A stretch of 64,000 nucleotides of DNA from Roseivirga misakiensis (lineage in GTDB: Bacteria; Bacteroidota; Bacteroidia; Cytophagales; Cyclobacteriaceae): assembly GCF_001747105.1 (NCBI RefSeq), contig NZ_MDGQ01000005.1, positions 868,001 to 932,000 of the forward strand. Direction: 5' to 3'. Below are positions 1 through 64,000 of this stretch, piece by piece (within the stretch, counting starts at the first letter, position 1; each line of letters begins with the position of its first letter). The position numbers were made by a program, and so were the translations under genes. Below the pieces are notes generated by a model. It was not told the origin of the DNA. It was given only the letters and a program-made list of their open reading frames with translations, and did not search any database.

Positions 1-54
1 ACAGGCGGTTGCGTAATTGGCAAGCTTTTAGACATAGGACAGTAAAAAAACAAT

Positions 55-540
55 ATGAAAATATTAGCCAGTTTAGTTTGTCTTTGTCTAGGACTTGTAC
101 TTACTCCAAACCTCACGAATCAGCATTTAAAAGTATATAATGGAGAATGGGAGGGCAGTCTTACCTATTTGAATTACGGCGATGATGAAACACTCGTGAC
201 GTTACCTATGCGGGTAGAAGCGGAGCATTCAGAGAAAGGGGTAGAGTTTAAATACTTTTTTACCGAACCTGGTGGCCGAATAGAAAAGAGAACTGATCGA
301 TTCAGAATTAAGAAAGATAAGATTTACTACAACGGATATTGGGAGCTAGAATCGACTGATATTAAAAGTCTTGATGAATGGACGTTGGAACTAGTAAGTG
401 AGGGTAAGGATAATAACCGCAAGGCATCCTTCCGCAAGATTGTAAAGGTAAGTGCCGATGAAATCACGATAAAGAAAATGGTGCGATACGACGGTACGGA
501 CGATTATTTTATGAGAAACTCTTACGTTTTTAATCGCTAG
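55..540 (+). CDS. Exported hypothetical protein
   Basis: This is a 161-residue protein that I do not recognise. The first 18 or so residues form a hydrophobic signal peptide after an MK start, with no clear lipobox, so a periplasmic location is likely. The rest is polar and rich in alternating beta-type segments, with many Asp, Glu and Lys residues and no Cys in the mature part. It stands alone on the plus strand and converges on rlmF, with a hairpin between them. It may be a small secreted beta-sandwich, but nothing visible gives a function. Confidence 0.65.
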   Translation: MKILASLVCLCLGLVLTPNLTNQHLKVYNGEWEGSLTYLNYGDDETLVTLPMRVEAEHSEKGVEFKYFFTEPGGRIEKRTDRFRIKKDKIYYNGYWELESTDIKSLDEWTLELVSEGKDNNRKASFRKIVKVSADEITIKKMVRYDGTDDYFMRNSYVFNR

Positions 541-551
541 CTGTACAAAAT

Positions 552-593
552 ATGGCGTTCTTTTCTAAGCGCTTCTTTTTTTAAGAACGCCAT
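552..593 (-). terminator. Hairpin at the 3' end of rlmF
   Basis: An 11-bp perfect stem (552-562 with 583-593) encloses a 20-nt loop and contains the rlmF stop codon. On the minus strand a moderately U-rich stretch follows, so it could end rlmF transcripts. On the plus strand there is no T tract, so termination of the upstream gene is less certain. Confidence 0.4.
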
Positions 594-1621
594 CGACTCT
601 CTTTCCAAACTTTTTGCTCTTCAGGGGTCAGAAAAGTCCAGGTGACTACTCGGCTGGCTTTGTTGCCCTGACTCATAGGGATTGTTTTTACCTCTACTGC
701 CTTAGCAATAGCCAGGTATTCTAATATTGCTTTTAAGTTTGATTGCTTCGAAACTAGAGAAGAAAACCAGAAACAGGACTTGCCAAAGTTTTTGCTTTCT
801 CTGATCATAGTACCGACAAACTGTCTTTCTCCACCTTCGCACCATAGTTCACTGCCCTGACCACCAAAGTTCTGTTTTGCTTCTTTTACTTCAGATTTAG
901 TAAGGTTTCGTACTTTCCTAAGCGTGCCTTCTTGAGCCGCTTGCAGAGACGCATGAAATGGTGGGTTACAGATTACTAAGTCTACTGGCTCTTCGTGATC
1001 TAGAATGCCGTATAAAATGTCTTTGGCATTAGGCTGTGTTTTAACCGTCAAGTTGTTTTTCAGCCATGCATTATGATCCATTAGGCGTTTGACAGATTTG
1101 ATAGAGACTGGATCAATATCCGAACCTATAAATGACCAACCGTATGTGCTAATGCCTATGATTGGATATACAGCATTAGCCCCTATACCCACGTCAAGAC
1201 ATTTTACACTTTCTCCCTTAGGAATTTGCCCATTGTTACTATCGCGCAATATATCTGCCATGTAATGAATATAATCAGCACGGCCAGGAATAGGAGGGCA
1301 GAGATAACCAGGGGGGATATCCCATTGGTCTACATTGTAATACACTTTTAAAAGAGCCGCATTTAAAAGCTTGACAGCTTCTGGGTCGGAAAAATCGATT
1401 GTTTCTTCTTTTCTAACGTTGAGCGTAATCTTACTTTTTAATGCCTGTACAGCTTTTGCGAGCTTTTTAAGGTCATACCTGCCGATGTGCTTATTTCTAG
1501 GGTGCAATCCCGATTTACCTTTAAACTTAGGTTTAACGACCGTCTTCTTAGTAGCTCCACCGTGACTTCTCAGCGCATCGGCAAAAGTGCTCGATTTTTT
1601 CTCTTTGTTCCCTTTATTCAC
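581..1621 (-). CDS. rlmF: 23S rRNA (adenine-1618-N6)-methyltransferase
   Basis: RlmF methylates N6 of A1618 in 23S rRNA using S-adenosylmethionine. The 346-residue protein has a basic, low-complexity N-terminus (about 1-60), then the conserved block YLCPPIPGRADYIHYMADIL and the SAM site CLDVGIGANAVYPIIG. The catalytic NPPF motif of N6-adenine methyltransferases appears in ICNPPFHAS, and the family-typical GGQGSELWCEGGERQFV follows. Length is close to the E. coli enzyme. The VF530-like gene lies 6 nt upstream, so the two are probably cotranscribed. Confidence 0.93.
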   Translation of the reverse strand: MNKGNKEKKSSTFADALRSHGGATKKTVVKPKFKGKSGLHPRNKHIGRYDLKKLAKAVQALKSKITLNVRKEETIDFSDPEAVKLLNAALLKVYYNVDQWDIPPGYLCPPIPGRADYIHYMADILRDSNNGQIPKGESVKCLDVGIGANAVYPIIGISTYGWSFIGSDIDPVSIKSVKRLMDHNAWLKNNLTVKTQPNAKDILYGILDHEEPVDLVICNPPFHASLQAAQEGTLRKVRNLTKSEVKEAKQNFGGQGSELWCEGGERQFVGTMIRESKNFGKSCFWFSSLVSKQSNLKAILEYLAIAKAVEVKTIPMSQGNKASRVVTWTFLTPEEQKVWKESRWRS

Positions 1622-1627
1622 ACGCTA

Positions 1628-1879
1628 CTATTTTCGCTTTATACAATCTAGGTAGAAGTTTTCCACTTTTGTTCTGGCCCAGGGCGTACGCCTTAAGAAT
1701 TTCAGGCTAGATTTTATTGAGGGATTACTCTTAAAACAGTTAATATCAATTCGCTTTGCCATACCTTCCCAACCTCTGGTAGCAACCAGGTATTCCAATA
1801 TATCGACAAGCTTGACACCATGAAGCGGGTTATTGGGTTGGTGATTTTCTATTGACTTGCGTGTGTACTTCAGCTCCAT
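1628..1879 (-). CDS. VF530 (DUF2132) family DNA-binding protein
   Basis: This 83-residue protein matches the VF530/DUF2132 family by the block NPLHGVKLVDILEYLVATRG and the following GMAKRIDINCFKSNPSIKSS and LKFLRRTPWAR. The family is a small helical fold first seen in Vibrio fischeri that resembles DNA-binding proteins. A precise role is not known. It starts the unit that ends with rlmF. Confidence 0.85.
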   Translation of the reverse strand: MELKYTRKSIENHQPNNPLHGVKLVDILEYLVATRGWEGMAKRIDINCFKSNPSIKSSLKFLRRTPWARTKVENFYLDCIKRK

Positions 1880-2060
1880 TAGAAAGCAAAGCTAGCCATT
1901 AAATGTCACATCGACTCTTGAAAATGATCGGAATAGAATAATCGCATAATACGGTGTACTTATTTTCAATATATCTTTAATTAAAATTCCTCTTTTTACT
2001 TGCATGATATAAAGAATAAAAATAAATTTAAGATGTAAAAAGAGCTGATACTCACTTATT

Positions 2061-2462
2061 ATGAGTGAACTAAAGAGTAAAATGTCTGATTTTGAATTAA
2101 GTAGAACTTCGGGGTCTCCTGGAGTTATGTTGAAGGCAGAAGCTGGGGAACTGAAATTCACGGGGTATTCGATACCGCGTGAGACGGATGAATTCTACGC
2201 ACCTATAATTCAATGGATAAAAAGATATACCAGCAGCCCGGCTAAAGAGACTCGGTTAAGTATGGAAATGGAATATATGGACAACTCCAGTCGAAAGGTC
2301 TTCACAAAAATCATTGAACTTTTAAAAGAACTTGGAACCAATGGAGATTCTAAGGTTTCTGTCGTTTGGTTTTCGAAGCAGGGTAGTGATGATATGAAGA
2401 GTCTTGGTCAAAAGTTTCAAAGCGAAACAGACCTTGATTTCTCCTATGCCACGCTAGATTAA
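2061..2462 (+). CDS. SiaC-like (DUF1987) regulatory protein
   Basis: The 133-residue protein carries the DUF1987/SiaC signature LKFTGYSIPRETDEFYAPII, followed by a helix-strand pattern that ends in FSYATLD. In Pseudomonas, SiaC is a STAS-like partner that is phosphorylated by SiaB, dephosphorylated by SiaA and activates the diguanylate cyclase SiaD. No siaA, siaB or siaD lies nearby, so the partner must be elsewhere if the role is conserved. A second in-frame ATG seven codons in (2082) is an equally possible start, because the alignable region begins only around residue 30. Confidence 0.75.
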   Translation: MSELKSKMSDFELSRTSGSPGVMLKAEAGELKFTGYSIPRETDEFYAPIIQWIKRYTSSPAKETRLSMEMEYMDNSSRKVFTKIIELLKELGTNGDSKVSVVWFSKQGSDDMKSLGQKFQSETDLDFSYATLD

Positions 2463-2607
2463 GCACCCCACGTTTTATTATTCATTTAAGAAGCGTTCAT
2501 TTAGATTCTCAATAAGGTATTGATAGATTAATGCCTTTTGAGCCCCACATTCATCACCATTCCGTCCCAAATCATCGATATGATTTGTAAATTGAAGCAA
2601 CAATTGA

Positions 2608-4833
<2,226 letters not shown>

Positions 4834-4862
4834 GTTCCTCGGAAATAGGTATTTATAGTTTT

Positions 4863-4892
4863 AAAAAGTGGACTGTTTAGTCCACTTTTTTT
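4863..4892. terminator. Bidirectional intrinsic terminator after katG
   Basis: An 11-bp stem (4863-4873 with 4880-4890) is flanked by an A run on one side and a T run on the other. It can therefore end katG on the plus strand and the PD40 lipoprotein gene on the minus strand. Confidence 0.9.
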
Positions 4893-4920
4893 ATGCGTTA
4901 GTAATGCTCGGATCAGTGGA

Positions 4921-6108
4921 TTAACCTCCTAAAGAAAATTCGAAAGTAGTCGTATTTCCTGATTTATCGGTAGCGGTTAAGACTAGAGTAAGCGGTTCCT
5001 CTGATTGCCAAACACCACTGATGGTTAGACTTGCTGCGTCAAATTTAAGCCACTCGGGCAACACCTTTTTATCGTTGAAAGACAAAGCATAATCAAAGGA
5101 AACATCATCGATATCTTTGAATAAATCTGCCGGAAAAGACCATTCAAATGATTCATCCAGCTTCATTGTAGGAAATATCGGTTTACGAAACACATATGGG
5201 GCAAAGACCTTTTGCGTACTTACCCAATAGATGTCAGATTCATAAACATCTTGCCCATTTTCTTGACTTATACTCATCCTACTAAAGAAAAGGTGCTTGT
5301 TATCAGGAGACACAAACGGTCGTTGCTCAATTTCTTTTCCATTGATATAGTTATTTAACCTTAAAGGAGTTGTCCAATTATGGGTGGCCGTTTTATAACT
5401 AATATAGAGGTCGTGCTTTCCTCCGAATTGGTTTTGCCACGACTGTATAATGATAAAATCTTCGTCTGGAGACAGAAAGAGGCTTTCTTCATCGGCAGGT
5501 GTGCTCAATTCTTCCATCAACTCGATCACTGATTCGCCCAAATTGTTTTTGGTCTTTACATAAATGTCGCCGCAACAGGCTTGGTCGAGATTTCTATTCG
5601 AAGTGAAATAAAATGCACCATTTTTTGATTGTCCATGGCCAGCTTCTCTTGTTCCTGAATTGACCAGCGAGTCTAAGGGCTGCGGGTTAGTGACTTTTCC
5701 GTCCTCGAACGATCCTACCCAAATGTCTGATGGATTATTATCAACTGATTTGGAAAAGTAAAACTCATTACCACTTGGGGAAAACATTGGGAAAAAGGTA
5801 TTGATGTTTTCTGCTAAGAAACTATAGTCGGGAGCGCTCCAAGTACCATCTTGAAAATTCATCAGATAAATGAGCGTTTGGGATGGATCGTTTTCGTGAG
5901 CTACACCAAAGGCCATGATTTTCCCGTTGGGAGAAATAGTGAAACCCATATCAAATCTCCCTTTTTTAGAAACTATATCAGCCCGATAAACTTTTGGTGT
6001 ATTTCCAGGTGCCTCTTCACCTAGTAAGTAAGGGGTAGGTTCTTGAATATCGCTAGGACCGTTGCAAGCACAGCATAGAACTAGTAAAAGAAGTGTTATG
6101 TATCTCAT
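4921..6108 (-). CDS. PD40-type beta-propeller lipoprotein
   Basis: The protein has 395 residues and an N-terminal lipoprotein signal (MRYITLLLLVLCCAC). Several TolB/PD40-like blades follow, with recurrent patterns such as ISPNGKIMAFG, FSPSGNEFYFSK, LSPDEDFIIIQ and VSPDNKHLFFSR. The last 80 or so residues look like a cadherin/dystroglycan-type beta-sandwich (LPEWLKFDAASLTISG). This suggests an outer-membrane or periplasmic scaffold that binds a partner. No enzymatic motif is visible, and it stands alone. Confidence 0.75.
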   Translation of the reverse strand: MRYITLLLLVLCCACNGPSDIQEPTPYLLGEEAPGNTPKVYRADIVSKKGRFDMGFTISPNGKIMAFGVAHENDPSQTLIYLMNFQDGTWSAPDYSFLAENINTFFPMFSPSGNEFYFSKSVDNNPSDIWVGSFEDGKVTNPQPLDSLVNSGTREAGHGQSKNGAFYFTSNRNLDQACCGDIYVKTKNNLGESVIELMEELSTPADEESLFLSPDEDFIIIQSWQNQFGGKHDLYISYKTATHNWTTPLRLNNYINGKEIEQRPFVSPDNKHLFFSRMSISQENGQDVYESDIYWVSTQKVFAPYVFRKPIFPTMKLDESFEWSFPADLFKDIDDVSFDYALSFNDKKVLPEWLKFDAASLTISGVWQSEEPLTLVLTATDKSGNTTTFEFSLGG

Positions 6109-6214
6109 GAATTCTATGATGATTTGATTTCAATTAACTCGAAAAATATACATGTAGGCTAACTAATCCAAAGCAATGAATAAGTAATGCCCTATTGAGA
6201 TTTAAGGCATTTAG

Positions 6215-7093
6215 CTAGCCAAATAGATCTGTACTAAGATATCGGTCGCCTCTATCACAAGCTATGTGCACGATTACGCCCTCGTCTATTTCATGGGCAA
6301 TTTTAAGGGCCGCACTCAGAGCTCCGCCAGAGCTCATTCCTGCTAGTATACCTTCAGCTTTCGCTAGTTTTCGCGTCATTTGAGTAGCATCCTCTTGGCT
6401 TACATCAATGACCCTATCAACCCTGAATGGTTCAAAAATAGCTGGCAGGAACTCAGGAGACCACCTTCTTATACCCGGAATGCTTGAGCCATCAGTTGGT
6501 TGCGTACCCACAATTTGAATATTTGGATTCTGTTCTTTTAGGTACCTCGATACTCCCATAATGGTGCCTGTTGTTCCCATAGCAGATACAAAATGAGTCA
6601 CTTTGCCTTTCGTATCTCTCCAAATTTCAGGCCCGGTGGATTTGTAATGTTGTTTGTAATTATCGGGGTTCCCGAACTGGTTTAACATAAAATATCCTTC
6701 TTTATGGGCCATGTCAGCGGCAAGTGTTCTAGAATATTCTATCGTTTTTGCTGCAGGTGTAAGTATAACCTTGGCACCATAGGCTTCCATACTTAAAACC
6801 CTTTCACGAGTAGAATTATCGGGCATTATAAGTGTCATGTCAACGCCCATAATACTCGCAATCATAGCCAGGGCAATTCCTGTATTACCACTCGTAGCCT
6901 CGACGAGTCTATCACCTGGCTGAATATCTCCTCTTTCTAAGGCGCCTTTGATCATGCCGTAAGCAGCACGATCCTTGACACTTCCTCCAGGGTTGTTTCC
7001 TTCGAGTTTACCAAGGATTTTTACGTTTGGTTTTGGGCTGAGCGTTTTATATTCTACCAGTGGTGTATTGCCTATAAGTTCTTCTATACTCAT
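6215..7093 (-). CDS. cysM: Cysteine synthase (O-acetylserine sulfhydrylase), CysM-like
   Basis: This PLP enzyme makes cysteine from O-acetylserine and sulfide (or thiosulfate in the CysM type). PLP-binding Lys40 is in NNPGGSVKDRAAYGM, the substrate loop is EATSGNTGIALA, the phosphate-binding glycine loop is GTTGTIMGVSRYL, and a C-terminal Ser loop is GMSSGGALSAAL. At 292 residues it is closer to CysM than to the longer CysK. It overlaps the end of cysE by 4 nt, so the two enzymes of the pathway are translationally coupled. The product would feed SufS, encoded at 30398-31639. Confidence 0.93.
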   Translation of the reverse strand: MSIEELIGNTPLVEYKTLSPKPNVKILGKLEGNNPGGSVKDRAAYGMIKGALERGDIQPGDRLVEATSGNTGIALAMIASIMGVDMTLIMPDNSTRERVLSMEAYGAKVILTPAAKTIEYSRTLAADMAHKEGYFMLNQFGNPDNYKQHYKSTGPEIWRDTKGKVTHFVSAMGTTGTIMGVSRYLKEQNPNIQIVGTQPTDGSSIPGIRRWSPEFLPAIFEPFRVDRVIDVSQEDATQMTRKLAKAEGILAGMSSGGALSAALKIAHEIDEGVIVHIACDRGDRYLSTDLFG

Positions 7094-7926
7094 GCCGATT
7101 CGCCTTTGAAAATTATCTTATCTGTTTCGCCTGAGGTATTAGTCATTTGTGCTTGATAGTAGATTTTAGAAAATGGCGGAATGCTTTGGGTGAGCCAGAC
7201 ATTTCCACCAATAATTGAGTCATGCCCAATGTGGGTTTCACCTCCCAAAATTGTTGCTCCCGCATAGATGACAGTGTTATCTGATATGGTTGGGTGCCTT
7301 TTTTTGACAGCGTCTTTTTTATCGACGCTTAATGCTCCGAGCGTCACTCCTTGATAGATTTTAACATGGTCGCCAATCACCGTCGTTTCGCCTATGACAA
7401 CCCCTGTTCCATGGTCAATGCAGAAAAAATTTCCGATTTGGGCACTTGGATGAATGTCAATACCCGTTTTGCTGTGGGCAAATTCTGAAATTATTCTAGG
7501 AATTAGACTAATGCCAAGTATATCGAGTTGGTGAGCTATTCTATGTGCTGCGATAGCCATAAAACCTGGATAGGTTCTTATTACTTCTGTACGGCTCTTT
7601 GCAGCAGGATCGCCTTCGAAAATCGCGGTTACATCCTGTTCCATTTGGCTATGAATCTCAGGTAGAGCATCGAAGAAAAGATCGGCTAAATCGGAGGAAG
7701 ATAACTCAGGTTTTGTCTCATTTCTTGAGAGTATTTGCTCTAGCTGTAGTTTTAGTTTTTCCAAGTGGAGTTCAAATTCTCTCTGCGTATTGAATTTTTG
7801 TTTTGAGAAGTCTGGAAAGAGTGTTCCAAGCAGTTCGTTGAACCACTCAGAAATAGTTTCTGGCGAGGCGCAATTAAGGCATACTTGCTGCCTGACGTAG
7901 AGGCTATTGATAAAATCGCGATTCAT
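7090..7926 (-). CDS. cysE: Serine O-acetyltransferase
   Basis: CysE acetylates serine with acetyl-CoA, the first step of cysteine synthesis. The 278-residue protein has an N-terminal helical domain (1-150) and a left-handed beta-helix of hexapeptide repeats from about 155. The catalytic Asp-His pair is Asp171-His172 in FCIDHGTGVVIGET, followed by YQGVTLGALS. The C-terminus runs about 30 residues past the helix and may carry the tail that docks into cysteine synthase. It is the first gene of the cysE-cysM unit. Confidence 0.93.
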   Translation of the reverse strand: MNRDFINSLYVRQQVCLNCASPETISEWFNELLGTLFPDFSKQKFNTQREFELHLEKLKLQLEQILSRNETKPELSSSDLADLFFDALPEIHSQMEQDVTAIFEGDPAAKSRTEVIRTYPGFMAIAAHRIAHQLDILGISLIPRIISEFAHSKTGIDIHPSAQIGNFFCIDHGTGVVIGETTVIGDHVKIYQGVTLGALSVDKKDAVKKRHPTISDNTVIYAGATILGGETHIGHDSIIGGNVWLTQSIPPFSKIYYQAQMTNTSGETDKIIFKGESA

Positions 7927-8066
7927 TTTTGATAAACAGATAGGGATAAAAAAAGAGTTCCAGTGCTTTTCTCATATAGACTTGCAGCCGACAATAAGTT
8001 GGATCACGATAAAGTAAAACAAAGGTTGCCTATTTTTCCTATAAGTTTAGTAGGATTATTACTGGC

Positions 8067-8285
8067 TTAGGAAAATCTACGCATGTTTCGCATAAACGGG
8101 CGCCTTTCTCTACGTTGGCTATTAATCAGTAAAAAGTAGAACAATGGACCGATTAAAAACATCATGAACATGGGCACAGATTGTTTCCGACTAGAAGACC
8201 TCTTGGCGCGGAATGCATCCACAAATAAAAAGGTATAGGAAATTAGGAGGAGGGAACCGAGAAATATCCAAACTGTTGTGTTCAT
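8067..8285 (-). CDS. Small two-helix membrane protein
   Basis: This is a 72-residue protein with a membrane helix at about 5-24 and a second at about 40-56 (FMMFLIGPLFYFLL), separated and followed by basic stretches (FRAKRSSSRK, RRERRPFMRNMRR). The second helix resembles the short PLDc_N membrane segment of Bacteroidota proteins, but it is too short to assign. It lies 37 nt downstream of the cyclase gene and may be the last gene of that unit. Function unknown. Confidence 0.6.
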   Translation of the reverse strand: MNTTVWIFLGSLLLISYTFLFVDAFRAKRSSSRKQSVPMFMMFLIGPLFYFLLINSQRRERRPFMRNMRRFS

Positions 8286-8322
8286 ACTTAGTCTAACGAC
8301 TAGTTGAACATCGGGTTTCTAT

Positions 8323-9249
8323 TTACGATTGTAAAGGGGCCAACATTCTATCTAGCGCATAAACTTTATGCGTGCCTTCTTTACCCTTTGCTTCAATATC
8401 ATATGTACCGCTTATTGTACACCATTTATCGAATTGCTTATAGAGATTTTCCGAAATTAAGAACTTGGTGTTGAGATCCTTATTGGCTTGTTCAATCCTA
8501 CTAGCAAAATTTACAGTGTCTCCTATGGCGGCTTCCTTTTCCATGCCTTCTATACCGATCGTTCCCCAAATAACTTTGCCAGTATGCGCACCCAAGCGGA
8601 TTTTAAAATCTCGATCTACCAGCGCGTGAATATCATGATCAAATCGATCGATAGCATCTTGTAACGCAAACCCCGCTTTTATCAAGTTTGATGCATGGTC
8701 TTTATTATCATTCAAGCCGAAAATTGCTAAAAACCCATCACCATAATAGTCGATAATTCTTCCATCATTTTCCTTGATGATGTTGCCCGCAATGAAAAAA
8801 TAACGGTTGAGTATATGCACTACATCATAGGCTGGTGTTTGCTCTGCAAAAGCCGTATAATCAGCTATGTCAACAAAAAGTACCGAAGCTTCTTTTTCTT
8901 TGCCCAAGCTTCGCGGCTTCTTGGATTCGCCGTGCTGCATGATGATGCGCTGATCCACTTCATCTAGCACCAAACGCCTTGCCGCCACTTCACCTGCTGC
9001 CTTTGTCTGGCAGGCCAAACGTATTTCAGGTGTAAGGCCTAGTTGGTTCGCCAAAGATTCTTCTCGATCGTTACGTTCGTTTAGATTTTCAACCCCAGAT
9101 TCCACATATATGCGACATGTCGAACAGAAACCATTGCCACCACATGCATGGACGTGATTGATACCCTGTCGCAAAGATGCTTCAAGTATAGTTTCATCCG
9201 CCCGTGATTCTAGTGTAACCTTATCGGATGTTAATTTGATGGATGCCAT
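8323..9249 (-). CDS. Class III adenylate/guanylate cyclase with N-terminal 2Fe-2S ferredoxin domain
   Basis: Residues 1-95 form a plant-type ferredoxin domain with cluster ligands Cys36, Cys42, Cys45 and Cys80. Residues from about 120 form a class III cyclase domain with the metal-binding aspartates in VLFVDIADYTAF and IIDYYGDGFLAIFG, and the core VIWGTIG and AIGDTVNFASR. The position that is usually Thr or Asp just before AIGD, which selects the purine, is Ala here, so the product (cAMP or cGMP) cannot be read from the sequence. No membrane segment is present. The architecture suggests a cyclase gated by redox state or iron-sulphur status. It starts 2 nt after the ABC-F gene. Confidence 0.88.
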   Translation of the reverse strand: MASIKLTSDKVTLESRADETILEASLRQGINHVHACGGNGFCSTCRIYVESGVENLNERNDREESLANQLGLTPEIRLACQTKAAGEVAARRLVLDEVDQRIIMQHGESKKPRSLGKEKEASVLFVDIADYTAFAEQTPAYDVVHILNRYFFIAGNIIKENDGRIIDYYGDGFLAIFGLNDNKDHASNLIKAGFALQDAIDRFDHDIHALVDRDFKIRLGAHTGKVIWGTIGIEGMEKEAAIGDTVNFASRIEQANKDLNTKFLISENLYKQFDKWCTISGTYDIEAKGKEGTHKVYALDRMLAPLQS

Positions 9250-9251
9250 AG

Positions 9252-11108
9252 TTAAAAATACTCTGATAATTCAAGCCACCTGAGTTCTTTTTCATCTAGG
9301 TCATTAGTAATATCCTCGATTCGCTGAGACCATTCTGTTAGCTCGGTATGGTCTTGTGATCCCTCGTTCAATAGCGCCACGAATTTGGCTTTTTCAGACT
9401 CTAGCTTCGGAATCTCTTTTTCCAGAAATTCAAACTCTTGTTTTTCTTTAAAAGAAGCTTTTTTCTTCTCATTAGGTTCCTTGTACGACGTCTTTTTTTG
9501 AGCGGCAGGCTTTACTTCTTGAGCTACCTTTTGACTCTTTTGTGCTAGCCTGTAATCAGTGTAATTACCATTGAAATTCTCGATTTCTTGGCCTTCATTA
9601 AATACGAACAAATGGTCGACTAATTTATCCATGAAATACCGATCATGAGAAACCAAGATTACACAACCTTCAAAAGCTTCTAAATAGGCTTCTAAGGTGT
9701 TTAAGGTTATTAAGTCGAGGTCGTTAGTCGGTTCGTCTAGTATCAAGAAATTAGGACTCGTGATTAGAATTTGAAGCAACTGAAGCCTTCTTTTTTCACC
9801 CCCACTCAGCTTACCGATCGGCTTGTACTGGACTTCTGGTGGAAATAAAAACCGAGTGAGAAATTGAGAAACAGGCACTGATCTCCCTTTGCTAACTTCT
9901 ACTACTTCGGCAATTGATTTCGCAAAGTCAATAATCGTTTGTTCATTGTCAAAACTCAGTTCTGTTTGCCGATAGTATCCAAATTTTGTAGTGGCTCCTT
10001 TGACAACTTCTCCTTCGAGCGTTTCGATTTCGCCCATCAAAGATCGGATAAACGTAGTTTTGCCACTTCCATTTGGTCCTACAATACCCACTCTATCTTG
10101 ACGTGGGAAGATGTAACTGAAGTTTTTGAATAAAACCTTATCATCAAAGCCATTCGAAATACCATCAATCTCTAATACTTTTTTACCCTGTCGCTGGGCT
10201 TCAGCCTTCAGCTTTAAATCTTGAGTATTGATGGCACTAAAGGCTTTGTTTTTCGTGCCTTCAAATGCGTCTACTCTGTATTTGGCTTTGGTGCCCCGAG
10301 CTTTGGGTTGCCGTCGTATCCACTCAAGTTCTTTTCGGTATAGGTTTTTTGCTTTATCTATAGATGCACTTTCTGAATCTGCTCGTTCACCCTTCTTTTC
10401 TAAGAAAAATGCATAGTCACCCTTGTAATGATGAATTGCCCCCTGATCTAATTCAATGATCTCATTCGTTACAGTTTCTAAAAAATACCGATCATGGGTA
10501 ACCAGAATCAAAGCCATATTTGACTGACTCAAGTAGTTTTCCAGCCATTCAATTGTTTCGATGTCTAAGTGGTTAGTTGGCTCATCTAGAATCAACAAAT
10601 CGGGTTTTTGAATTAAGACACTCGCCAGAGAAATCCTTTTCTGCTGTCCACCTGATAATTTAGACACCTCTAAATCAAGTTGATGAAGCCCAAGTTTACC
10701 AAGGATTTGTTTAGCCCTGCTTTCAATATCCCATGCATTTGCGGCATCAATTTGTTCTATAAGAGTCTCCAGCTTTTCGCTATCACCAGTTGCAAGGGCG
10801 AGTTCATAGGAGATTAATAGCTGATGCGTTGGGTTGTTTTCATCGAAAACAGCATCTAAAATTGTTTGACCGGGTTTGAAACTTGGGTTTTGGAGAAGTG
10901 AACGGACTACGATGTCATTTCTAAAAACAACTTCGCCTTTATCTGGGGATTCGATTCCCGTTAAAATCTTAAGCAGGGTGGACTTTCCTGAACCGTTAAT
11001 ACCAACGAGCGCCACTTTCTGCCCCTGTGCTATCCCGAAGGATACGCTATTCAAAATCGTTCGATCACCGAAGGTTTTTGATAATTCCTCTACAGATAAA
11101 TAATTCAT
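9252..11108 (-). CDS. ABC-F family ATPase, Uup-like
   Basis: This is a soluble tandem ABC protein without membrane domains that acts on ribosomes or on DNA intermediates. It has Walker A GINGSGKSTLL, signature LSGGQQKRISLASV and Walker B LLILDEPTNHLD in the first half. The second half has GPNGSGKTTFIRS, LSGGEKRRLQLLQI and FLILDEPTNDLD. The last 70 or so residues form the charged coiled coil typical of Uup. I chose the ATG at 11108 because the family N-terminus is MNYLSVEELSKTFGD; the extra 12 residues upstream (start 11144) do not fit. This gives 618 residues. Confidence 0.92.
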   Translation of the reverse strand: MNYLSVEELSKTFGDRTILNSVSFGIAQGQKVALVGINGSGKSTLLKILTGIESPDKGEVVFRNDIVVRSLLQNPSFKPGQTILDAVFDENNPTHQLLISYELALATGDSEKLETLIEQIDAANAWDIESRAKQILGKLGLHQLDLEVSKLSGGQQKRISLASVLIQKPDLLILDEPTNHLDIETIEWLENYLSQSNMALILVTHDRYFLETVTNEIIELDQGAIHHYKGDYAFFLEKKGERADSESASIDKAKNLYRKELEWIRRQPKARGTKAKYRVDAFEGTKNKAFSAINTQDLKLKAEAQRQGKKVLEIDGISNGFDDKVLFKNFSYIFPRQDRVGIVGPNGSGKTTFIRSLMGEIETLEGEVVKGATTKFGYYRQTELSFDNEQTIIDFAKSIAEVVEVSKGRSVPVSQFLTRFLFPPEVQYKPIGKLSGGEKRRLQLLQILITSPNFLILDEPTNDLDLITLNTLEAYLEAFEGCVILVSHDRYFMDKLVDHLFVFNEGQEIENFNGNYTDYRLAQKSQKVAQEVKPAAQKKTSYKEPNEKKKASFKEKQEFEFLEKEIPKLESEKAKFVALLNEGSQDHTELTEWSQRIEDITNDLDEKELRWLELSEYF

Positions 11109-11144
11109 TGTTTTCAAAGCTACAATAGTCTCACAAGAAAGCAC

Positions 11145-11447
11145 ACTGGCGAATTATTGTTTTCTGTTTCGTGCTTAAAAATCAAACAAATTTTAACCAA
11201 GAATCATCTCAGTATTAGTCTGGTTGGATTGTGAGCCGAATGATGTAAGAAAGCATACCATTTGTCATAGATAAGAGTGGTTTATGGAAAAAGGAGGAAA
11301 TTACTTAAGCAATTACATAATAAAATTCACTGTATGGTGTCTACTATATATCATATCATCAAATAAGGGGTAAAAAATATAAACTAAATAGGAATAAACT
11401 ATTCTATTAGTTATATATGCCTTGTCATTAAACTCAAAATCGTCAAA
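11145..11447. other. Intergenic region between two divergent units
   Basis: This AT-rich spacer of about 300 nt holds the 5' regions of the ABC-F gene (minus) and the adaptor gene (plus). I see no open frame worth calling, no clear hairpin terminator and no exact TAnnTTTG element. A near match (TACCATTTG, around 11259) has one base too many between its halves. Confidence 0.6.
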
Positions 11448-12728
11448 ATGAATATACGAACACTAACTATAATTGCTGGCCTGCTAGTGGCCGTGATTAT
11501 TTTCTTCATTACCAAGGTTAACAAAGGCTCATCTGATCTTCGTGACGTATACATAGAGGTCCAAAGAGGGGAGTTTAGGTCTGAAGTAATCGCTTCTGGA
11601 GAACTCTTTGCGAAAAGCTCTGTAGATATTATTGGGCCAGATGGGATGCAATCCGCTGGTATTTTTCAAACTAAGATCGAACATATTATTGAGGAGGGTA
11701 CTGTAGTTGAAAAAGGCGACTATGTTGCTCGTTTGGATCAATCTGAATTAGGAACAAGAAGGCAGCAAAGAATGAGTGATTTAACAGTGAGTACTTCCCA
11801 ATTCACTCAGGCAAAACTGGATTCAGCTATCGAACTTAGAAAGGCACGAGATGGCATGGATAAGATGCAATTCGATATCCAAAAGAAGCGATTGATCTTA
11901 AATAATTCTCAGTTTGAGCCTCCGGCGGTCGTTACTGAGAAGAAGATGGATTTAGAGCGTGCGGAGAAGCAATACAATCAAGAGCTTGAAAATTATGAGC
12001 TGCAAAGGCAAAAGTCTATCGCAAAAATGGCGGCGGCTGAAGCGAAGATGAATGACGATAAGTCTAAGTTGGATGCTTTGTTAGCGCTACAGCAAAAGTT
12101 CACCATTTTGGCTACTGAACCTGGTATGCTAATCTATAGAAGAGATTGGCGAGGTAATAAGTTGGGTGTTGGTGCTCAAGTAAATGCATGGGATCCCGTT
12201 GTGGCTACCTTACCAGATTTAACCAAGATGGTGTCTAAAACCTATATCAACGAGGTAGATATCAATAACGTCAAGAGAGGTCAGCAGGTGGATATAGGGC
12301 TAGACGCTTTCCCAGATAAACGATTAACGGGTAAAGTGATTGATGTAGCGAATATGGGTCAACAACGACCTAATTCAGACTCCAAAGTGTTTGAAATTTC
12401 TGTAGAAGTCTTTGAATCAGATACCACTTTACGTCCAGGCATGACGACCAGCAATAAGATTGTTTCTGAGGTTTTGGAGGATGTGGTTTTTATTCCCGTT
12501 GAAGCGGTGCATAGTCAGGGAGATTCATTAGTCTACGTCTTAGCCAGAGATGGAGGTAGTGCGGTAAGACAAGAAGTAAAATTGGGTAAATCAAATTCGG
12601 ACGAGGTTGTTGTTTTGAATGGTCTTGAGGAAGGGATGAAAATCTACCTTTCGGACCTTGAAGATATGGAGTCGAAGCCATTGAAGCTCCTTTCGAGTAG
12701 GAATAAAGCAATTGCCAAAAAGGATTAA
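11448..12728 (+). CDS. MacA/HlyD-like periplasmic adaptor (membrane fusion protein)
   Basis: The adaptor would link an inner-membrane ABC permease to an outer-membrane channel. It has 426 residues with an N-terminal membrane anchor (about 5-22), a first lipoyl half (GEFRSEVIASGELFAKSSVD), a long coiled-coil hairpin (about 105-210, rich in Lys, Glu and Gln) and a beta-barrel region (PDLTKMVSKTYINEVDINNV). The membrane-proximal domain contains FIPVEAVHSQGDSLVYVL. Only 2 nt separate it from the permease gene, so they form one unit. Confidence 0.85.
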   Translation: MNIRTLTIIAGLLVAVIIFFITKVNKGSSDLRDVYIEVQRGEFRSEVIASGELFAKSSVDIIGPDGMQSAGIFQTKIEHIIEEGTVVEKGDYVARLDQSELGTRRQQRMSDLTVSTSQFTQAKLDSAIELRKARDGMDKMQFDIQKKRLILNNSQFEPPAVVTEKKMDLERAEKQYNQELENYELQRQKSIAKMAAAEAKMNDDKSKLDALLALQQKFTILATEPGMLIYRRDWRGNKLGVGAQVNAWDPVVATLPDLTKMVSKTYINEVDINNVKRGQQVDIGLDAFPDKRLTGKVIDVANMGQQRPNSDSKVFEISVEVFESDTTLRPGMTTSNKIVSEVLEDVVFIPVEAVHSQGDSLVYVLARDGGSAVRQEVKLGKSNSDEVVVLNGLEEGMKIYLSDLEDMESKPLKLLSSRNKAIAKKD

Positions 12729-12730
12729 GA

Positions 12731-14065
12731 ATGATCCGTAATATATTATTGAATGCAGCTATTGCTGCGGAGGCAGTTTTGGCCAATAAAGTACGTTCAC
12801 TACTCACAGCTTTAGGGATAATTTTTGGTGTAGCTGCGGTAATCGCCATGTTAGCCATCGGTGCAGGTGCTCAAAAAGAGATTCTAGAACAGATTGAGTT
12901 GGTCGGGGTAAATAATATTGTAATTAACCCGATTGTTGAGCAAAGCGAAGGCGAATTGGAAGCCGAAGAAGGTACAGTTGGTACAAAAGAATCGAAAAAG
13001 AACCTGTCGCTGGGGCTTAATTTCATGGATGTTGAAAGTATAAAGCGAATAGTGCCAGGTATAGATGCTATCAGTCCAGAAATAGTTCTAGATACCGAAT
13101 TGAGCAGAAATGGCTTTAGAAGAACAGCTAAGTTAGTAGGTGTGGAAAATACTTATTTTGACATCTCTGGTTTTAAACTTGACGAAGGTGATTTCTTTAA
13201 TTCTGAACATCTCAAGAAAGGAGTTCCTGTTTGTATTATTGGTAAGGCCTTAAAGGCTAAATTCTTCAGTAGGGAAGAACCAATTGGTAAGTATATTAAG
13301 GTTGGCCGACATTGGTTGAAAGTTATTGGCGTACTAGAGGAGCGCATTATTTCAGACCAGAGTATTTCTAATTTGGGGATTCGGGACTATAATATGGATG
13401 TCTACACGCCATTAAGCACAGCACTTATACGGTATGAAAATAGACTGATGGTTACCAATTCGCTTATTCAAGAAGCGAGAAGAAACCGGAATAGGAATCA
13501 AGGAGCTGTAAATTATCATCAGCTTGATAGGCTTGTGATTAAGGTGGCTAATACTGAGCAAATTAGTGCTGTAGCTCAAATTATCTCGAAGATGCTCAGT
13601 CGAAAACATAGTGAAGTTGTTGATTACGAGATCACGATTCCAGAATTGCTCTTGAAGCAACAACAACGTACAAAAAACATCTTTAATTACGTGCTTGGGG
13701 GTATTGCGGGAATCTCTCTACTCGTGGGTGGTATTGGTATTATGAACATTATGTTAGCTTCTGTTTTGGAGCGTATTAAGGAAATTGGTCTTAGACTTTC
13801 GTTGGGGGCTAAGAAGCTGGATATCGTATATCAGTTTTTATTAGAGGCTATTATGATCAGCTTTTCTGGTGGAACGGTAGGAGTTATTCTGGGATTAGCA
13901 ATAGCCTTTGGTATTTCAGAATTAGCAAATATTCCTACGATTGTAAGTGGTTTCTCTATCGTTTTATCCTTTGGAGTAGCGGTTACTGTTGGCATAATTT
14001 TTGGTATTACACCTGCTAAAAGAGCAGCCAGTCAGGACCCGATAACTTCATTGAGATATGAGTAA
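12731..14065 (+). CDS. MacB/FtsX-like ABC transporter permease (no ATPase domain)
   Basis: This 444-residue permease has one N-terminal membrane helix with the family pattern LANKVRSLLTALGIIFGVAAVIAMLA, a periplasmic MacB-type core domain (about 50-310) and three C-terminal helices (about 320-440). The last part has the typical LGGIAGISLLVGGIGIMNIM and ERIKEIGLRLSLGAKKLDI. Classical MacB carries its own nucleotide-binding domain. Here it is absent, and no ABC ATPase gene follows, so a separately encoded ATPase must power it. The adaptor gene is directly upstream. Confidence 0.88.
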   Translation: MIRNILLNAAIAAEAVLANKVRSLLTALGIIFGVAAVIAMLAIGAGAQKEILEQIELVGVNNIVINPIVEQSEGELEAEEGTVGTKESKKNLSLGLNFMDVESIKRIVPGIDAISPEIVLDTELSRNGFRRTAKLVGVENTYFDISGFKLDEGDFFNSEHLKKGVPVCIIGKALKAKFFSREEPIGKYIKVGRHWLKVIGVLEERIISDQSISNLGIRDYNMDVYTPLSTALIRYENRLMVTNSLIQEARRNRNRNQGAVNYHQLDRLVIKVANTEQISAVAQIISKMLSRKHSEVVDYEITIPELLLKQQQRTKNIFNYVLGGIAGISLLVGGIGIMNIMLASVLERIKEIGLRLSLGAKKLDIVYQFLLEAIMISFSGGTVGVILGLAIAFGISELANIPTIVSGFSIVLSFGVAVTVGIIFGITPAKRAASQDPITSLRYE

Positions 14066-14180
14066 ATTTAGTTGATTATCAGGCTTTTATTATCTTGTGT
14101 TGTTTTAATAATGAAACTCTCGGGTTGGTCTAGATGTGATTGGCTTCTTGTTTACTGAGTATTCATTAACCCCGAATGAT

Positions 14181-14771
14181 ATGAGAAAGACTGTATTAGC
14201 AATATTTGGACTGGCGTTGGTTTTAAATTTTTCTTTAGCTCAAGAGGCGACCTATTTTGAAGAAAAGGAAAAGACTAAGAAAGAACTTCGTAAGGAGAAG
14301 AAAGAGGAGAAAGCTAAGTTAAGAGAAGAAAAACAGGCCGTTGGTGTGAAGTTGATTGAGTCTCGAGACTTTGTATTAATGGCCAAAACAATAAATGGGG
14401 TAAATGGAGCTACAGTTCCTGTTCGTGAAACAATGAATTTTGTTCGTATAGATAAAGGGACAGTTACAGTTCAATACGGTGAACCAGGACGATCGGGAGG
14501 AGCCAATGGCCTCGGAGGTGTGACTTTTAAAGGACGTATCCAGAATTTTAGAGTAAGTGATAAGGGAGGAAGGAAAGGCTATAATGCGATTCTCAATTTT
14601 ACTAGCCCACTAAATGCAAATATTATGAGTGTAAGCATCTTTATTTGGGGTGACAAAGCTCAAGCCAGATTCTTTAATGGAGAGCGGAATGTTACTTTCG
14701 ACGGAAAGTACGCTAAAGCATCTGAAACTAAACTCTGGGAATCCAGTTTAAATAATGTAAGTCGTAACTAA
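14181..14771 (+). CDS. Exported DUF4251-like protein 1
   Basis: The protein has 196 residues when started at the ATG at 14181, which gives a clean signal peptide ending at LALVLNFSLAQEA. A highly charged Lys/Glu stretch follows (about 25-50), then a beta-rich domain with SRDFVLMAKTINGV, NFVRIDKGTVTVQYGEP and LGGVTFKGRIQNFRV. This layout matches the Bacteroidota DUF4251 family, whose role is unknown. The upstream in-frame ATG at 14136 would spoil the signal peptide. A homologous gene lies 25 nt downstream. Confidence 0.75.
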   Translation: MRKTVLAIFGLALVLNFSLAQEATYFEEKEKTKKELRKEKKEEKAKLREEKQAVGVKLIESRDFVLMAKTINGVNGATVPVRETMNFVRIDKGTVTVQYGEPGRSGGANGLGGVTFKGRIQNFRVSDKGGRKGYNAILNFTSPLNANIMSVSIFIWGDKAQARFFNGERNVTFDGKYAKASETKLWESSLNNVSRN

Positions 14772-14796
14772 ATATTTAACATTCAACCAAAAGCAT

Positions 14797-15399
14797 ATGA
14801 AAGTAAAGCACACACAAATTGTCGTTTTTAGTCTTTGTTTCATGATTTCAATAGGGCTTCAGGCTCAGGTTGAAAGTGAGGCTAAGCCACTTACAAAAAA
14901 AGAATTAAGAGCCAAGCGTAAAAAAGCAAAAGAGATAGAAAAGCTAAATAGACTAAGCGAAATCAGACGTAAGGCGAAAGAGCTATTAATAAATAAAGAT
15001 TTTGTCATTAAGGACGATGGAAGGTCTGGGGTTTCTGGAACCGCTTCGTTCTTTAAAATTCATGGAGATACTGTAACAATCCAGACTTGGTCAAATGGAC
15101 AGACGGGTACTTCACTCGATTATCGCCGCGGAGCAAGAAAGGTTGTTGGAGATATCTTCAATTATGAGATTATCGATAATGGCCCGGAAAAGCCATTACA
15201 GGTATTTATCAACTTTATTGAACGCCTTACCTTTTCCCAGCAGACAGCTACTGTTTATGTTTTTGGTAAAAGGGTAGAAGCCGCAGGAATTAGAGGATAT
15301 TTCTCAAGCGTTGCTGATGCCAATATCTGGGAAACGGGAATTCTCTCATCTAATAGGGGGACTCGAATTCAGCGGGCACGATCTTTAGGTGGTAACTGA
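14797..15399 (+). CDS. Exported DUF4251-like protein 2 (paralogue of its neighbour)
   Basis: This 200-residue protein shares the plan of the preceding gene: a signal peptide (to about LQAQVES), a basic charged helix (KKELRAKRKKAKEIEKL), then INKDFVIKDD, a beta segment HGDTVTIQTWSNGQTG and a glycine-rich C-terminal half. The two are diverged tandem copies. An intrinsic terminator follows, so the pair forms its own unit. Function unknown. Confidence 0.75.
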   Translation: MKVKHTQIVVFSLCFMISIGLQAQVESEAKPLTKKELRAKRKKAKEIEKLNRLSEIRRKAKELLINKDFVIKDDGRSGVSGTASFFKIHGDTVTIQTWSNGQTGTSLDYRRGARKVVGDIFNYEIIDNGPEKPLQVFINFIERLTFSQQTATVYVFGKRVEAAGIRGYFSSVADANIWETGILSSNRGTRIQRARSLGGN

Positions 15400-15434
15400 T
15401 AAATCCTCATCTTTCATAAAATTAGATTCATAAA

Positions 15435-15458
15435 AAAAGGCCTCATTTGAGGCCTTTT
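15435..15458 (+). terminator. Intrinsic terminator after the DUF4251 pair
   Basis: A 10-bp perfect stem (15435-15444 with 15449-15458) with a 4-nt loop is preceded by an A run and ends in four T. It closes the plus-strand unit. Confidence 0.8.
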
Positions 15459-15593
15459 CTGATTGCACAAAGTCAACGGTCAACATGGGCTCTGCGGTGG
15501 AAAATGGATTGACCAGTCAGGTTTTCTTGGCTGATCAGTTGTTATTACTACAGGTCTTAAATTAAACCCTATATTTGTTATTGTCGAAAGGCG

Positions 15594-15622
15594 AAAAAAA
15601 ACTGGTTCTCGTATAGAACCAG
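15594..15622 (-). terminator. Intrinsic terminator of the susCD unit
   Basis: An 8-bp stem (15602-15609 with 15615-15622) with a 5-nt loop is followed, in the minus-strand direction, by a run of about seven U (plus-strand A run from about 15594). It lies about 300 nt past the susD stop, so the 3' untranslated region is long. Confidence 0.8.
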
Positions 15623-15674
15623 CTCTCTAAACAAATTACATACTGACTAAACGAAAGCAAAGTATGTCTCTTTC

Positions 15675-15728
15675 GTACCCCTAATCCAAGGTTTTGGTTT
15701 ATTCTTGAACCTTGGATTATTCGGGTAC
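15675..15728 (-). other. Long interrupted hairpin in the susD 3' region
   Basis: A perfect 12-bp stem (15682-15693 with 15708-15719) closes a 14-nt loop. A second 6-bp stem (15675-15680 with 15723-15728) extends it across a small asymmetric internal loop. No U tract follows, so it is more likely an mRNA-stabilising or protein-binding structure than a terminator. Confidence 0.6.
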
Positions 15729-15884
15729 TTTTTTCTTTAATTATTAGGAACCTAGTTGCTAGTTTAAGGCGCTGATCTTTTATCAATGAAGGGTAATTTG
15801 TTTCCCTTTATTATTATCTCAGTTATTAGTTCTTAATGATTAAAATGTACACTTAGTTACCTTCCTTAGTCATCAATAATTTTG

Positions 15885-15913
15885 AATATGGAGGGCTATT
15901 AACCCTCCATATT
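15885..15913 (-). other. 11-bp hairpin directly after susD
   Basis: A perfect 11-bp stem (15885-15895 with 15903-15913) has a 7-nt loop and lies 14 nt past the susD stop. No U tract follows on either strand. Its likely role is to protect the 3' end of the coding region from exonucleases. Confidence 0.55.
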
Positions 15914-15926
15914 GATCCTTATTAAA

Positions 15927-17468
15927 TCAAGAACCATCAGGGTTTCCAAGTCCCCCGAAAGTATATATTTCTTGCCCTAGCGCTTCTAATTCAGAAGCTG
16001 GGACAGGAATACTCAATGGCGTACCAGGTGTTAGTTTGTAGTCTTTGTAAGTCGTAATCCTACGTGCTAAATACCCGTTTGTGGCAGAATGCCAGCTAAG
16101 CTCTACTAATCGCTCATAAGTCACTTGTCTTAGTAACTCCTCGTCAGATTCTGTTCCTAAAAGGGCAGGTAAACCGCCTCTTCCAACTCTTGAATCGTTA
16201 ATCAATTGAGCTGCTTCGGCTTTATTACCACCTGTTCTAATGAGAGCTTCTGCTCTCAATAAATTGTTTTCGGTGAGTGTAAAGTGAGGCATTGGACCTA
16301 CCAAGTTGTCATTTACGAAGTAGATGTATCGGCTATAACTATAATTGCCAAATATGTAAAAACCACGATCTGACCTAAATGGTACACTACTGTTATAGGT
16401 AAAATCAGTAAGTAGCCTTTGGTCTCGAGGTGCAGTAATCTCAGGGTAAGACAATACGTTGTCTTGCCAAGGGTATGGTGCAGTCGGGTGATTCGGGTCT
16501 GTATCGGCAGCATTTTGAATGTCTCTACCACCACTACCACCTTCCATCATATTGATCAGGCGTTGAGAAGCGCGTACCCAACCAGAAAACTGGCCATTTC
16601 TTAGAGCACGTGTCCACCATTGGTTACCGCCATCTCCAATAGGAGCTATATCAGCAGTAATGCCATTAGTCGTCAATTGAAGTACTTCGCTCCAGTCTGT
16701 TTCATTCACAGTCTGTTCAGCGTTTCTAGCAGAAAAAGCCTCAATTTTCGCGGCATAAGAACGTGCAAAACGTGCTGCCTCAGCAGCTGGTAGTGTCACG
16801 CCATTAAATCCATTGAAGTTAATGTTTGGGTTTGAGTCAAAGAGGTCGGCTGCCTCAAGGAACCTTGCCTTCGCTGCATCAGCACATTCTCGATAGTTTT
16901 GAAACTCTAAAGATCCCAATTCGTCATCGGTGAGCTCTTCACTGACGATAAAGCCTCTATCAAAGATTAATGATACCCATCCTAGTGCTAGACCTTGCAT
17001 CATACGAGCATTGGCAAGTACAACGGCGGTATTGTCTTCTCCTGTAACAGGGTCAATTGCTCTACCTTCGAAGTTAGAGTTCATAACCTTTAGTACATCA
17101 TTTACAGGTCCTATTGAATTGTAAATTCCCCTCCAAGGGTTTCTATTTACCAATCGGGTAGAAGCAGTGTTAGAGTTTACAAAAGGTCTTGGTGGTATCC
17201 TGCCACCATCAAACATGGCATAATTTGTCCATGATGATGAGAATACTTGAGCTGCAACACTCAAATACATGTTCGGGTATGATATCTGTGTTTGGTTCCA
17301 CCATTGCCCGTAAGCTCCCTGCACTAATGCAGGGAACTCACCGGGGTTGGCTAAAACGCCATTGATATCAAGGGCATTGAGGTTATCTACCTCAAGATCT
17401 TCACAGCTGACAAAACCTACTAGGGCGACGGCAGCTAATAAAGATTTTATGTTTTTTCTGAAATTCAT
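15927..17468 (-). CDS. SusD/RagB family nutrient-binding outer-membrane lipoprotein
   Basis: SusD-like lipoproteins sit on the cell surface as a lid on the SusC channel and bind the substrate. I chose the ATG at 17468, giving 513 residues with a basic N-terminus (MNFRKNIKS) and the lipobox GFVSC at residues 18-22. Upstream in-frame starts at 17501 (a TTG) and 17495 are less suitable. The protein has the helical TPR-like family content and a typical C-terminal part (NNLLRAEALIRTGGNKAEAA, ERLVELSWHSATNGYLARR). It follows susC within 40 nt. The substrate cannot be told; no glycoside hydrolase lies nearby. Confidence 0.9.
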   Translation of the reverse strand: MNFRKNIKSLLAAVALVGFVSCEDLEVDNLNALDINGVLANPGEFPALVQGAYGQWWNQTQISYPNMYLSVAAQVFSSSWTNYAMFDGGRIPPRPFVNSNTASTRLVNRNPWRGIYNSIGPVNDVLKVMNSNFEGRAIDPVTGEDNTAVVLANARMMQGLALGWVSLIFDRGFIVSEELTDDELGSLEFQNYRECADAAKARFLEAADLFDSNPNINFNGFNGVTLPAAEAARFARSYAAKIEAFSARNAEQTVNETDWSEVLQLTTNGITADIAPIGDGGNQWWTRALRNGQFSGWVRASQRLINMMEGGSGGRDIQNAADTDPNHPTAPYPWQDNVLSYPEITAPRDQRLLTDFTYNSSVPFRSDRGFYIFGNYSYSRYIYFVNDNLVGPMPHFTLTENNLLRAEALIRTGGNKAEAAQLINDSRVGRGGLPALLGTESDEELLRQVTYERLVELSWHSATNGYLARRITTYKDYKLTPGTPLSIPVPASELEALGQEIYTFGGLGNPDGS

Positions 17469-17501
17469 AAATGTCTTGTTTAATGTTTGAAACATTTTCA
17501 A

Positions 17502-20500
17502 TTAGAAAGTAAGCGCTACAGATCCTGAGAAGGTTCTGATTAATGGGAATCCATAACCATCAAACCTTGCGTTGATTCCGCCATCCGTTGGATCAAATCC
17601 GCGATACTTTGCTGCTAAGAATAGGTTGTTGGCAATGAAGCTGAACTGGATTTTATTGAACACGTTTGTCATTCCAAGCTTTTCTAGCTGTGGTCCGCCA
17701 AGTTCGTAGTTCACAGATATCTCACGTAATCTAATGTGTGAAGCATCTTCAACATATTCAGCATTTAACCTTCTACCATTGTAGATAGACTGTCTGAACG
17801 CAGTCCAGTGTCTTTGACCTTCAGGTCTGTCAGCCTGATCGTAATCTGGACCTAAACCATCTCTATCAAGTGCTTGTAAACCAGAGTTATAAACATCACC
17901 ACCGATCTGCGCTTCCCATAACATATAAATGTTCATGTTTTTGTAGCGGAATGAACTTCTTAAACCAAGATTCAAATCAGGGCGTGCATTACCAATCACT
18001 AGCTCTTGCTCTTCTTCACCATCAGCGTTTACTAAAGGCACAACTCTTTCATCATTGGTATACTGAGTTCCCGCAGGAATCACGAATCCTAAGTCGTTGA
18101 TCTCATAATCGTCGAGGGTAGAAGTATTACCTAAACCAGCAAACTGGCCATTTAATACGATTCCGTTTTCGTCAACAGTAAGATCGGAAAGGGACTTAGC
18201 ATACTTTCTACCATACATTTGCGTAAGCTCGCTACCTTCTCTCCAGATACCAGCACCTGCAGCTAATACTTGTGGTGCGTTAAATTCTGTAATAGTTTGC
18301 TTCGTACGATCTGCTACTAAATCGAAGTTTAGTCCCATATCTTGCTTATTGATAGCAGTATAGCCTAATGTAAATTCAAAAGTGTTGGTCGATAGTGTAG
18401 CAGCATTTTGAACTTGTGTAGATCTACCACCTGTAGCCGCTACAGAAATCGGTACAGTAAGTACTTGATCTCTGTTTTCTTGTGCAGAATAGGAGGCAAG
18501 GAAATCGAACTTATCTAAGAACTTACCCGAAAGCGTGAATTCGGTCTCTGTTGTGATGTTCGGCTTCAGATTCGGGTTTGCGAGCTGCTGAGGGAACGAG
18601 ATTAAACCGTTATTCACGTTCGCAATTTCGAATCTATCATTGAAGAGAGGTCTACCACCCGCAGTACCTAGTGATGCCGAAAGTTTCAACTCCTGGAAGT
18701 AAGGAATATCAAAATCTTCGGTAATTCTATAAGCACCAGAGACTCTTGAGAACCACTGCCATCTTTCGTCTTCACCGAATAAAGATGAACCGTCATATCT
18801 CACAACCGCGTCCAAGATATACTTGTCTTTATAGTCACCGCCTACAGCGAATGTATAACTGTCAGACCTGATCTGAATATTTCTAGTATCGGTAACAGAG
18901 AAGAACTGATAGCCTAATCCACTTGTATCGGCAAGTGTTGCATTAAGGTTGTTAAAGTTGCTAAGTCCTAGGAAATCAGCATCTACTGAAAATCCTTCGT
19001 CTTGTCTGTCTTCATATTGATACTTAAGCGTCGATCTTAGGCTGACATCACCTAATTTCTTAACGTAAGTCAATGCACCACTTGCATTGATAGCAAAAGT
19101 TTGCGCAAAACCTCTGTCAATATCACCTTGGCCAGGGTCACCCACTACGGCTAGATAACCAGGGTTTTGGAAGTTGGTGCTGTTATCTTGTCGAGTATCA
19201 AAACCGAAAACCCCAGTGAATTTCAGGTCATCTGTGATTTGTAAATCGGCTTGTGCACTACTAATAAATCGCTTTCTAACTCTTTCAGACTCATTATTGC
19301 TTAATACATAAAATGGATTAAAGAATGAGTCTAAAATGAATGAGTTAGCATCATAATTAAATGGACTACCATCTTCTTCATTTGGAGCGAACCAATCTGC
19401 ATCTGGCGAAGCAAAAATAAGACTACCAATGTTTCGAGGTCTCGTATCATCTCTATCCCAGATGTATTTTGATCTTATTTTAAGTTCAAATCTATCTGAG
19501 AAGTTTTGATCCATTGCCAGAGAGAAGTTATATCTCCTGTTACCTTCGTGAAGATCAATACCACCCGAAGCATTTTGTTGTTCGAAAGAAACACTTACAC
19601 TTCCATTAGCGGTTCTATTGCTTAGTCTCACGTAATTAGTAAGTGAAGTACTTCCATTGAAAAAGTCTTCCAGGTGATCTCTATATCTAGAGAAAGGAAC
19701 TTCATTGATCGATGGGTTTCTATCTAGTGCTAGCCCATCTGCATCTGTAATGATGTCACCATTAGCGTCTACTTGCTTGTTATGGAATCTAGCCTTTTCT
19801 GGGTGACGTCCTTTGTAGGTGTTTTCAGACCTTACTTCACTTCTGAAGAAAACTCTTGTTTGCCCAACATCAAGGTTACTACCTGATCTCGTATAAATAG
19901 CAATTACACCATTTGCCGCTCGAGAACCATAGAGTGTAGCAGCTGAGGCCCCTTTCAGGATTTCATAGCGTTCAATATCTTGAACGTTCACATCAGAAAG
20001 ACTGCCTTCTAAAATTGCCCCATCTAAAAGAATTAGTGGACCATTTCCTGTTCTCAAGTTTGTAGCACCTCTTAAAAGTATTTGAGGGCCTTGGCCAGGA
20101 ACATCACTTGGAGCAATTCTTAATCCCGCTACTTTACCAACAAGTGCATTACCTGCATTAGTGGCAGGTGCTTTTGTCAGTGTTTCGGCGCTTAAGCTTG
20201 CTACTGAAAATGACAGCTTTTCCCTTGGCGTTGCCGCAGCCACACCTGTTACGATAACCTCGCCGAGATTCTTAGTGTCGGGGTTAATAACTACATTAAT
20301 TACTGCTCTCGTTCCAATTACCTCTTCTCTGGTTTCGAAACCGATATACCTAAATACTAGTGTACCACCTTCGTCCGGTACATTTAAACTATACTTACCA
20401 TCTAAGTCAGTTTGTGTACCGTTAGTTGTACCCTTCAGGAAAACATTTACACCTACTAGTGGCTCATTATCTTCTGAACTGACAACTCGCCCCGTAATAG

Positions 20501-20912
20501 TTTGTACTACTTGTTCGACAACTGTTACGCGATCGGTAGGGGAGGTAGAATTTTTAGAAATCTGAGCAACAGAGATGCTTTTATCGATTTGCTTGAAATT
20601 CAACGCTGCCTTTTGAGAAATCGACTCAAGGATATCCGCTACGGTGTATTCTCCCTTTGGTAAAGAAATTCTGACTCCCTTTTTGATGTCTTTCTTCTTG
20701 TAGAAGAATTTGAAAGGAGTGAGGCTTTCAAGATTAGTAAGCGTTTGGGCAATTGAAGCCTCTCGTAGTTCTAAGCTAACTTTATATTCTCTAATGCTTT
20801 GAGCACTAGTAGTGTTAGCAAAAATCGATGATATTAATATCATCTGAAGTAGCATTCCATACAGAATATACTTCACGCTCCGCTGCAACGAAGCACTGTA
20901 TATATTTTTCAT
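17502..20912 (-). CDS. SusC/RagA TonB-dependent outer-membrane transporter with STN signalling domain
   Basis: This receptor imports a ligand with its SusD partner and signals to an anti-sigma factor. With the ATG at 20912 it has 1136 residues. In order these are a signal peptide (ending near NTTSAQ), an STN secretin/TonB short N-terminal domain (about 40-115), and a carboxypeptidase-regulatory-like domain (ITGRVVSSEDNEPLVGVNVF). Then come the plug (ILLDGAILEGSLSDVNVQDI, LKGASAATLYGSRAANGVI) and a beta-barrel that ends in an aromatic residue (SVALTF). The STN domain is the mark of transducers that act through FecR, encoded just upstream. The start at 20957 would lie inside an intergenic hairpin and lacks a signal peptide start. 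Confidence 0.93.
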   Translation of the reverse strand: MKNIYSASLQRSVKYILYGMLLQMILISSIFANTTSAQSIREYKVSLELREASIAQTLTNLESLTPFKFFYKKKDIKKGVRISLPKGEYTVADILESISQKAALNFKQIDKSISVAQISKNSTSPTDRVTVVEQVVQTITGRVVSSEDNEPLVGVNVFLKGTTNGTQTDLDGKYSLNVPDEGGTLVFRYIGFETREEVIGTRAVINVVINPDTKNLGEVIVTGVAAATPREKLSFSVASLSAETLTKAPATNAGNALVGKVAGLRIAPSDVPGQGPQILLRGATNLRTGNGPLILLDGAILEGSLSDVNVQDIERYEILKGASAATLYGSRAANGVIAIYTRSGSNLDVGQTRVFFRSEVRSENTYKGRHPEKARFHNKQVDANGDIITDADGLALDRNPSINEVPFSRYRDHLEDFFNGSTSLTNYVRLSNRTANGSVSVSFEQQNASGGIDLHEGNRRYNFSLAMDQNFSDRFELKIRSKYIWDRDDTRPRNIGSLIFASPDADWFAPNEEDGSPFNYDANSFILDSFFNPFYVLSNNESERVRKRFISSAQADLQITDDLKFTGVFGFDTRQDNSTNFQNPGYLAVVGDPGQGDIDRGFAQTFAINASGALTYVKKLGDVSLRSTLKYQYEDRQDEGFSVDADFLGLSNFNNLNATLADTSGLGYQFFSVTDTRNIQIRSDSYTFAVGGDYKDKYILDAVVRYDGSSLFGEDERWQWFSRVSGAYRITEDFDIPYFQELKLSASLGTAGGRPLFNDRFEIANVNNGLISFPQQLANPNLKPNITTETEFTLSGKFLDKFDFLASYSAQENRDQVLTVPISVAATGGRSTQVQNAATLSTNTFEFTLGYTAINKQDMGLNFDLVADRTKQTITEFNAPQVLAAGAGIWREGSELTQMYGRKYAKSLSDLTVDENGIVLNGQFAGLGNTSTLDDYEINDLGFVIPAGTQYTNDERVVPLVNADGEEEQELVIGNARPDLNLGLRSSFRYKNMNIYMLWEAQIGGDVYNSGLQALDRDGLGPDYDQADRPEGQRHWTAFRQSIYNGRRLNAEYVEDASHIRLREISVNYELGGPQLEKLGMTNVFNKIQFSFIANNLFLAAKYRGFDPTDGGINARFDGYGFPLIRTFSGSVALTF

Positions 20913-20953
20913 ATATTTGCTTGTGTTTTTAGTTAAACATATAGATAGTAAGT

Positions 20954-20996
20954 CCAAGGCAGGTCTACTGCAATAGCTTGCCTTGGCATTTTTTCT
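20954..20996. promoter_or_regulatory. Hairpin between fecR-like and susC genes
   Basis: An 8-bp perfect stem (20954-20961 with 20979-20986) encloses a smaller inner stem. It sits in the 112-nt gap between fecR and susC, in the susC leader. On the plus strand a T run follows it, so it could also stop antisense transcription. It may tune susC expression relative to the regulators. Confidence 0.5.
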
Positions 20997-21024
20997 TGAT
21001 TAGTTTCTTTTCATACGCGCCAGT

Positions 21025-22059
21025 TTAATTAGTCAAGTGAATAATAATTTGTTTTTCGTTTACACTACTTTCAAATCCCATAGTGTAGCCGAGAGATCCT
21101 AAAATATTTTCTAGGCTTTGTCTTTCGAACTTGCCTGTTCCTTCATACTTCAATTTTTCAACACCCTTACCAACAACTGTAATGTTTACATTATACCATC
21201 TTTCGAGTGTTTTTATGATGTCGGACAGGTACATGTCATTGAAGTAGAGGTTGTTTTCTTTCCATGACAAAACATAATCAGGGTTAAAAATTGTCTTTAG
21301 CCATTCTTTAGACGTTTTGTCAACGGTTATTTGTTCGTTCGGTGATAGTATAACTTTTGCATCTTTTAAAGAAACATCTGTACGGTTCACTTTTACCTCA
21401 CCAGTGGCTAGCGCAATCGAAGCATTTTCCTCGTCTTCATAGTCGCGAACATTGAATGAGGTACCTAAGGCCCGAGTGACCAAATGTGTTGAAGTGACTG
21501 TAAATGGTAGGTTTTTGTTTTTGGTGACTTCAAAAAAAGCTTCACCGTCTAGTTGTATCCTTCTGTTATTAAGACCAAAACTGTCATCGTAAGTGATAGT
21601 GCTTTCTGAATTTAGGGTAACCTTGGATCCGTCACGTAAGAGAATTGAACTTCTTTGCCCTTTTGATGTAGTCTTAGTGATTTGCCGTGCAACTGGTGTT
21701 TTTACTGCAACAGGAGCTCTATCTGTGAAAAAGAATCCACCTGCCAGAGTCAATAATAGTATTGAAAACACAACTAATACGGAGGGGTTGGCTTTTCGTC
21801 TCGGTGGAACGGATATTTTCTTAGACTCAGCCTTTACCTCTTCGGCTTGTATTGCTGCTTTTACACCTTTTAAAATACTTTCCTTGTCGAGGGTTTCTTT
21901 AGATTCATCGGGTGTTTTATCCCAAATTGATTTTAGAAGTTCGTTTGTATCATTTTCATCAAGATCGTTGACTAACCATGTATGCAGCTGGTTACGCTCC
22001 TCCTCCGAGCAGTCATCTTTTAAAAAATGATACAAAACGTTTTTGTCTTCCAAATTCAC
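21025..22059 (-). CDS. FecR-family anti-sigma factor
   Basis: FecR-type proteins hold an ECF sigma factor at the membrane and release it on a signal from the TonB-dependent transducer. The 344-residue protein has a cytoplasmic N-terminal region (about 1-85), one membrane helix (about 92-112, PSVLVVFSILLLTLAGGFFF) and a periplasmic FecR domain (LRDGSKVTLNSESTITYDDS, LDGEAFFEVTKN). The C-terminal DUF4974 part has LSDIIKTLERWYNVNITVVG, the region expected to meet the STN domain of SusC. It lies 62 nt after the sigma gene. Confidence 0.93.
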   Translation of the reverse strand: MNLEDKNVLYHFLKDDCSEEERNQLHTWLVNDLDENDTNELLKSIWDKTPDESKETLDKESILKGVKAAIQAEEVKAESKKISVPPRRKANPSVLVVFSILLLTLAGGFFFTDRAPVAVKTPVARQITKTTSKGQRSSILLRDGSKVTLNSESTITYDDSFGLNNRRIQLDGEAFFEVTKNKNLPFTVTSTHLVTRALGTSFNVRDYEDEENASIALATGEVKVNRTDVSLKDAKVILSPNEQITVDKTSKEWLKTIFNPDYVLSWKENNLYFNDMYLSDIIKTLERWYNVNITVVGKGVEKLKYEGTGKFERQSLENILGSLGYTMGFESSVNEKQIIIHLTN

Positions 22060-22121
22060 TAGTGTCTATTTATTAATACACCATAAAATGAAGTAGCCGT
22101 TACTCCATTCGAAACTTTTTT

Positions 22122-22646
22122 CTAAATCGAGATAGAATCGGAATAAGCATGGATTGTTTTTATCGCCTTTCTGATCTGTCCTTCGACTGTATTAACAGAG
22201 ATGTTCAGTTGCTCACTTATCTCTTTATTGGATAGCCCTTCCAGTCTACTCATTTTAAAAATTAGCTTTCGCCTTGGTGGTAAACCTTCAATTGCTTTGA
22301 GCAACGTGCTCTCCATTTCTTTAAAGAGCACCTCTTCCATCGTGGAGTTTCGAATCAATAGATCGTCAGATAGCTCTAATCCATTTTTATGTTTCAAGTT
22401 ATCTCTAATCTTGTTCAAAGTTAGATTCTTGGCAATCCTGAAAAGTAGATTATCCACCGATAGGTTTAAATCTAATTTTTCTCTGTTACTCCAAAATTTT
22501 ACGAATACATCTTGACTGACTTCTTCAGCCTCTTCTCTCGATTTCAATAAAGAAAATGAAAAGTTATAGACCTTTCCTAGGTTTAAGTGTACAAACTTTT
22601 CTAGAGCCTTTTCATCTCCATTTTTCACTCTTTCCAACAGCCTCAT
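22122..22646 (-). CDS. ECF RNA polymerase sigma factor (SusC/FecR-linked)
   Basis: The 174-residue protein has sigma region 2 (YNFSFSLLKSREEAEEVSQD, FVKFWSNREKL) and region 4 with a helix-turn-helix (GLPPRRKLIFKMSRLEGLSN, EISEQLNISVNTVEGQIRKA). It matches the RpoE-like group found with FecR and SusC in Bacteroidota. It is the first gene of the sigma - FecR - SusC - SusD series and would activate susCD when the transducer detects its ligand. Confidence 0.93.
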   Translation of the reverse strand: MRLLERVKNGDEKALEKFVHLNLGKVYNFSFSLLKSREEAEEVSQDVFVKFWSNREKLDLNLSVDNLLFRIAKNLTLNKIRDNLKHKNGLELSDDLLIRNSTMEEVLFKEMESTLLKAIEGLPPRRKLIFKMSRLEGLSNKEISEQLNISVNTVEGQIRKAIKTIHAYSDSISI

Positions 22647-22973
22647 AATACCTCCGAAGCTTTAAGTGAAAGAATTAATTAATGTGAAATTCAGAATTGA
22701 ATGATAATTGGAATTGTCTGTGGTACGACCTGTTGTTAATCTGTGCATAGTTGTTGTCGATTGAGTTTGATAAAAAAATTATGACCTTAATGAGATCGTA
22801 ACGCAACAAGTCCATCCAAGTTGAGTAAAACATGAATTTTTACTCAAATTGACTGAATTTCTTCCCTATTAACACAATTTTGATGCAGTTCTGCCCTTAG
22901 TAGGCTTAAAAAAACATGGCTCCACTCGAATAAATCGAATGGAGCCATGATCCATTAATTGTTTGAGAATAAG
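22647..22973. other. Intergenic region upstream of the ECF sigma gene
   Basis: This stretch of about 330 nt holds the promoter region of the sigma gene (minus strand) and the terminator of the pyrophosphatase gene. I found no exact TAnnTTTG element and no open frame worth calling. Confidence 0.6.
22908..22949 (-). terminator. Intrinsic terminator of hppA
   Basis: A 15-bp stem with one mismatch (22915-22929 with 22935-22949) and a 5-nt loop is followed, on the minus strand, by seven U (plus-strand A run 22908-22914). It lies 25 nt past the hppA stop. Confidence 0.88.
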
Positions 22974-25223
22974 CTATTCTATGACAGAAATGGCTTCTTC
23001 TACTTCGTCTAATTTAATTTCTTTTTTGTCGCTGTCTAAGTCCACTTTCAGGTCTTCACCGTGAGATGCTGTACCCTCAATATTACCGAGGATTGGTGCG
23101 ATCACTAGTCCAATTAGACAAGTAAGTTTAATCAAGATGTTCATTGATGGCCCAGAAGTGTCTTTGAATGGATCTCCAACAGTATCACCCGTTACGGCTG
23201 CTTTGTGAGCTTCAGACCCTTTAAATGTCATTTCGCCATCTATTTCTACACCAGCTTCGAAAGATTTCTTCGCGTTGTCCCAAGCACCACCAGCGTTGTT
23301 CTGGAAGATTGCCCAAAGTACTCCTGAAACTGCTACACCTGCCATGTAAGCACCTAGCGGCTCAGCACCCATAAGGAATCCAATTAGGATTGGGAAGATG
23401 ATTGTGATGGCACCTGGCAACATCATTTCTTTGATAGCAGCCTTGGTTGAGATATCAACACATTTGCCATATTCTGGAGTCGCAGTTCCTTCCATGATAC
23501 CTGGAATTTCTTTGAACTGACGTCTAACTTCTTTTACCATTTCCATGGCGGCTTTACCTACAGATTCCATAGCAAGTGCCGAGAATATTACAGGAATCAT
23601 ACCTCCAATGAAAAGTGCAGCTAATACATCTGCTTTGAAGATGTTAATTCCATCAATACCAGTAAATGTTACGTAAGCTGCAAATAATGCCAAAGCAGTA
23701 AGTGCTGCAGAAGCAATGGCAAAACCCTTACCGATCGCAGCAGTTGTATTCCCTACAGAATCAAGAATATCTGTTCTTTCTCTTACTTCTTCCGGTAATT
23801 CACTCATTTCTGCAATACCACCTGCGTTGTCCGCGATAGGACCGAAGGCATCAATGGCCAATTGCATAGCGGTAGTTGCCATCATGGCAGATGCAGCAAT
23901 ACCTACACCGTAAAAACCAGCTAGTTCATAAGCACCCCAAATCGCTCCAGCAAAAAGGATAATTGGTGCAAAAGTTGATTTCATACCAGTCGCTAAACCA
24001 GCGATAATGTTAGTAGCTGCTCCAGTTGATGAATTTTGGATGATGCTCATTACAGGTTTTTTACCGATCGCTGTGTAGTATTCCGTGAAGTAAGAAATAG
24101 CACCTCCTACAAATAGACCTACTAATACAGCTCCAAATACTCTTAATGAAGTTATTTCAACAATACCTTCACCAAAGAGCCTCATTTGCATTGTGCCTGG
24201 TAAAAGTAAATCGATAAGGAACCAACATGCAATTCCTGTTAAAACGATTGATCCCCAGTTTCCTTTGTTTAATGCAGATTGAACTTCTGCCTCTTTCGCA
24301 TCATTATTTGAGATCTTAATGATCATAGCTCCCAAAATCGAGAATACAATACCAACACCCGCAATGACTAACGGAAGAAGGATAGGGCCAATACCACCGA
24401 AATCATCGGCAACAACACCACCCATATCTCTGATCACATAGTTTCCTAGTACCATAGAGGCTAAAACGGTTGCCACATAAGAACCGAATAAATCGGCACC
24501 CATTCCAGCAACATCACCCACATTGTCTCCTACATTATCTGCAATTGTCGCTGGGTTTCTGGGATCATCCTCAGGAATACCTGCCTCAACTTTACCGACA
24601 AGGTCAGCTCCAACGTCAGCAGCTTTAGTATAAATACCGCCACCAACTCTGGCAAAAAGTGCAATAGATTCAGCACCTAATGAGAATCCAGCTAGTGCTT
24701 CTAAAACGACAATCATTTGATCTACACCGCCGTTGTCCATGCTTCCACTCATAAAGAATTGGAATAGGAAAATGAAGAGGATACTTAATCCAAAAACGGC
24801 TAATCCTGCTACACCAAGGCCCATTACAGTACCACCAGTGAAAGATACTTTTAACGCATGAGAAAGACTTGTTCGAGCAGCTTGTGTTGTTCTTACGTTC
24901 GCGGCAGTGGCTATTCTCATACCGATGTTACCAGCGAGGGCTGAGAAGAACGCTCCAATAACGAATGCTACTACTATAAAGATGTGAGTAGTTTCTACGA
25001 GCGTAGATACTATTCCTAATAAAATTCCTGCGATTACAACAAAAATGGCAAGTACTCTGTACTCAGCGCTAAGAAAGGCAAGTGCTCCTTCTCTAATGTA
25101 ATTCGCAAGACTTTGCATTTTTTCTGATCCTGCATCTTGACTGTTTACCCATCGTGCTTTCACGATCATGACTAACAAACCAATTAAACCCAGAGCGGGT
25201 ACTGCATAAAGTAGATATGACAT
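22974..25223 (-). CDS. hppA: Membrane-bound ion-pumping pyrophosphatase, K+-dependent type
   Basis: This integral membrane enzyme hydrolyses pyrophosphate and pumps H+ or Na+ outward. The 749-residue protein has about 16 membrane helices and the substrate-binding motifs [13 protein letters not shown] and [19 protein letters not shown]. The motif [13 protein letters not shown] has Ala where K+-independent enzymes have Lys, which points to the K+-dependent class; that class includes both Na+ and H+ pumps. A hydrophilic C-terminal tail rich in Asp, Lys and Glu (about 725-749) is unusual. It is a single gene with its own promoter element and terminator. Confidence 0.95.
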
Positions 25224-25251
25224 ATTTAAGGTCGTTTTTTTTAAAGACCCG

Positions 25252-25259
25252 CAAAGATA
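25252..25259 (-). promoter_or_regulatory. Bacteroidota -7 promoter element upstream of hppA
   Basis: The minus strand reads TATCTTTG, an exact fit to TAnnTTTG, about 30 nt before the hppA start codon. A matching TTG at the usual upstream spacing is not present, so only the -7 half is supported. Confidence 0.45.
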
Positions 25260-25297
25260 AAAGAAGCGTTAGAAAATGAAAAGCATGAGCCAATAAT

Positions 25298-25317
25298 CTG
25301 GCAATCAGAATTGCCAG
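25298..25317. other. 8-bp hairpin between the pterin operon and hppA
   Basis: A perfect 8-bp stem (25298-25305 with 25310-25317) and a 4-nt loop lie downstream of the SDR gene and just upstream of the hppA promoter element. No U run follows on the minus strand. It could be a weak terminator or an operator. Confidence 0.35.
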
Positions 25318-25382
25318 AAAAGCTAGTTTTTTAGCGAATAAGTCCAAGTCAGATCAGCTTGAAGTCTGCTGACCTAAATTTC

Positions 25383-26081
25383 TTAAGGTTTCAAGGCGCC
25401 AACGCCTCCGTCTATACCGATTACTTGTCCTGTAATCCAAGATCCTTCGTCAGATAAAAGTAAGGTGGCCATGTGCGCTAAATCTTCTGGCCGACCAAAT
25501 CTACCAATCGGGTGTCTTTTATTAGAAGCTTCTTTTTTATCATCATTTGCCAAAAGCCTTTCTGCCAAAGGTGTTTCAGTAAGCGATGGAGAAAGTACAT
25601 TGACCCTGATTCTGTGCATACTCCATTCAGCGGCTAGTGATTTCGCCAAACCTTCTACAGCTCCTTTAGCTGTTGCTATCGATGAATGGAAATTCATACC
25701 CAACTTTGCAGCTACTGTACTAAATAAAACGACAGAAGGGTTGTCTGACTTTTTTAAGGCCTTGAATGAGGCTTGAAGTACTCTGATAGCTCCTAAGACA
25801 TTGATTTGAATATCTTGTTGGAACTCATCTGTCTTTAGTCTGTGAAATGGCTTTAGATTGATTGAACCTGGCGCATAAACAACGCCATCCAATACCTCTG
25901 GTAAAAAGCTGAAATCTATTTCATCTGAGGTAACATCTATCGTATAATGTTCTACACTAGAAATGTTTGGGTTTTGCCTAGAAGCTGAGATGACTTTAGC
26001 GCCCTTGGCTAAAATCATCTCCGTGATACTTTTACCAATTCCTGAACTGGCTCCAACGATGAGTATAGTTTTACCCTCCAT
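25383..26081 (-). CDS. Short-chain dehydrogenase/reductase without the catalytic tyrosine
   Basis: The 232-residue protein has the NAD(P)-binding motif GASSGIG (residues 10-16), Asn94 and catalytic Ser121 (FSTVAA). Where classical SDRs have YxxxK it reads I135-A-T-A-K139, so the catalytic Tyr is Ile while Lys is kept. The C-terminal region (RVNVLSPSLTETPLAERLL, SEGSWITGQVIGIDGG-like end) is otherwise normal. Related Tyr-less SDRs with an FHxSIAxAKGAVEG motif exist in bacteria, so this is likely a stable subfamily. The start codon overlaps the folE stop by 1 nt. Its place after PTPS and GTP cyclohydrolase I suggests a pterin reductase similar in role to sepiapterin reductase, which is an inference. 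Confidence 0.85.
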   Translation of the reverse strand: MEGKTILIVGASSGIGKSITEMILAKGAKVISASRQNPNISSVEHYTIDVTSDEIDFSFLPEVLDGVVYAPGSINLKPFHRLKTDEFQQDIQINVLGAIRVLQASFKALKKSDNPSVVLFSTVAAKLGMNFHSSIATAKGAVEGLAKSLAAEWSMHRIRVNVLSPSLTETPLAERLLANDDKKEASNKRHPIGRFGRPEDLAHMATLLLSDEGSWITGQVIGIDGGVGALKP

Positions 26082-26758
26082 TATTTGATTTTGTTGTTGA
26101 CATATGAGAAGAACTCGCTCTTAGTGCCTTCTTCTTTAAATTTTCCAGAAAACTGGGCTGTCACAGTACTACTGTTCACATCCTCAACTCCTCTAGATGA
26201 AACACACAAGTGTTCTGCATCAATTACTACTGCCACATCTTCGGTTTCTAGAATCTCTTTTAATTCATTAGCAATCTGCACCGTTAGTCTTTCTTGGACT
26301 TGAGGTCTTTTTGCATAATAATTTACTATTCGATTGATCTTAGAAAGACCTATCACTTTACCACTTGAGATATAAGCCACATGTGCCTTGCCAATGATCG
26401 GTACGAAGTGATGCTCACAATTTGAATAAAAGGTGATATCCTTTTCTACCAGCATTTCATTGTACTGATACTTGTTTTCAAAGAGGGCTATTTTTGGTTT
26501 GTTTTCAGGATTTAGTCCGCTGAAAACTTCTTTGATATACATTTTGGCTACCCTTTTTGGAGTCCCCTTAAGGCTGTCATCTGTAAGGTCAAGTCCCATA
26601 ATATCCATAATGTCCCTGAACTTATCTTCAATAAGAGACATCTTAAGGTCATCATCTATATTAAAGGCATCCTCCTTTAAAGGTGTATCGTATGATGTGC
26701 CAATATGCTCATCACCAATCTCGTCTATTGTCAATGTATTAGGCTGGGTATTCAACAT
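26081..26758 (-). CDS. folE: GTP cyclohydrolase I
   Basis: FolE converts GTP to 7,8-dihydroneopterin triphosphate, the entry to folate and tetrahydropterin synthesis. The 225-residue protein carries zinc ligands Cys114 and His117 (YSNCEHHFVP) and Cys185 (AEHLCVSSRG), plus GLSKINRIVNYYAKRPQVQE. The N-terminal 40 residues are an acidic extension with no clear role. It overlaps the PTPS gene by 20 nt and the SDR gene by 1 nt, so translation of the three is coupled. Confidence 0.95.
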   Translation of the reverse strand: MLNTQPNTLTIDEIGDEHIGTSYDTPLKEDAFNIDDDLKMSLIEDKFRDIMDIMGLDLTDDSLKGTPKRVAKMYIKEVFSGLNPENKPKIALFENKYQYNEMLVEKDITFYSNCEHHFVPIIGKAHVAYISSGKVIGLSKINRIVNYYAKRPQVQERLTVQIANELKEILETEDVAVVIDAEHLCVSSRGVEDVNSSTVTAQFSGKFKEEGTKSEFFSYVNNKIK

Positions 26759-27146
26759 AATTTCTTTCGGTCTCGTATAGTGTTACTTTTAAATCAAGAT
26801 GTTCCTCGATTTTGTTTCTTAAAATGTCATAGATCACTACAACTATATTTTCTGCTGTTGGGTTAAGAGATTTGAACTCTTCCACATCTAGATTTAAGTT
26901 TTTATGATCGAATTTGTCGGCTACATGCTCTTTAATCAGATCGCTTAGCAACTTCATATCATATACATAGCCTGTATCCGGATCTGATTCACCACTTACC
27001 TTCACTATGAGCTCATAATTATGGCCGTGATAATATTTGTTATTACACTTTCCAAAAATTTCTTCGTTCTTTTCGTCGGACCAATTCGGATTATGTAATC
27101 TATGGGCAGCATTAAAATGCTCCTTTCGATAAACTGCTACTTTCAT
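26739..27146 (-). CDS. 6-pyruvoyl-tetrahydropterin synthase-like protein (PTPS/QueD family)
   Basis: The enzyme family acts on dihydroneopterin triphosphate, giving 6-pyruvoyl-tetrahydropterin (PTPS) or 6-carboxy-tetrahydropterin (QueD). With the ATG at 27146 it has 135 residues; an upstream in-frame TTG at 27161 is less likely. Zinc ligands are His15, His40 and His42 (YYHGHNY), and the catalytic Cys34 is in FGKCNN. FGKCNN, HGHNY, the DPDTGYVYDM loop and FDHKNLNLD resemble the animal PTPS pattern more than the typical QueD one. The neighbours folE and an SDR complete the set expected for tetrahydrobiopterin-type synthesis. Confidence 0.9.
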   Translation of the reverse strand: MKVAVYRKEHFNAAHRLHNPNWSDEKNEEIFGKCNNKYYHGHNYELIVKVSGESDPDTGYVYDMKLLSDLIKEHVADKFDHKNLNLDVEEFKSLNPTAENIVVVIYDILRNKIEEHLDLKVTLYETERNYVEYPA

Positions 27147-27519
27147 TCCTGATTTTTTCAATGAGTAAGAAGTCTGCTTACTACTTTCTGTTTAATGCAT
27201 GTACAACATGAGTGAAAAGAGATTTGTTCAAGAAAAATCGATTTCCTCGATAAAAGTCTACTAAAATGATAGGCTGAGTTTATAAATGAGATCTTCCTGA
27301 GGAGCGATCAGGAAAAAAATGGCATCTATTTTGTCTTATTTCTAAGATTTGAGGCTCCTTTTACAACTTAAGATGTGTCTATGACATCTTGTGACATTCG
27401 TTTACCCTTCCATGACAAACCCACTCGAAAACCCCCGTTCATTTGAGTAAGAATTCGCAAAAAAGATAAAGCGGAGACTTATGAAGATCAAAAACAACAA
27501 AAACTCAAAAAACAGAATC
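27147..27519. other. Divergent intergenic region between the pterin operon and an exported-protein gene
   Basis: The 370 or so nt hold the 5' regions of two divergent genes. A 13-nt palindrome (27199-27211, arms of 5 nt with a 3-nt centre) lies about 50 nt upstream of the PTPS start and could be an operator. No exact TAnnTTTG is present on either strand and I see no gene. Confidence 0.4.
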
Positions 27520-28110
27520 ATGAAAAATCAAATCAAAACTTTAGCAGCAGCAGCAATATTTATGGCCAGCGGATTTTTAGCATCAGCTAACGAATCCGAA
27601 AGAGAAATCTCTCTTACTACTGAAAATCAAAAAGCAGTTGTATTGAAAATGGACAACGTTAAAGCTGGAACTCAAATTTCACTTTTGGATGCAAATGGCA
27701 AAGTGTTATTCCAAGACCAAGCGGACGCAGAAGCCTACGGTAAGGTATTCAACCTTTCAAAATTAGAAAAAGGTCAATTACAATTAGAGATCGAAAACGA
27801 CGAAACTTTAGAGGTTATGTCAATTGAAGTAACTGAGCAGTCAGCTAGAATTGAATCATCTAGTAAGCAGTTAATCGAGAAGCCAATTATCAAGCATAAT
27901 GGTGAAGGCATGAAAATCTACTTCGGTAATGATCATGATGGAATGAAGGTTTCAGTTTACGATGAGCAAGGCGCTCTTGCTTTCAGAGACAATGTAGAAT
28001 CTAATGGTGCAATGAAAAGATACGATATCTCAAAATTGTCATCAGGAAAGTATAAAGTACAGTTTACTGCAGACGGCAGAAGCTTTTATCATACAATCAC
28101 TCTAGATTAA
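27520..28110 (+). CDS. Exported protein with two sorting-domain-like beta repeats
   Basis: Started at the ATG at 27520, the 196-residue protein has a clear signal peptide (IKTLAAAAIFMASGFLASAN). The mature part holds two similar beta units. Their matching ends are ISLLDANGKVLFQDQAD...LEKGQLQLEIEN and VSVYDEQGALAFRDNVE...LSSGKYKVQFTA. Both resemble the C-terminal sorting-domain fold of Bacteroidota secreted proteins. The in-frame ATG at 27481 would put a long basic stretch before the signal. It is probably periplasmic or surface-exposed; function unknown. A strong terminator follows. Confidence 0.8.
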   Translation: MKNQIKTLAAAAIFMASGFLASANESEREISLTTENQKAVVLKMDNVKAGTQISLLDANGKVLFQDQADAEAYGKVFNLSKLEKGQLQLEIENDETLEVMSIEVTEQSARIESSSKQLIEKPIIKHNGEGMKIYFGNDHDGMKVSVYDEQGALAFRDNVESNGAMKRYDISKLSSGKYKVQFTADGRSFYHTITLD

Positions 28111-28136
28111 AAGTGCAATTTTAAATGGAGGTATGG

Positions 28137-28163
28137 CCCCGACTAACAAGTCGGGGTTTTTTT
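28137..28163 (+). terminator. Intrinsic terminator after the exported beta-repeat protein
   Basis: An 8-bp GC-rich stem (28137-28144 with 28149-28156) with a 4-nt loop is followed by seven T. Confidence 0.93.
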
Positions 28164-28327
28164 GTGGACGATTATAGACGTTAATAGTTACAGTGTTTCA
28201 AAAACGTAGCATTACTGTTCAAAAGTGTACATGTAATTCCGACAAAGAGAAACAGAATTAGCATAAGTATCAGTAAATCAATGTGTTATGATTTTTGGCA
28301 CGTGTGTTGGAGAAAAGAAGACAGGTC

Positions 28328-28350
28328 AGTTGCTTTGGTCAGCAACTTTT
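28328..28350 (+). promoter_or_regulatory. Leader hairpin upstream of a small exported protein
   Basis: A 7-bp stem (28328-28334 with 28341-28347) with a 6-nt loop is followed by four T and lies about 27 nt before the start at 28377. It could act as a weak attenuator or as a stabilising leader structure. Confidence 0.35.
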
Positions 28351-28376
28351 ACAAACTCAAAATAAACAACAAGGTC

Positions 28377-28778
28377 ATGAACTCGACAATATTAAACAAC
28401 TTAGATACACTAAAGCGCAGGGTAATTTTAGCCCTCGGTGTTTTGGTAGGACTTAGCACTTTGGTACTTGCAAATCCAATTAAAGATGAGGCAAGGTTAA
28501 CAAGAGAAGAGGCTAACGAATTAATACTCATCATTAAGAAAGAACTTAAAATTGACGATTACGAAGCAGTTTTAGTTTTTGACGAAGAAGAGGGGATTTT
28601 CGAAGAGGTTAAGCCACTTCAAATAATTAAAGTATATGATAGTGAGGATGAGCTTTTATTAGAAGCTCCAATCCAAAAGCTTCAAGAGTCTAAGAACAAG
28701 CATTTACGTAAACTCTTAAATGCTAGTGATTTTCTTACCGAGTATGAAAACACGAAGTACTACAGACTCGATATTTAA
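28377..28778 (+). CDS. Small exported acidic protein
   Basis: With the ATG at 28377 the protein has 133 residues. It starts with a signal peptide or membrane anchor (LKRRVILALGVLVGLSTLVLA), and the remainder is acidic and helical (TREEANELILIIKKEL, VFDEEEGIFEEVKPLQI). I do not recognise the family. A longer frame from 28281 would lack a signal sequence at the right place. It is bounded by terminators on both sides and is a single-gene unit. Confidence 0.65.
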   Translation: MNSTILNNLDTLKRRVILALGVLVGLSTLVLANPIKDEARLTREEANELILIIKKELKIDDYEAVLVFDEEEGIFEEVKPLQIIKVYDSEDELLLEAPIQKLQESKNKHLRKLLNASDFLTEYENTKYYRLDI

Positions 28779-28793
28779 GGTCAGATAATAATC

Positions 28794-28827
28794 AAAAAAA
28801 GGACTCCGATTAGGAGTCCTTTTTTTA
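28794..28827 (+). terminator. Intrinsic terminator after the small acidic protein
   Basis: A 7-bp GC-rich stem (28801-28807 with 28813-28819) extended by an A run and a T run gives up to 14 bp. Seven T follow. Confidence 0.93.
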
Positions 28828-29121
28828 TGCATCTAAATCTAGAGATGGAGGAATTACTCCTGCACAATTAAAAGAGGGCTTTCATTTTATGAAAGCCCTC
28901 TCGAATTTTACTGAGTGTATTAATTAATCTCAGATGTTTAGGATAGGACAAGTATAGAGTAGAAATTTTAAGTGTGCAAATGCACAAAGTCCGTCTAAGA
29001 CTGGATTTATGGCGTTTTGAGTGTCAATGAATTCACTTTAGATGTAAACGACTAGATTTTAGATTTATAAAAGTCGGGATTTTTTCACAGCATGGAGAAG
29101 CTAAATGTTCATAGGCCATAA
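28828..29121. other. Non-coding spacer with one isolated hairpin
   Basis: About 290 nt separate two terminators. No open frame is convincing. The one clear structure is a perfect 13-bp hairpin with a 3-nt loop (28873-28885 with 28889-28901), which lacks a U tract on both strands. Confidence 0.55.
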
Positions 29122-29157
29122 ATAACAAAGGCTACCTCAATAGGTAGCCTTTGTTAT
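29122..29157 (-). terminator. Terminator of the SUF operon
   Basis: A perfect 16-bp stem (29122-29137 with 29142-29157) with a 4-nt loop lies 16 nt past the last gene of the operon. The minus-strand arm ends in a U-rich segment. Confidence 0.85.
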
Positions 29158-29172
29158 AGTTTACAATATATA

Positions 29173-29589
29173 CTAGCAATGTTCTTCAAAAACATCGGCT
29201 AGATGATTACCAATAATCTCTGCTGAACGTCCTTCAATGTGGTGTCTTTCAACAAAATGAACTAGCTCACCATCTTTAAATAGTGCGACAGAAGGTGAAG
29301 ATGGAGGGAATGGTAGGTGGAATTCACGAACCTTTGATGTTGCTTCAATGTCACCACCAGCAAAGACTGTTGTTAGGTTGTCAGGTTGCTTATCTGAAAG
29401 CTTTAATGCCATTTTCACACCTGGCCTTGCAGTACCAGCGGCACAACCACATACGGAATTAATTACAACAAGTGAGGTGCCTTTATGATCAGTCAAGTGA
29501 TCTTCTACAGCCTCGGCCGTCTTTAATTCAGTAAAGCCAGCTTCAGTCAACTCTTGTCTAAATGGGACTAATAAATGTTCTGGATACAT
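29173..29589 (-). CDS. BrxA/BrxB-type bacilliredoxin
   Basis: The 138-residue protein belongs to the YphP/YqiW family, thioredoxin-fold proteins that remove bacillithiol from thiolated proteins. The active site is the family-specific C47-G-C49 in [12 protein letters not shown]. It is the last gene of the SUF operon, 28 nt after sufT. That place suggests it protects or reduces Cys residues of SUF proteins or their clients. Bacillithiol use in this organism is an inference. Confidence 0.88.
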
Positions 29590-29617
29590 ATTTTTAATTT
29601 TTAATTTTTCTTTTGAT

Positions 29618-29938
29618 TTACATAAAGCCCAATTCTAGCTTGGCCTCTTCAGACATCATGTCTTGGGTATAAGGAGGGTCGAAAGTAAGTTCAATCTCTA
29701 CATCATTCACTCCTTCGATTTCTTTGATCCTCTGTTTGGTTTCTTCAGGTATTATCTCTGCTGCAGGGCAGGAGGGCGAAGTTAGTGTCATCAAAACGTA
29801 GACGTTATTTACTGGAAAAACATTAATCTCATAAATCAAACCGAGCTCATAAATATCAACAGGGATTTCCGGATCGTAAACGGTTTTGATTGCCGCTACA
29901 ACGTCATCTCTCAGGTTTTCTTTAATTCCGTCTGTCAT
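29618..29938 (-). CDS. sufT: SufT-like MIP18 (DUF59) family Fe-S assembly protein
   Basis: The 106-residue protein has the DUF59 core [20 protein letters not shown] and the conserved Cys in [14 protein letters not shown]. Such proteins help mature Fe-S proteins. It starts 13 nt after sufE and is a regular member of Bacteroidota SUF operons. Confidence 0.9.
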
Positions 29939-29951
29939 CTGATACTAATAT

Positions 29952-30395
29952 TTAATTCCGCTGTTGCTCAGTTTTAGCCGAATACGCTAGCCCGTATATC
30001 TTCATTTGTTTCATCATAGCACCCAAACCATTTGAACGTTGCGTACCGATGAATCGATTTAAGCCTATTTTATCAATAAAGTAAAGGTCAGCATCTACAA
30101 CTTCTTGAGGCGTTCGGTTCGATAATATTCGAACCAAAATACTAACCAACCCTTTGGTAATAGCCGTGTTGCTATCTGCGGCGAAAACAAGCTTGTCTCC
30201 ATCAGCTTTCGCGTTGAGCCAAACCTTTGATTGACAACCCTTAACGATGTTGTCATCAGTTTTCAAAGATTCTTCCATGTCAGGAAGTTGATTTCCAAGT
30301 TCCATGATATATTCGATGGTCATTTCTAGGTTGCCATCTAGCATAGAAAATTCCTCGGCTATTTCGTCTTGTATGTCATTAACTGACTGACTCAT
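29952..30395 (-). CDS. sufE: Sulfur-accepting protein SufE
   Basis: SufE takes persulfide sulfur from SufS and passes it to the SufBCD scaffold. The acceptor Cys54 is in DDNIVKGCQSKVWL, and the family segment GLVSILVRILSNRTPQEVVD follows. The 147-residue length is normal. It starts 2 nt after sufS. Confidence 0.95.
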   Translation of the reverse strand: MSQSVNDIQDEIAEEFSMLDGNLEMTIEYIMELGNQLPDMEESLKTDDNIVKGCQSKVWLNAKADGDKLVFAADSNTAITKGLVSILVRILSNRTPQEVVDADLYFIDKIGLNRFIGTQRSNGLGAMMKQMKIYGLAYSAKTEQQRN

Positions 30396-30397
30396 GG

Positions 30398-31639
30398 TTA
30401 TTTGAATTTGCTTATAATGACTTTTAATGCTTCAATAAAAGCGTCTATTTCTTCTTTGGTGTTGTAAACCGAGAATGAGGCTCTAGCAGTTCCCTCAATG
30501 CAAAAATGATCCATTAAAGGTTGTGTACAATGATGTCCTGTTCTAACAGCGATACCTTTGGCATCTAGCCACATGCCCAAATCGAAATGATGAATGCCTT
30601 CAACTTCAAAAGATATTACACTCACTTTTTCTTTAGCGGTACCGACAATGCGAACTCCTTCGATAGCACTTAGCTTCTCGGTGCCATACCTCAAAAGTTC
30701 ACTTTCGTAAGCAGCTATGTTTTCTTTGCCCAGTTCATCGATAAATTCTATCGCTTTCTTTAGGGCAATTACATTCGCTATATCAGGTGTACCTGCTTCA
30801 AATTTATAGGGGATATCGTTGTAAGTAGTCTTACCAAACGAAACTTCCTTAATCATTTCACCACCACCTTGATAAGGAGGCATTTTCTCTAAAACGGAGC
30901 GTTTACCGTATAGAATACCCAAACCAGTTGGTCCGTACATTTTATGCGCTGAAAAAGCGAAGAAGTCTACGTCCAAATCTCGGACGTCAACTTTTAAATG
31001 CGATGTTGATTGCGCTCCGTCTACTAAAACTTTTGCGCCTACGCTGTGGGCAATTTTAGTGAGCCTCTTCACTGGGTTAACAGTGCCCAAGGTATTTGAA
31101 GCATGATTAAAAGCGACCATTTTCGTTTTAACCGTAATTAATTTCTCTGCTTCTTCCAGTAAGATTTCACCTTCTGGATTTATTGGCATGACTTTCAAAC
31201 TAGCACCGCGCTCTTCACATATCATTTGCCATGGGACGATGTTAGAATGATGCTCCATTGTTGAAATCAAAACCTCATCACCAGCATTTAAAAACTTTCT
31301 TCCCCATGAGCTTGCCACAAGGTTGATGCTTTCAGAAGTACCTTTTGTGAAAATGATTTCTTCAGCTTCGTTGGCTCCAATAAAGTTTTGTACAGCCTTA
31401 CGGGTTTCTTCAAATGCTGCTGTAGCCCTTTCGGCTAAGGTGTGAATTCCTCTATGAATATTTGCATTGTCATGCGCATAGTAATAGGAGAGGGCATCCA
31501 TCACCCTTTGAGGCTTCTGGTTTGTCGCTGCATTATCAAAATAGATCAGCGGCTTCCCGTTCACCTCTTGGTGAAGTACCGGAAACTCTGATCTAATTTT
31601 CTCAATATCTAAAGTCTGATGCTTAACTATACTTGACAA
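30398..31639 (-). CDS. sufS: Cysteine desulfurase SufS
   Basis: SufS removes sulfur from cysteine with PLP. Lys233 in FSAHKMYGPTG binds PLP, and catalytic Cys371 is in RTGHHCTQPLMDHF. The 413-residue protein has the class II pattern with a short catalytic loop, so it needs SufE, which is encoded next. It follows sufD by 2 nt. Confidence 0.97.
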   Translation of the reverse strand: MSSIVKHQTLDIEKIRSEFPVLHQEVNGKPLIYFDNAATNQKPQRVMDALSYYYAHDNANIHRGIHTLAERATAAFEETRKAVQNFIGANEAEEIIFTKGTSESINLVASSWGRKFLNAGDEVLISTMEHHSNIVPWQMICEERGASLKVMPINPEGEILLEEAEKLITVKTKMVAFNHASNTLGTVNPVKRLTKIAHSVGAKVLVDGAQSTSHLKVDVRDLDVDFFAFSAHKMYGPTGLGILYGKRSVLEKMPPYQGGGEMIKEVSFGKTTYNDIPYKFEAGTPDIANVIALKKAIEFIDELGKENIAAYESELLRYGTEKLSAIEGVRIVGTAKEKVSVISFEVEGIHHFDLGMWLDAKGIAVRTGHHCTQPLMDHFCIEGTARASFSVYNTKEEIDAFIEALKVIISKFK

Positions 31640-31641
31640 GG

Positions 31642-32967
31642 TTACACCTCCAGTCTTTTTGAAATTATATCTTCAACATATCGTTGAAGTGCTTCAATCT
31701 CTAAATTCTCTATCACGTCACTTGCAAACGCATTGAGTAATATGGCTCTTGCGTGCTCTTTTTTGATCCCTCTCGCTTGTAGATAAAACAAGGCATCGTT
31801 ATCAAGTTGACCTGTTGTACAACCATGAGAACACTTCACATCATCAGCCCAAATCTCAAGCTGTGGTTTAGTGTTAATTGTTGCATCGTTGGTTAACAGG
31901 ATGTTTTTATTTGACTGAAAAGCATTCGTTTTTTGAGCTTCTTGTCTCACGAAAATCTTACCATTAAAAACACCTTTAGACTTATCGTTTAGGATGCCTT
32001 TATAGAGTTCATTTGAATAAGAGTTAGGCTCAATATGATCTACTACCGTATGGTTATCTACATGGGTTTTTCCATTAAGTAGATAGAGCCCATTCATGTA
32101 GGCCTCACAACCTTCACCATTCAATTTGATTTCTAGGTTGTTTCGAACCATAGCACCATCTAAAGCGATCGTATTGGCAGTGAACGTACTATCTCTTTCT
32201 TGTGCTATCGCTATGTTAGACATGTGGTAGGCATCGGTGGTGTCGTTTTCTATTTTGAAATACTTGGTGTTAGCATTTTTATCCACGAATATCTCATTCA
32301 CCACATTAGTAAATGATTTGTGTTCACCGATAGTATCAAACTTTTCGATAATAGTGATCTGAGATGACTTACCGACAGCAACTATGTTCCTTACATTATA
32401 GATAGATTGACTTTTACTACTATCTCCAATAAAATGTAAAGCAATCGGCTTATCTATGATTACATTATCGTCGACCTGAATAAAGAATCCATTTTGACTA
32501 AATGCTGTATTTAGTGCGACAAAGGCATCTTTTTCTGCGTTGGCATGTTTGCCGAAATAACTTGAGAGTGTGTCAGTATTCTCTTTGGCAGCAGTTGCAA
32601 AAGTTGTGACAGTTAGCCCTTTTTCATCGATCTGATCCGATAATTCAGCACTGTATTTACCATTTACAAATACACAATTATAAGCATCTAGATTTTCAAT
32701 TTTCACCCCTGAAACAACGGTTGCACTTACAGTGTCGGTATTTTCAGGTGTATTGAAATCGATATTCTTTTCAATTGCCTTGGTAAAGTTTGTGAATTTG
32801 TACTCTTCGTCCTTGGGCGCTGGGAATCCTTTGTCCTTCAATACATCAAAGGCATTTTTCCTTACACCATGAATGGAAGATTTACTCTGACCATTTAAAC
32901 CTTTTTCGAACTCATCGAAACGGTCTAATAAGGTGTCAATGATTGACTGGCCTGCTAATTTATCCAT
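31642..32967 (-). CDS. sufD: Fe-S scaffold protein SufD
   Basis: SufD is a right-handed parallel beta-helix that pairs with SufB on top of the SufC ATPase dimer. The 441-residue protein carries the family C-terminus DDVKCSHGCTTGQLDNDALF and YLQARGIKKEHARAILLNAF. The N-terminal 80 residues are helical. It starts 3 nt after sufC ends. Confidence 0.95.
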   Translation of the reverse strand: MDKLAGQSIIDTLLDRFDEFEKGLNGQSKSSIHGVRKNAFDVLKDKGFPAPKDEEYKFTNFTKAIEKNIDFNTPENTDTVSATVVSGVKIENLDAYNCVFVNGKYSAELSDQIDEKGLTVTTFATAAKENTDTLSSYFGKHANAEKDAFVALNTAFSQNGFFIQVDDNVIIDKPIALHFIGDSSKSQSIYNVRNIVAVGKSSQITIIEKFDTIGEHKSFTNVVNEIFVDKNANTKYFKIENDTTDAYHMSNIAIAQERDSTFTANTIALDGAMVRNNLEIKLNGEGCEAYMNGLYLLNGKTHVDNHTVVDHIEPNSYSNELYKGILNDKSKGVFNGKIFVRQEAQKTNAFQSNKNILLTNDATINTKPQLEIWADDVKCSHGCTTGQLDNDALFYLQARGIKKEHARAILLNAFASDVIENLEIEALQRYVEDIISKRLEV

Positions 32968-32970
32968 GTC

Positions 32971-33729
32971 TTAAACAGTTGCGTCAGCTTCTTCTTTAAT
33001 CCAATCGTATCCTTTAGCCTCAAGTTCTAGTGCTAAACTCTTATCGCCAGATTTTACAATACGACCGTTATATAATACATGTACATGATCAGGTACAATG
33101 TAATCCAGTAACCTTTGGTAGTGAGTCACTACAATGGTGGCATTGTCTTGAGATTTCAGCACATTGACGCCGTTAGCTACAATTTTCAATGCATCGATAT
33201 CTAAGCCAGAATCAGTTTCGTCAAGAATAGCCAATTTTGGCTCTAGCATAGCCATTTGAAAGATTTCGTTTCGTTTCTTTTCTCCACCAGAGAACCCTTC
33301 GTTCAATGATCGGCTTAAAAGTGATTGGTCTATTTCAACCAATTTCATTTTCTCCTTCATCAATTTCAAGAAAGAAACAGCATCCAATGGTTTTTCACCG
33401 TGGTGCTCGCGTACCTGGTTGATGGCGGTCTTCATAAAGTTGGTTGTCGATACTCCGGGGATTTCTACTGGGTACTGGAATGCCAAGAATACACCTTCTC
33501 TGGCTCTTTCGTCGGCATCCATATCCAATAAATCTTTACCTAAGAAATCTACTGCTCCACCGGTAACTTCGTAATCTTCTCTACCTGCCAAAACAGATGC
33601 GAGTGTACTTTTACCGGAACCGTTTGGTCCCATGATCGCGTGAACCTCTCCAGGTTTAACTTCAAGGTTAATACCTCTCAGTATTTCCTTTTCTTCTATT
33701 CTTGCTTGTAAATTATTTATGCTTAGCAT
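32971..33729 (-). CDS. sufC: SUF ATPase SufC
   Basis: SufC is an ABC-type ATPase that drives Fe-S assembly on SufBD. The 252-residue protein has Walker A GPNGSGKSTLAS, signature LNEGFSGGEKKRNEIFQM and Walker B KLAILDETDSGLD. The EGFSGGEKKRNE signature is specific to SufC. It is separated from sufB by 61 nt. Confidence 0.97.
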   Translation of the reverse strand: MLSINNLQARIEEKEILRGINLEVKPGEVHAIMGPNGSGKSTLASVLAGREDYEVTGGAVDFLGKDLLDMDADERAREGVFLAFQYPVEIPGVSTTNFMKTAINQVREHHGEKPLDAVSFLKLMKEKMKLVEIDQSLLSRSLNEGFSGGEKKRNEIFQMAMLEPKLAILDETDSGLDIDALKIVANGVNVLKSQDNATIVVTHYQRLLDYIVPDHVHVLYNGRIVKSGDKSLALELEAKGYDWIKEEADATV

Positions 33730-33790
33730 AGCGATTGTGATTTCTAATTTTTTTGATTTTGACTTTTAGGGCGGTAGTAACCTTTTAGTA

Positions 33791-35236
33791 CTAACCTACC
33801 GATCCTTCTAGGGTTAAAGCCAATAGCTTTTGGGCCTCAACGGCGAATTCCATTGGTAATTGATTCAACACCTCTTTTGCATACCCATTTACGATGAGTG
33901 CTACAGCTGATTCTTCGTCAATACCTCTTTGTTGACAGTAAAAGATTTGATCTTCACCGATTTTCGAAGTAGTGGCTTCATGTTCTACATGTGCCGACTG
34001 GTTTTCAATATCTATATATGGGAAAGTATGTGCACCACACTTATTACCCATCAACAAGGAATCACATTGTGAGAAGTTTCGAGCATTTTCAGCACGTTTC
34101 ATCACTTTTACCTGTCCGCGATAGCTGTTTTGAGAATATCCAGCTGATATTCCTTTCGATACGATTCTAGATTTGGTGTTTTTACCAATGTGAATCATTT
34201 TAGTACCTGTATCAGCCTGTTGGTGGTTGTTAGTTACTGCCACGGAGTAGAATTCACCTTGAGAATTGTCACCTTTCAAGATACATGAAGGGTATTTCCA
34301 AGTAACTGCCGAACCTGTCTCTACTTGGGTCCATGAGATTTTTGAATTATCTCCCTCACAAATGCCTCTCTTCGTTACAAAGTTGTAAATCCCTCCGTTT
34401 CCGTCTTTATCACCTGGGTACCAGTTTTGTACGGTAGAGTACTTTACTTCTGCGTCTTTTGCTGTTTTGATTTCTACAACTGCGGCATGCAATTGATTTT
34501 CATCACGCATCGGTGCTGTACAACCTTCTAAATAGCTTACATAAGAACCTTCTTCGGCTACAATCAGTGTTCTTTCGAATTGGCCAGTGTTGGCAGCGTT
34601 GATTCTAAAGTAAGTGGAAAGCTCCATAGGGCATCTTACACCTTTAGGGATGTAAGCAAATGAACCATCTGAGAAAACAGCTGAATTTAGGGCGGCAAAG
34701 TAATTGTCTGTAACAGGAACTACGCTACCCATATGTTTTTTGACTAATTCTGAGTGTTCTTTAACGGCTTCTGAAAATGAGCAGAAGATAATTCCCAATT
34801 TGCCCAGTGTATCTTTAAAGGTAGTTGCAACAGAAACGGAGTCAATTACAGCATCTACAGCTACGCCTGTAAGTCTTTTTTGCTCTGTTAGAGAAATACC
34901 GAGTTTCTCGAAAGTTGCCAGTAACTCAGGATCTACCTCATCTAAAGATTTAGGAGAGGCACCTTTTTTAGGTGCTGAATAATAAATTAAATCTTGGTAG
35001 TCAACTTTTGGGTATTTGACGTTTGGCCATTCAGGTTCTTCCATTTTTAGCCAAGCTCTATAAGCATCTAAACGCCAATTAAGTAACCATTCTGGCTCTT
35101 CTTTTTTCGCTGAAATAAACCGGACAATGTCTTCACTTAAACCTTTGGGCGCTTCATCTGCTTCAAGGTCTACAGTCCAGCCAAATTCGTATTCTTTATT
35201 TGTGAATTCCTCTAAAATCTGGTCGTCGGTACTCAT
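33791..35236 (-). CDS. sufB: Fe-S scaffold protein SufB
   Basis: SufB is the main scaffold on which new iron-sulphur clusters form. The 481-residue protein has the conserved [40 protein letters not shown] and [19 protein letters not shown]. It is the first gene of the operon sufB-C-D-S-E-T-brx. A Bacteroidota -7 promoter element lies 29 nt upstream. Confidence 0.97.
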
Positions 35237-35264
35237 TAATTCTTATTTAGAATGATTTCAAATA

Positions 35265-35272
35265 CAAAGGTA
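35265..35272 (-). promoter_or_regulatory. Bacteroidota -7 promoter element of the SUF operon
   Basis: The minus strand reads TACCTTTG, an exact TAnnTTTG match, 29 nt before the sufB start. No clear TTG stands at the expected upstream distance. The leader would be about 20 nt. Confidence 0.5.
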
Positions 35273-35357
35273 CAACCTAAAACCTTAACTAAAGGTTTCA
35301 GCTTTCTTTTTTATTATTCTGGTATAGAGCTAATCGCCTAAAAGTTGCTTTTGATTA

Positions 35358-35822
35358 CTAGTGTAGGCTGATACTTCGGTTCATTGTTTCCTCTAGAATA
35401 ACGAAGGTTTCTGTGCGTTCAATCCCATCTACTTTTTGAATCTTATCATGTAAAATATCCTTTAAGTGATCGGTACTTTTGGCGTAAATTCTTACGAACA
35501 TACTATAGTTTCCTGTGGTATAATGAATTGAGGTGATCTCTGGGATTTTCGCAAGCTGGGCGGCTACCTGGTCATAAAGTGAGCTTTTGGATAGAAAGAC
35601 GCCCAGAAAGGAGCCAACCGTATAGCCTAGCGCATTAAGGTTTAGGTCAAGTGAAGCACCTTTAACAACGCCCATTTTTTCAAGCTTATTCATCCTTACA
35701 TGAACAGTACCACTAGAGACAAAGGCTTTTTTGGCTACTTCTGTATAAGGTTTTTTCGCGTTGTGCTGAAGCAGAGAAAGGATTTTGAGATCTACGTTAT
35801 CGATTTCGTAATTATCGGGCAT
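35358..35822 (-). CDS. Lrp/AsnC family transcriptional regulator
   Basis: This 154-residue regulator has an N-terminal winged helix-turn-helix (DLKILSLLQHNAKKPYTEVA, SSGTVHVRMNKLEKMGVV) and a C-terminal ligand-sensing RAM domain (YTTGNYSMFVRIYAKSTDHL, GIERTETFVILEE). I chose the ATG at 35822. It lies 121 nt upstream of sufB on the same strand and divergently from the RNA gene at 35980, so either could be its target. The effector, probably an amino acid, is not known. Confidence 0.9.
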   Translation of the reverse strand: MPDNYEIDNVDLKILSLLQHNAKKPYTEVAKKAFVSSGTVHVRMNKLEKMGVVKGASLDLNLNALGYTVGSFLGVFLSKSSLYDQVAAQLAKIPEITSIHYTTGNYSMFVRIYAKSTDHLKDILHDKIQKVDGIERTETFVILEETMNRSISLH

Positions 35823-35932
35823 AATTTGGCGTGTCAAATATTGATATCATAATAAAAGTAGGTATATATTAATTAATCTCTAAATATATACTCAATCGAT
35901 TATCGATATTTTAAAGAAAGCGTTAGATCTAT

Positions 35933-35940
35933 TACATTTG
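35933..35940 (+). promoter_or_regulatory. Bacteroidota -7 promoter element of the tRNA-like RNA gene
   Basis: TACATTTG fits TAnnTTTG exactly and would start transcription near 35947, about 33 nt before the tRNA-like fold. A clear TTG at the -33 distance is not visible. Its TTTG half lies in the palindrome at 35937-35953. Confidence 0.55.
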
Positions 35941-35953
35941 AAACAGTTTCAAA
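35937..35953. promoter_or_regulatory. 17-nt perfect palindrome over the RNA gene start
   Basis: Two 8-nt arms (35937-35944 and 35946-35953) flank one central base. The site covers the end of the -7 element and the expected transcription start, which is where a repressor would act. The divergent Lrp-type regulator is a candidate binder, but this does not look like a standard Lrp site. Confidence 0.5.
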
Positions 35954-35979
35954 CGAGAAACAATCAAGTATGAAAATAA

Positions 35980-36097
35980 TGTAGGGTGATGAAACAGGCA
36001 GCCATGCCCTCCTTTCCCGAGGGTGGAGAAATAGAAATAAATCTAAACTACCGTTAAGACTAATCTCTCTGTGAAGGTTCGAATCCTTCTCCTACAG
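35980..36097 (+). ncRNA. tRNA-like RNA with a long variable arm
   Basis: The segment folds as a tRNA. A 7-bp acceptor stem pairs 35980-35986 with 36090-36096, including one G-U pair. A D-type arm has a 3-bp stem (35989-35991 with 36003-36005) and a GG-containing loop. An anticodon-type arm has a 5-bp stem (36007-36011 with 36019-36023) and a 7-nt loop. A perfect T arm has a 5-bp stem (36073-36077 with 36085-36089) and the standard loop TTCGAAT. Between the last two lies a 49-nt variable region that can fold into its own hairpin, far longer than in normal Leu or Ser tRNAs. The anticodon position would read TTC, but base 37 is a pyrimidine, which is atypical. CCA is not encoded. It may be a divergent tRNA, an interrupted tRNA or a tRNA-derived regulatory RNA. 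Confidence 0.6.
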
Positions 36098-36116
36098 CTA
36101 GCGCAATCATTTTTTC

Positions 36117-36151
36117 CGAGAACTTCACATGTTGGAGTTCTCGTTTTTTTT
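36117..36151 (+). terminator. Intrinsic terminator of the tRNA-like RNA gene
   Basis: An 8-bp stem (36117-36124 with 36136-36143), extendable by two pairs, is followed by eight T on the plus strand. No plus-strand protein gene precedes it, so it marks the end of the RNA gene. Confidence 0.9.
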
Positions 36152-36156
36152 AAGAG

Positions 36157-37317
36157 TTATTTAAGTTCTTTAGGTTGGAAAATATCAAAGACCAGAGTAT
36201 CCTCATCTTCGGATGTTTTTCTTATCATCAAACCATTTGGAGTAACTAGAATTGAGGTCATATCATAGATCTTAGACTTTTCGAAGGTCTTTTCACCGAT
36301 GTAATTGAATTGATCATCGTATATCATTATTGAGAAGTCGAGGCCTTCATATTTGGCACCGTTTTGTACATTTCTGAATTCATTAATTGAGTAAGGTAGT
36401 TTAGCTATTCTGTAGATGAGTTGGTTATAAGGGTCGGATATAATAGCATGATATTTAGATGTTATGAAATTGTATTCATGAAATTCATTTGAGGCATAGA
36501 TTTCTGCATTAATCTTCTTACCGAAACCTTTTAGTATGCCTACTTTTGGGTTTTTTAATTCGATGTAATTGATGTTTAAGTCTTGATCAACGGTCATTAT
36601 TCTATGGTCAAGAGGGTAGCTGATTAGTAGAGTTCCATCTTGAGTAACTGTATTTGACGCTCGAAAAGAGTTGGCGTCTCCGAGTAAGGAAACATCGTGC
36701 TCATCATAAAGCTTAAGCTCTTTTGGGATTCTTTCAGTCTTTTTGTTCTTGTCTAAAGGCAGTACTAACAAAGGTGAAGGGCCGTTGGGAAACCATGAAA
36801 TACGACTAGTGAATAAAATTTTGTTTTCACGAATGACTAGTGAGCAAAGCGTAGTAAAGACGGCCACAGGGTACTCAGGTCCAAGTGACTCGATAGGTGC
36901 CTCCCAATAATTACGAATTTTCGCTTTTGAATTGATTAAAAAGATTTTTTCTTGAACAATAGAGTAGATGAAAATCGAGTCTGGACTAATAATTTTGAAG
37001 TTCTTTGGCGATCCGTCCATATCAATCAAGGCATCAGGTCCGTAGGTGTTTAATCTAATGGTTTGGGTCAAAGCCTTCTGGTCAAGGGAAAGTATTTTTA
37101 TGGAGTTATCAGGTTGGTTATAGTGGGCCAAAAAGTTTTCCTCTAGATATCGGAAGTATTGAAACTGTGGGCTTCTTTGGACACTCATTTTGTCTAAAGG
37201 CAATTCAATTGTTTTGGTAAAAGCCAAAGACAGTTGACCAGGTTCTTCAATTTTATTTTCAGGCTGAGTTTGGCAGGATAAGACTAAAAGAAATAGTAGA
37301 AGTAAAGAATTGCGCAT
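36157..37317 (-). CDS. DUF4221-like beta-propeller lipoprotein
   Basis: The 386-residue protein starts with a lipoprotein signal (LLLLFLLVLSC, Cys15). The mature part has repeated blade-like strands, with TIRLNTYGPDALIDMDGSP, IRENKILFTSRISWF and DGTLLISYPLDHRIMTVDQD, and matches the DUF4221 family of Bacteroidota. It is probably anchored in the outer membrane. The role is unknown, and it is a single gene. Confidence 0.8.
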   Translation of the reverse strand: MRNSLLLLFLLVLSCQTQPENKIEEPGQLSLAFTKTIELPLDKMSVQRSPQFQYFRYLEENFLAHYNQPDNSIKILSLDQKALTQTIRLNTYGPDALIDMDGSPKNFKIISPDSIFIYSIVQEKIFLINSKAKIRNYWEAPIESLGPEYPVAVFTTLCSLVIRENKILFTSRISWFPNGPSPLLVLPLDKNKKTERIPKELKLYDEHDVSLLGDANSFRASNTVTQDGTLLISYPLDHRIMTVDQDLNINYIELKNPKVGILKGFGKKINAEIYASNEFHEYNFITSKYHAIISDPYNQLIYRIAKLPYSINEFRNVQNGAKYEGLDFSIMIYDDQFNYIGEKTFEKSKIYDMTSILVTPNGLMIRKTSEDEDTLVFDIFQPKELK

Positions 37318-37456
37318 AGTGTGTTTAGTTAGTTGAATATCGGTTTAATCATTTACACTTTTTACCGTTAGGATGGATTTTTGAATTTCTAATCAATAAG
37401 AGAGGCAGTTAGACTGAAATAGCATAGCAGATCTCCTGATTATCTCTAGGTTCTTT

Positions 37457-37464
37457 TATATTTG
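37457..37464 (+). promoter_or_regulatory. Bacteroidota -7 promoter element of the acyl-CoA synthetase gene
   Basis: TATATTTG fits TAnnTTTG exactly, 21 nt before the chosen start at 37486. A start upstream of it at 37462 would begin inside this element, which supports the ATG at 37486. No TTG is seen at the -33 distance. Confidence 0.5.
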
Positions 37465-37485
37465 GTGTTAGCCAAATTTAACTTC

Positions 37486-39165
37486 ATGAGTACTACCCCT
37501 TGGATCGAAAACTACCCGAAAGGTATTCCATCAGAAATCTCTTCTGATCAACCCGAAAATTTGTTAGAACTCTTCAACCAAGCTTTTAAAAGCTTTGGTA
37601 GTCGGGAGGCGTTCGAGAATATGGGGAAGATTTTGACCTACCAAGAAATAAATCTTCAATCAGAGTTTTTTGCCGCTTATCTGCAAAATGAGGTAGGCGT
37701 GGAGAAAGGGGATAGAATAGCAATTCAGATGCCCAATTGCTTACAATATCCAATTGCCTTGATCGGCGCCATAAAGGCTGGATGTATCGTGGTTAACACA
37801 AATCCATTATATACTCCGCGTGAAATGGAACATCAGTTCAATGATGCTGGCGTAAAGGCCATCGTGATCATTGCCAATTTTGCTCATAGTCTTCAAGAGG
37901 TACTGGCAAAGACAAAAATTGAGCATGTGATTGTTACCGAGCTAGGCGATCTATTAGGCGGGATGAAAGGGAAGCTCGTGAATTTTGTGGTGAAACGAGT
38001 TAAGAAAATGGTGCCTGCTTATTCGTTACCAAATGCCAAAAAGTTCAATGCAGTTTTAAAAGCAGGTGCACGAATGAAATATACTAAACCAAGTGTAAGT
38101 TCATCAGATACGGCATTTTTACAATACACGGGAGGTACTACTGGAGTATCGAAAGGTGCTACGCTTTCGCATGGCAATGTAGTTTCTCATACCATGATCA
38201 TTTCGCACTGGTTTACCCCACTTTTAAAGGAAGGGCAAACTGAATTAATGATTACGGCCATTCCACTCTATCATATCTTCGCGCTTAATGTGAATGGTAC
38301 GTTTATGATGCATATCGGCGCTAAAAATGTATTGATTACTAATCCACGCGATATGCCGGGCTTTATTAAAGAGTTGAAAAAACACAAATTCACCCTGTTT
38401 ACTGGGGTAAATACGCTATTTAATGGATTGTTGAACCAGCCAAACTTCGATGAGGTAGATTGGAGTCATTTAAAAGGAGCGATTGGTGGTGGTATGGCTG
38501 TTCAAGACTTTGTGGCTAAGAAATGGGAAGAAAAGACAAACTCGCCGTTGGTGGAGGGTTACGGTCTTTCGGAAACCTCACCTGTTGCTTCCTGTAATCC
38601 GCTAGACGGATCGCACCGTATGGGAACGATCGGCATGCCGATCCCTTCTACGACCTTATCCATTTGCGATGATAACGGGAACCATTTACCGCAAGGAGAA
38701 GTAGGGGAGATTTGTATCAAAGGCCCGCAAGTAATGAGTGGTTATTGGAACAAGGATAATGAAGGCGTCTTTTTTGAAGGGGGCTGGTTTAGAACAGGAG
38801 ATATCGGGATGATGGAGCCTGACGGTTTCTTCAAAATCGTTGACCGAAAGAAAGATATGATTAACGTATCTGGATTCAATGTTTTCCCAAATGAAGTAGA
38901 GAATGTAATAGCCGATCACGCCAAAGTATTGGAAGTGGCCGTGATAGGTGTGCCCGATAAAAGATCGACAGAATGCGTGAAAGCTTTTGTGGTAAAAAGT
39001 GATGAGTCACTTACCGAAAAGGAGCTAAAGGCGTTTTGCGAAGAGGAATTAACGGGCTATAAGAAGCCAAAGCATATAGAATTTGTATTAGAATTGCCTA
39101 AATCCAACGTAGGAAAAATTCTGAGAAGGGAATTGAAAGAAATGGAGGCTGCAAAGTCCAAATAG
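37486..39165 (+). CDS. fadD: Long-chain fatty-acid-CoA ligase
   Basis: The enzyme activates fatty acids with ATP and CoA. The 559-residue protein has the AMP-binding motif LQYTGGTTGVSKGATLSHGN, YGLSETSPVASCNPLDG, and the adenylation/hinge region GWFRTGDIGMMEPDGFFKIV with DRKKDMINVSGFNVFPNEVE. The C-terminal catalytic Lys is in SNVGKILRREL. The family N-terminus starts at MSTTPWIENYPKGIP, so the ATG at 37486 is preferred to the GTG at 37462. Chain length preference cannot be read here. Confidence 0.93.
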   Translation: MSTTPWIENYPKGIPSEISSDQPENLLELFNQAFKSFGSREAFENMGKILTYQEINLQSEFFAAYLQNEVGVEKGDRIAIQMPNCLQYPIALIGAIKAGCIVVNTNPLYTPREMEHQFNDAGVKAIVIIANFAHSLQEVLAKTKIEHVIVTELGDLLGGMKGKLVNFVVKRVKKMVPAYSLPNAKKFNAVLKAGARMKYTKPSVSSSDTAFLQYTGGTTGVSKGATLSHGNVVSHTMIISHWFTPLLKEGQTELMITAIPLYHIFALNVNGTFMMHIGAKNVLITNPRDMPGFIKELKKHKFTLFTGVNTLFNGLLNQPNFDEVDWSHLKGAIGGGMAVQDFVAKKWEEKTNSPLVEGYGLSETSPVASCNPLDGSHRMGTIGMPIPSTTLSICDDNGNHLPQGEVGEICIKGPQVMSGYWNKDNEGVFFEGGWFRTGDIGMMEPDGFFKIVDRKKDMINVSGFNVFPNEVENVIADHAKVLEVAVIGVPDKRSTECVKAFVVKSDESLTEKELKAFCEEELTGYKKPKHIEFVLELPKSNVGKILRRELKEMEAAKSK

Positions 39166-39174
39166 CTCCTGACT

Positions 39175-39459
39175 TTAGCGAAGTAATAATGTGACTAAGT
39201 GGAGGCTGTAAATCTTGATTTCAAAAGATTGATTTCCACAGACAAAAGTGGAGTCCAAAACGTAATCTTCAATTAAAAAGTCTCCTTTAATTTCGGGAAT
39301 AGCAGGAAGTAAAGCCGTTTGATCCTGAAATGGTGTTTCTTTATAACTGGGCTTATTACTAGAACCGTTTAAACTCGCCGATAACGATAATAAAAAAGCA
39401 AGCCCTAAAAAAAGGCTTGCTAGATATATTGACTGACCTTTAAAGTTCAAGTCTTTCAT
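39175..39459 (-). CDS. Possible small membrane-anchored protein
   Basis: A 94-residue frame starts at the ATG at 39459 and has one hydrophobic segment (IYLASLFLGLAFLLSLSASL) and a polar C-terminal part. It converges on fadD with 9 nt between stops. I do not recognise it. A terminator-like hairpin (39392-39421) lies inside its membrane-segment coding region, so either the gene is real and the hairpin is a by-product of Leu-rich coding, or the frame is chance. Confidence 0.4.
   Translation of the reverse strand: MKDLNFKGQSIYLASLFLGLAFLLSLSASLNGSSNKPSYKETPFQDQTALLPAIPEIKGDFLIEDYVLDSTFVCGNQSFEIKIYSLHLVTLLLR
39392..39421 (-). terminator. Terminator-like hairpin downstream of the TonB-domain lipoprotein
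   Basis: An 8-bp perfect stem (39397-39404 with 39414-39421) is followed by a U run on the minus strand (plus-strand A run from 39392). It lies about 100 nt past the stop of the gene at 39520 and could end its transcript. It overlaps the possible small gene described here. Confidence 0.5.
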
Positions 39460-39519
39460 CGCTTTTAGCATAAACAATCTTCTTCGATGCTAATGAAAGT
39501 AGATTCTATTTCACTGATT

Positions 39520-39963
39520 TTATAACCTGAAAACAGTTCTTATTTGCATTCTGGTTTTTACGGTTTTTCCTCCTTGTTTTCCAGGCGTCCAATTCGGACT
39601 ATCCATTAATACCCTTAGTGCCTCTTCGTCACAGCCGCCGCCGACACTCCTTACTACCTCAAAGTCTGATAGTTCTCCAGTTTCCTGTACAATAAAGGAG
39701 ATGTAGACATTACCTTCTATGCCCAAATTCTTGGCTTCTTCAGGGTATTTAAGGTTCTCCCTTAGGAATTTGTTGTAGTTGGACATTCCGCCAGGAAATT
39801 CTGGACTTTCTTCCGTCATCAAGAAAACTTGGTCACTGCTAGATTTATCATCGGAGACTATTCCCGCGGCTTGAATATCACTGCCGTCGGGCTTTATATA
39901 AAGATCTTCTTCGCCACATGAAGCGAAAAGTACAATAACGAGTAATAAGCTTAGCTTTTTCAT
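39520..39963 (-). CDS. Lipoprotein with TonB C-terminal domain
   Basis: This 147-residue protein has a lipoprotein signal with lipobox LFASC (Cys16) and a TonB-like C-terminal domain (NYNKFLRENLKYPEEAKNLG, GNVYISFIVQETGELSDFEV). No TM helix beyond the signal and no Pro-rich spacer is present, so it is not a classical TonB. Proteins of this shape are common in Bacteroidota; their role as energy transducers is unproven. Confidence 0.8.
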   Translation of the reverse strand: MKKLSLLLVIVLFASCGEEDLYIKPDGSDIQAAGIVSDDKSSSDQVFLMTEESPEFPGGMSNYNKFLRENLKYPEEAKNLGIEGNVYISFIVQETGELSDFEVVRSVGGGCDEEALRVLMDSPNWTPGKQGGKTVKTRMQIRTVFRL

Positions 39964-40073
39964 TTAGAGTTGATTGGTTAACTATTTTTTTAAATATGAA
40001 ACTAATATATTAGTTATTATGCGAATAAAAAAGGGCGTCTGTTAAAACACCCTGATTATTAATGACGTAGAGC

Positions 40074-40274
40074 CTAGACCTTACACGTTTTCATGCCGAA
40101 GATGGCGTAAATAGGGCAGAAGCTTATCAGGCTAGTTACCGTAAAGATACCAGCTGCAACAAGCGCCACCGTACCCCACAAACCTGAAACGGTACCCGTG
40201 GCATACAAGGCAACCAAGACAGCGACAACTACCAATCTTACAATTCGATCAACAGATCCCATATTCTTTTTCAT
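40074..40274 (-). CDS. DUF2892 (YgaP-like) small membrane protein
   Basis: Started at the ATG at 40274 the protein has 66 residues and two membrane helices (RLVVVAVLVALYATG and GTVALVAAGIFTVTSLISF), with the family signature NMGSVDRIVR at the start and CPIYAIFGMKTC at the end. This matches DUF2892, the membrane part of YgaP-type proteins, here without the rhodanese domain. An upstream in-frame start at 40340 adds residues that do not fit. Confidence 0.85.
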   Translation of the reverse strand: MKKNMGSVDRIVRLVVVAVLVALYATGTVSGLWGTVALVAAGIFTVTSLISFCPIYAIFGMKTCKV

Positions 40275-40456
40275 AGCAATTAATTTATGTTCTCGATTAA
40301 AAGTGAAATCCCGAAAATGATGCCTGCACATATCAGACATACTAGCAATAGTTTTGTGACTTTGCTTTTCATAAAACTAATTACCCCATTACTTTGGATT
40401 AATTATGTGACAAAAGTCACACAAGGAGAATGTTTTTATCAGGAAATGGCATTAAC

Positions 40457-41539
40457 CTACTGATTGGTGAATAGTTCCATCAGTTCAAATTGTAGGTTGG
40501 CATAATTTAAGGGGTCCATATTTCCAGTAATGGCTAACACGGTTTGCGATGGCTTATGGATGAGGAAAAAAGTTATTCCACCGACAGATCCACCACTATG
40601 TCCATAAAAAGTCTTACCGCTCGATCTTTTAAAGGTTCTCCAACCAATACCATAATTTGTCAGTTGCCCAGATGCAGTTTTTTGTGACTCCTGCCACTCT
40701 TCTAGCGTAGATTCATTTAAATAACCACCACTCATGTGAGCTTGGCCGAACTTACAAAGGTCTTCCGTAGTTCCAACAAAACCTCCGCCAGCCCATTTAT
40801 AGCTATTATCTACATAAGGTGCTTCCACCACTTCTCCATTTCTAAACTGATAGAATTTTGTGCGATGCTCAATAGTCCGATTGGCATGATCAGGAACTGT
40901 ATTTTCCATTTTTAAGACATCAAAAACTTCCGTTTGCATCACATTAAGGAAGCTTTTGGCCGTAAGAAAGCCGCCTTGAGGAGCTGCGGCGTTTTCCATC
41001 GCAGCAGAGATTAAGTTCCATCCATAAGATGAATACGCATATTTAGTGCCCGGTTCGTTGATGAGCGGATCGTTGATGAAAATCACAAGACCATCACTCA
41101 CCGTCGGGTAATTTCTGCGGCTATTAAATTCATTTCCTTTGTAATGTCTTATGCCTCCCAAATGACCAGCAAGGAGTCTTAGCGTAACTTTTGGCTCTTT
41201 TTTAGGCCAAATAGGTACGTATTTCTGAATGGGAGCATCAAGGTCTATTTTACCGTCATCGTATAGTCTAGCTAAGGCAGCCGCGGTCAGTGTTTTGGAA
41301 ACACTGCCTATCCTAAATTTGGTTTTAGATGGATCAACAAGTGTTTTCTTTTCTAGGTCAGAAACGCCAAAGCCTTTGGAATAGACTAATTCTCCTTTTT
41401 GCGAGATAGAAATACTAAGCCCAGGGACTTGAGTTCGCTCAACGAATGCTTTGAGTTTTTCATCAGCAATTTCCGTTTTGGATTGACCCAATAAGGAGAT
41501 TGGAAGACTTATCAGTATGACAAGCAGAAACCTTTTCAT
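40457..41539 (-). CDS. Exported serine hydrolase of the beta-lactamase/class C PBP family
   Basis: With the ATG at 41539 the protein has 360 residues and a signal peptide (LLVILISLPISLLGQ). The catalytic SxxK is Ser79-Val-Ser-Lys82 in RIGSVSKTLTAAAL, the Tyr motif appears as YSSYGWN, and the third motif is HSGGSVGG. It is likely a periplasmic peptidase or esterase rather than a true beta-lactamase, but the substrate cannot be inferred. It is divergent from a small lipoprotein gene. Confidence 0.88.
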   Translation of the reverse strand: MKRFLLVILISLPISLLGQSKTEIADEKLKAFVERTQVPGLSISISQKGELVYSKGFGVSDLEKKTLVDPSKTKFRIGSVSKTLTAAALARLYDDGKIDLDAPIQKYVPIWPKKEPKVTLRLLAGHLGGIRHYKGNEFNSRRNYPTVSDGLVIFINDPLINEPGTKYAYSSYGWNLISAAMENAAAPQGGFLTAKSFLNVMQTEVFDVLKMENTVPDHANRTIEHRTKFYQFRNGEVVEAPYVDNSYKWAGGGFVGTTEDLCKFGQAHMSGGYLNESTLEEWQESQKTASGQLTNYGIGWRTFKRSSGKTFYGHSGGSVGGITFFLIHKPSQTVLAITGNMDPLNYANLQFELMELFTNQ

Positions 41540-41622
41540 GGCAAACAATTTTAATGACAAAGTCAATTTACAACCATTTTGTAATTTTTGCTGTCAAAGA
41601 AATTGAACCTAAGTCTGAAGTC

Positions 41623-42036
41623 ATGAAAAAGCCTTTTGGTATGCTATTTTTGTTCATTCTTGCGTTAATGTCTTCATGTGAAAACGAAGATGTAACCCTG
41701 TTATCGCTTGAGGAATCGAACATTGAGGGGTGTTGGACACACGCTTATGAGGAAGGTAGTGGAACTTACAGACCGTGCGACTCTCAAACTTTCGCACCAA
41801 GCCGCTTTAGACAGCTATTTAACTTTAAGCCAAAAGGTGAAGTCGACTATTTGGTATTAGCCAGTAACGATGCACACTACACTGAAGCTGGTTTTTGGAC
41901 TTATGATCAAGTATCGAAAGAAATATCTATTCTGGATGATAGCGAACATATTCTCCTCAGTTTTATCATTACAGAAGCATCAGAGGATCGATTGCTGATT
42001 GAATTTACTTCGGCTAACTCGTTTATTGGCGGCTAG
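41623..42036 (+). CDS. Small lipoprotein, lipocalin-like in outline
   Basis: The 137-residue protein starts at the ATG at 41623, which yields a clean lipoprotein signal (LFLFILALMSSC). The mature part has the sequence IEGCWTHAYEEGSG near its start and LFNFKPKGEVDYL later, the usual opening of lipocalin-like sandwiches in Bacteroidota. Two extra Cys residues may form a disulfide. Function unknown. An earlier in-frame ATG at 41554 is less likely. Confidence 0.7.
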   Translation: MKKPFGMLFLFILALMSSCENEDVTLLSLEESNIEGCWTHAYEEGSGTYRPCDSQTFAPSRFRQLFNFKPKGEVDYLVLASNDAHYTEAGFWTYDQVSKEISILDDSEHILLSFIITEASEDRLLIEFTSANSFIGG

Positions 42037-42055
42037 TATCGACAGGTCTAGTTTT

Positions 42056-43597
42056 CTAGACCATCTCAGCAGTTTCTTTTTCTTCACAAATTGTATCCAT
42101 TCCTGCAAACGGCACCGGAACTTTCTGATAATTATAAACCTCTTCTAAAGCATTGGTATAGTTATTATCTCCCATACTCAAATCAACATCTTTCATGGTC
42201 ATTTGACATGGGTGTTCATATCCGCTAGCATGGGTAATCTCAAGTATTTCCTTTCTTAATGTTTTGATGTAATTGTAAAATCTATTCGATTTTAGGGTAG
42301 GGTCAATACCAGCTTGTAGCCACTTATTTTGCGTGGCAATACCAGCTGGGCATTTATTTGTATGGCAAACTTGAGCTTGAATACAGCCTATCGCCATCAT
42401 TGCCTCTCGGGCGATCTGAATCAAATCTACCCCCATGGCAAATGCCATTAAAGCATTGGAAGGGAAACCAAGTTTACCCGAACCGATGAATACTACTCTT
42501 TCTGTAAGTCCCTTTTTAGAGAAAATTTGATACACTTGGGCGAATCCAAAAACAAAAGGTAAAGAAACGTGATTGGCAAAGGCAGGCGGTGCTGCTCCTG
42601 TTCCGCCTTCTCCTCCGTCGATTGTAACGAAATCGGGGCCTTTCCCCGTTTTAATCATTTGGTCGGTCAATTCTTCCCACATGTCGAGTTTACCGACCGC
42701 TGATTTTATACCAACAGGTAATCCTGTAGCTTCTGCAATGCTTTCTATAAAGTCGATCAGTTCAGGGATTGTTGAAAATGCACTGTGATAAGCAGGCGAA
42801 ATCACATCTTCATTTAATGGGATGCCACGTATTTCAGCTATTTCAGGAGTGATCTTTGAAGCAGGTAATACGCCACCTTTTCCTGGTTTAGCTCCTTGTG
42901 ATAATTTCAACTCAATGGTTCTGATTTGGGGATTTTCATTGACCAAAGCAACCATTTTATCCAAAGAGAATTTTCCGTCTTCTGACCGCACACCGAAATA
43001 GGCGGTTCCAAAGTGAAACATTATGTCTGCTCCATGTTTATGGTGTTTCGATAGCGATCCCTCTCCAGTATTATGATAGCATTCGGCCTGACTTGCCCCT
43101 TTATTCAATGATTCAACGGCCTTAGCAGAAAGAGAACCGTAACTCATTGCCGAGATATTCACGATAGACTTCGGGCGATAAGGTCTTTTTCTATTGTTAA
43201 AAGCACCGATCACTTTGGCACAAGGAATTTTGTCTACGGCCGTCTTATTAATATGATTTTCACCTAAAGCAAATGGAATCATATTAGGTTTTATAAATAT
43301 ATGTCCAGGTGCATATTGATCTTGATCGGTACCGAAACCTTGATAATTATTTTGACGCTTAGAAGATGCGTAAATCCAAGAACGTTGACTTCTGTTAAAG
43401 GGAAGTTCTTCACGATTATTGGCAACAATATACTGGCGTAATTCGGGCCCAATTTTTTCCAACATATACCGAAGGTTGCCAACAATAGGGTAGTTGTGCC
43501 TGATTGTTTTCTTTTTCTGTAGAATATCGCGCAATGCGATCAAAACTAATACGGCGATGATCCAGCCCCACCAGGGTATAGATGTAAGGGTTTCCAT
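42056..43597 (-). CDS. FMN-binding glutamate-synthase-family protein
   Basis: This 513-residue protein has one N-terminal membrane helix (IPWWGWIIAVLVLIALRDI) and a GltS-like FMN domain. Visible motifs are ISAMSYGSLSAKAVESLNKG, NTGEGSLSKHH, KLSQGAKPGKGGVLPASKIT, IDGGEGGTGAAPPAF and a Cys cluster for a 3Fe-4S centre (CIQAQVCHTNKCPAGIATQ). It lacks the glutaminase domain and is a membrane-anchored relative of glutamate synthase. The physiological reaction of this subgroup is not firmly known. I preferred the ATG at 43597 to the one at 43609. Confidence 0.88.
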   Translation of the reverse strand: METLTSIPWWGWIIAVLVLIALRDILQKKKTIRHNYPIVGNLRYMLEKIGPELRQYIVANNREELPFNRSQRSWIYASSKRQNNYQGFGTDQDQYAPGHIFIKPNMIPFALGENHINKTAVDKIPCAKVIGAFNNRKRPYRPKSIVNISAMSYGSLSAKAVESLNKGASQAECYHNTGEGSLSKHHKHGADIMFHFGTAYFGVRSEDGKFSLDKMVALVNENPQIRTIELKLSQGAKPGKGGVLPASKITPEIAEIRGIPLNEDVISPAYHSAFSTIPELIDFIESIAEATGLPVGIKSAVGKLDMWEELTDQMIKTGKGPDFVTIDGGEGGTGAAPPAFANHVSLPFVFGFAQVYQIFSKKGLTERVVFIGSGKLGFPSNALMAFAMGVDLIQIAREAMMAIGCIQAQVCHTNKCPAGIATQNKWLQAGIDPTLKSNRFYNYIKTLRKEILEITHASGYEHPCQMTMKDVDLSMGDNNYTNALEEVYNYQKVPVPFAGMDTICEEKETAEMV

Positions 43598-43724
43598 AGG
43601 ATTAATCAATTAGGGACTTTAGTGAACTACTCCAGAAAAATACAAATCATTCTAGAGTATTCAATATCTAATACCAGCGGTATGACTAAATGGTTGCATA
43701 GGAATCGTTGGTATACAATGAGGC

Positions 43725-44243
43725 CTAGCTATTGTAACGGCTGATGGACCTTTTTATATCTCTTAGATCCATAATTTGAATGCCAAGAATGGAGACGATA
43801 CAATAAGCCGTGAAATAGTAAAAACCTTCGAAAATTTCAGCTGAAATGCTCTCTTCTGAAGAGGTGGCCAAATAGGCAAGTAATACCCCGACGACAAAAA
43901 CATCTGCCATAGACCATTTGCCGATCGCTGCGATAAACTTATGCGTATGGGTTCTATAACGCCATTTTTTTGCCGCTAATACGACTAATAGTAAAACGGC
44001 CTTTAGAATAGGAATGATTACCGAAAATAGCAGAATCAGCGTCGCCACTAGGTTGTTCTTATTCTTGAATAAGTCGCGAATTACCTCTATCACACTTTGG
44101 GTTCTTTCAAATAACTCGAAATCTCCAATTAAAGGGATTTTAGCCGCTACTCTAATGCTAAGCATCGGTTCAGTCAACCCTGGATATAGGCAGATGAGTG
44201 ATCCAACAATAAGGATAAAGGCAATGATGTTTCTAGTATTCAT
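43725..44243 (-). CDS. PqiA-like integral membrane protein
   Basis: The 172-residue protein has four membrane helices and the PqiA signature GKWSMADVFVVGVLLAYLA. PqiA proteins take part in lipid trafficking with MCE proteins in other bacteria. It has a single PqiA unit instead of two, and no MCE gene lies nearby. Confidence 0.82.
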   Translation of the reverse strand: MNTRNIIAFILIVGSLICLYPGLTEPMLSIRVAAKIPLIGDFELFERTQSVIEVIRDLFKNKNNLVATLILLFSVIIPILKAVLLLVVLAAKKWRYRTHTHKFIAAIGKWSMADVFVVGVLLAYLATSSEESISAEIFEGFYYFTAYCIVSILGIQIMDLRDIKRSISRYNS

Positions 44244-44301
44244 AAATTGCTATTCAATACGTTCATGACGCAGCGAGTGACTAAAATGTAACGTGAAAAT
44301 A

Positions 44302-44330
44302 AAAAAAGACCACACATGGCGGTCTTTTTT
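44302..44330. terminator. Terminator before the exported metalloprotease gene end
   Basis: A stem of up to 10 bp (44302-44311 with 44321-44330) with A and T runs on both sides lies between PqiA (upstream on the minus strand at higher coordinates it begins at 44243, away from here) and the metalloprotease stop at 44340. It best serves the metalloprotease transcript, which ends here on the minus strand. Confidence 0.85.
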
Positions 44331-44339
44331 AAATAGGTT

Positions 44340-46835
44340 TTATCGGTATGTCCCGAACGAACACCAATCTTGAAGGTCGGTGCCAATTGGTGAGCCATCA
44401 GGTGGAGATAGTGCATTTTGGATTTTCAAATCACCAGGGTTATTGAAAAACCGAACGATCATATTCGAAATGTAAAACTTATGCGCCTCTTCTGGGCCGT
44501 TGGTTGTAACCCCAGGTGACATCGCTTCAGCCACTCTTTTGAGGGCTTCTGTTACATCAAAGTTTTTCATCCCAGAAAGGTTCGCCACCATCAAGCGTAA
44601 TCCTTGAGCAGCTTCGGCTCTTGCCTGTCCAGAAGCGCTATTGCTATTGTATAGGTTCATAAGCCCGTGCATCAGCTGCTTTTCAACGGCTCTTTTCAAC
44701 TCTGCATGATAGCCATTTTCGGTACTCATATTATTGATCGCCTTCTGTATCTTATCGATTACATCGATTAGTCCCATTTGATTAGAATCCATCGCTTTTT
44801 GCTGTACCAAACGAGTTGCCCTTTGTGGATTAAAGATAAAGCTCATTACGGCGCTGGCAATTGTTTCTCCCGGAGCGACTGGGTCAAAATTGAGTCCAGT
44901 TCTGGCCTTGAACGTTTCTCTTGATCTACCATTTCCAGGAGGTCGTGGAGGAATCATGGCAATAATATGATCAGGGAAAGCCAAGTTATTAGGTGTAATC
45001 ACATTCAATAGGGCATCTAAAGCACCTTCCTGTTCTGCTCGCGGAACCACCTTTTGCTCAGGCTGAGCATCACCACGCATTTTATAGTTATAATATGTAC
45101 CGCCGAGTACTTTTACGGCCCCTTCAAGTTGATATCTGTGTATCATGTACATCGGTACCAAGACTTCCTCTAATTTGGCCATTGGTGCTCCCATTGGAAT
45201 ATTCTTTTCCGAGAAATTATCGAGCACTTTTGCCCTTACTTCCATTAATCGGTTAAGTTCACTAACCGGGCTTTTTCCATTATCCCAAAGATGTGCTTCA
45301 GGATGGCTACTACCGATTGGTCTGGAATCAGCATCAGTAATAAAGTAGAGTTTTCGTTCAATCTGATCGTTGATCAATTCGTCTAAAGCTTTGTCCTCAT
45401 CTACTTTATCAGGGAAGTCTTGATAACCCCAAGTCACGGCGGCCTTGTCCCAATCACCAATGCCTACATCGTAAGCATTATCCAACGAAATTTCTCCGCC
45501 TTTTAATTCGATTAAGGGGTGAGGGTAGTCCATTACCGAGGCTCTGTCATTAACACTCGAAGCATAATTATGCATTAGGCCTATGGTATGTCCTACTTCG
45601 TGGGCAGAAAGCTGTCGTAATCTGGCCAAAGCCATTTTTAATAACTTGGGGTCAGGCGTAGTTCCATTTTCATATGGAGTCAATAAGCCTTGAGCAATCA
45701 AAAAGTCTTGTCTCACGCGAAGCGAGCCCAAACTTACATGTCCTTTTATTATTTCCCCTGTTCTAGGGTCGGTCACTGACGAACCATAAGACCAACCACG
45801 TGTCGATCGGTGAACCCACTGGATTACGTTATAGCGGACATCAAGTGGGTCTGCGCCTTCAGGCATTTCCTCAACTATAAAGGCGTTTCTATACCCTGCA
45901 GCCTCGAATGCCTGATTCCACCATCGTGCACCTTCGATTAATGCAGATTTAATGGGTTCGGGAGCTCCTCTATCTACATAATATCGGATCGGCTCTACGG
46001 GGTCACTCATTTTGGCATTAGGCCTTTTCTTTTCTAGTCGGTGCCTTCTGCTGAATTGTTTGACAATGTTTTCTTGGATAGGTGTGGCATAATCCATAAA
46101 ACGGATAGTGCCATAACCAGACCTTGGGTCCGCCTTACGTGGTTCGTAATTAGCATCTGGCAATTCAATGAAAGAATGATGCATGCGTACCGTTACTGCG
46201 CTTGAAGTAGGGGTTACACTTCTGATAAAACCGCCTGTTGCATTTCCTGTAAAAGTGATTGTAGCTTCGAATTCAGAGTTTTTCGGGAAGTTTTTGAGCA
46301 TTGGTGGGTAGATCGCTGATCTATTGCCATCCACTCGGTAACTTCCTTGTCCCCTTAACCTACCCGCCACGCCGTGGGCATCGCTTAGTAGCATTGAAGT
46401 AATGTCAATGAGAATCTTTCCATTGCTTTCTGCGCCTACTTTAAAACCTTGAAGCACCGATTCGGCAAACGCTTCTTTTACCGCTCTAATTTCATCAGGA
46501 TTGTCAGAGACAGCTCTGTAGGAATAATTAGGTTGAACAAGCATAACTTTTGGGCCTACTCTTCTGAATTCAACAATTCGAGTGCTCCCCAATTGACCCC
46601 TGTCCAGACCAATATCATTCGAGCCTATACCTGCCGATAAAGAATTTACATATAGAAACTCTTTGTTTAAATCCTCTATTTCAAGCCATACTTTACCAGT
46701 TTTTTCATCCCAGTAATAGTCAAAATAGCCCTCTTTTTTGACCATGTCTTTGGTCATACTTGAGATGCTTTTTTGGGCGAAAGCAGTTGAAACTACTAAG
46801 CAAAGCACCGTGATGGTAAGCGTTTTTCTGAGCAT
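44340..46835 (-). CDS. Exported zinc metalloprotease (DUF5117/DUF5118 type)
   Basis: The 831-residue protein has a signal peptide (LTITVLCLVVSTAFAQ), N-terminal DUF5118 and DUF5117 regions, and the extended zinc motif HEVGHTIGLMH with ligands His412, His416 and His422 and catalytic Glu413. This is the metzincin-like arrangement. Similar large exported proteases are common in Bacteroidota, probably with nutritional or envelope roles. It is divergent from the S9 peptidase gene, 105 nt away. Confidence 0.88.
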   Translation of the reverse strand: MLRKTLTITVLCLVVSTAFAQKSISSMTKDMVKKEGYFDYYWDEKTGKVWLEIEDLNKEFLYVNSLSAGIGSNDIGLDRGQLGSTRIVEFRRVGPKVMLVQPNYSYRAVSDNPDEIRAVKEAFAESVLQGFKVGAESNGKILIDITSMLLSDAHGVAGRLRGQGSYRVDGNRSAIYPPMLKNFPKNSEFEATITFTGNATGGFIRSVTPTSSAVTVRMHHSFIELPDANYEPRKADPRSGYGTIRFMDYATPIQENIVKQFSRRHRLEKKRPNAKMSDPVEPIRYYVDRGAPEPIKSALIEGARWWNQAFEAAGYRNAFIVEEMPEGADPLDVRYNVIQWVHRSTRGWSYGSSVTDPRTGEIIKGHVSLGSLRVRQDFLIAQGLLTPYENGTTPDPKLLKMALARLRQLSAHEVGHTIGLMHNYASSVNDRASVMDYPHPLIELKGGEISLDNAYDVGIGDWDKAAVTWGYQDFPDKVDEDKALDELINDQIERKLYFITDADSRPIGSSHPEAHLWDNGKSPVSELNRLMEVRAKVLDNFSEKNIPMGAPMAKLEEVLVPMYMIHRYQLEGAVKVLGGTYYNYKMRGDAQPEQKVVPRAEQEGALDALLNVITPNNLAFPDHIIAMIPPRPPGNGRSRETFKARTGLNFDPVAPGETIASAVMSFIFNPQRATRLVQQKAMDSNQMGLIDVIDKIQKAINNMSTENGYHAELKRAVEKQLMHGLMNLYNSNSASGQARAEAAQGLRLMVANLSGMKNFDVTEALKRVAEAMSPGVTTNGPEEAHKFYISNMIVRFFNNPGDLKIQNALSPPDGSPIGTDLQDWCSFGTYR

Positions 46836-46882
46836 ACTTTTATTAAATTTTCATTTCTCTGAAGCCATCAATATAAGAACTC

Positions 46883-46912
46883 TTTGCTAAGACAGCCACT
46901 CAATTATATTTG
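46883..46912 (+). promoter_or_regulatory. Complete Bacteroidota promoter of the S9 peptidase gene
   Basis: TTTG at 46883-46886 and TATATTTG at 46905-46912 are 18 nt apart, a full match to TTTG-N17-23-TAnnTTTG. The start of transcription would be near 46919, giving a leader of about 22 nt before the ATG at 46941. Confidence 0.75.
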
Positions 46913-46940
46913 TAAGGTCAATAAATCAAAAATCAAATTT

Positions 46941-49922
46941 ATGTTTTTAAGAAGATCGTTTTTGCTGCTAGGTTCTATGTGTCTAGTTGCGATGGCCTTT
47001 GCGCAGAAAAAGCCATTAACTCATGATGTTTATGATGATTGGAAAAGTTTAACATCCGTAAGTCTGAGCAGCGATGGCGTTTGGGCTGGTTACCGAATCA
47101 ATCCACAAGTGGGAGATGCAGTATTGGAGCTGACCAACCTAAATTCGAATAAGAAGATTACAGTTGATCGTGTGTCTAGATACAGCTTTTCTTCGGATGG
47201 AAAATTCGTGGCGGCCGTGGTAAAACCAGCCTATGACGATGTGAGGGCCATGAAGCTGAAGAAAACCGCTGCTTCTAAAATGCCAAAGGACTCTTTGTAT
47301 GTCATTAATCTGAATTCGGGCGAAATGAATAAAATTGCTCGCGTTAAAAACTTTCAGTTACCGAGCGAGTCTGAAGAATGGATTGCTTGGTTGCACGAGA
47401 AGCCTTTAAAGCCAAAGAAAAAGCCAAAAAAGGAGCTTAAAGAAGAACCAAAAGAGGAAGAACCTGAGGTAAAAGGTAGAAAGAAAAAGAAACGAAATAA
47501 GAAGAAAAACAAAGAGGAGGAAGAGGCCAAGCCTGAGAAAAAGGAGCCAGAAGAGCCAAAAGATCCTCGCGCCAAATCCAAGGGAACTGAACTAGTGCTT
47601 CACAACATGAAGACTGGTGAGCAAAAAAGGTTTTCTGGCGTAATGGAATACCGCTTATCACAAGAAGGAAATAGCTTGTTTTTCGAGTACGATGAAGTGG
47701 ATTCGTTGAATCCTGCTGGGATTTATGCTTTCAATACAGCGAATGGAGCAATCTCGACAATCAGTGAAGGAATGACTGATTACAAGAAGATGACCGCTGA
47801 TGATTCTGGTGATCAGCTGGCGTTTTTTGCTAGTGCAAATACGAAAAAAGACGATGACAAATATTTCAGCCTAATGCACTGGAGTGCAGGACAGGCGGAG
47901 GCAGCAATCATTGCTGACACAACCACTGCAGGCATCCCAGAGAATTGGATGGTAAGCGATAACAGCAGAATTACATTCTCAGAATCAGGTAAACGTGTGT
48001 ACTTCGGTACGGCGCCAAGACCATTTAAGTACGCTTATGAATCGGATACGACGTTATTGAAAGAAGATAGACCGCAAGTTGATATTTGGTCTTATAACGA
48101 TCCATACATCCAACCAATGCAAAAGCTACAGGCTGGTAGAGAAAAGAATAGAACTTTTGATGCAGTTTTTAATGCCGAAACAGGAAAAGTCGTTCAGTTA
48201 GCTGGCCCTGATTTGGAATCTGTGACTATTGACAGAAGAAATGATCGAGATTTTGTCTTAGCGATGAACGATCAGCCATACAGAACTCAATTGACTTGGG
48301 ATACGCAAATGCCGAGAGATTTTTATAAAGTCAGCACGGTAACGGGCGAAGCGGAATTGATTATAAAAGGAGCGAAGGGTTTTCCTTCATTGTCGCCGGG
48401 AGGTAATTACCTAACATGGCATAACATCGAAGATGGACATTGGTATATGATGACGTTAGCCTCAGGCGAGACTAGAAATTTAACAGCCGGAATGCCTGTT
48501 TCTTTCTCGAACGAGCTACACGATTCACCTTCGTTGGCAGGGAGCTATGGAGGACCAGGATGGTCTGAAAACGATGAAGAGTTCTTCTTATACGATCGGT
48601 ACGATATCTGGAGATTTACGCCAAAGGGCAGTCCAGTGAATGTAACTAATGGCTATGGTAGAGCAAATAAGATTACCATGCGTTATCAGCGTTTGGATCG
48701 TGAGGAGAGAACTATCCCAACGGATAAAAAAGTGACCATTTCTGCATTCAACGAGTGGACCAAAGCCTCGGGTTATATGACCGTAAACATGGGGAGTTCG
48801 GCTAATCCAGAATTAGTCGTAATGGAAGATATGAGCATCTACGGCTTAACTAAGGCTAAAAATGCCGATCGTGTTCTTGTAAGAAAGTCTACATACGAAG
48901 AATATGGTGAGCTTTACGCCGCCAATGGTCTGGATATGAGTGGTTTGAAAAAACTGACAAACGTAGGTGCTCAAGAAGAGCCATACACTTGGGGTTCTGC
49001 TGAGCTTATTGAGTTTGATAATACTTATGACGGAGAGACTATGCAGGCTATTCTGTACAAGCCTGAAAACTTTGACCCGAATAAGAAATATCCTATGCTT
49101 GTGTATTTCTATGAAAGAAGATCAAATTCACTACACAGTCACCCAAGCCCAGCACCAAGTGCAAGTACGATTAACATTCCATATTATGTTAGTAACGACT
49201 ACCTGGTTTTAGTGCCAGACATTAAATACGAAGTAGGCTACCCGGGTAGAAGTGCTATGAATCACGTAGTACCAGCTACTAAAGCGGTGATGGCCAAAGG
49301 CTTTGTAGATGAGGATAATATGGCTATTCAAGGTCAGAGTTGGGGCGGCTACCAAGTGGCATACATGGTTACTAGAACTAATATGTATAAAGCTGCCGGT
49401 GCCGGTGCACCAGTGGTGAATATGACATCAGCCTATGGTGGAGTGAGATGGGGCAGCGGTATGAGCCGAATGTTCCAATATGAAAAGACACAGACCAGAT
49501 TAGGAGCTACACTTTGGGATAGACAAGATCTATACATAGAAAACTCACCACTGTTCAAGGTGCCAGACATTGAAACGCCATTATTTATCATGCATAACGA
49601 TGCCGATGGTGCGGTGCCATGGTACCAAGGGATAGAGTTTTACATGTCATTGAGAAGGCTTCAAAAGCCAGCTTGGATGGTATCTTACAATGATGAGGCA
49701 CATAACCTTAGACAGCGTAAAAACAGAAAGGATTTATCCATTAGAATGACGCAGTTCTTCGATCACTATTTAAAAGGAGAGCCAATGCCAGAATGGATGG
49801 CTTATGGACTGCCTGCTAAATTGAAAGGTAGAACCTTGAGATATGATCTAGTCGATGAGTCTAAGGAAAAAGTTACTGAAGGCGAAAGCCTAAAACTTGA
49901 AAAAGGAGGACAGAATAAGTAA
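46941..49922 (+). CDS. Exported prolyl-oligopeptidase family (S9) serine peptidase
   Basis: With the ATG at 46941 the protein has 993 residues: a signal peptide (LLLGSMCLVAMAFAQ), an N-terminal beta-propeller region and a C-terminal alpha/beta-hydrolase domain. The catalytic triad is Ser800 (GQSWGGYQ), Asp889 (HNDADGAVPW) and His921 (NDEAHNL). An unusual Lys/Glu-rich insert (about residues 155-213) interrupts the propeller, with long runs of KK and EE. The family cleaves peptides or acts as acylpeptide hydrolases; the specific substrate is unknown. The start at 46884 precedes the promoter and is excluded. Confidence 0.9.
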   Translation: MFLRRSFLLLGSMCLVAMAFAQKKPLTHDVYDDWKSLTSVSLSSDGVWAGYRINPQVGDAVLELTNLNSNKKITVDRVSRYSFSSDGKFVAAVVKPAYDDVRAMKLKKTAASKMPKDSLYVINLNSGEMNKIARVKNFQLPSESEEWIAWLHEKPLKPKKKPKKELKEEPKEEEPEVKGRKKKKRNKKKNKEEEEAKPEKKEPEEPKDPRAKSKGTELVLHNMKTGEQKRFSGVMEYRLSQEGNSLFFEYDEVDSLNPAGIYAFNTANGAISTISEGMTDYKKMTADDSGDQLAFFASANTKKDDDKYFSLMHWSAGQAEAAIIADTTTAGIPENWMVSDNSRITFSESGKRVYFGTAPRPFKYAYESDTTLLKEDRPQVDIWSYNDPYIQPMQKLQAGREKNRTFDAVFNAETGKVVQLAGPDLESVTIDRRNDRDFVLAMNDQPYRTQLTWDTQMPRDFYKVSTVTGEAELIIKGAKGFPSLSPGGNYLTWHNIEDGHWYMMTLASGETRNLTAGMPVSFSNELHDSPSLAGSYGGPGWSENDEEFFLYDRYDIWRFTPKGSPVNVTNGYGRANKITMRYQRLDREERTIPTDKKVTISAFNEWTKASGYMTVNMGSSANPELVVMEDMSIYGLTKAKNADRVLVRKSTYEEYGELYAANGLDMSGLKKLTNVGAQEEPYTWGSAELIEFDNTYDGETMQAILYKPENFDPNKKYPMLVYFYERRSNSLHSHPSPAPSASTINIPYYVSNDYLVLVPDIKYEVGYPGRSAMNHVVPATKAVMAKGFVDEDNMAIQGQSWGGYQVAYMVTRTNMYKAAGAGAPVVNMTSAYGGVRWGSGMSRMFQYEKTQTRLGATLWDRQDLYIENSPLFKVPDIETPLFIMHNDADGAVPWYQGIEFYMSLRRLQKPAWMVSYNDEAHNLRQRKNRKDLSIRMTQFFDHYLKGEPMPEWMAYGLPAKLKGRTLRYDLVDESKEKVTEGESLKLEKGGQNK

Positions 49923-49942
49923 TTCCTTTTTATAAATATTCG

Positions 49943-49978
49943 AAAGCCAGCCTTAGTAATAAGGCTGGCTTTTTTTTG
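49943..49978 (+). terminator. Intrinsic terminator of the S9 peptidase gene
   Basis: A 13-bp perfect stem (49943-49955 with 49960-49972) with a 4-nt loop is followed by further T. Confidence 0.93.
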
Positions 49979-50100
49979 GTATGTTCAAAAAACGAGCGCT
50001 AATATTCAGTATGTCACCTAAAAGACTTTTAGCGTGCTAAGATCATGGTGCCGTGAATCTAAACCAAGGTAGAAACGTTGCTGGGAGCAAACCCAGACAA

Positions 50101-50847
50101 ATGAGAATTACTTCGAAGCTTTTTTATGCCATAATCATACTTTTCATCTTCAATTCTGCGATTGCCCAAACTAGCGATGCGAAAGCTCAACAGGTAGTCG
50201 ACAAGGCAATAGAGGTTCATGGGGGAGTGCACTTTCAACAGTCAAAAGTCAGTTTTAATTTTCGGGGAAAGCTTCATACGGTCAACCAAGATGATGAAGG
50301 CTATGTATATGACCGAACTTTTAAAGAAGACGGAGATGAGATAAGAGATGTCTTAGATAATGGTGTTTTTAAACGCTTTATTAATGGCGATGATTCAGGT
50401 AAAACAAAACGTCAACTGAGCAGAGCTTTCGAAGATGTTAACGCGGTGTCATACTTTGCCATGTTGCCTTACAAACTCAATGATAAAGCGGTGATCAAAA
50501 CCTATGTCGGTGAGGTTGAGATCAAAGGTGAAGATTACCATAAAATCAAGGTTACTTTTGAAGGAGCTGGATCGGGAGATAGTCCAGATAATGTCTTCTA
50601 CTATTGGTTTAATAAGGCGACTGGTTTTATGGATTATTTAGCCTATGACAAAGGGGGTAATAGATTTCGAGCGGCCTATAACCAACGTGTCATCAATGGA
50701 ATTCGATTTGCCGATTATGTGAATTATGCTGGAGGCGATTTTAAATCCAAGTCAATAGCTACTTATGACGAGTTGTATAATCAAGGTAAATTAAAGGAGC
50801 TTTCTAGAATTGATTTGGAGGATATAAAAGTGACAAAAATCCGTTAG
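50101..50847 (+). CDS. Exported DUF6503-like protein
   Basis: Started at the ATG at 50101, the 248-residue protein has a signal peptide (LFYAIIILFIFNSAIAQ), followed by AQQVVDKAIEVHGGVHFQQS, a start seen in the LolA-like DUF6503 group. The remainder is beta-rich, with YYWFNKATGFMDYLAYDKGG. An outer-membrane or periplasmic lipid-binding role is a guess from fold similarity. A GTG at 50053 would add residues without function. It meets the opposite-strand gene with overlapping stop codons. Confidence 0.72.
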   Translation: MRITSKLFYAIIILFIFNSAIAQTSDAKAQQVVDKAIEVHGGVHFQQSKVSFNFRGKLHTVNQDDEGYVYDRTFKEDGDEIRDVLDNGVFKRFINGDDSGKTKRQLSRAFEDVNAVSYFAMLPYKLNDKAVIKTYVGEVEIKGEDYHKIKVTFEGAGSGDSPDNVFYYWFNKATGFMDYLAYDKGGNRFRAAYNQRVINGIRFADYVNYAGGDFKSKSIATYDELYNQGKLKELSRIDLEDIKVTKIR

Positions 50848-51089
50848 TCTGATTCGTCAAAAAACCACTTGTCGCACCTGTCTTGATTCCAACCTTTTAA
50901 ATCCTTCTCATATTGGTTCAAAAAGGTATTAATCGCTTCAATACCGATTACTCCATTCCGATTATTCTCGACCAATTCGGCAACTGGCTTAGATGATTCC
51001 AAAACTAAATGTGGCACAGTCATTTTTTCAAGTCGCTCTTTCCATTCAGATGCCTGACTAAGGTCTTTTGGGTGTTTTATGATAATCAT
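50844..51089 (-). CDS. Small hypothetical protein in the TetR-PPOX unit
   Basis: This 81-residue protein has no signal peptide and looks soluble, with a strand MIIIKHP, an amphipathic helix and a C-terminal helix GIEAINTFLNQYEKDLKGW. I do not recognise it; the outline might be a short thioredoxin-like fold. It overlaps the PPOX gene by 4 nt (ATGA type), so translation is coupled. Its stop overlaps that of the convergent gene. Confidence 0.65.
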   Translation of the reverse strand: MIIIKHPKDLSQASEWKERLEKMTVPHLVLESSKPVAELVENNRNGVIGIEAINTFLNQYEKDLKGWNQDRCDKWFFDESD

Positions 51090-51673
51090 TGGTCTGGGGC
51101 TAATTCCTCTAACAATTCTGGATGTTGTTTGACAAGCTTTTTCATTTGATCGATAGTGAACTTAGGAGTAATATGCTGTGGGCAATTCCAGTCAAAACCT
51201 TTGATGTGAAAAACCACTATACGCTCAACATTGGCTTTATAACCCTTGTCCGTGACTAATTCTAATAAATCCGGATTCTCAGCTGGATCTAAAACTTCTG
51301 TTTCTGCCCAGATTTTAAGCCTGGTTCGGGTAGCGTAATCCATTAAGATGAGCGCTGCCTTTTTGGTAGAATGAAAATTACCAGTACTTATATACTGCAT
51401 GTTTCCACCAAAATCGGCGTATGCCAGTGCTTGTGCATCAATCACTTTCAGAAAGCCTTCAGGCCCACCTCGGAATTGAACATATGGCCAACCATTTTCT
51501 CCTACGGTAGACAGGTAAAAACCGTGTTGCTTGTTAATGAATCCCGTTTCCCTAAAAGATAGCTTGAACTTATCTCGTTCCTCCATTCTTGCATAGGATG
51601 CACGGGAACCCCGGGCTTCTTGCTCTGCCTTCACGCTATCTGTGAATGCGAAATTTGTAAAATTTTGTGCCAT
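51086..51673 (-). CDS. Pyridoxamine 5'-phosphate oxidase-family flavoprotein
   Basis: The 195-residue protein has the split beta-barrel FMN-binding outline: LSFRETGFINKQHGFYLSTV, NGWPYVQFRGGPEGFLKV and DFGGNMQYISTGNF. It ends with HIKGFDWNCPQHITPKF, typical of the group related to the PPOX-like stress proteins. The reaction is unknown. It follows the TetR gene by 10 nt and is probably its target. Confidence 0.85.
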   Translation of the reverse strand: MAQNFTNFAFTDSVKAEQEARGSRASYARMEERDKFKLSFRETGFINKQHGFYLSTVGENGWPYVQFRGGPEGFLKVIDAQALAYADFGGNMQYISTGNFHSTKKAALILMDYATRTRLKIWAETEVLDPAENPDLLELVTDKGYKANVERIVVFHIKGFDWNCPQHITPKFTIDQMKKLVKQHPELLEELAPDQ

Positions 51674-51683
51674 GATTTTTGAA

Positions 51684-52259
51684 TTAATGAATAGGGCTAG
51701 CTTTACTGTAAAGCGTTTTGATTTGACCTAATTGCTCCTGAAAGGGAGCTGTGCTATTGAGACCTTTAGAAAGGATCAATGAGCCTTGAATCCTAATGAT
51801 TACTTCTTGAGCATATTGAATTGATTGATCTTTAGTAAAACCAGCATCAACCCCTAAAATTTCAAAACCCTCAATCCATCGTTGAAAACTCTGCTTTATC
51901 TGGCTATCCAGGTTTAGAAGATTTGCGTCTGAAGTGAGCGCTTTTAAAATACAAGCAGACTTACCATCATCGTAAAGTGCATTAATATTGGCAATGCTCC
52001 GAAGGAGTCTTTCTTCAATATTTAACTGTTTGTTGGTAAGTACACCGTAGATGTGTTCTTCACTCCAGTTTCCAATAAATTTCAATACTTCCTCAACCAT
52101 TTGTTGCTTACCACCAGGAAAACGGTGATACAAACTAGCCTTTTTTAGGCCTGTCGCATTGGCCAAGTCCATAAGACTGGCACCTTCGTAACCTTTAGCG
52201 CGAAGGACGGAAATAAGGCCGCGCATAAGGTGTTCGTCTTTTACTTTTTGTGGTCGCAT
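51684..52259 (-). CDS. TetR-family transcriptional regulator
   Basis: This 191-residue regulator has the N-terminal TetR helix-turn-helix (GLISVLRAKGYEGASLMDLA, ATGLKKASLYHRFPGGKQQM) and a helical ligand-binding C-terminal part. It is the first gene of the unit TetR - PPOX - small protein. A 12-nt palindrome lies just before its start and fits autoregulation. Confidence 0.92.
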   Translation of the reverse strand: MRPQKVKDEHLMRGLISVLRAKGYEGASLMDLANATGLKKASLYHRFPGGKQQMVEEVLKFIGNWSEEHIYGVLTNKQLNIEERLLRSIANINALYDDGKSACILKALTSDANLLNLDSQIKQSFQRWIEGFEILGVDAGFTKDQSIQYAQEVIIRIQGSLILSKGLNSTAPFQEQLGQIKTLYSKASPIH

Positions 52260-52270
52260 GATCAGTCAAC

Positions 52271-52282
52271 CACAAGTTTGTG
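52271..52282. promoter_or_regulatory. Candidate operator of the TetR gene
   Basis: A 12-nt palindrome (CACAA, 2 nt, TTGTG) lies 12 nt upstream of the TetR start codon. The position suits a repressor site, but arms of 5 nt are short for this family. Confidence 0.35.
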
Positions 52283-52317
52283 AGATTAGTTTCCGAACGA
52301 TCGGTAAAATACGAATT

Positions 52318-52887
52318 TTAAGAAATTCGAAGGTTGTGTTTCGAGACTAAACCAGGTAAGCCTGCCACCGAAACCCTCATTTCGTTAATCTGATTGATTT
52401 CTGGGTCTATATCATAGGCAAAAGCAGTCCTTAAGTCTACTTTTGTCAATACTGAATTTTCAAAAGTAGCGCTGGTTAAATCACAATTTTCAAATCGAGA
52501 TTCAGAAAGGTCAGTTTCCACAAAATCAACCTCCTTTATGCTGCACTGGTCAAATATTGTCTTTTTTATACTGAGCTGATAGAAGGAGGAAAGGTCGAGT
52601 TGACAACTCTTGAAGTGAAAGGCGAGGAGGAAAGGGTTGCATTGATCAAAATGTACGCCCATCAGTTTGCTGTTCTCAAACTTTACATCTTTTAGCCCAG
52701 TTTGTGTAAGCTTCACAGCTGAGAGATCGCAGTCTATGAATTCGCACTCCAAAAAGCTATAGTGCGATAGGTCTACATTTGAGAAATTGCAATTTCTAAA
52801 TACACATGATTCATAGTCCCCTTTCTTCAAATATTTTATCGAAAAGTCTATACTGTTAAACTCTTGCTCCTCTATAATTTCATTCAT
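52318..52887 (-). CDS. Pentapeptide-repeat protein
   Basis: The 189-residue protein consists of pentapeptide repeats of the A(D/N)LxX type, seen as CNFSNVDLSHYSFLECEFID, CDLSAVKLTQTGLKDVKF and SRFENCDLTSATFENSVLTK. It would fold as a right-handed beta-helix. It resembles the McbG/Qnr-like group, some of which protect gyrase, but this is only similarity of fold. It stands alone. Confidence 0.9.
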   Translation of the reverse strand: MNEIIEEQEFNSIDFSIKYLKKGDYESCVFRNCNFSNVDLSHYSFLECEFIDCDLSAVKLTQTGLKDVKFENSKLMGVHFDQCNPFLLAFHFKSCQLDLSSFYQLSIKKTIFDQCSIKEVDFVETDLSESRFENCDLTSATFENSVLTKVDLRTAFAYDIDPEINQINEMRVSVAGLPGLVSKHNLRIS

Positions 52888-53154
52888 CTTAAAATGGTGT
52901 GTGTTAAAGGTACAATCTATATATCAACTAAGGGAAGATTACTATTTCCCTTTGGTCTCTTTTAGAAGATTTATAAGTACTGTTTACGCTTAATAAAATG
53001 ACTAGGTTTTGCATCCTGAGAATCGATTTTTATGCTTCAAAAAAAAAGTGAAAAAATAGGTAACCCTTAGATTTTAAACTCGTTAAAGAGTGTATTGATA
53101 GTAATACTATTATTCATATAAGTAAAACAATTAGCAGAGGCAAAAATTCATAGT

Positions 53155-53184
53155 GTTGGTTTAGTTTAGTAGATAATAAATTTG
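53155..53184 (+). promoter_or_regulatory. Bacteroidota promoter of a candidate small RNA
   Basis: TTG at 53155-53157 and TAAATTTG at 53177-53184 are 19 nt apart, a full match to the Bacteroidota consensus. Transcription would start near 53190. No start codon with a real frame follows before the terminator. Confidence 0.6.
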
Positions 53185-53189
53185 TTTAG

Positions 53190-53270
53190 AACATCATTAA
53201 AATTGCTTCAAAATAAATTGTTAGTTTTTAGTTAAGTAGGTAGAAAAAGAGAGCTTCGGCTCTCTTTTTT
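53190..53270 (+). ncRNA. Candidate small RNA of about 80 nt
   Basis: The segment lies between a consensus promoter and an intrinsic terminator, and contains no open frame worth calling. The 5' part is AU-rich and unstructured, and the 3' end is the terminator stem. This is the standard layout of a bacterial trans-acting small RNA. The boundaries are estimates. Confidence 0.5.
53244..53270 (+). terminator. Orphan intrinsic terminator with UUCG loop
   Basis: An 11-bp stem region with a GC-rich 7-bp core (53248-53254 with 53259-53265) and a TTCG tetraloop is flanked by A and T runs. No plus-strand protein gene lies upstream. Confidence 0.88.
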
Positions 53271-53340
53271 ATTGAGTATACAAATACTAAATCTTAATGA
53301 TTAAATAAATCAATACATTTTTGATAAGCTTATTGATCCC

Positions 53341-53375
53341 TTTGTTAGTTACTTTCATCTCTTTTATTACCTTCG
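53341..53375 (+). promoter_or_regulatory. Promoter of the peroxiredoxin operon
   Basis: TTTG at 53341-53344 and TACCTTCG at 53368-53375 (one mismatch to TAnnTTTG) are 23 nt apart. The start of transcription would lie near 53382, about 45 nt before the gene. Confidence 0.5.
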
Positions 53376-53427
53376 CGGCGAATTGATTTATTAACCAGAT
53401 TTTACACGAAAAAATCGTTACAAAAAC

Positions 53428-54066
53428 ATGAGTTACGTAGGAAAAAAATTCCCTAATCTGTCGGTAAATGCCATGAATGAAATGGGCGATACTATACAGA
53501 TTAACGTATTAGAAGAGGCTATTCAAAACAAGAAAAAGGTCTTGTTATTTTGGTATCCGAAAGACTTTACTTTCGTATGCCCGACAGAGCTTCATGCTTT
53601 CCAAGAAGCACTACCAGAATTTGAAAAAAGAAATACAATAGTAATCGGTGCATCATGTGACTCGGCCGAGGTTCATTTTGCATGGTTGAACACGTCTAAA
53701 GACGATGGTGGAATTGAGGGGATCACTTACAATCTGCTTGCCGATACCAATAGAAACTTATCTAGAACGCTCGATATTTTAGATATCTCAGAGGTTTCTT
53801 ATGATGAAGAAACTGGTTTGGATATGGTAGTTGGTGATAGCGTTACCTATAGAGCAACTTACCTTTTGGATGAGACGGGTACAGTTTTTCACGAAGGAAT
53901 CAACCATATGCCAATTGGCCGAAATGTGAATGAATACTTGAGACTGATTGATGCAATGAGTCACCTTCAAGAGCATGGAGAAGTTTGCCCAGCAAACTGG
54001 GAAGAAGGTAAAGAGGCTATGAATGCCAATAGAGAGGCTACAGCAGCTTATTTAAGCAATAATTAA
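53428..54066 (+). CDS. 2-Cys peroxiredoxin (AhpC/TSA family)
   Basis: The enzyme reduces peroxides with thiols. Peroxidatic Cys51 is in DFTFVCPTELHAF, and the likely resolving Cys187 is in HGEVCPANW, as in typical 2-Cys enzymes. The 212-residue length is normal. It is followed 1 nt later by a thioredoxin-like gene, which is a plausible electron donor, and then by a DUF6952 gene. Confidence 0.95.
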   Translation: MSYVGKKFPNLSVNAMNEMGDTIQINVLEEAIQNKKKVLLFWYPKDFTFVCPTELHAFQEALPEFEKRNTIVIGASCDSAEVHFAWLNTSKDDGGIEGITYNLLADTNRNLSRTLDILDISEVSYDEETGLDMVVGDSVTYRATYLLDETGTVFHEGINHMPIGRNVNEYLRLIDAMSHLQEHGEVCPANWEEGKEAMNANREATAAYLSNN

Positions 54067-54067
54067 T

Positions 54068-54382
54068 ATGATCACTGAACTGAGTCAAGATAATCTACAA
54101 GAGATCATTGATAACAATGATAAAGTTGTAGTGCAATATTCAGCATCGTGGTGCGGCAATTGCCGGATTATGAAACCAAAATTTAAGAAGCTATCCAATG
54201 AAACGGATAATGCAGCATTTGTTTTGGTTAATGCCGAGAAGTTTCCAGATGCTAGAAAACTGGCTGACGTAAGCAACTTGCCAACTTTTGCAGCATTTGA
54301 AAAAGGACAGTTTGTAAAACAAGTTCAGACGAACAAGTTTGAATCTTTGAAAGCTTTAGTCGATGAGATTGCCGCTAATTAA
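54068..54382 (+). CDS. Thioredoxin-family protein
   Basis: The 104-residue protein has a thioredoxin fold with the active site Cys29-Gly-Asn-Cys32 in SASWCGNCRIMKPKF and the cis-proline region SNLPTFAAFEKG. The CGNC site differs from the CGPC of housekeeping thioredoxins. Its position between peroxiredoxin and DUF6952 suggests it reduces the peroxiredoxin. Confidence 0.93.
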   Translation: MITELSQDNLQEIIDNNDKVVVQYSASWCGNCRIMKPKFKKLSNETDNAAFVLVNAEKFPDARKLADVSNLPTFAAFEKGQFVKQVQTNKFESLKALVDEIAAN

Positions 54383-54623
54383 ACACCTGGCAAACTTTAT
54401 CGAGGAGAATGATCAGGATTATCTCCTAGAAACACTGGAGACGCTAGAGCATCTAACGGAATCTGAAGCTTTGAAGGATGAGGAACTCGATGTGCTCGGT
54501 GAAATGATTTCAAATATGTATGGTGCTTTAGAGGTTCATACACTGATGAAGGAGGGTACGCCGAAAAAAGAGGCACTTAACCTTTTTATGAAGCGCGTCA
54601 TGGGGTCAATCGATAAAGGTTAG
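54363..54623 (+). CDS. DUF6952-like small protein
   Basis: The 86-residue protein is helical and acidic (IKHLANFIEENDQDYLLETL, ALKDEELDVLGEMISNMYGA). Proteins of this outline follow peroxiredoxin-thioredoxin pairs in Bacteroidota, and I take it for the DUF6952 family. It overlaps the thioredoxin gene by 20 nt, so translation is coupled. It lacks Cys, so it is not itself a thiol enzyme; an adaptor or regulator role is possible. Confidence 0.82.
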   Translation: MRLPLIKHLANFIEENDQDYLLETLETLEHLTESEALKDEELDVLGEMISNMYGALEVHTLMKEGTPKKEALNLFMKRVMGSIDKG

Positions 54624-54643
54624 TCGAACTATTGAATATAAAG

Positions 54644-54676
54644 AAAGCCATCTCTGACTCAGAGATGGCTTTTTTG
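54644..54676 (+). terminator. Intrinsic terminator of the peroxiredoxin operon
   Basis: A 12-13-bp stem (54644-54656 with 54660-54672) with a short loop is followed by T. It also lies just past the BlaR-like gene end on the minus strand. Confidence 0.92.
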
Positions 54677-54696
54677 TTTGTAATACGGGCTTGTAC

Positions 54697-56778
54697 TTAA
54701 AGGTTATTTCCCTTTTTTGCTTTCTTGTCTTTTGACGTTACTTCTATGATTTGAGGCACAAGTTCTTTCGCCTCTTCTTTGTCTTTCAATTGCATGTAAA
54801 ATGGGTCGTTAAATGTGAGCCACTCACCCTCGGGCTTAATTGATTTGACAGTATAAATGTCTAATTGATATTCATACTTTCCGAAGTTTCTAGCGTTTTT
54901 ACCCAATTTGGATTTAAGGTAATGGTGCAGCTCCTCTGGACTATAATTTTTCAAATCCTGATTCTCAATTTGCTTTCCATCGACCCAGATTCGATATTTT
55001 TTAGTGTCCAAGAATTGATTCAATAGACTTTGATCAATTTTCATTTTGGCTGGTGCTGGTCGAAAATACTCTGCACCAGATTCCTTCTTGAATAAGATCT
55101 TTTTTTCCTCTGTACTGAGTTCGTTGAGCTTTTTGACGATCATTTCTCCTTCTGCCCCTTTATACCTTATTAATTTGATTAAGAAAGGTGGTGGAGGAAG
55201 GCGGTGTTCATCTTTTTGATCTTGAACTGGCAAGGTGGCCAGCACCATTTTGGTTTTACTGACCTTAACTTGTACCCAAAGACCATTGGGATTGTCATTT
55301 TTCTCGAAATATGAGTTGGTGGTTAGGTTTACTTGGTAAGAGTAATCTTTAGATGCTTTTGCTCGACCTAATAGCCTACTCTTTGAAAAGTGGTGAATAT
55401 CTTCTGGGGAGTATTTTTTTAGTTCAGCGTTCTTGATTTTATAATTGTCGAGCCAAATACCATAGACCTTTCCGTCTAAGAATTCATCTAGTTCTGACTG
55501 GCTAATGGGCTTTCTTGGAGTAGGTTCCCTAAAATACATACCGTTTGCTTCAGGCTTCCAAAACTGCTTTTTTTCTAAATCATTGAGTAGGCGATAGCGT
55601 TTCTCAACTATTTTACCATTCACATCTTCGAACCTAACTTTAGCTTCAGTAGGTACAAATGTTATAGCCTTAAATGTGCCGATACTATCGTTTAAAGAAC
55701 TATGTTCCATAGCGAATACTGGAAGCTTTATGAACTGTACATTTTTGTCTGGTTGGGCGTCTTTGTCCGACTTAGGAATAGCCCCAATTTTTGTGTTCCT
55801 CGGTTCTAAGTCATTTCGCTCTTCCTCGTTCGTGGTCGTCTGATCGTCTACCACCTTAGCCACGGTATCCGTGACACCAAGTACCATAAATGCACTGAAA
55901 ATGATAAGCCCAGCTGCAACTGGTTTTATCAAAGACAGTATCCTGTTTGTGTTTTTAGTCATCATATTTAATCGTTTTTTAGTGAAACCATAATTCAAGT
56001 TACTGGCCAAAACTGGCGTGTTTAACATTTGCTTTTCTGTATACTCTAGTAAAATTTTTTGATAAGCGTACGCCGATTTTGAGAGGTTAATCGCATATGC
56101 ATCTGCAAGAAATTCATGATTTAATTTGATTGCTTTCTTGATAAAGATGATTATCGGATTGAACCAAAATATGCACTGCATGAACTCAATAAAGATTATA
56201 TCTAGGCTGTGCTTATCGTTGATGTGTAATTTCTCGTGTGCGATAATTTCCGCAGGTAAGTTCCCCTGTTCGAAACGCTCTTTATTAGTGAACATATAGT
56301 TCATAAAACTAAATGAAGTGGAAATGTCCGATCTCAAAGCAATTTTCACCCCGTCTGCTCGTACAATTTTAGCTTTTCTTTTGAGCCAGTATATAGCTAC
56401 TAGGTTTCTGGAATAACGAAGGCATAGAACTCCGGTGATCATCAGGTAAATGGCCCATATAATATTTGACGAACTAACTGATTTTTGAGAATTCGATTCA
56501 CCAGCTATATTTTCCTCAAGGTCAGATGCAAAGAAGGTCTCTTCAACGGTGTTATTTGCTAATTCATTTTCCGAGACATATTCTTGAACATACATATCAG
56601 CAGGGACCTCTACATAGGTTGTCCTAACTATTGTGACGGGAATGACAAGTGACAAACCTAGAATAGCGAGTAAGTAGAATCTATTGAACTTGAAAAGACG
56701 GTCCTTCTGAAGAGCAATGTGGTAAAAGAGCAGTAAAACACCGCTACAAATTATGAATTTGATGAGGTACGTAATCAT
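54697..56778 (-). CDS. BlaR1/MecR1-like M56 membrane metalloprotease sensor
   Basis: BlaR-type proteins sense an extracellular signal and cut or inactivate their BlaI repressor. The 693-residue protein has membrane helices at about 4-22, 33-55, 105-125 and 286-306, and the zinc protease motif His181-Glu-x-x-His185 (IIAHEKLHINDKHS) with the downstream LNHEFLADAYAI. Instead of a penicillin-binding domain, the periplasmic part (307-693) holds two similar units of about 125 residues (369-503 and 531-655). The signal sensed is therefore unlikely to be a classical beta-lactam. It overlaps blaI by 4 nt. Confidence 0.88.
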   Translation of the reverse strand: MITYLIKFIICSGVLLLFYHIALQKDRLFKFNRFYLLAILGLSLVIPVTIVRTTYVEVPADMYVQEYVSENELANNTVEETFFASDLEENIAGESNSQKSVSSSNIIWAIYLMITGVLCLRYSRNLVAIYWLKRKAKIVRADGVKIALRSDISTSFSFMNYMFTNKERFEQGNLPAEIIAHEKLHINDKHSLDIIFIEFMQCIFWFNPIIIFIKKAIKLNHEFLADAYAINLSKSAYAYQKILLEYTEKQMLNTPVLASNLNYGFTKKRLNMMTKNTNRILSLIKPVAAGLIIFSAFMVLGVTDTVAKVVDDQTTTNEEERNDLEPRNTKIGAIPKSDKDAQPDKNVQFIKLPVFAMEHSSLNDSIGTFKAITFVPTEAKVRFEDVNGKIVEKRYRLLNDLEKKQFWKPEANGMYFREPTPRKPISQSELDEFLDGKVYGIWLDNYKIKNAELKKYSPEDIHHFSKSRLLGRAKASKDYSYQVNLTTNSYFEKNDNPNGLWVQVKVSKTKMVLATLPVQDQKDEHRLPPPPFLIKLIRYKGAEGEMIVKKLNELSTEEKKILFKKESGAEYFRPAPAKMKIDQSLLNQFLDTKKYRIWVDGKQIENQDLKNYSPEELHHYLKSKLGKNARNFGKYEYQLDIYTVKSIKPEGEWLTFNDPFYMQLKDKEEAKELVPQIIEVTSKDKKAKKGNNL

Positions 56779-57146
56779 TGCTTTCTATTTTTGATTTGAT
56801 CGTCTACAATCTTTCTTAATTCCTCTAATTCATCGTCAGAAAGGTTTTCTCTTGAGGTGAAAAACGATGCGAATTGCGAAACAGAATCGTTAAAGAAACT
56901 CTTCATAACACCACTGAACTGTTTCGAAGAGTAGTCCTCTTTTTTGAGAATTGGGAAATACTCACGAACGTTTCCATACTTGTTAAAGCCGATGGCTCCT
57001 TTGTCAAGCAGTCGCTTTAACAAGGTAGCCACTGTTGTTGAAGCTGGTTTAGGTTCAGGATAGGCGTCCATCAAGTCTTTCATAAATGCCTTCTCCAATG
57101 TCCAAAGATGTTGCATGAGCTGTTCTTCTGATTTCGGTAAGTTCAT
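56775..57146 (-). CDS. BlaI/MecI-family repressor
   Basis: The 123-residue protein has the winged helix of the BlaI/MecI/CopY family (EEQLMQHLWTLEKAFMKDLM, ASTTVATLLKRLLDKGAIG) and a dimerisation C-terminus. It represses its own operon until its partner protease acts. Two palindromic operators lie directly upstream. It is the first gene of the pair with the BlaR1-like protein. Confidence 0.93.
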   Translation of the reverse strand: MNLPKSEEQLMQHLWTLEKAFMKDLMDAYPEPKPASTTVATLLKRLLDKGAIGFNKYGNVREYFPILKKEDYSSKQFSGVMKSFFNDSVSQFASFFTSRENLSDDELEELRKIVDDQIKNRKQ

Positions 57147-57164
57147 TCTACTGTTGTCGTTTGT

Positions 57165-57182
57165 ATTCTACAAATGTAGAAT
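57165..57182. promoter_or_regulatory. BlaI-type operator 1
   Basis: An 18-nt perfect palindrome with 8-nt arms and the TACA/TGTA core seen in BlaI/MecI operators lies 19 nt upstream of the repressor start. It fits autorepression. Confidence 0.75.
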
Positions 57183-57192
57183 TAATATTTAA

Positions 57193-57208
57193 AACTACAA
57201 CATTAGTT
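57193..57208. promoter_or_regulatory. BlaI-type operator 2 (imperfect)
   Basis: A second site with one intact CTACA half and a diverged half (two mismatches) lies 10 nt beyond the first. Paired operators are common in this family. Confidence 0.5.
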
Positions 57209-57368
57209 AGTTTGAAATTGTTTTGACTTCTCAAGAAATTGTCAGAAATACACTGAAACATAGATTCCCCGGTTGAATTTTATTTGTTATTATTTCAATA
57301 TGACGTTCTTGTAGAAACATCATTAAATCTTTTCGTAAATGTCTTACTTGTTTTGTCGGAAGCTAAAA

Positions 57369-58493
57369 ATGAGGATGCTCTTGCTGGTACTTATAGTGAT
57401 AAGCCTTGGATGTAAGTCCGAGATAGGCAAAGGTCTTATCGTATATGACTCTTTTCAGGTCAATGATGTATTGACTCATCAGGTTCATAAAATCAGTGAA
57501 CCTCTCTCACCTAGTAGGATTGATATCATCGATTCTTTAGTACTGATGATAGACTATAAAATGGAGCATGCTTTCCACTTTTATAAGATATCCGATTGGT
57601 CTTATTTAGGTGGTTTTGGTAAAGTGGGAGATGGTCCGGATGAGGTGAAAATGCCAAGATTTCATGGACAATTTGTTAAGAAAAATGATGAAACGTTCTT
57701 TTGGGTTTCTGATTTTAGAACCTACGATTTAAAGAAGATTAACCTTTATGATTTATTAGCTACAGGTGATGCTGTGCCTAAGGTAAGACTGAAGTTACCA
57801 CCAGTGCTTACTTGGACCTATAATGATATATATGCTATTTCAGATGAAGAATTCATAGGCACAGTGGAAGGTGATGTTTCCAAAGAGGCTTTAGGGGTAG
57901 AATCAGGTCGTTTTTTCAGTTATAAAAGTCAGGGAGATACCGTTACCTGGTTACCTAATTGGCCAATTCAAGAAACCGAAGTTGATGCAGAGAAGATTGG
58001 TTATTTGTACTCCTCCTTTTCTTCATTCAACTCATCTACAAACCAAGTTGTGTCTTCAATGAAATTTTATGATAGGATTGATCTGGTGGATGTAATTAAT
58101 AATTCTGTATCAACACTAATTCAAAACGGAAATGAATCGATAAAGGAAGTTGACCTAAAAGATGATCGCTATTTAATACCACCTAATGCAATGAATTACA
58201 ACGGCTTCAATTATGCGACAACAAACTACATATACCAGCTCTATAATAAATTCAGCGAGAGTGATTCAAAGGATTTTTTTGCAGGTAGACAGAATGCAAT
58301 TCCGATGTACGAACTTAGGGTTTTCGATTGGAGTGGAAAAGCTATTTACAAGGCTACGCTCGATAAGCGGCGGCTAGGTCGGTTCTTTGTTGATGAAAAT
58401 ACATGGACAATGTATGTCATCAATAATGGTAGAGAGCAGGAAGAGGACTTGATAATATCTTATCAATTAAAGGATTTGTCGTTAATAGATTAG
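57369..58493 (+). CDS. Six-bladed beta-propeller lipoprotein
   Basis: The 374-residue protein starts at an ATG near 57369 and has a lipoprotein signal (LLLVLIVISLGC). The mature part contains the pattern LGGFGKVGDGPDEVKMPRF, found in the BF2222-like 6-bladed propellers of Bacteroidota. It is similar in build, but not closely in sequence, to the lipoprotein at 36157. It is divergent from blaI and might be one of its targets, which is unproven. Confidence 0.75.
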   Translation: MRMLLLVLIVISLGCKSEIGKGLIVYDSFQVNDVLTHQVHKISEPLSPSRIDIIDSLVLMIDYKMEHAFHFYKISDWSYLGGFGKVGDGPDEVKMPRFHGQFVKKNDETFFWVSDFRTYDLKKINLYDLLATGDAVPKVRLKLPPVLTWTYNDIYAISDEEFIGTVEGDVSKEALGVESGRFFSYKSQGDTVTWLPNWPIQETEVDAEKIGYLYSSFSSFNSSTNQVVSSMKFYDRIDLVDVINNSVSTLIQNGNESIKEVDLKDDRYLIPPNAMNYNGFNYATTNYIYQLYNKFSESDSKDFFAGRQNAIPMYELRVFDWSGKAIYKATLDKRRLGRFFVDENTWTMYVINNGREQEEDLIISYQLKDLSLID

Positions 58494-58528
58494 CTACATG
58501 AGTTCCCAACTTAATTCCTTTGACGTAA

Positions 58529-58560
58529 AAAAAGCTCGGTGACCAGCCGAGCTTTTTATT
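58529..58560. terminator. Bidirectional intrinsic terminator
   Basis: An 11-bp stem (58529-58539 with 58547-58557) with A and T runs on either side lies between the convergent propeller lipoprotein and the exported two-domain protein. Confidence 0.9.
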
Positions 58561-58577
58561 TAGATTTTTGTTAAAAT

Positions 58578-59894
58578 CTAGTTGCCACTTGATGTTGCAG
58601 TGCCTCCGATAACTATATGATCCGCTACGTCTGGAGCTGTCTCATAAACCATGCTAGGGAATGAGTGATTATAACTATTAAATGTACTAGCACTCAATTT
58701 TTTTAATTCTATCTCTTTTTTCAATTGGCTGATTGTCTTTTTGCCACGAGAGAAATCCTCAATTTGGCTTTTCGAAACTTGAAGTCTAATCGCCTTCGGT
58801 AGTTTGGTCTTTCTGAAAGAAGAGCCAAAGTTCACATTGAAGATGATCACTTCATCACTTTTCACACTTCTTAATGTTCTGCCATAAGTAATAAGGCTTT
58901 CTTTGACTAAATCTATGAGTTCATCAAAGCTTTCTTCAGCTAGTTTATTGCTGTCTTTTCTGTCATTCGACGACTGTGATCTTAAAGCTGGGGTGCCATC
59001 GCCCGCAACAGTATAGCCAATGAGGTTGCCATAATTTCCTCTAATGTTTAGATCGTACATTAAGCCGAAACCTTCGAAATATGTCCAACTAGTTTTGCCA
59101 CTTCGCCTAAAAGCGCCTTCAAAATTTGATTGGAATAAATCATCTAGTATGCCAGCCATTATTCTTGCGTCTTGCATACTGCTACTTACTCTATCTACTA
59201 CATTAAAGTCTATTTTTTTAGTCGCTTGCTCGAGCGTAGATTTTCCAGTGAGGTAGCTATTGATTGTCGAATAATCTATGGCACTAACCATTCTCTTTTT
59301 ATCCAGTCGCTTTCCACCTCGGTAAACAATAGTACCACCATGAATAGAGCTTCTGTTAGTCTCTTTTGGGTCGTCCTTTTTCAAGGCGTCATAATTGACA
59401 TTTAACATTACTTTTTCCCCTGCTTTTAAATCAGTAAGAATGCTCCCATAGTTGACAAGGAAGTCACCTGTCAGTGATTTTAATCTCTCTTCAATTGACT
59501 CATTATCCTCACTGATATTTGCGCTTGTTTGTCCATCGACAACCGTGACGGCATCTTCGCCACCAGAAGCGGCTAACTGATCAATCAAGATTAGTTGTGA
59601 GGCATTGCTTTGCGCTCCTATATTAAAGATTACTCCTTTGCCTGGTACGTATATCCCTTTTGCACCACGTGTAGAGGCGTAAAAGCTTCCTTTGCTACCA
59701 TTGAATAGGCCATTGAGCACATTTTGAAGAATGATTATATCTCGCTCCATTTTTGGAAGCTTAGAAAGGTCTTGTTGAGTTCGGCCGAAGAAATCAACTT
59801 CGGCTACACCTTGTGCATCCTGAGCATTTAGTCCTGTACTTAACACGAGTACTAGCGAAGCTAAAATCCATTTGTTCATTGTTGTTTTTTTCAT
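58578..59894 (-). CDS. Exported protein with two copies of an unrecognised domain
   Basis: The 438-residue protein has a signal peptide (NKWILASLVLVLSTGLNAQ). The mature part consists of two similar units (about 45-240 and 245-410). Matching landmarks are KGIYVPGKGVIFNI and WTYFEGFGLMYDLNI, then VNYGSILTDLKAGEKVMLNV and ITYGRTLRSVKSDEVIIFNV, then YLTGKSTLEQATKKIDF and FSRGKKTISQLKKEIEL. The next gene upstream encodes a single copy of the same unit. I do not recognise the domain. The gene closes a sigma - anti-sigma operon, so it may be part of the envelope response. An ATG 5 codons later is an alternative start. Confidence 0.8.
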   Translation of the reverse strand: MKKTTMNKWILASLVLVLSTGLNAQDAQGVAEVDFFGRTQQDLSKLPKMERDIIILQNVLNGLFNGSKGSFYASTRGAKGIYVPGKGVIFNIGAQSNASQLILIDQLAASGGEDAVTVVDGQTSANISEDNESIEERLKSLTGDFLVNYGSILTDLKAGEKVMLNVNYDALKKDDPKETNRSSIHGGTIVYRGGKRLDKKRMVSAIDYSTINSYLTGKSTLEQATKKIDFNVVDRVSSSMQDARIMAGILDDLFQSNFEGAFRRSGKTSWTYFEGFGLMYDLNIRGNYGNLIGYTVAGDGTPALRSQSSNDRKDSNKLAEESFDELIDLVKESLITYGRTLRSVKSDEVIIFNVNFGSSFRKTKLPKAIRLQVSKSQIEDFSRGKKTISQLKKEIELKKLSASTFNSYNHSFPSMVYETAPDVADHIVIGGTATSSGN

Positions 59895-59911
59895 AATTCA
59901 GATACTTAATA

Positions 59912-60508
59912 TTATTCCTTTTCTACTGTTATTTTTTCATTGAATTGGTCAGCACTGAGCTTGCCATTTTTAAAATTTTCTAAATCTTCTACATTCCATT
60001 TGGCTACTAACTGATAGGTTCTTTGGTCCGATCCTTTGGCCGCTGGAATAACTTTACCGTCCTTCTTTATCTCTTCATCTTTTACATCAAAGACTACTTT
60101 AAACTGTTCTTCTTCTGATAGTAGTGGTAGGTAGCTATTGAAATCTTCTAAGAACTCTTCCAAAGCCGTCAAAAGTCTTTCTTTTTGTAGCTCAATGATC
60201 TGTGATGAATAGAATAACTTCATGATTTCACTATCTCCATTTCTGAAAAACCTGTTTTGTGTATTCATCAGTATGCGTGCATTAGTTGCCGTGATAGTAA
60301 AAGTGATCCCCTCGCCTGATTTATGAGTGGCCTCAGTACCCTTGATGTTGTTGATCAGCGGAGCGCCATCCCATTTTTTCAAGAAGTTGTCCAAGGTGAC
60401 TTTTGAGATTTCCATATCTCTTTTGATTGCGTTGAATGTTTGACCAAAAACATTGCTGCCGAGAAAAAGACATAGGAGGATCAATAGATATTTTGAGTTT
60501 TTGACCAT
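59912..60508 (-). CDS. Exported protein with one copy of the same domain
   Basis: The 198-residue protein has a signal peptide (YLLILLCLFLGSNVFGQ). Its mature part matches the units of the next gene: TEATHKSGEGITFTITA, then LEDFNSYLPLLSEEEQFKVV and FKNGKLSADQFNEKITVEKE. It lies 17 nt upstream of that gene and 1 nt after the anti-sigma gene. Function unknown. Confidence 0.78.
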   Translation of the reverse strand: MVKNSKYLLILLCLFLGSNVFGQTFNAIKRDMEISKVTLDNFLKKWDGAPLINNIKGTEATHKSGEGITFTITATNARILMNTQNRFFRNGDSEIMKLFYSSQIIELQKERLLTALEEFLEDFNSYLPLLSEEEQFKVVFDVKDEEIKKDGKVIPAAKGSDQRTYQLVAKWNVEDLENFKNGKLSADQFNEKITVEKE

Positions 60509-60509
60509 T

Positions 60510-61286
60510 CTATTTGTTGTTTGAATTATTCGCTATCACCGTATTTACCTTTTCTTCAAGATCAGTCAATGCTTCTTCTAACCTAAATTGTTTGCCTATG
60601 GTAGCATCTTCTAGATCAGTAAAAGCTGCTTGAATACCTCTTAAATCTTCGATGCGTTGGGATTCAATATTGTTTGAAAAGTTGATGACTATTTCTCTTA
60701 ATATTTCTCTATAATCTCCGCTGAGTTTATCATTAAAACCGACCATTTGGGTCAAAAGCGCCTCTTTTTCATTGTTGAAAATTTCTCTAATCAAGGCTTC
60801 GTTATCCACATTGGTTTGCAAGTTTTCTAACTGCAGACTTAAACTATCCTTGTTAGCTTGTAAGCCGTTTTCTACAAATTCTGAAATAGAAAGGTTATTG
60901 TCATTGATCATACTAGTAACCTGTTCTTCGGATAATCCTCTTTGTACTTCTCCATACCCCATGTAGAACCCGTCATTGTCATAATTGACTTTGAAACCTG
61001 AGAGCCAGCCGAACGTCATGATGAGCAGGAGGGTAGCGGCAATGGCAGCATACTTTCTCCAATAAAGCCATTCTTCATTCTTAGGCGGCGCCATAAAAGC
61101 GAGTTGTCCTGGGATTTCCTCGTCATCAAGTTCATTGAGAAGAACTCGTGTATCGCTCAAGCCTTTTAAGCGGCTTTTTTCCTCAGGGTTAGCTTCTAAA
61201 TAAGCCTCAACCTGCAACGACTGGTCTTCCTCAAGCTCACCATACAGGTAGGCGATCAAAATTTCATCGGTTGGTTTATAGTTCAT
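60510..61286 (-). CDS. Single-pass anti-sigma factor with periplasmic coiled coil
   Basis: The 258-residue protein starts with an anti-sigma-like cytoplasmic domain (DEILIAYLYGELEEDQSLQV, YLEANPEEKSRLKGL) without zinc ligands. A membrane helix at about 78-98 (YAAIAATLLLIMTFGWLSGF) and a long periplasmic coiled coil (about 115-255) follow. It lacks a FecR domain and thus needs a different signal from TonB-linked systems. It overlaps the sigma gene by 11 nt. The two downstream exported proteins are candidate inputs or effectors. Confidence 0.82.
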   Translation of the reverse strand: MNYKPTDEILIAYLYGELEEDQSLQVEAYLEANPEEKSRLKGLSDTRVLLNELDDEEIPGQLAFMAPPKNEEWLYWRKYAAIAATLLLIMTFGWLSGFKVNYDNDGFYMGYGEVQRGLSEEQVTSMINDNNLSISEFVENGLQANKDSLSLQLENLQTNVDNEALIREIFNNEKEALLTQMVGFNDKLSGDYREILREIVINFSNNIESQRIEDLRGIQAAFTDLEDATIGKQFRLEEALTDLEEKVNTVIANNSNNK

Positions 61287-61896
61287 ATTGCACCGTTTCT
61301 CTGTTAATATTCCATTGATCTAGTAGTTTTTTCAAACTACCCAATGCGTAGTAAAGCCTAGACTTTACAGTGTTTTCTGAGATTTCCATTACCTCAGCTA
61401 TTTCACGAATCTTTAGCCCCTCATACTCCTTCATAATGACTACCATTCTCTGTTCTTCTGGTAGTGTAGAAAGTGCTTTTTTCAGTACTGATTTTAGTTC
61501 GGTATTTCCATATACTTGTTCAGGGTTTTCATGACCGCCGTTGGCTACTGTATTTTCAATGTCCTTACTGTCATTCTTGCTCTGTACTTTCATGAAAGGG
61601 AAAACCCAACGTTTTTGCTGTTTCCGAACTTCTTCGTGACAATAGTTAGCAGCAATCCGATAAATCCATGATTTAAAGCTGCCTTCATCTTTCAGTTTAC
61701 TCAGGTTTTTATTCATGGAAATGAAGGTTTTCTGAGTCACTTCCATGGCCATATCGTAGTCATTGAAGTACTTATAACTGAAGTTGTAAATCCTTTTTTG
61801 CCATTGCTTTACCAATTGGTTCATGGCGATAACATCTCCCGATTTGGCTGCTGCAACTAAGAAATTGGTTTGTGGCATCAAGTTGACTTCCTTCAT
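61276..61896 (-). CDS. ECF RNA polymerase sigma factor (second system)
   Basis: The 206-residue protein has region 2 (YNFSYKYFNDYDMAMEVTQK, SFKSWIYRIAANYCHEEVRK) and region 4 with the helix-turn-helix (LSTLPEEQRMVVIMKEYEGL, IREIAEVMEISENTVKSRLY). It is the first gene of a four-gene operon with the anti-sigma factor and two exported proteins. An alternative start (MPQTNF) lies six codons in. Confidence 0.92.
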   Translation of the reverse strand: MKEVNLMPQTNFLVAAAKSGDVIAMNQLVKQWQKRIYNFSYKYFNDYDMAMEVTQKTFISMNKNLSKLKDEGSFKSWIYRIAANYCHEEVRKQQKRWVFPFMKVQSKNDSKDIENTVANGGHENPEQVYGNTELKSVLKKALSTLPEEQRMVVIMKEYEGLKIREIAEVMEISENTVKSRLYYALGSLKKLLDQWNINRETVQYEL

Positions 61897-61972
61897 TGGT
61901 TTTCCGTTCCGGATTTAAGATGTCAGGAGATTAAAAAAAGTTTGAAGAAAGTTAAGAAAAAGAAAAGTGACC

Positions 61973-63556
61973 TTAATTCTTAAGCTTGTGCACGATACGC
62001 TTAGCCTCTTCAATCACATCCTCAGGAAACCCATTGACTTGGAGGATTTTAATGGCGTTTGTTTTTTGAAGACTACCAGTTTTGAGTTTATAGTCAAATA
62101 CGATTTCATTTTCGACGATTTGCTCAGAAAAGTGGTAAGTGCTGTATTCCTCTTTCAATAACTCCGATAATTCTAGGTCGTGGGTAGCGACAAAGACAAG
62201 GTTTCCATTCTGTGTTAGTTTGCTTAATACAGCTTTGCCGGAGGCGATTCGTTCGAGGGTGTTGGTCCCTTTAAATAGCTCATCTAATAAAAATAGATGG
62301 GGGGTTGGCTGATCGCTCGCTGCTAAAAGCTTTTTGATAGCCGAAACTTCTTGAAAGTAATAGCTGGTATCATTCATGAGGTCATCAGCGATCCTAATAG
62401 CCGAGGAAACATGCAAATGAGGTATACTAAAAGCTTCGGCAAAACAAATGTTGAGCGTTTGACCTATGATGGCATTTATACCCAGGGTACGAATAAAAGT
62501 AGATTTACCAGACATATTGGAGCCAGTAAGCAAAATAGATTGGCCATCTACTTTCAGGTTATTGTCGACAGGTTCAGTAATCAAAGGATGGTAGCCCTTC
62601 GTCATATGAAGCGTACAGAGTTTGTCAGTCAGTTGCAACTGACTATGAATATCTAATGAGTTTCGAATACTCTGAATATTAATGGAAAGGTCAATTTCAC
62701 CTACATGTTTGAATAATTGGTGGATATGGTCTTTCTGGTTTTCGAGTCTATCCAGAATCTTAAAAAGTAGTATGGGCTCTATCACAAATAAGGCTTTAAT
62801 AAGCTCTATGATATAGTCTACAAGCTCTCCAATTTCAGATTTAGGGGCAGGGTTGAATTTGAATACTGAAATTAGAGATTTGAGCGTCTCTAGTTTGCTA
62901 ATAGCTTCCTTTGTAGATGGATCTTCGTTATCGAGATGCTTGGCGGTGCTTTTTGCCACATCCACTAGTATGATGAGCTCAGATAAAGATGCAGCGTATT
63001 GATAGAGATTTTTTTTATTCCAATAGTGAATGATAAAGTTGCCGATCAGTATAAAAACTAGAGCGATCCAAAGGACAGGATATATAAAAGCTCCTAGAAA
63101 GGTAATACAACTGATTATGGCTGATAATTTGATTGCCCAAAACCAAGGTGGCGGTTGTATTTGCTCTTCCAGAAATATCGTAGGTAGATAGTTGGCCTCA
63201 AAACTAGATAGTTTAGAAAGTGCTACAATACACTCCTCCTTTGCTTTTGGATTCTCTTCCAATTGCGTGATAAGTGCCTCTCTTTTTTCGGTAGGCGTCC
63301 TATCATTTGGAATGCTCTGAAATTCACGATAAAGGTACTGTTGGCCAACTTTGGAAATACTCCTGTCTAGGAACATAAAGAGCTCATCGAAGTCTAGGTC
63401 ATTATAGGTAGCGGTGGAGATTCTAAAACTGTCTTTTGAATCTTTTGTGCCTTCGGCGTATTTCTTGATAACGTCGAAATGGAAAACTTCCTTTTTCAGT
63501 TGGGAGTATTTCTCGAGTAGCGCTATTCTTCTTTTTTTCGATCGGCTGAACATCAC
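61973..63556 (-). CDS. MutS-related ATPase with membrane segments
   Basis: The 527-residue protein carries the MutS ATPase: Walker A TGSNMSGKSTFIRTLGINA, then HVSSAIRIADDLMNDTSYYF and Walker B LFLLDELFKGTNTLERIASG. N-terminal mismatch-recognition domains are missing. Instead, about residues 145-185 form two membrane helices (WAIKLSAIISCITFLGAFIY, LWIALVFILIGNFIIHYW). This is a known but poorly understood MutS subfamily, not a mismatch-repair protein in the strict sense. It lies 76 nt upstream of the sigma gene on the same strand. Confidence 0.88.
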   Translation of the reverse strand: MMFSRSKKRRIALLEKYSQLKKEVFHFDVIKKYAEGTKDSKDSFRISTATYNDLDFDELFMFLDRSISKVGQQYLYREFQSIPNDRTPTEKREALITQLEENPKAKEECIVALSKLSSFEANYLPTIFLEEQIQPPPWFWAIKLSAIISCITFLGAFIYPVLWIALVFILIGNFIIHYWNKKNLYQYAASLSELIILVDVAKSTAKHLDNEDPSTKEAISKLETLKSLISVFKFNPAPKSEIGELVDYIIELIKALFVIEPILLFKILDRLENQKDHIHQLFKHVGEIDLSINIQSIRNSLDIHSQLQLTDKLCTLHMTKGYHPLITEPVDNNLKVDGQSILLTGSNMSGKSTFIRTLGINAIIGQTLNICFAEAFSIPHLHVSSAIRIADDLMNDTSYYFQEVSAIKKLLAASDQPTPHLFLLDELFKGTNTLERIASGKAVLSKLTQNGNLVFVATHDLELSELLKEEYSTYHFSEQIVENEIVFDYKLKTGSLQKTNAIKILQVNGFPEDVIEEAKRIVHKLKN

Positions 63557-63659
63557 CTTACTTTCTTACTAGTTAATCAATCTGTTTTAGATAATGATCA
63601 AAGGAAACATAGAAGGTAATTGAAATACCTGAACGTGTCAAAACAGCTACGATTGAAGA

Positions 63660-64000
63660 CTAACGTCGTCTTTGCGGTATCACTTTACGATTGGCCATAT
63701 CATATTTTCTGTTGGCACGTAGCATATGAAATCTTTCCTGATTAGGTCCGTTTTTGACGAATTGATTTTTAGTTTGATCCCAATGCGTACCGTCGTAAAT
63801 CAAAACATAACTTTGTCCTATGACTTCAAACTCATTACCGCTAACCAATACAGCCGTATTCTCATCGATGGATAAGCCAAGTAGGGAAGGGTATACATTT
63901 AGTACTTCGAACATATCAAACTGTCGATTTCGTGCCAACGTATGCTGATCGATCGCGATATTCTGGACAAAGCCGAATCCTTCTTCATGATCTCCCACCA
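63660..64000 (-). CDS. Cyanophycinase-like peptidase, C-terminal part (cut by window edge)
   Basis: About 113 residues of the C-terminal end are present; the frame stays open to the window edge, so the gene begins outside. The segment FGFVQNIAIDQHTLARNRQF, then LGLSIDENTAVLVSGNEFEV and IGQSYVLIYDG, match the S51 cyanophycinase family seen in Bacteroidota. The catalytic Ser lies in the missing part. These enzymes cleave cyanophycin or related peptides; the substrate here is unknown. Confidence 0.82.
   Translation of the reverse strand, partial: VGDHEEGFGFVQNIAIDQHTLARNRQFDMFEVLNVYPSLLGLSIDENTAVLVSGNEFEVIGQSYVLIYDGTHWDQTKNQFVKNGPNQERFHMLRANRKYDMANRKVIPQRRR

Follow-up and report, generated by a model that had tools for sequence, protein, structure and literature searches.

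A tRNA-like RNA of Bacteroidota and their phages, linked to asnC and possibly serving asparagine supply

Results

An RNA gene opposite asnC

What could be the use of a gene that has a tRNA-like structure, yet has an odd anticodon-like loop and an over-long variable arm? The question is raised by a locus of Roseivirga misakiensis (order Cytophagales, class Bacteroidia), situated in the 64,000-nt stretch of DNA analysed here (the window). A preliminary description had proposed an RNA gene at this locus, either a regulatory RNA derived from a tRNA, a tRNA with an insertion, or a decayed tRNA. The RNA and its relatives, designated TL (tRNA-like) here, constitute a family whose existence is near certain. 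In the window, TL occupies positions 35980-36098 of the plus strand (119 nt, from the acceptor stem through C74). The features of the locus are:

31642-35236, minus strand: sufB/sufD-type genes and an ABC ATPase gene, presumably sufC, adjoining asnC (SUFBD_core matched twice, ABC_tran once)
35358-35822, minus strand: asnC-like gene (Lrp/AsnC family), divergent from TL (profile and structure match)
35933-35940, plus strand: promoter element TACATTTG, which we take to be the Bacteroidota −7 type TAnnTTTG, starting 47 nt upstream of TL (sequence)
35937-35953, no strand: palindrome TTTGAAACAGTTTCAAA, overlapping the promoter, a candidate AsnC operator
35980-35986, plus strand: 5′ strand of the acceptor stem, U1 to G7, pairing with 36090-36096 (covariation)
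35989-36005, plus strand: Leu-like D arm, stem 35989-35991/36003-36005 (ATG/CAT, covarying to ACG/CGT)
36007-36023, plus strand: anticodon-like arm, stem 36007-36011/36019-36023
36025-36070, plus strand: variable arm, outer stem 36025-36029/36066-36070
36036-36041/36060-36063, plus strand: internal loop AATAAA/CTAA of the variable arm (conserved plan)
36042-36044/36057-36059, plus strand: inner stem of the variable arm, which together with two pairs at 36034-36035/36064-36065 flanks the internal loop
36073-36089, plus strand: T arm, GAAGG-TTCGAAT-CCTTC (sequence, covariation)
36090-36098, plus strand: 3′ strand of the acceptor stem, then G73 (36097) and C74 (36098) (sequence)
36117-36151, plus strand: intrinsic terminator, hairpin 36117-36143 followed by eight T

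All the elements that had been described were borne out: the −7 element, the 7-bp acceptor stem, the Leu-type D-like arm, the 5-bp anticodon-like stem with its odd 7-nt loop (CTTTCCC, 36012-36018, containing U33 U34 U35 C36 C37 C38), the TTCGAAT T arm, the outer pairing of the over-long variable arm and the strong terminator (z −4.7 for the fold of 36112-36151). The inner stem of the variable arm had been placed at about 36042-36059; its pairs 36042-36044/36057-36059 are indeed conserved, but the model has to be extended by the pairs 36034-36035/36064-36065 beyond the internal loop. ARAGORN predicted no gene in the window, and none of the families in Rfam, the proposed check for an already described RNA, matched it at gathering scores. 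A low-threshold scan of the window yielded three matches, none of which reached its gathering score; the best of them (E 0.0046) was to a plastid 3′UTR family and lies on the minus strand, across the T arm and the end of the acceptor. The Rfam tRNA model RF00005 has 38 matches in the R. misakiensis genome, TL not among them. Nearly all ordinary tRNA genes of this genome (loci L064-L073 and L271-L300) encode N73-C74, without CCA.

The structure is carried by comparison among relatives

The structure proposed for TL is carried by comparison and not by the folding of single sequences. The minimum-energy fold of the window TL is not a cloverleaf and its energy is unremarkable (z −1.12), as are those of two relatives folded singly (z −0.07 and 0.18). 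In a first alignment (A1; 27 sequences hand-picked among the copies then known, leaving out duplicates, the decayed copy of L014 and very long variable arms; not fitted to the model), 96.9% of the cells are paired, and changes on both sides occur in 17 of 29 pairs. The second alignment (A2; 121 distinct sequences) gave 96.5% and 20 of 29, counts that lean towards the model because A2, drawn from 96 hand-picked loci, was fitted to it. None of 500 shuffles reached the A1 or A2 values, and sliding the partners abolished the signal. All seven helices covary, each with at least two pairs changed on both sides, and the weakest, the inner variable-arm stem, still has 81% (A1) and 75% (A2) of its cells paired. 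A lack of stem conservation in relatives, which had been named as grounds for giving up the RNA gene, is therefore not what the comparison returned.

In most members, the variable arm follows one plan, which leads from the outer stem through a few bases and two pairs to an internal loop RAYAAA/CUAA and the inner stem. Many members have an additional apical part containing GGGUUGACCACY, which is absent in the genus of the window. One member, in genome G048 (genus probably Hymenobacter), has no variable arm and is called tRNA-Asp(atc) by ARAGORN; it keeps the loop, U1-A72 and G73.

That TL is a decayed tRNA, or a tRNA with an inserted element, is exceedingly unlikely in light of the both-side changes in every helix and of loop positions that are invariant across the class. 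Some loci do hold decayed copies (the second copy of L014, and L363); nevertheless, many families, and phages too, retain the loop, the acceptor and the motif of the variable arm, which contradicts both of these earlier suggestions.

TL is widespread in Bacteroidota

Searching the R. misakiensis genome at the DNA level retrieved TL once; the other match, 29 bases long, is a fragment only. Similar DNA was present in 53 of 59 genomes, R. misakiensis included, part of the matches covering the T arm only. Most genomes of the window's genus contain two or three tandem TL copies. A covariance model built from A1 gave the window TL 128 bits, against 53 bits for the highest-scoring ordinary tRNA in its genome. 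Since ordinary tRNAs also match, and all 291 genomes of the order pass the printed threshold, the stricter cut-off of E ≤ 1e-18 was used, at which a hand count, done twice, gave ∼212 of the 291 genomes, approximately three quarters. Among the 79 weaker genomes, some have truncated, short or decayed copies (G050, G194, G048, G293). In a sample of the class, 43 of 247 genomes pass E ≤ 1e-16, 33 of them, from 16 families, outside the order; in a sample of the phylum, whose portion from other classes is not given, 23 of 247 pass, all inside the class. Among the matches listed by a pattern scan of named genomes, TL occurs in Algoriphagus, Cyclobacterium, Dyadobacter, Spirosoma, Pontibacter, Hymenobacter, Flammeovirga, Fulvivirga, Runella, Emticicia and Chitinophaga, among others. 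Titles and abstracts of the literature, with thin coverage of subscription papers and preprints, contained no description of this RNA. This gene, present in Bacteroidota and in some of the phages infecting them, has apparently not been described before.

Several loci contain related sequences. Eleven serial 3′ fragments of TL lie on a Marinoscillum furvescens contig (4353-9691 of L032, the same contig as L137; plus strand), most of them with a hairpin inserted in the T loop, and each is then followed by similar downstream sequence. An extra T-arm-like fragment follows two tandem TL copies near 1866-1900 of L011. A near-identical stretch, TTTTATGYGTTGTTTATTGGTTAAGG, is found at L029 (4411, plus strand), L030, L160, L216, L348, L351 and L359, either just 3′ of TL or, if the locus has a decayed TL or none, next to asnC; it contains a possible mini-ORF starting MCCLLVK and is followed by a terminator-like hairpin. 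Elsewhere in the R. misakiensis genome (L070, contig C5, near 711-712 kb), an odd cluster comprises a tRNA-Tyr, a tRNA-Asn with G1, a 94-nt tRNA-Cys and a tRNA-Met, perhaps on a mobile element.

Loop and acceptor point to charging rather than decoding

Individual positions were compared among 62 distinct members, which were not chosen by their loop pattern, yet were found by similarity to members having that loop. U35, C36, C38, G73, U1-A72 and G2-C71 are invariant (62/62), and 57 members have G at position 34. Position 33, on the other hand, is U in 46 members and another base in 16, and position 37 is U in 54, C in 5, G in 3 and never A, a truncated copy (G194) with A37 being a counter-example. 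In the larger set, U1-A72 is present in 120 of 121 sequences and the loop reads CTGTCTC in 71 of 121 distinct ones. All 28 copies listed from the window's genus have U34 instead of G34. Every one of the 36 distinct ordinary tRNAs scanned in the R. misakiensis genome combines U33 with a purine at position 37; the TL family departs from this rule, and the window member does so by its C37 despite having U33. Among the same 36, U at position 1 is restricted to tRNA-Gln and one of two tRNA-Asn.

The five bases G34, U35, C36, C38 and G73 are listed as strong aspartate determinants (PMC9976931). In the TL family, four of them (U35, C36, C38 and G73) are constant and G34 is usual; the window member carries U34. 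Its acceptor stem shares G2-C71 with tRNA-Asp and has U1-A72 where that tRNA has G1-C72; U1-A72 is the pair on which amidotransferases are described to rely (PMC4206432). The positions kept thus appear to be those that AspRS and GatCAB would read, and the positions lost those that decoding would need. Decoding in particular seems to have been abandoned because U33 is lost in 16 of 62 members and position 37 is never A in them.

Other synthetases and another mode of action fared less well. LeuRS was discarded: core and spacing of TL are of the Leu type, but all 62 members have G73 instead of the A73 of tRNA-Leu. tRNA-Ser has G73 and a spacing unlike that of TL, and SerRS was discarded on account of this difference. 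It is very unlikely, too, that TL works by pairing its loop and stem with other sequences, for instance as a mimic of the anti-Shine-Dalgarno sequence (CCUCCUUU), an idea suggested by the presence of CCTCCTTTC in the window member: relatives alter the sequence (e.g., CCCGCCTATCTCGCGGG in L034) while the stem covaries, and mimicry was dropped.

Viral copies

A pattern search, in which U35, C36 and C38 were fixed and positions 33 and 34 left free, identified TL in 31 viral contigs, with one TL each according to the covariance model and the loop CTGTCTC in 31/31. Thirty viral stretches were scanned for tRNA genes. Ten contain 3 to 22 of them, the nearest lying 4 nt from TL in nine of the ten; the other 20 stretches, mostly parts of contigs, contain none within the stretch. 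The viral status of the tRNA-array stretches follows from the source collection. From four of the tRNA-less stretches, nine of ten proteins matched PHROGs: terminase and portal (L253), endolysin, exonucleases and a PhoH-like protein (L243), a helicase (L264) and GroEL (L250). Comparing one phage TL of each type with named phages, and the window TL with named plasmids, gave no match. The minus strands of viral L265 (5064-5185 and 5269-5412), L246 (7682-7830) and L264 (4516-4660) also encode RNAs, 122-149 nt long, in which a Leu-like D arm and a tRNA T arm are combined with an unrecognised middle.

The ten stretches that place TL among tRNA genes, as well as the GUC anticodon preceded by U33 in many members (as in CTGTCTC), might be taken to indicate an unusual decoding tRNA, such as a slow tRNA-Asp or one used in frameshifting or recoding. 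This is improbable: position 37 is a pyrimidine or G, several lineages have lost U33, G34 is replaced by A, C or U in some members, and an ordinary tRNA-Asp is encoded by the R. misakiensis genome, as it is by three of the ten viral stretches that place TL among tRNA genes.

TL is linked to asnC

The neighbouring gene had been referred to as lrp. Its assignment to the Lrp/AsnC family stands; its closest relative, however, is specifically AsnC, both by NCBIfam and by structure match. Three such proteins scored 151, 161 and 181 bits against the NCBIfam AsnC model, short of its curated cut-off of 227 bits, and at most 87 bits against the next model; the best solved structure match is E. coli AsnC. 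The suf genes beyond asnC are neighbours and are not thought to be part of the TL mechanism.

Among 143 loci with enough upstream sequence (some genomes, e.g., L032 and L137, were entered twice, and asnC was counted among ORFs of at least 80 aa), asnC is divergent from TL in 90 and not adjacent in 53; one of 159 loci had given no TL match. Of 19 loci outside the order, 15 have the divergent arrangement as well. An AsnC orthologue (E ≤ 1e-60) is encoded by 39 of 40 genomes with TL, the exception being G041, compared with 11 of 40 without TL (Fisher 2e-11, overstated since kinship is ignored). Both sets were hand-picked across families, and the TL-negative one includes G194 with its truncated copy. 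Of the 11 AsnC-positive genomes lacking TL, one has a truncated TL at a contig end and three belong to genus g129.

In 90 of 94 asnC-linked loci (19 expected from shuffles) and in 53 of 59 other loci (12 expected), the 150 nt preceding TL contain TWnnTTTG. The same palindrome as TTTGAAACAGTTTCAAA, or a similar one, is present in many relatives within the genus; across the order, only a weak consensus, TTTGnAnCATCAA, was found, which is also present where asnC is not adjacent. The palindrome is therefore no more than a candidate site for binding of AsnC. In E. coli, AsnC activates asnA, the gene for asparagine synthetase A, and asparagine abolishes the activation (PMC4482635).

The position of TL opposite a transcription-factor gene would also suit a regulatory RNA, acting uncharged or as a charged decoy or sensor for AspRS, GatCAB or AsnC, which might lower Asp-tRNA formation or report the balance of aspartate and asparagine. 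Consistent with such a role are the tandem copies in many genomes and the large variable-arm motif, conserved in most members and not obviously needed for charging. We nevertheless regard it as unlikely: conservation peaks at the elements for charging and amidation, the member without a variable arm retains the loop, U1-A72 and G73, and a search of the 31 viral stretches carrying TL, mostly parts of contigs, revealed no AsnC-like gene within the stretch.

Asparagine genes in genomes with and without TL

All 80 genomes of the two sets encode AsnRS (asnS). GatCAB, scored by gatB, is present in 40 of 40 TL-positive and 31 of 40 TL-negative genomes (Fisher 0.0024, again overstated because kinship is ignored). 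For comparison, GlnRS was reported for 13 of 14 Bacteroidetes genomes and gatCAB for two, in a sample different from ours (PMC3927822). AsnB-like proteins (E ≤ 1e-60; true AsnB and the polysaccharide type were separated in the R. misakiensis genome only) are encoded by 38 of 40 genomes with TL and 34 of 40 without; TL might thus be redundant. The only AsnB-like gene of R. misakiensis at this threshold lies amid genes for a deacetylase, a sugar aminotransferase, an epimerase and a hexapeptide transferase, and because of these polysaccharide-type neighbours it may not encode the housekeeping enzyme. AsnA was not detected in this genome at E ≤ 1e-20. Two TL-positive genomes, G320 and G041, have neither AsnA nor AsnB at these thresholds.

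Whether AsnA takes the place of TL was also considered. In the three genomes of g129 examined, AsnC is kept, AsnA is present and TL is reduced to at most remnants beside asnC, which are weak or doubtful (G293, E 6e-5; G277, E 0.34; G317, by eye). This case alone fits, however; AsnA (E ≤ 1e-20) is found in 3 of 40 genomes with TL and 4 of 40 without, and a general replacement was rejected for want of an overall anticorrelation.

Discussion

A possible carrier for asparagine synthesis

The existence of the family and its structure are observed directly, as are the conservation of identity elements, the linkage to asnC and the presence of GatB and AsnRS in 40 of 40 genomes with TL. On these grounds, TL probably has a non-decoding role in which it is aminoacylated. 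Its more specific function might be to accept aspartate, under the control of AsnC and without decoding, for asparagine synthesis by way of GatCAB, a proposal derived from sequence comparison to which we give somewhat less than an even chance. From the intergenic region between asnC and TL, AsnC would control the transcription of TL by sensing asparagine. The transcript would be trimmed and provided with CCA, as for a tRNA. AspRS would then recognize U35, C36, C38, G73, G2-C71 and usually G34, and load aspartate onto TL; GatCAB, recognizing U1-A72, would convert Asp-TL to Asn-TL. Given a pyrimidine (rarely G) at position 37 and an optional U33, the product would not be used by the ribosome, so that no asparagine would be inserted at aspartate codons. 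Instead, asparagine would be freed and become available to AsnRS. Transcription, charging, amidation, release and control by AsnC are all steps that we infer.

For bacteria having both AsnRS and GatCAB, tRNA-Asn has been proposed to serve asparagine synthesis, which needs a non-discriminating AspRS (PMC4206432). An Asp-type loop on TL would remove this need. The Asp identity set, U1-A72 and the linkage to asnC lead us to favour a role in charging and amidation over a regulatory RNA. Arguing against the asparagine role are the U34 of the window's genus, as opposed to the G34 preferred by AspRS, and the missing G1-C72 of bacterial tRNA-Asp; the occurrence of gatB also in 31 of 40 genomes without TL is a further weak point.

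A non-decoding, apparently chargeable RNA could, alternatively, donate aspartate or asparagine to a non-ribosomal transferase, for example in modification of the cell envelope. There is precedent in the staphylococcal tRNA-Gly that functions in peptidoglycan synthesis. For TL this is rather improbable, as no such gene was seen by eye among the 25 commonest clusters of neighbours and as the presence in phages does not point to envelope chemistry.

Should the asparagine carrier be real, TL would be a tRNA specialized for metabolism, with decoding switched off and charging kept. It would also give GatCAB a purpose in genomes already equipped with AsnRS; retention of GatCAB beside direct charging by AsnRS has been called possibly vestigial in some bacteria (PMC4206432). 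The AsnC-linked, phage-borne family of tRNA-like RNAs with its structured variable-arm domain stands irrespective of whether the mechanism is right or wrong.

Comparison with known systems

Two canonical tRNAs resemble TL in different parts. Bacterial tRNA-Asp shares U35, C36, C38, G73, G2-C71 and, for most members (not the window TL with its U34), G34; TL differs from it by U1-A72 instead of G1-C72, the Leu-type D arm, the long variable arm and a base other than A at position 37. The class II tRNA-Leu shares the D-arm sequence, U44 and the two-base GU gap between variable arm and T stem, from which TL is set apart by G73 in place of A73, the longer, structured variable arm and the Asp-like loop. 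U44 with a two-base gap is the pattern of tRNA-Leu, seen also in the tRNA-Leu of R. misakiensis itself.

Closer in the role proposed is the tRNA-Asn of GatCAB-dependent asparagine synthesis, described for Deinococcus, Thermus and Staphylococcus and proposed for Bdellovibrio (PMC4206432). It has in common with TL U1-A72, G73 and the co-occurrence of GatCAB and AsnRS in one genome, whereas TL has an Asp-like loop and seems not to decode.

Among non-canonical class II tRNAs, Mukai and co-workers reportedly described Allo-tRNAs and others, and Allo-tRNAs are similar to TL in their long variable arm and an anticodon that is neither Ser nor Leu. Allo-tRNA and selC types have 8/4, 9/3 or 8/5 acceptor/T stems. 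The stems of TL, in contrast, are 7 and 5 bp long, unlike the 8/4 or 9/3 of Allo-tRNAs, and its loop is not built for suppression.

As to the layout of the locus, asnC and asnA are divergent in E. coli. There, as at the TL locus, AsnC adjoins a gene for asparagine supply (PMC4482635), if TL is indeed under AsnC control and fulfils that function; the divergent gene at the TL locus encodes an RNA and not asparagine synthetase A. It is conceivable, and we suggest it a shade more tentatively than the acceptor role as such, that Bacteroidota and their phages have a dedicated non-decoding tRNA as a carrier for converting aspartate to asparagine, which takes the place of an asparagine synthetase gene as the target switched by AsnC.
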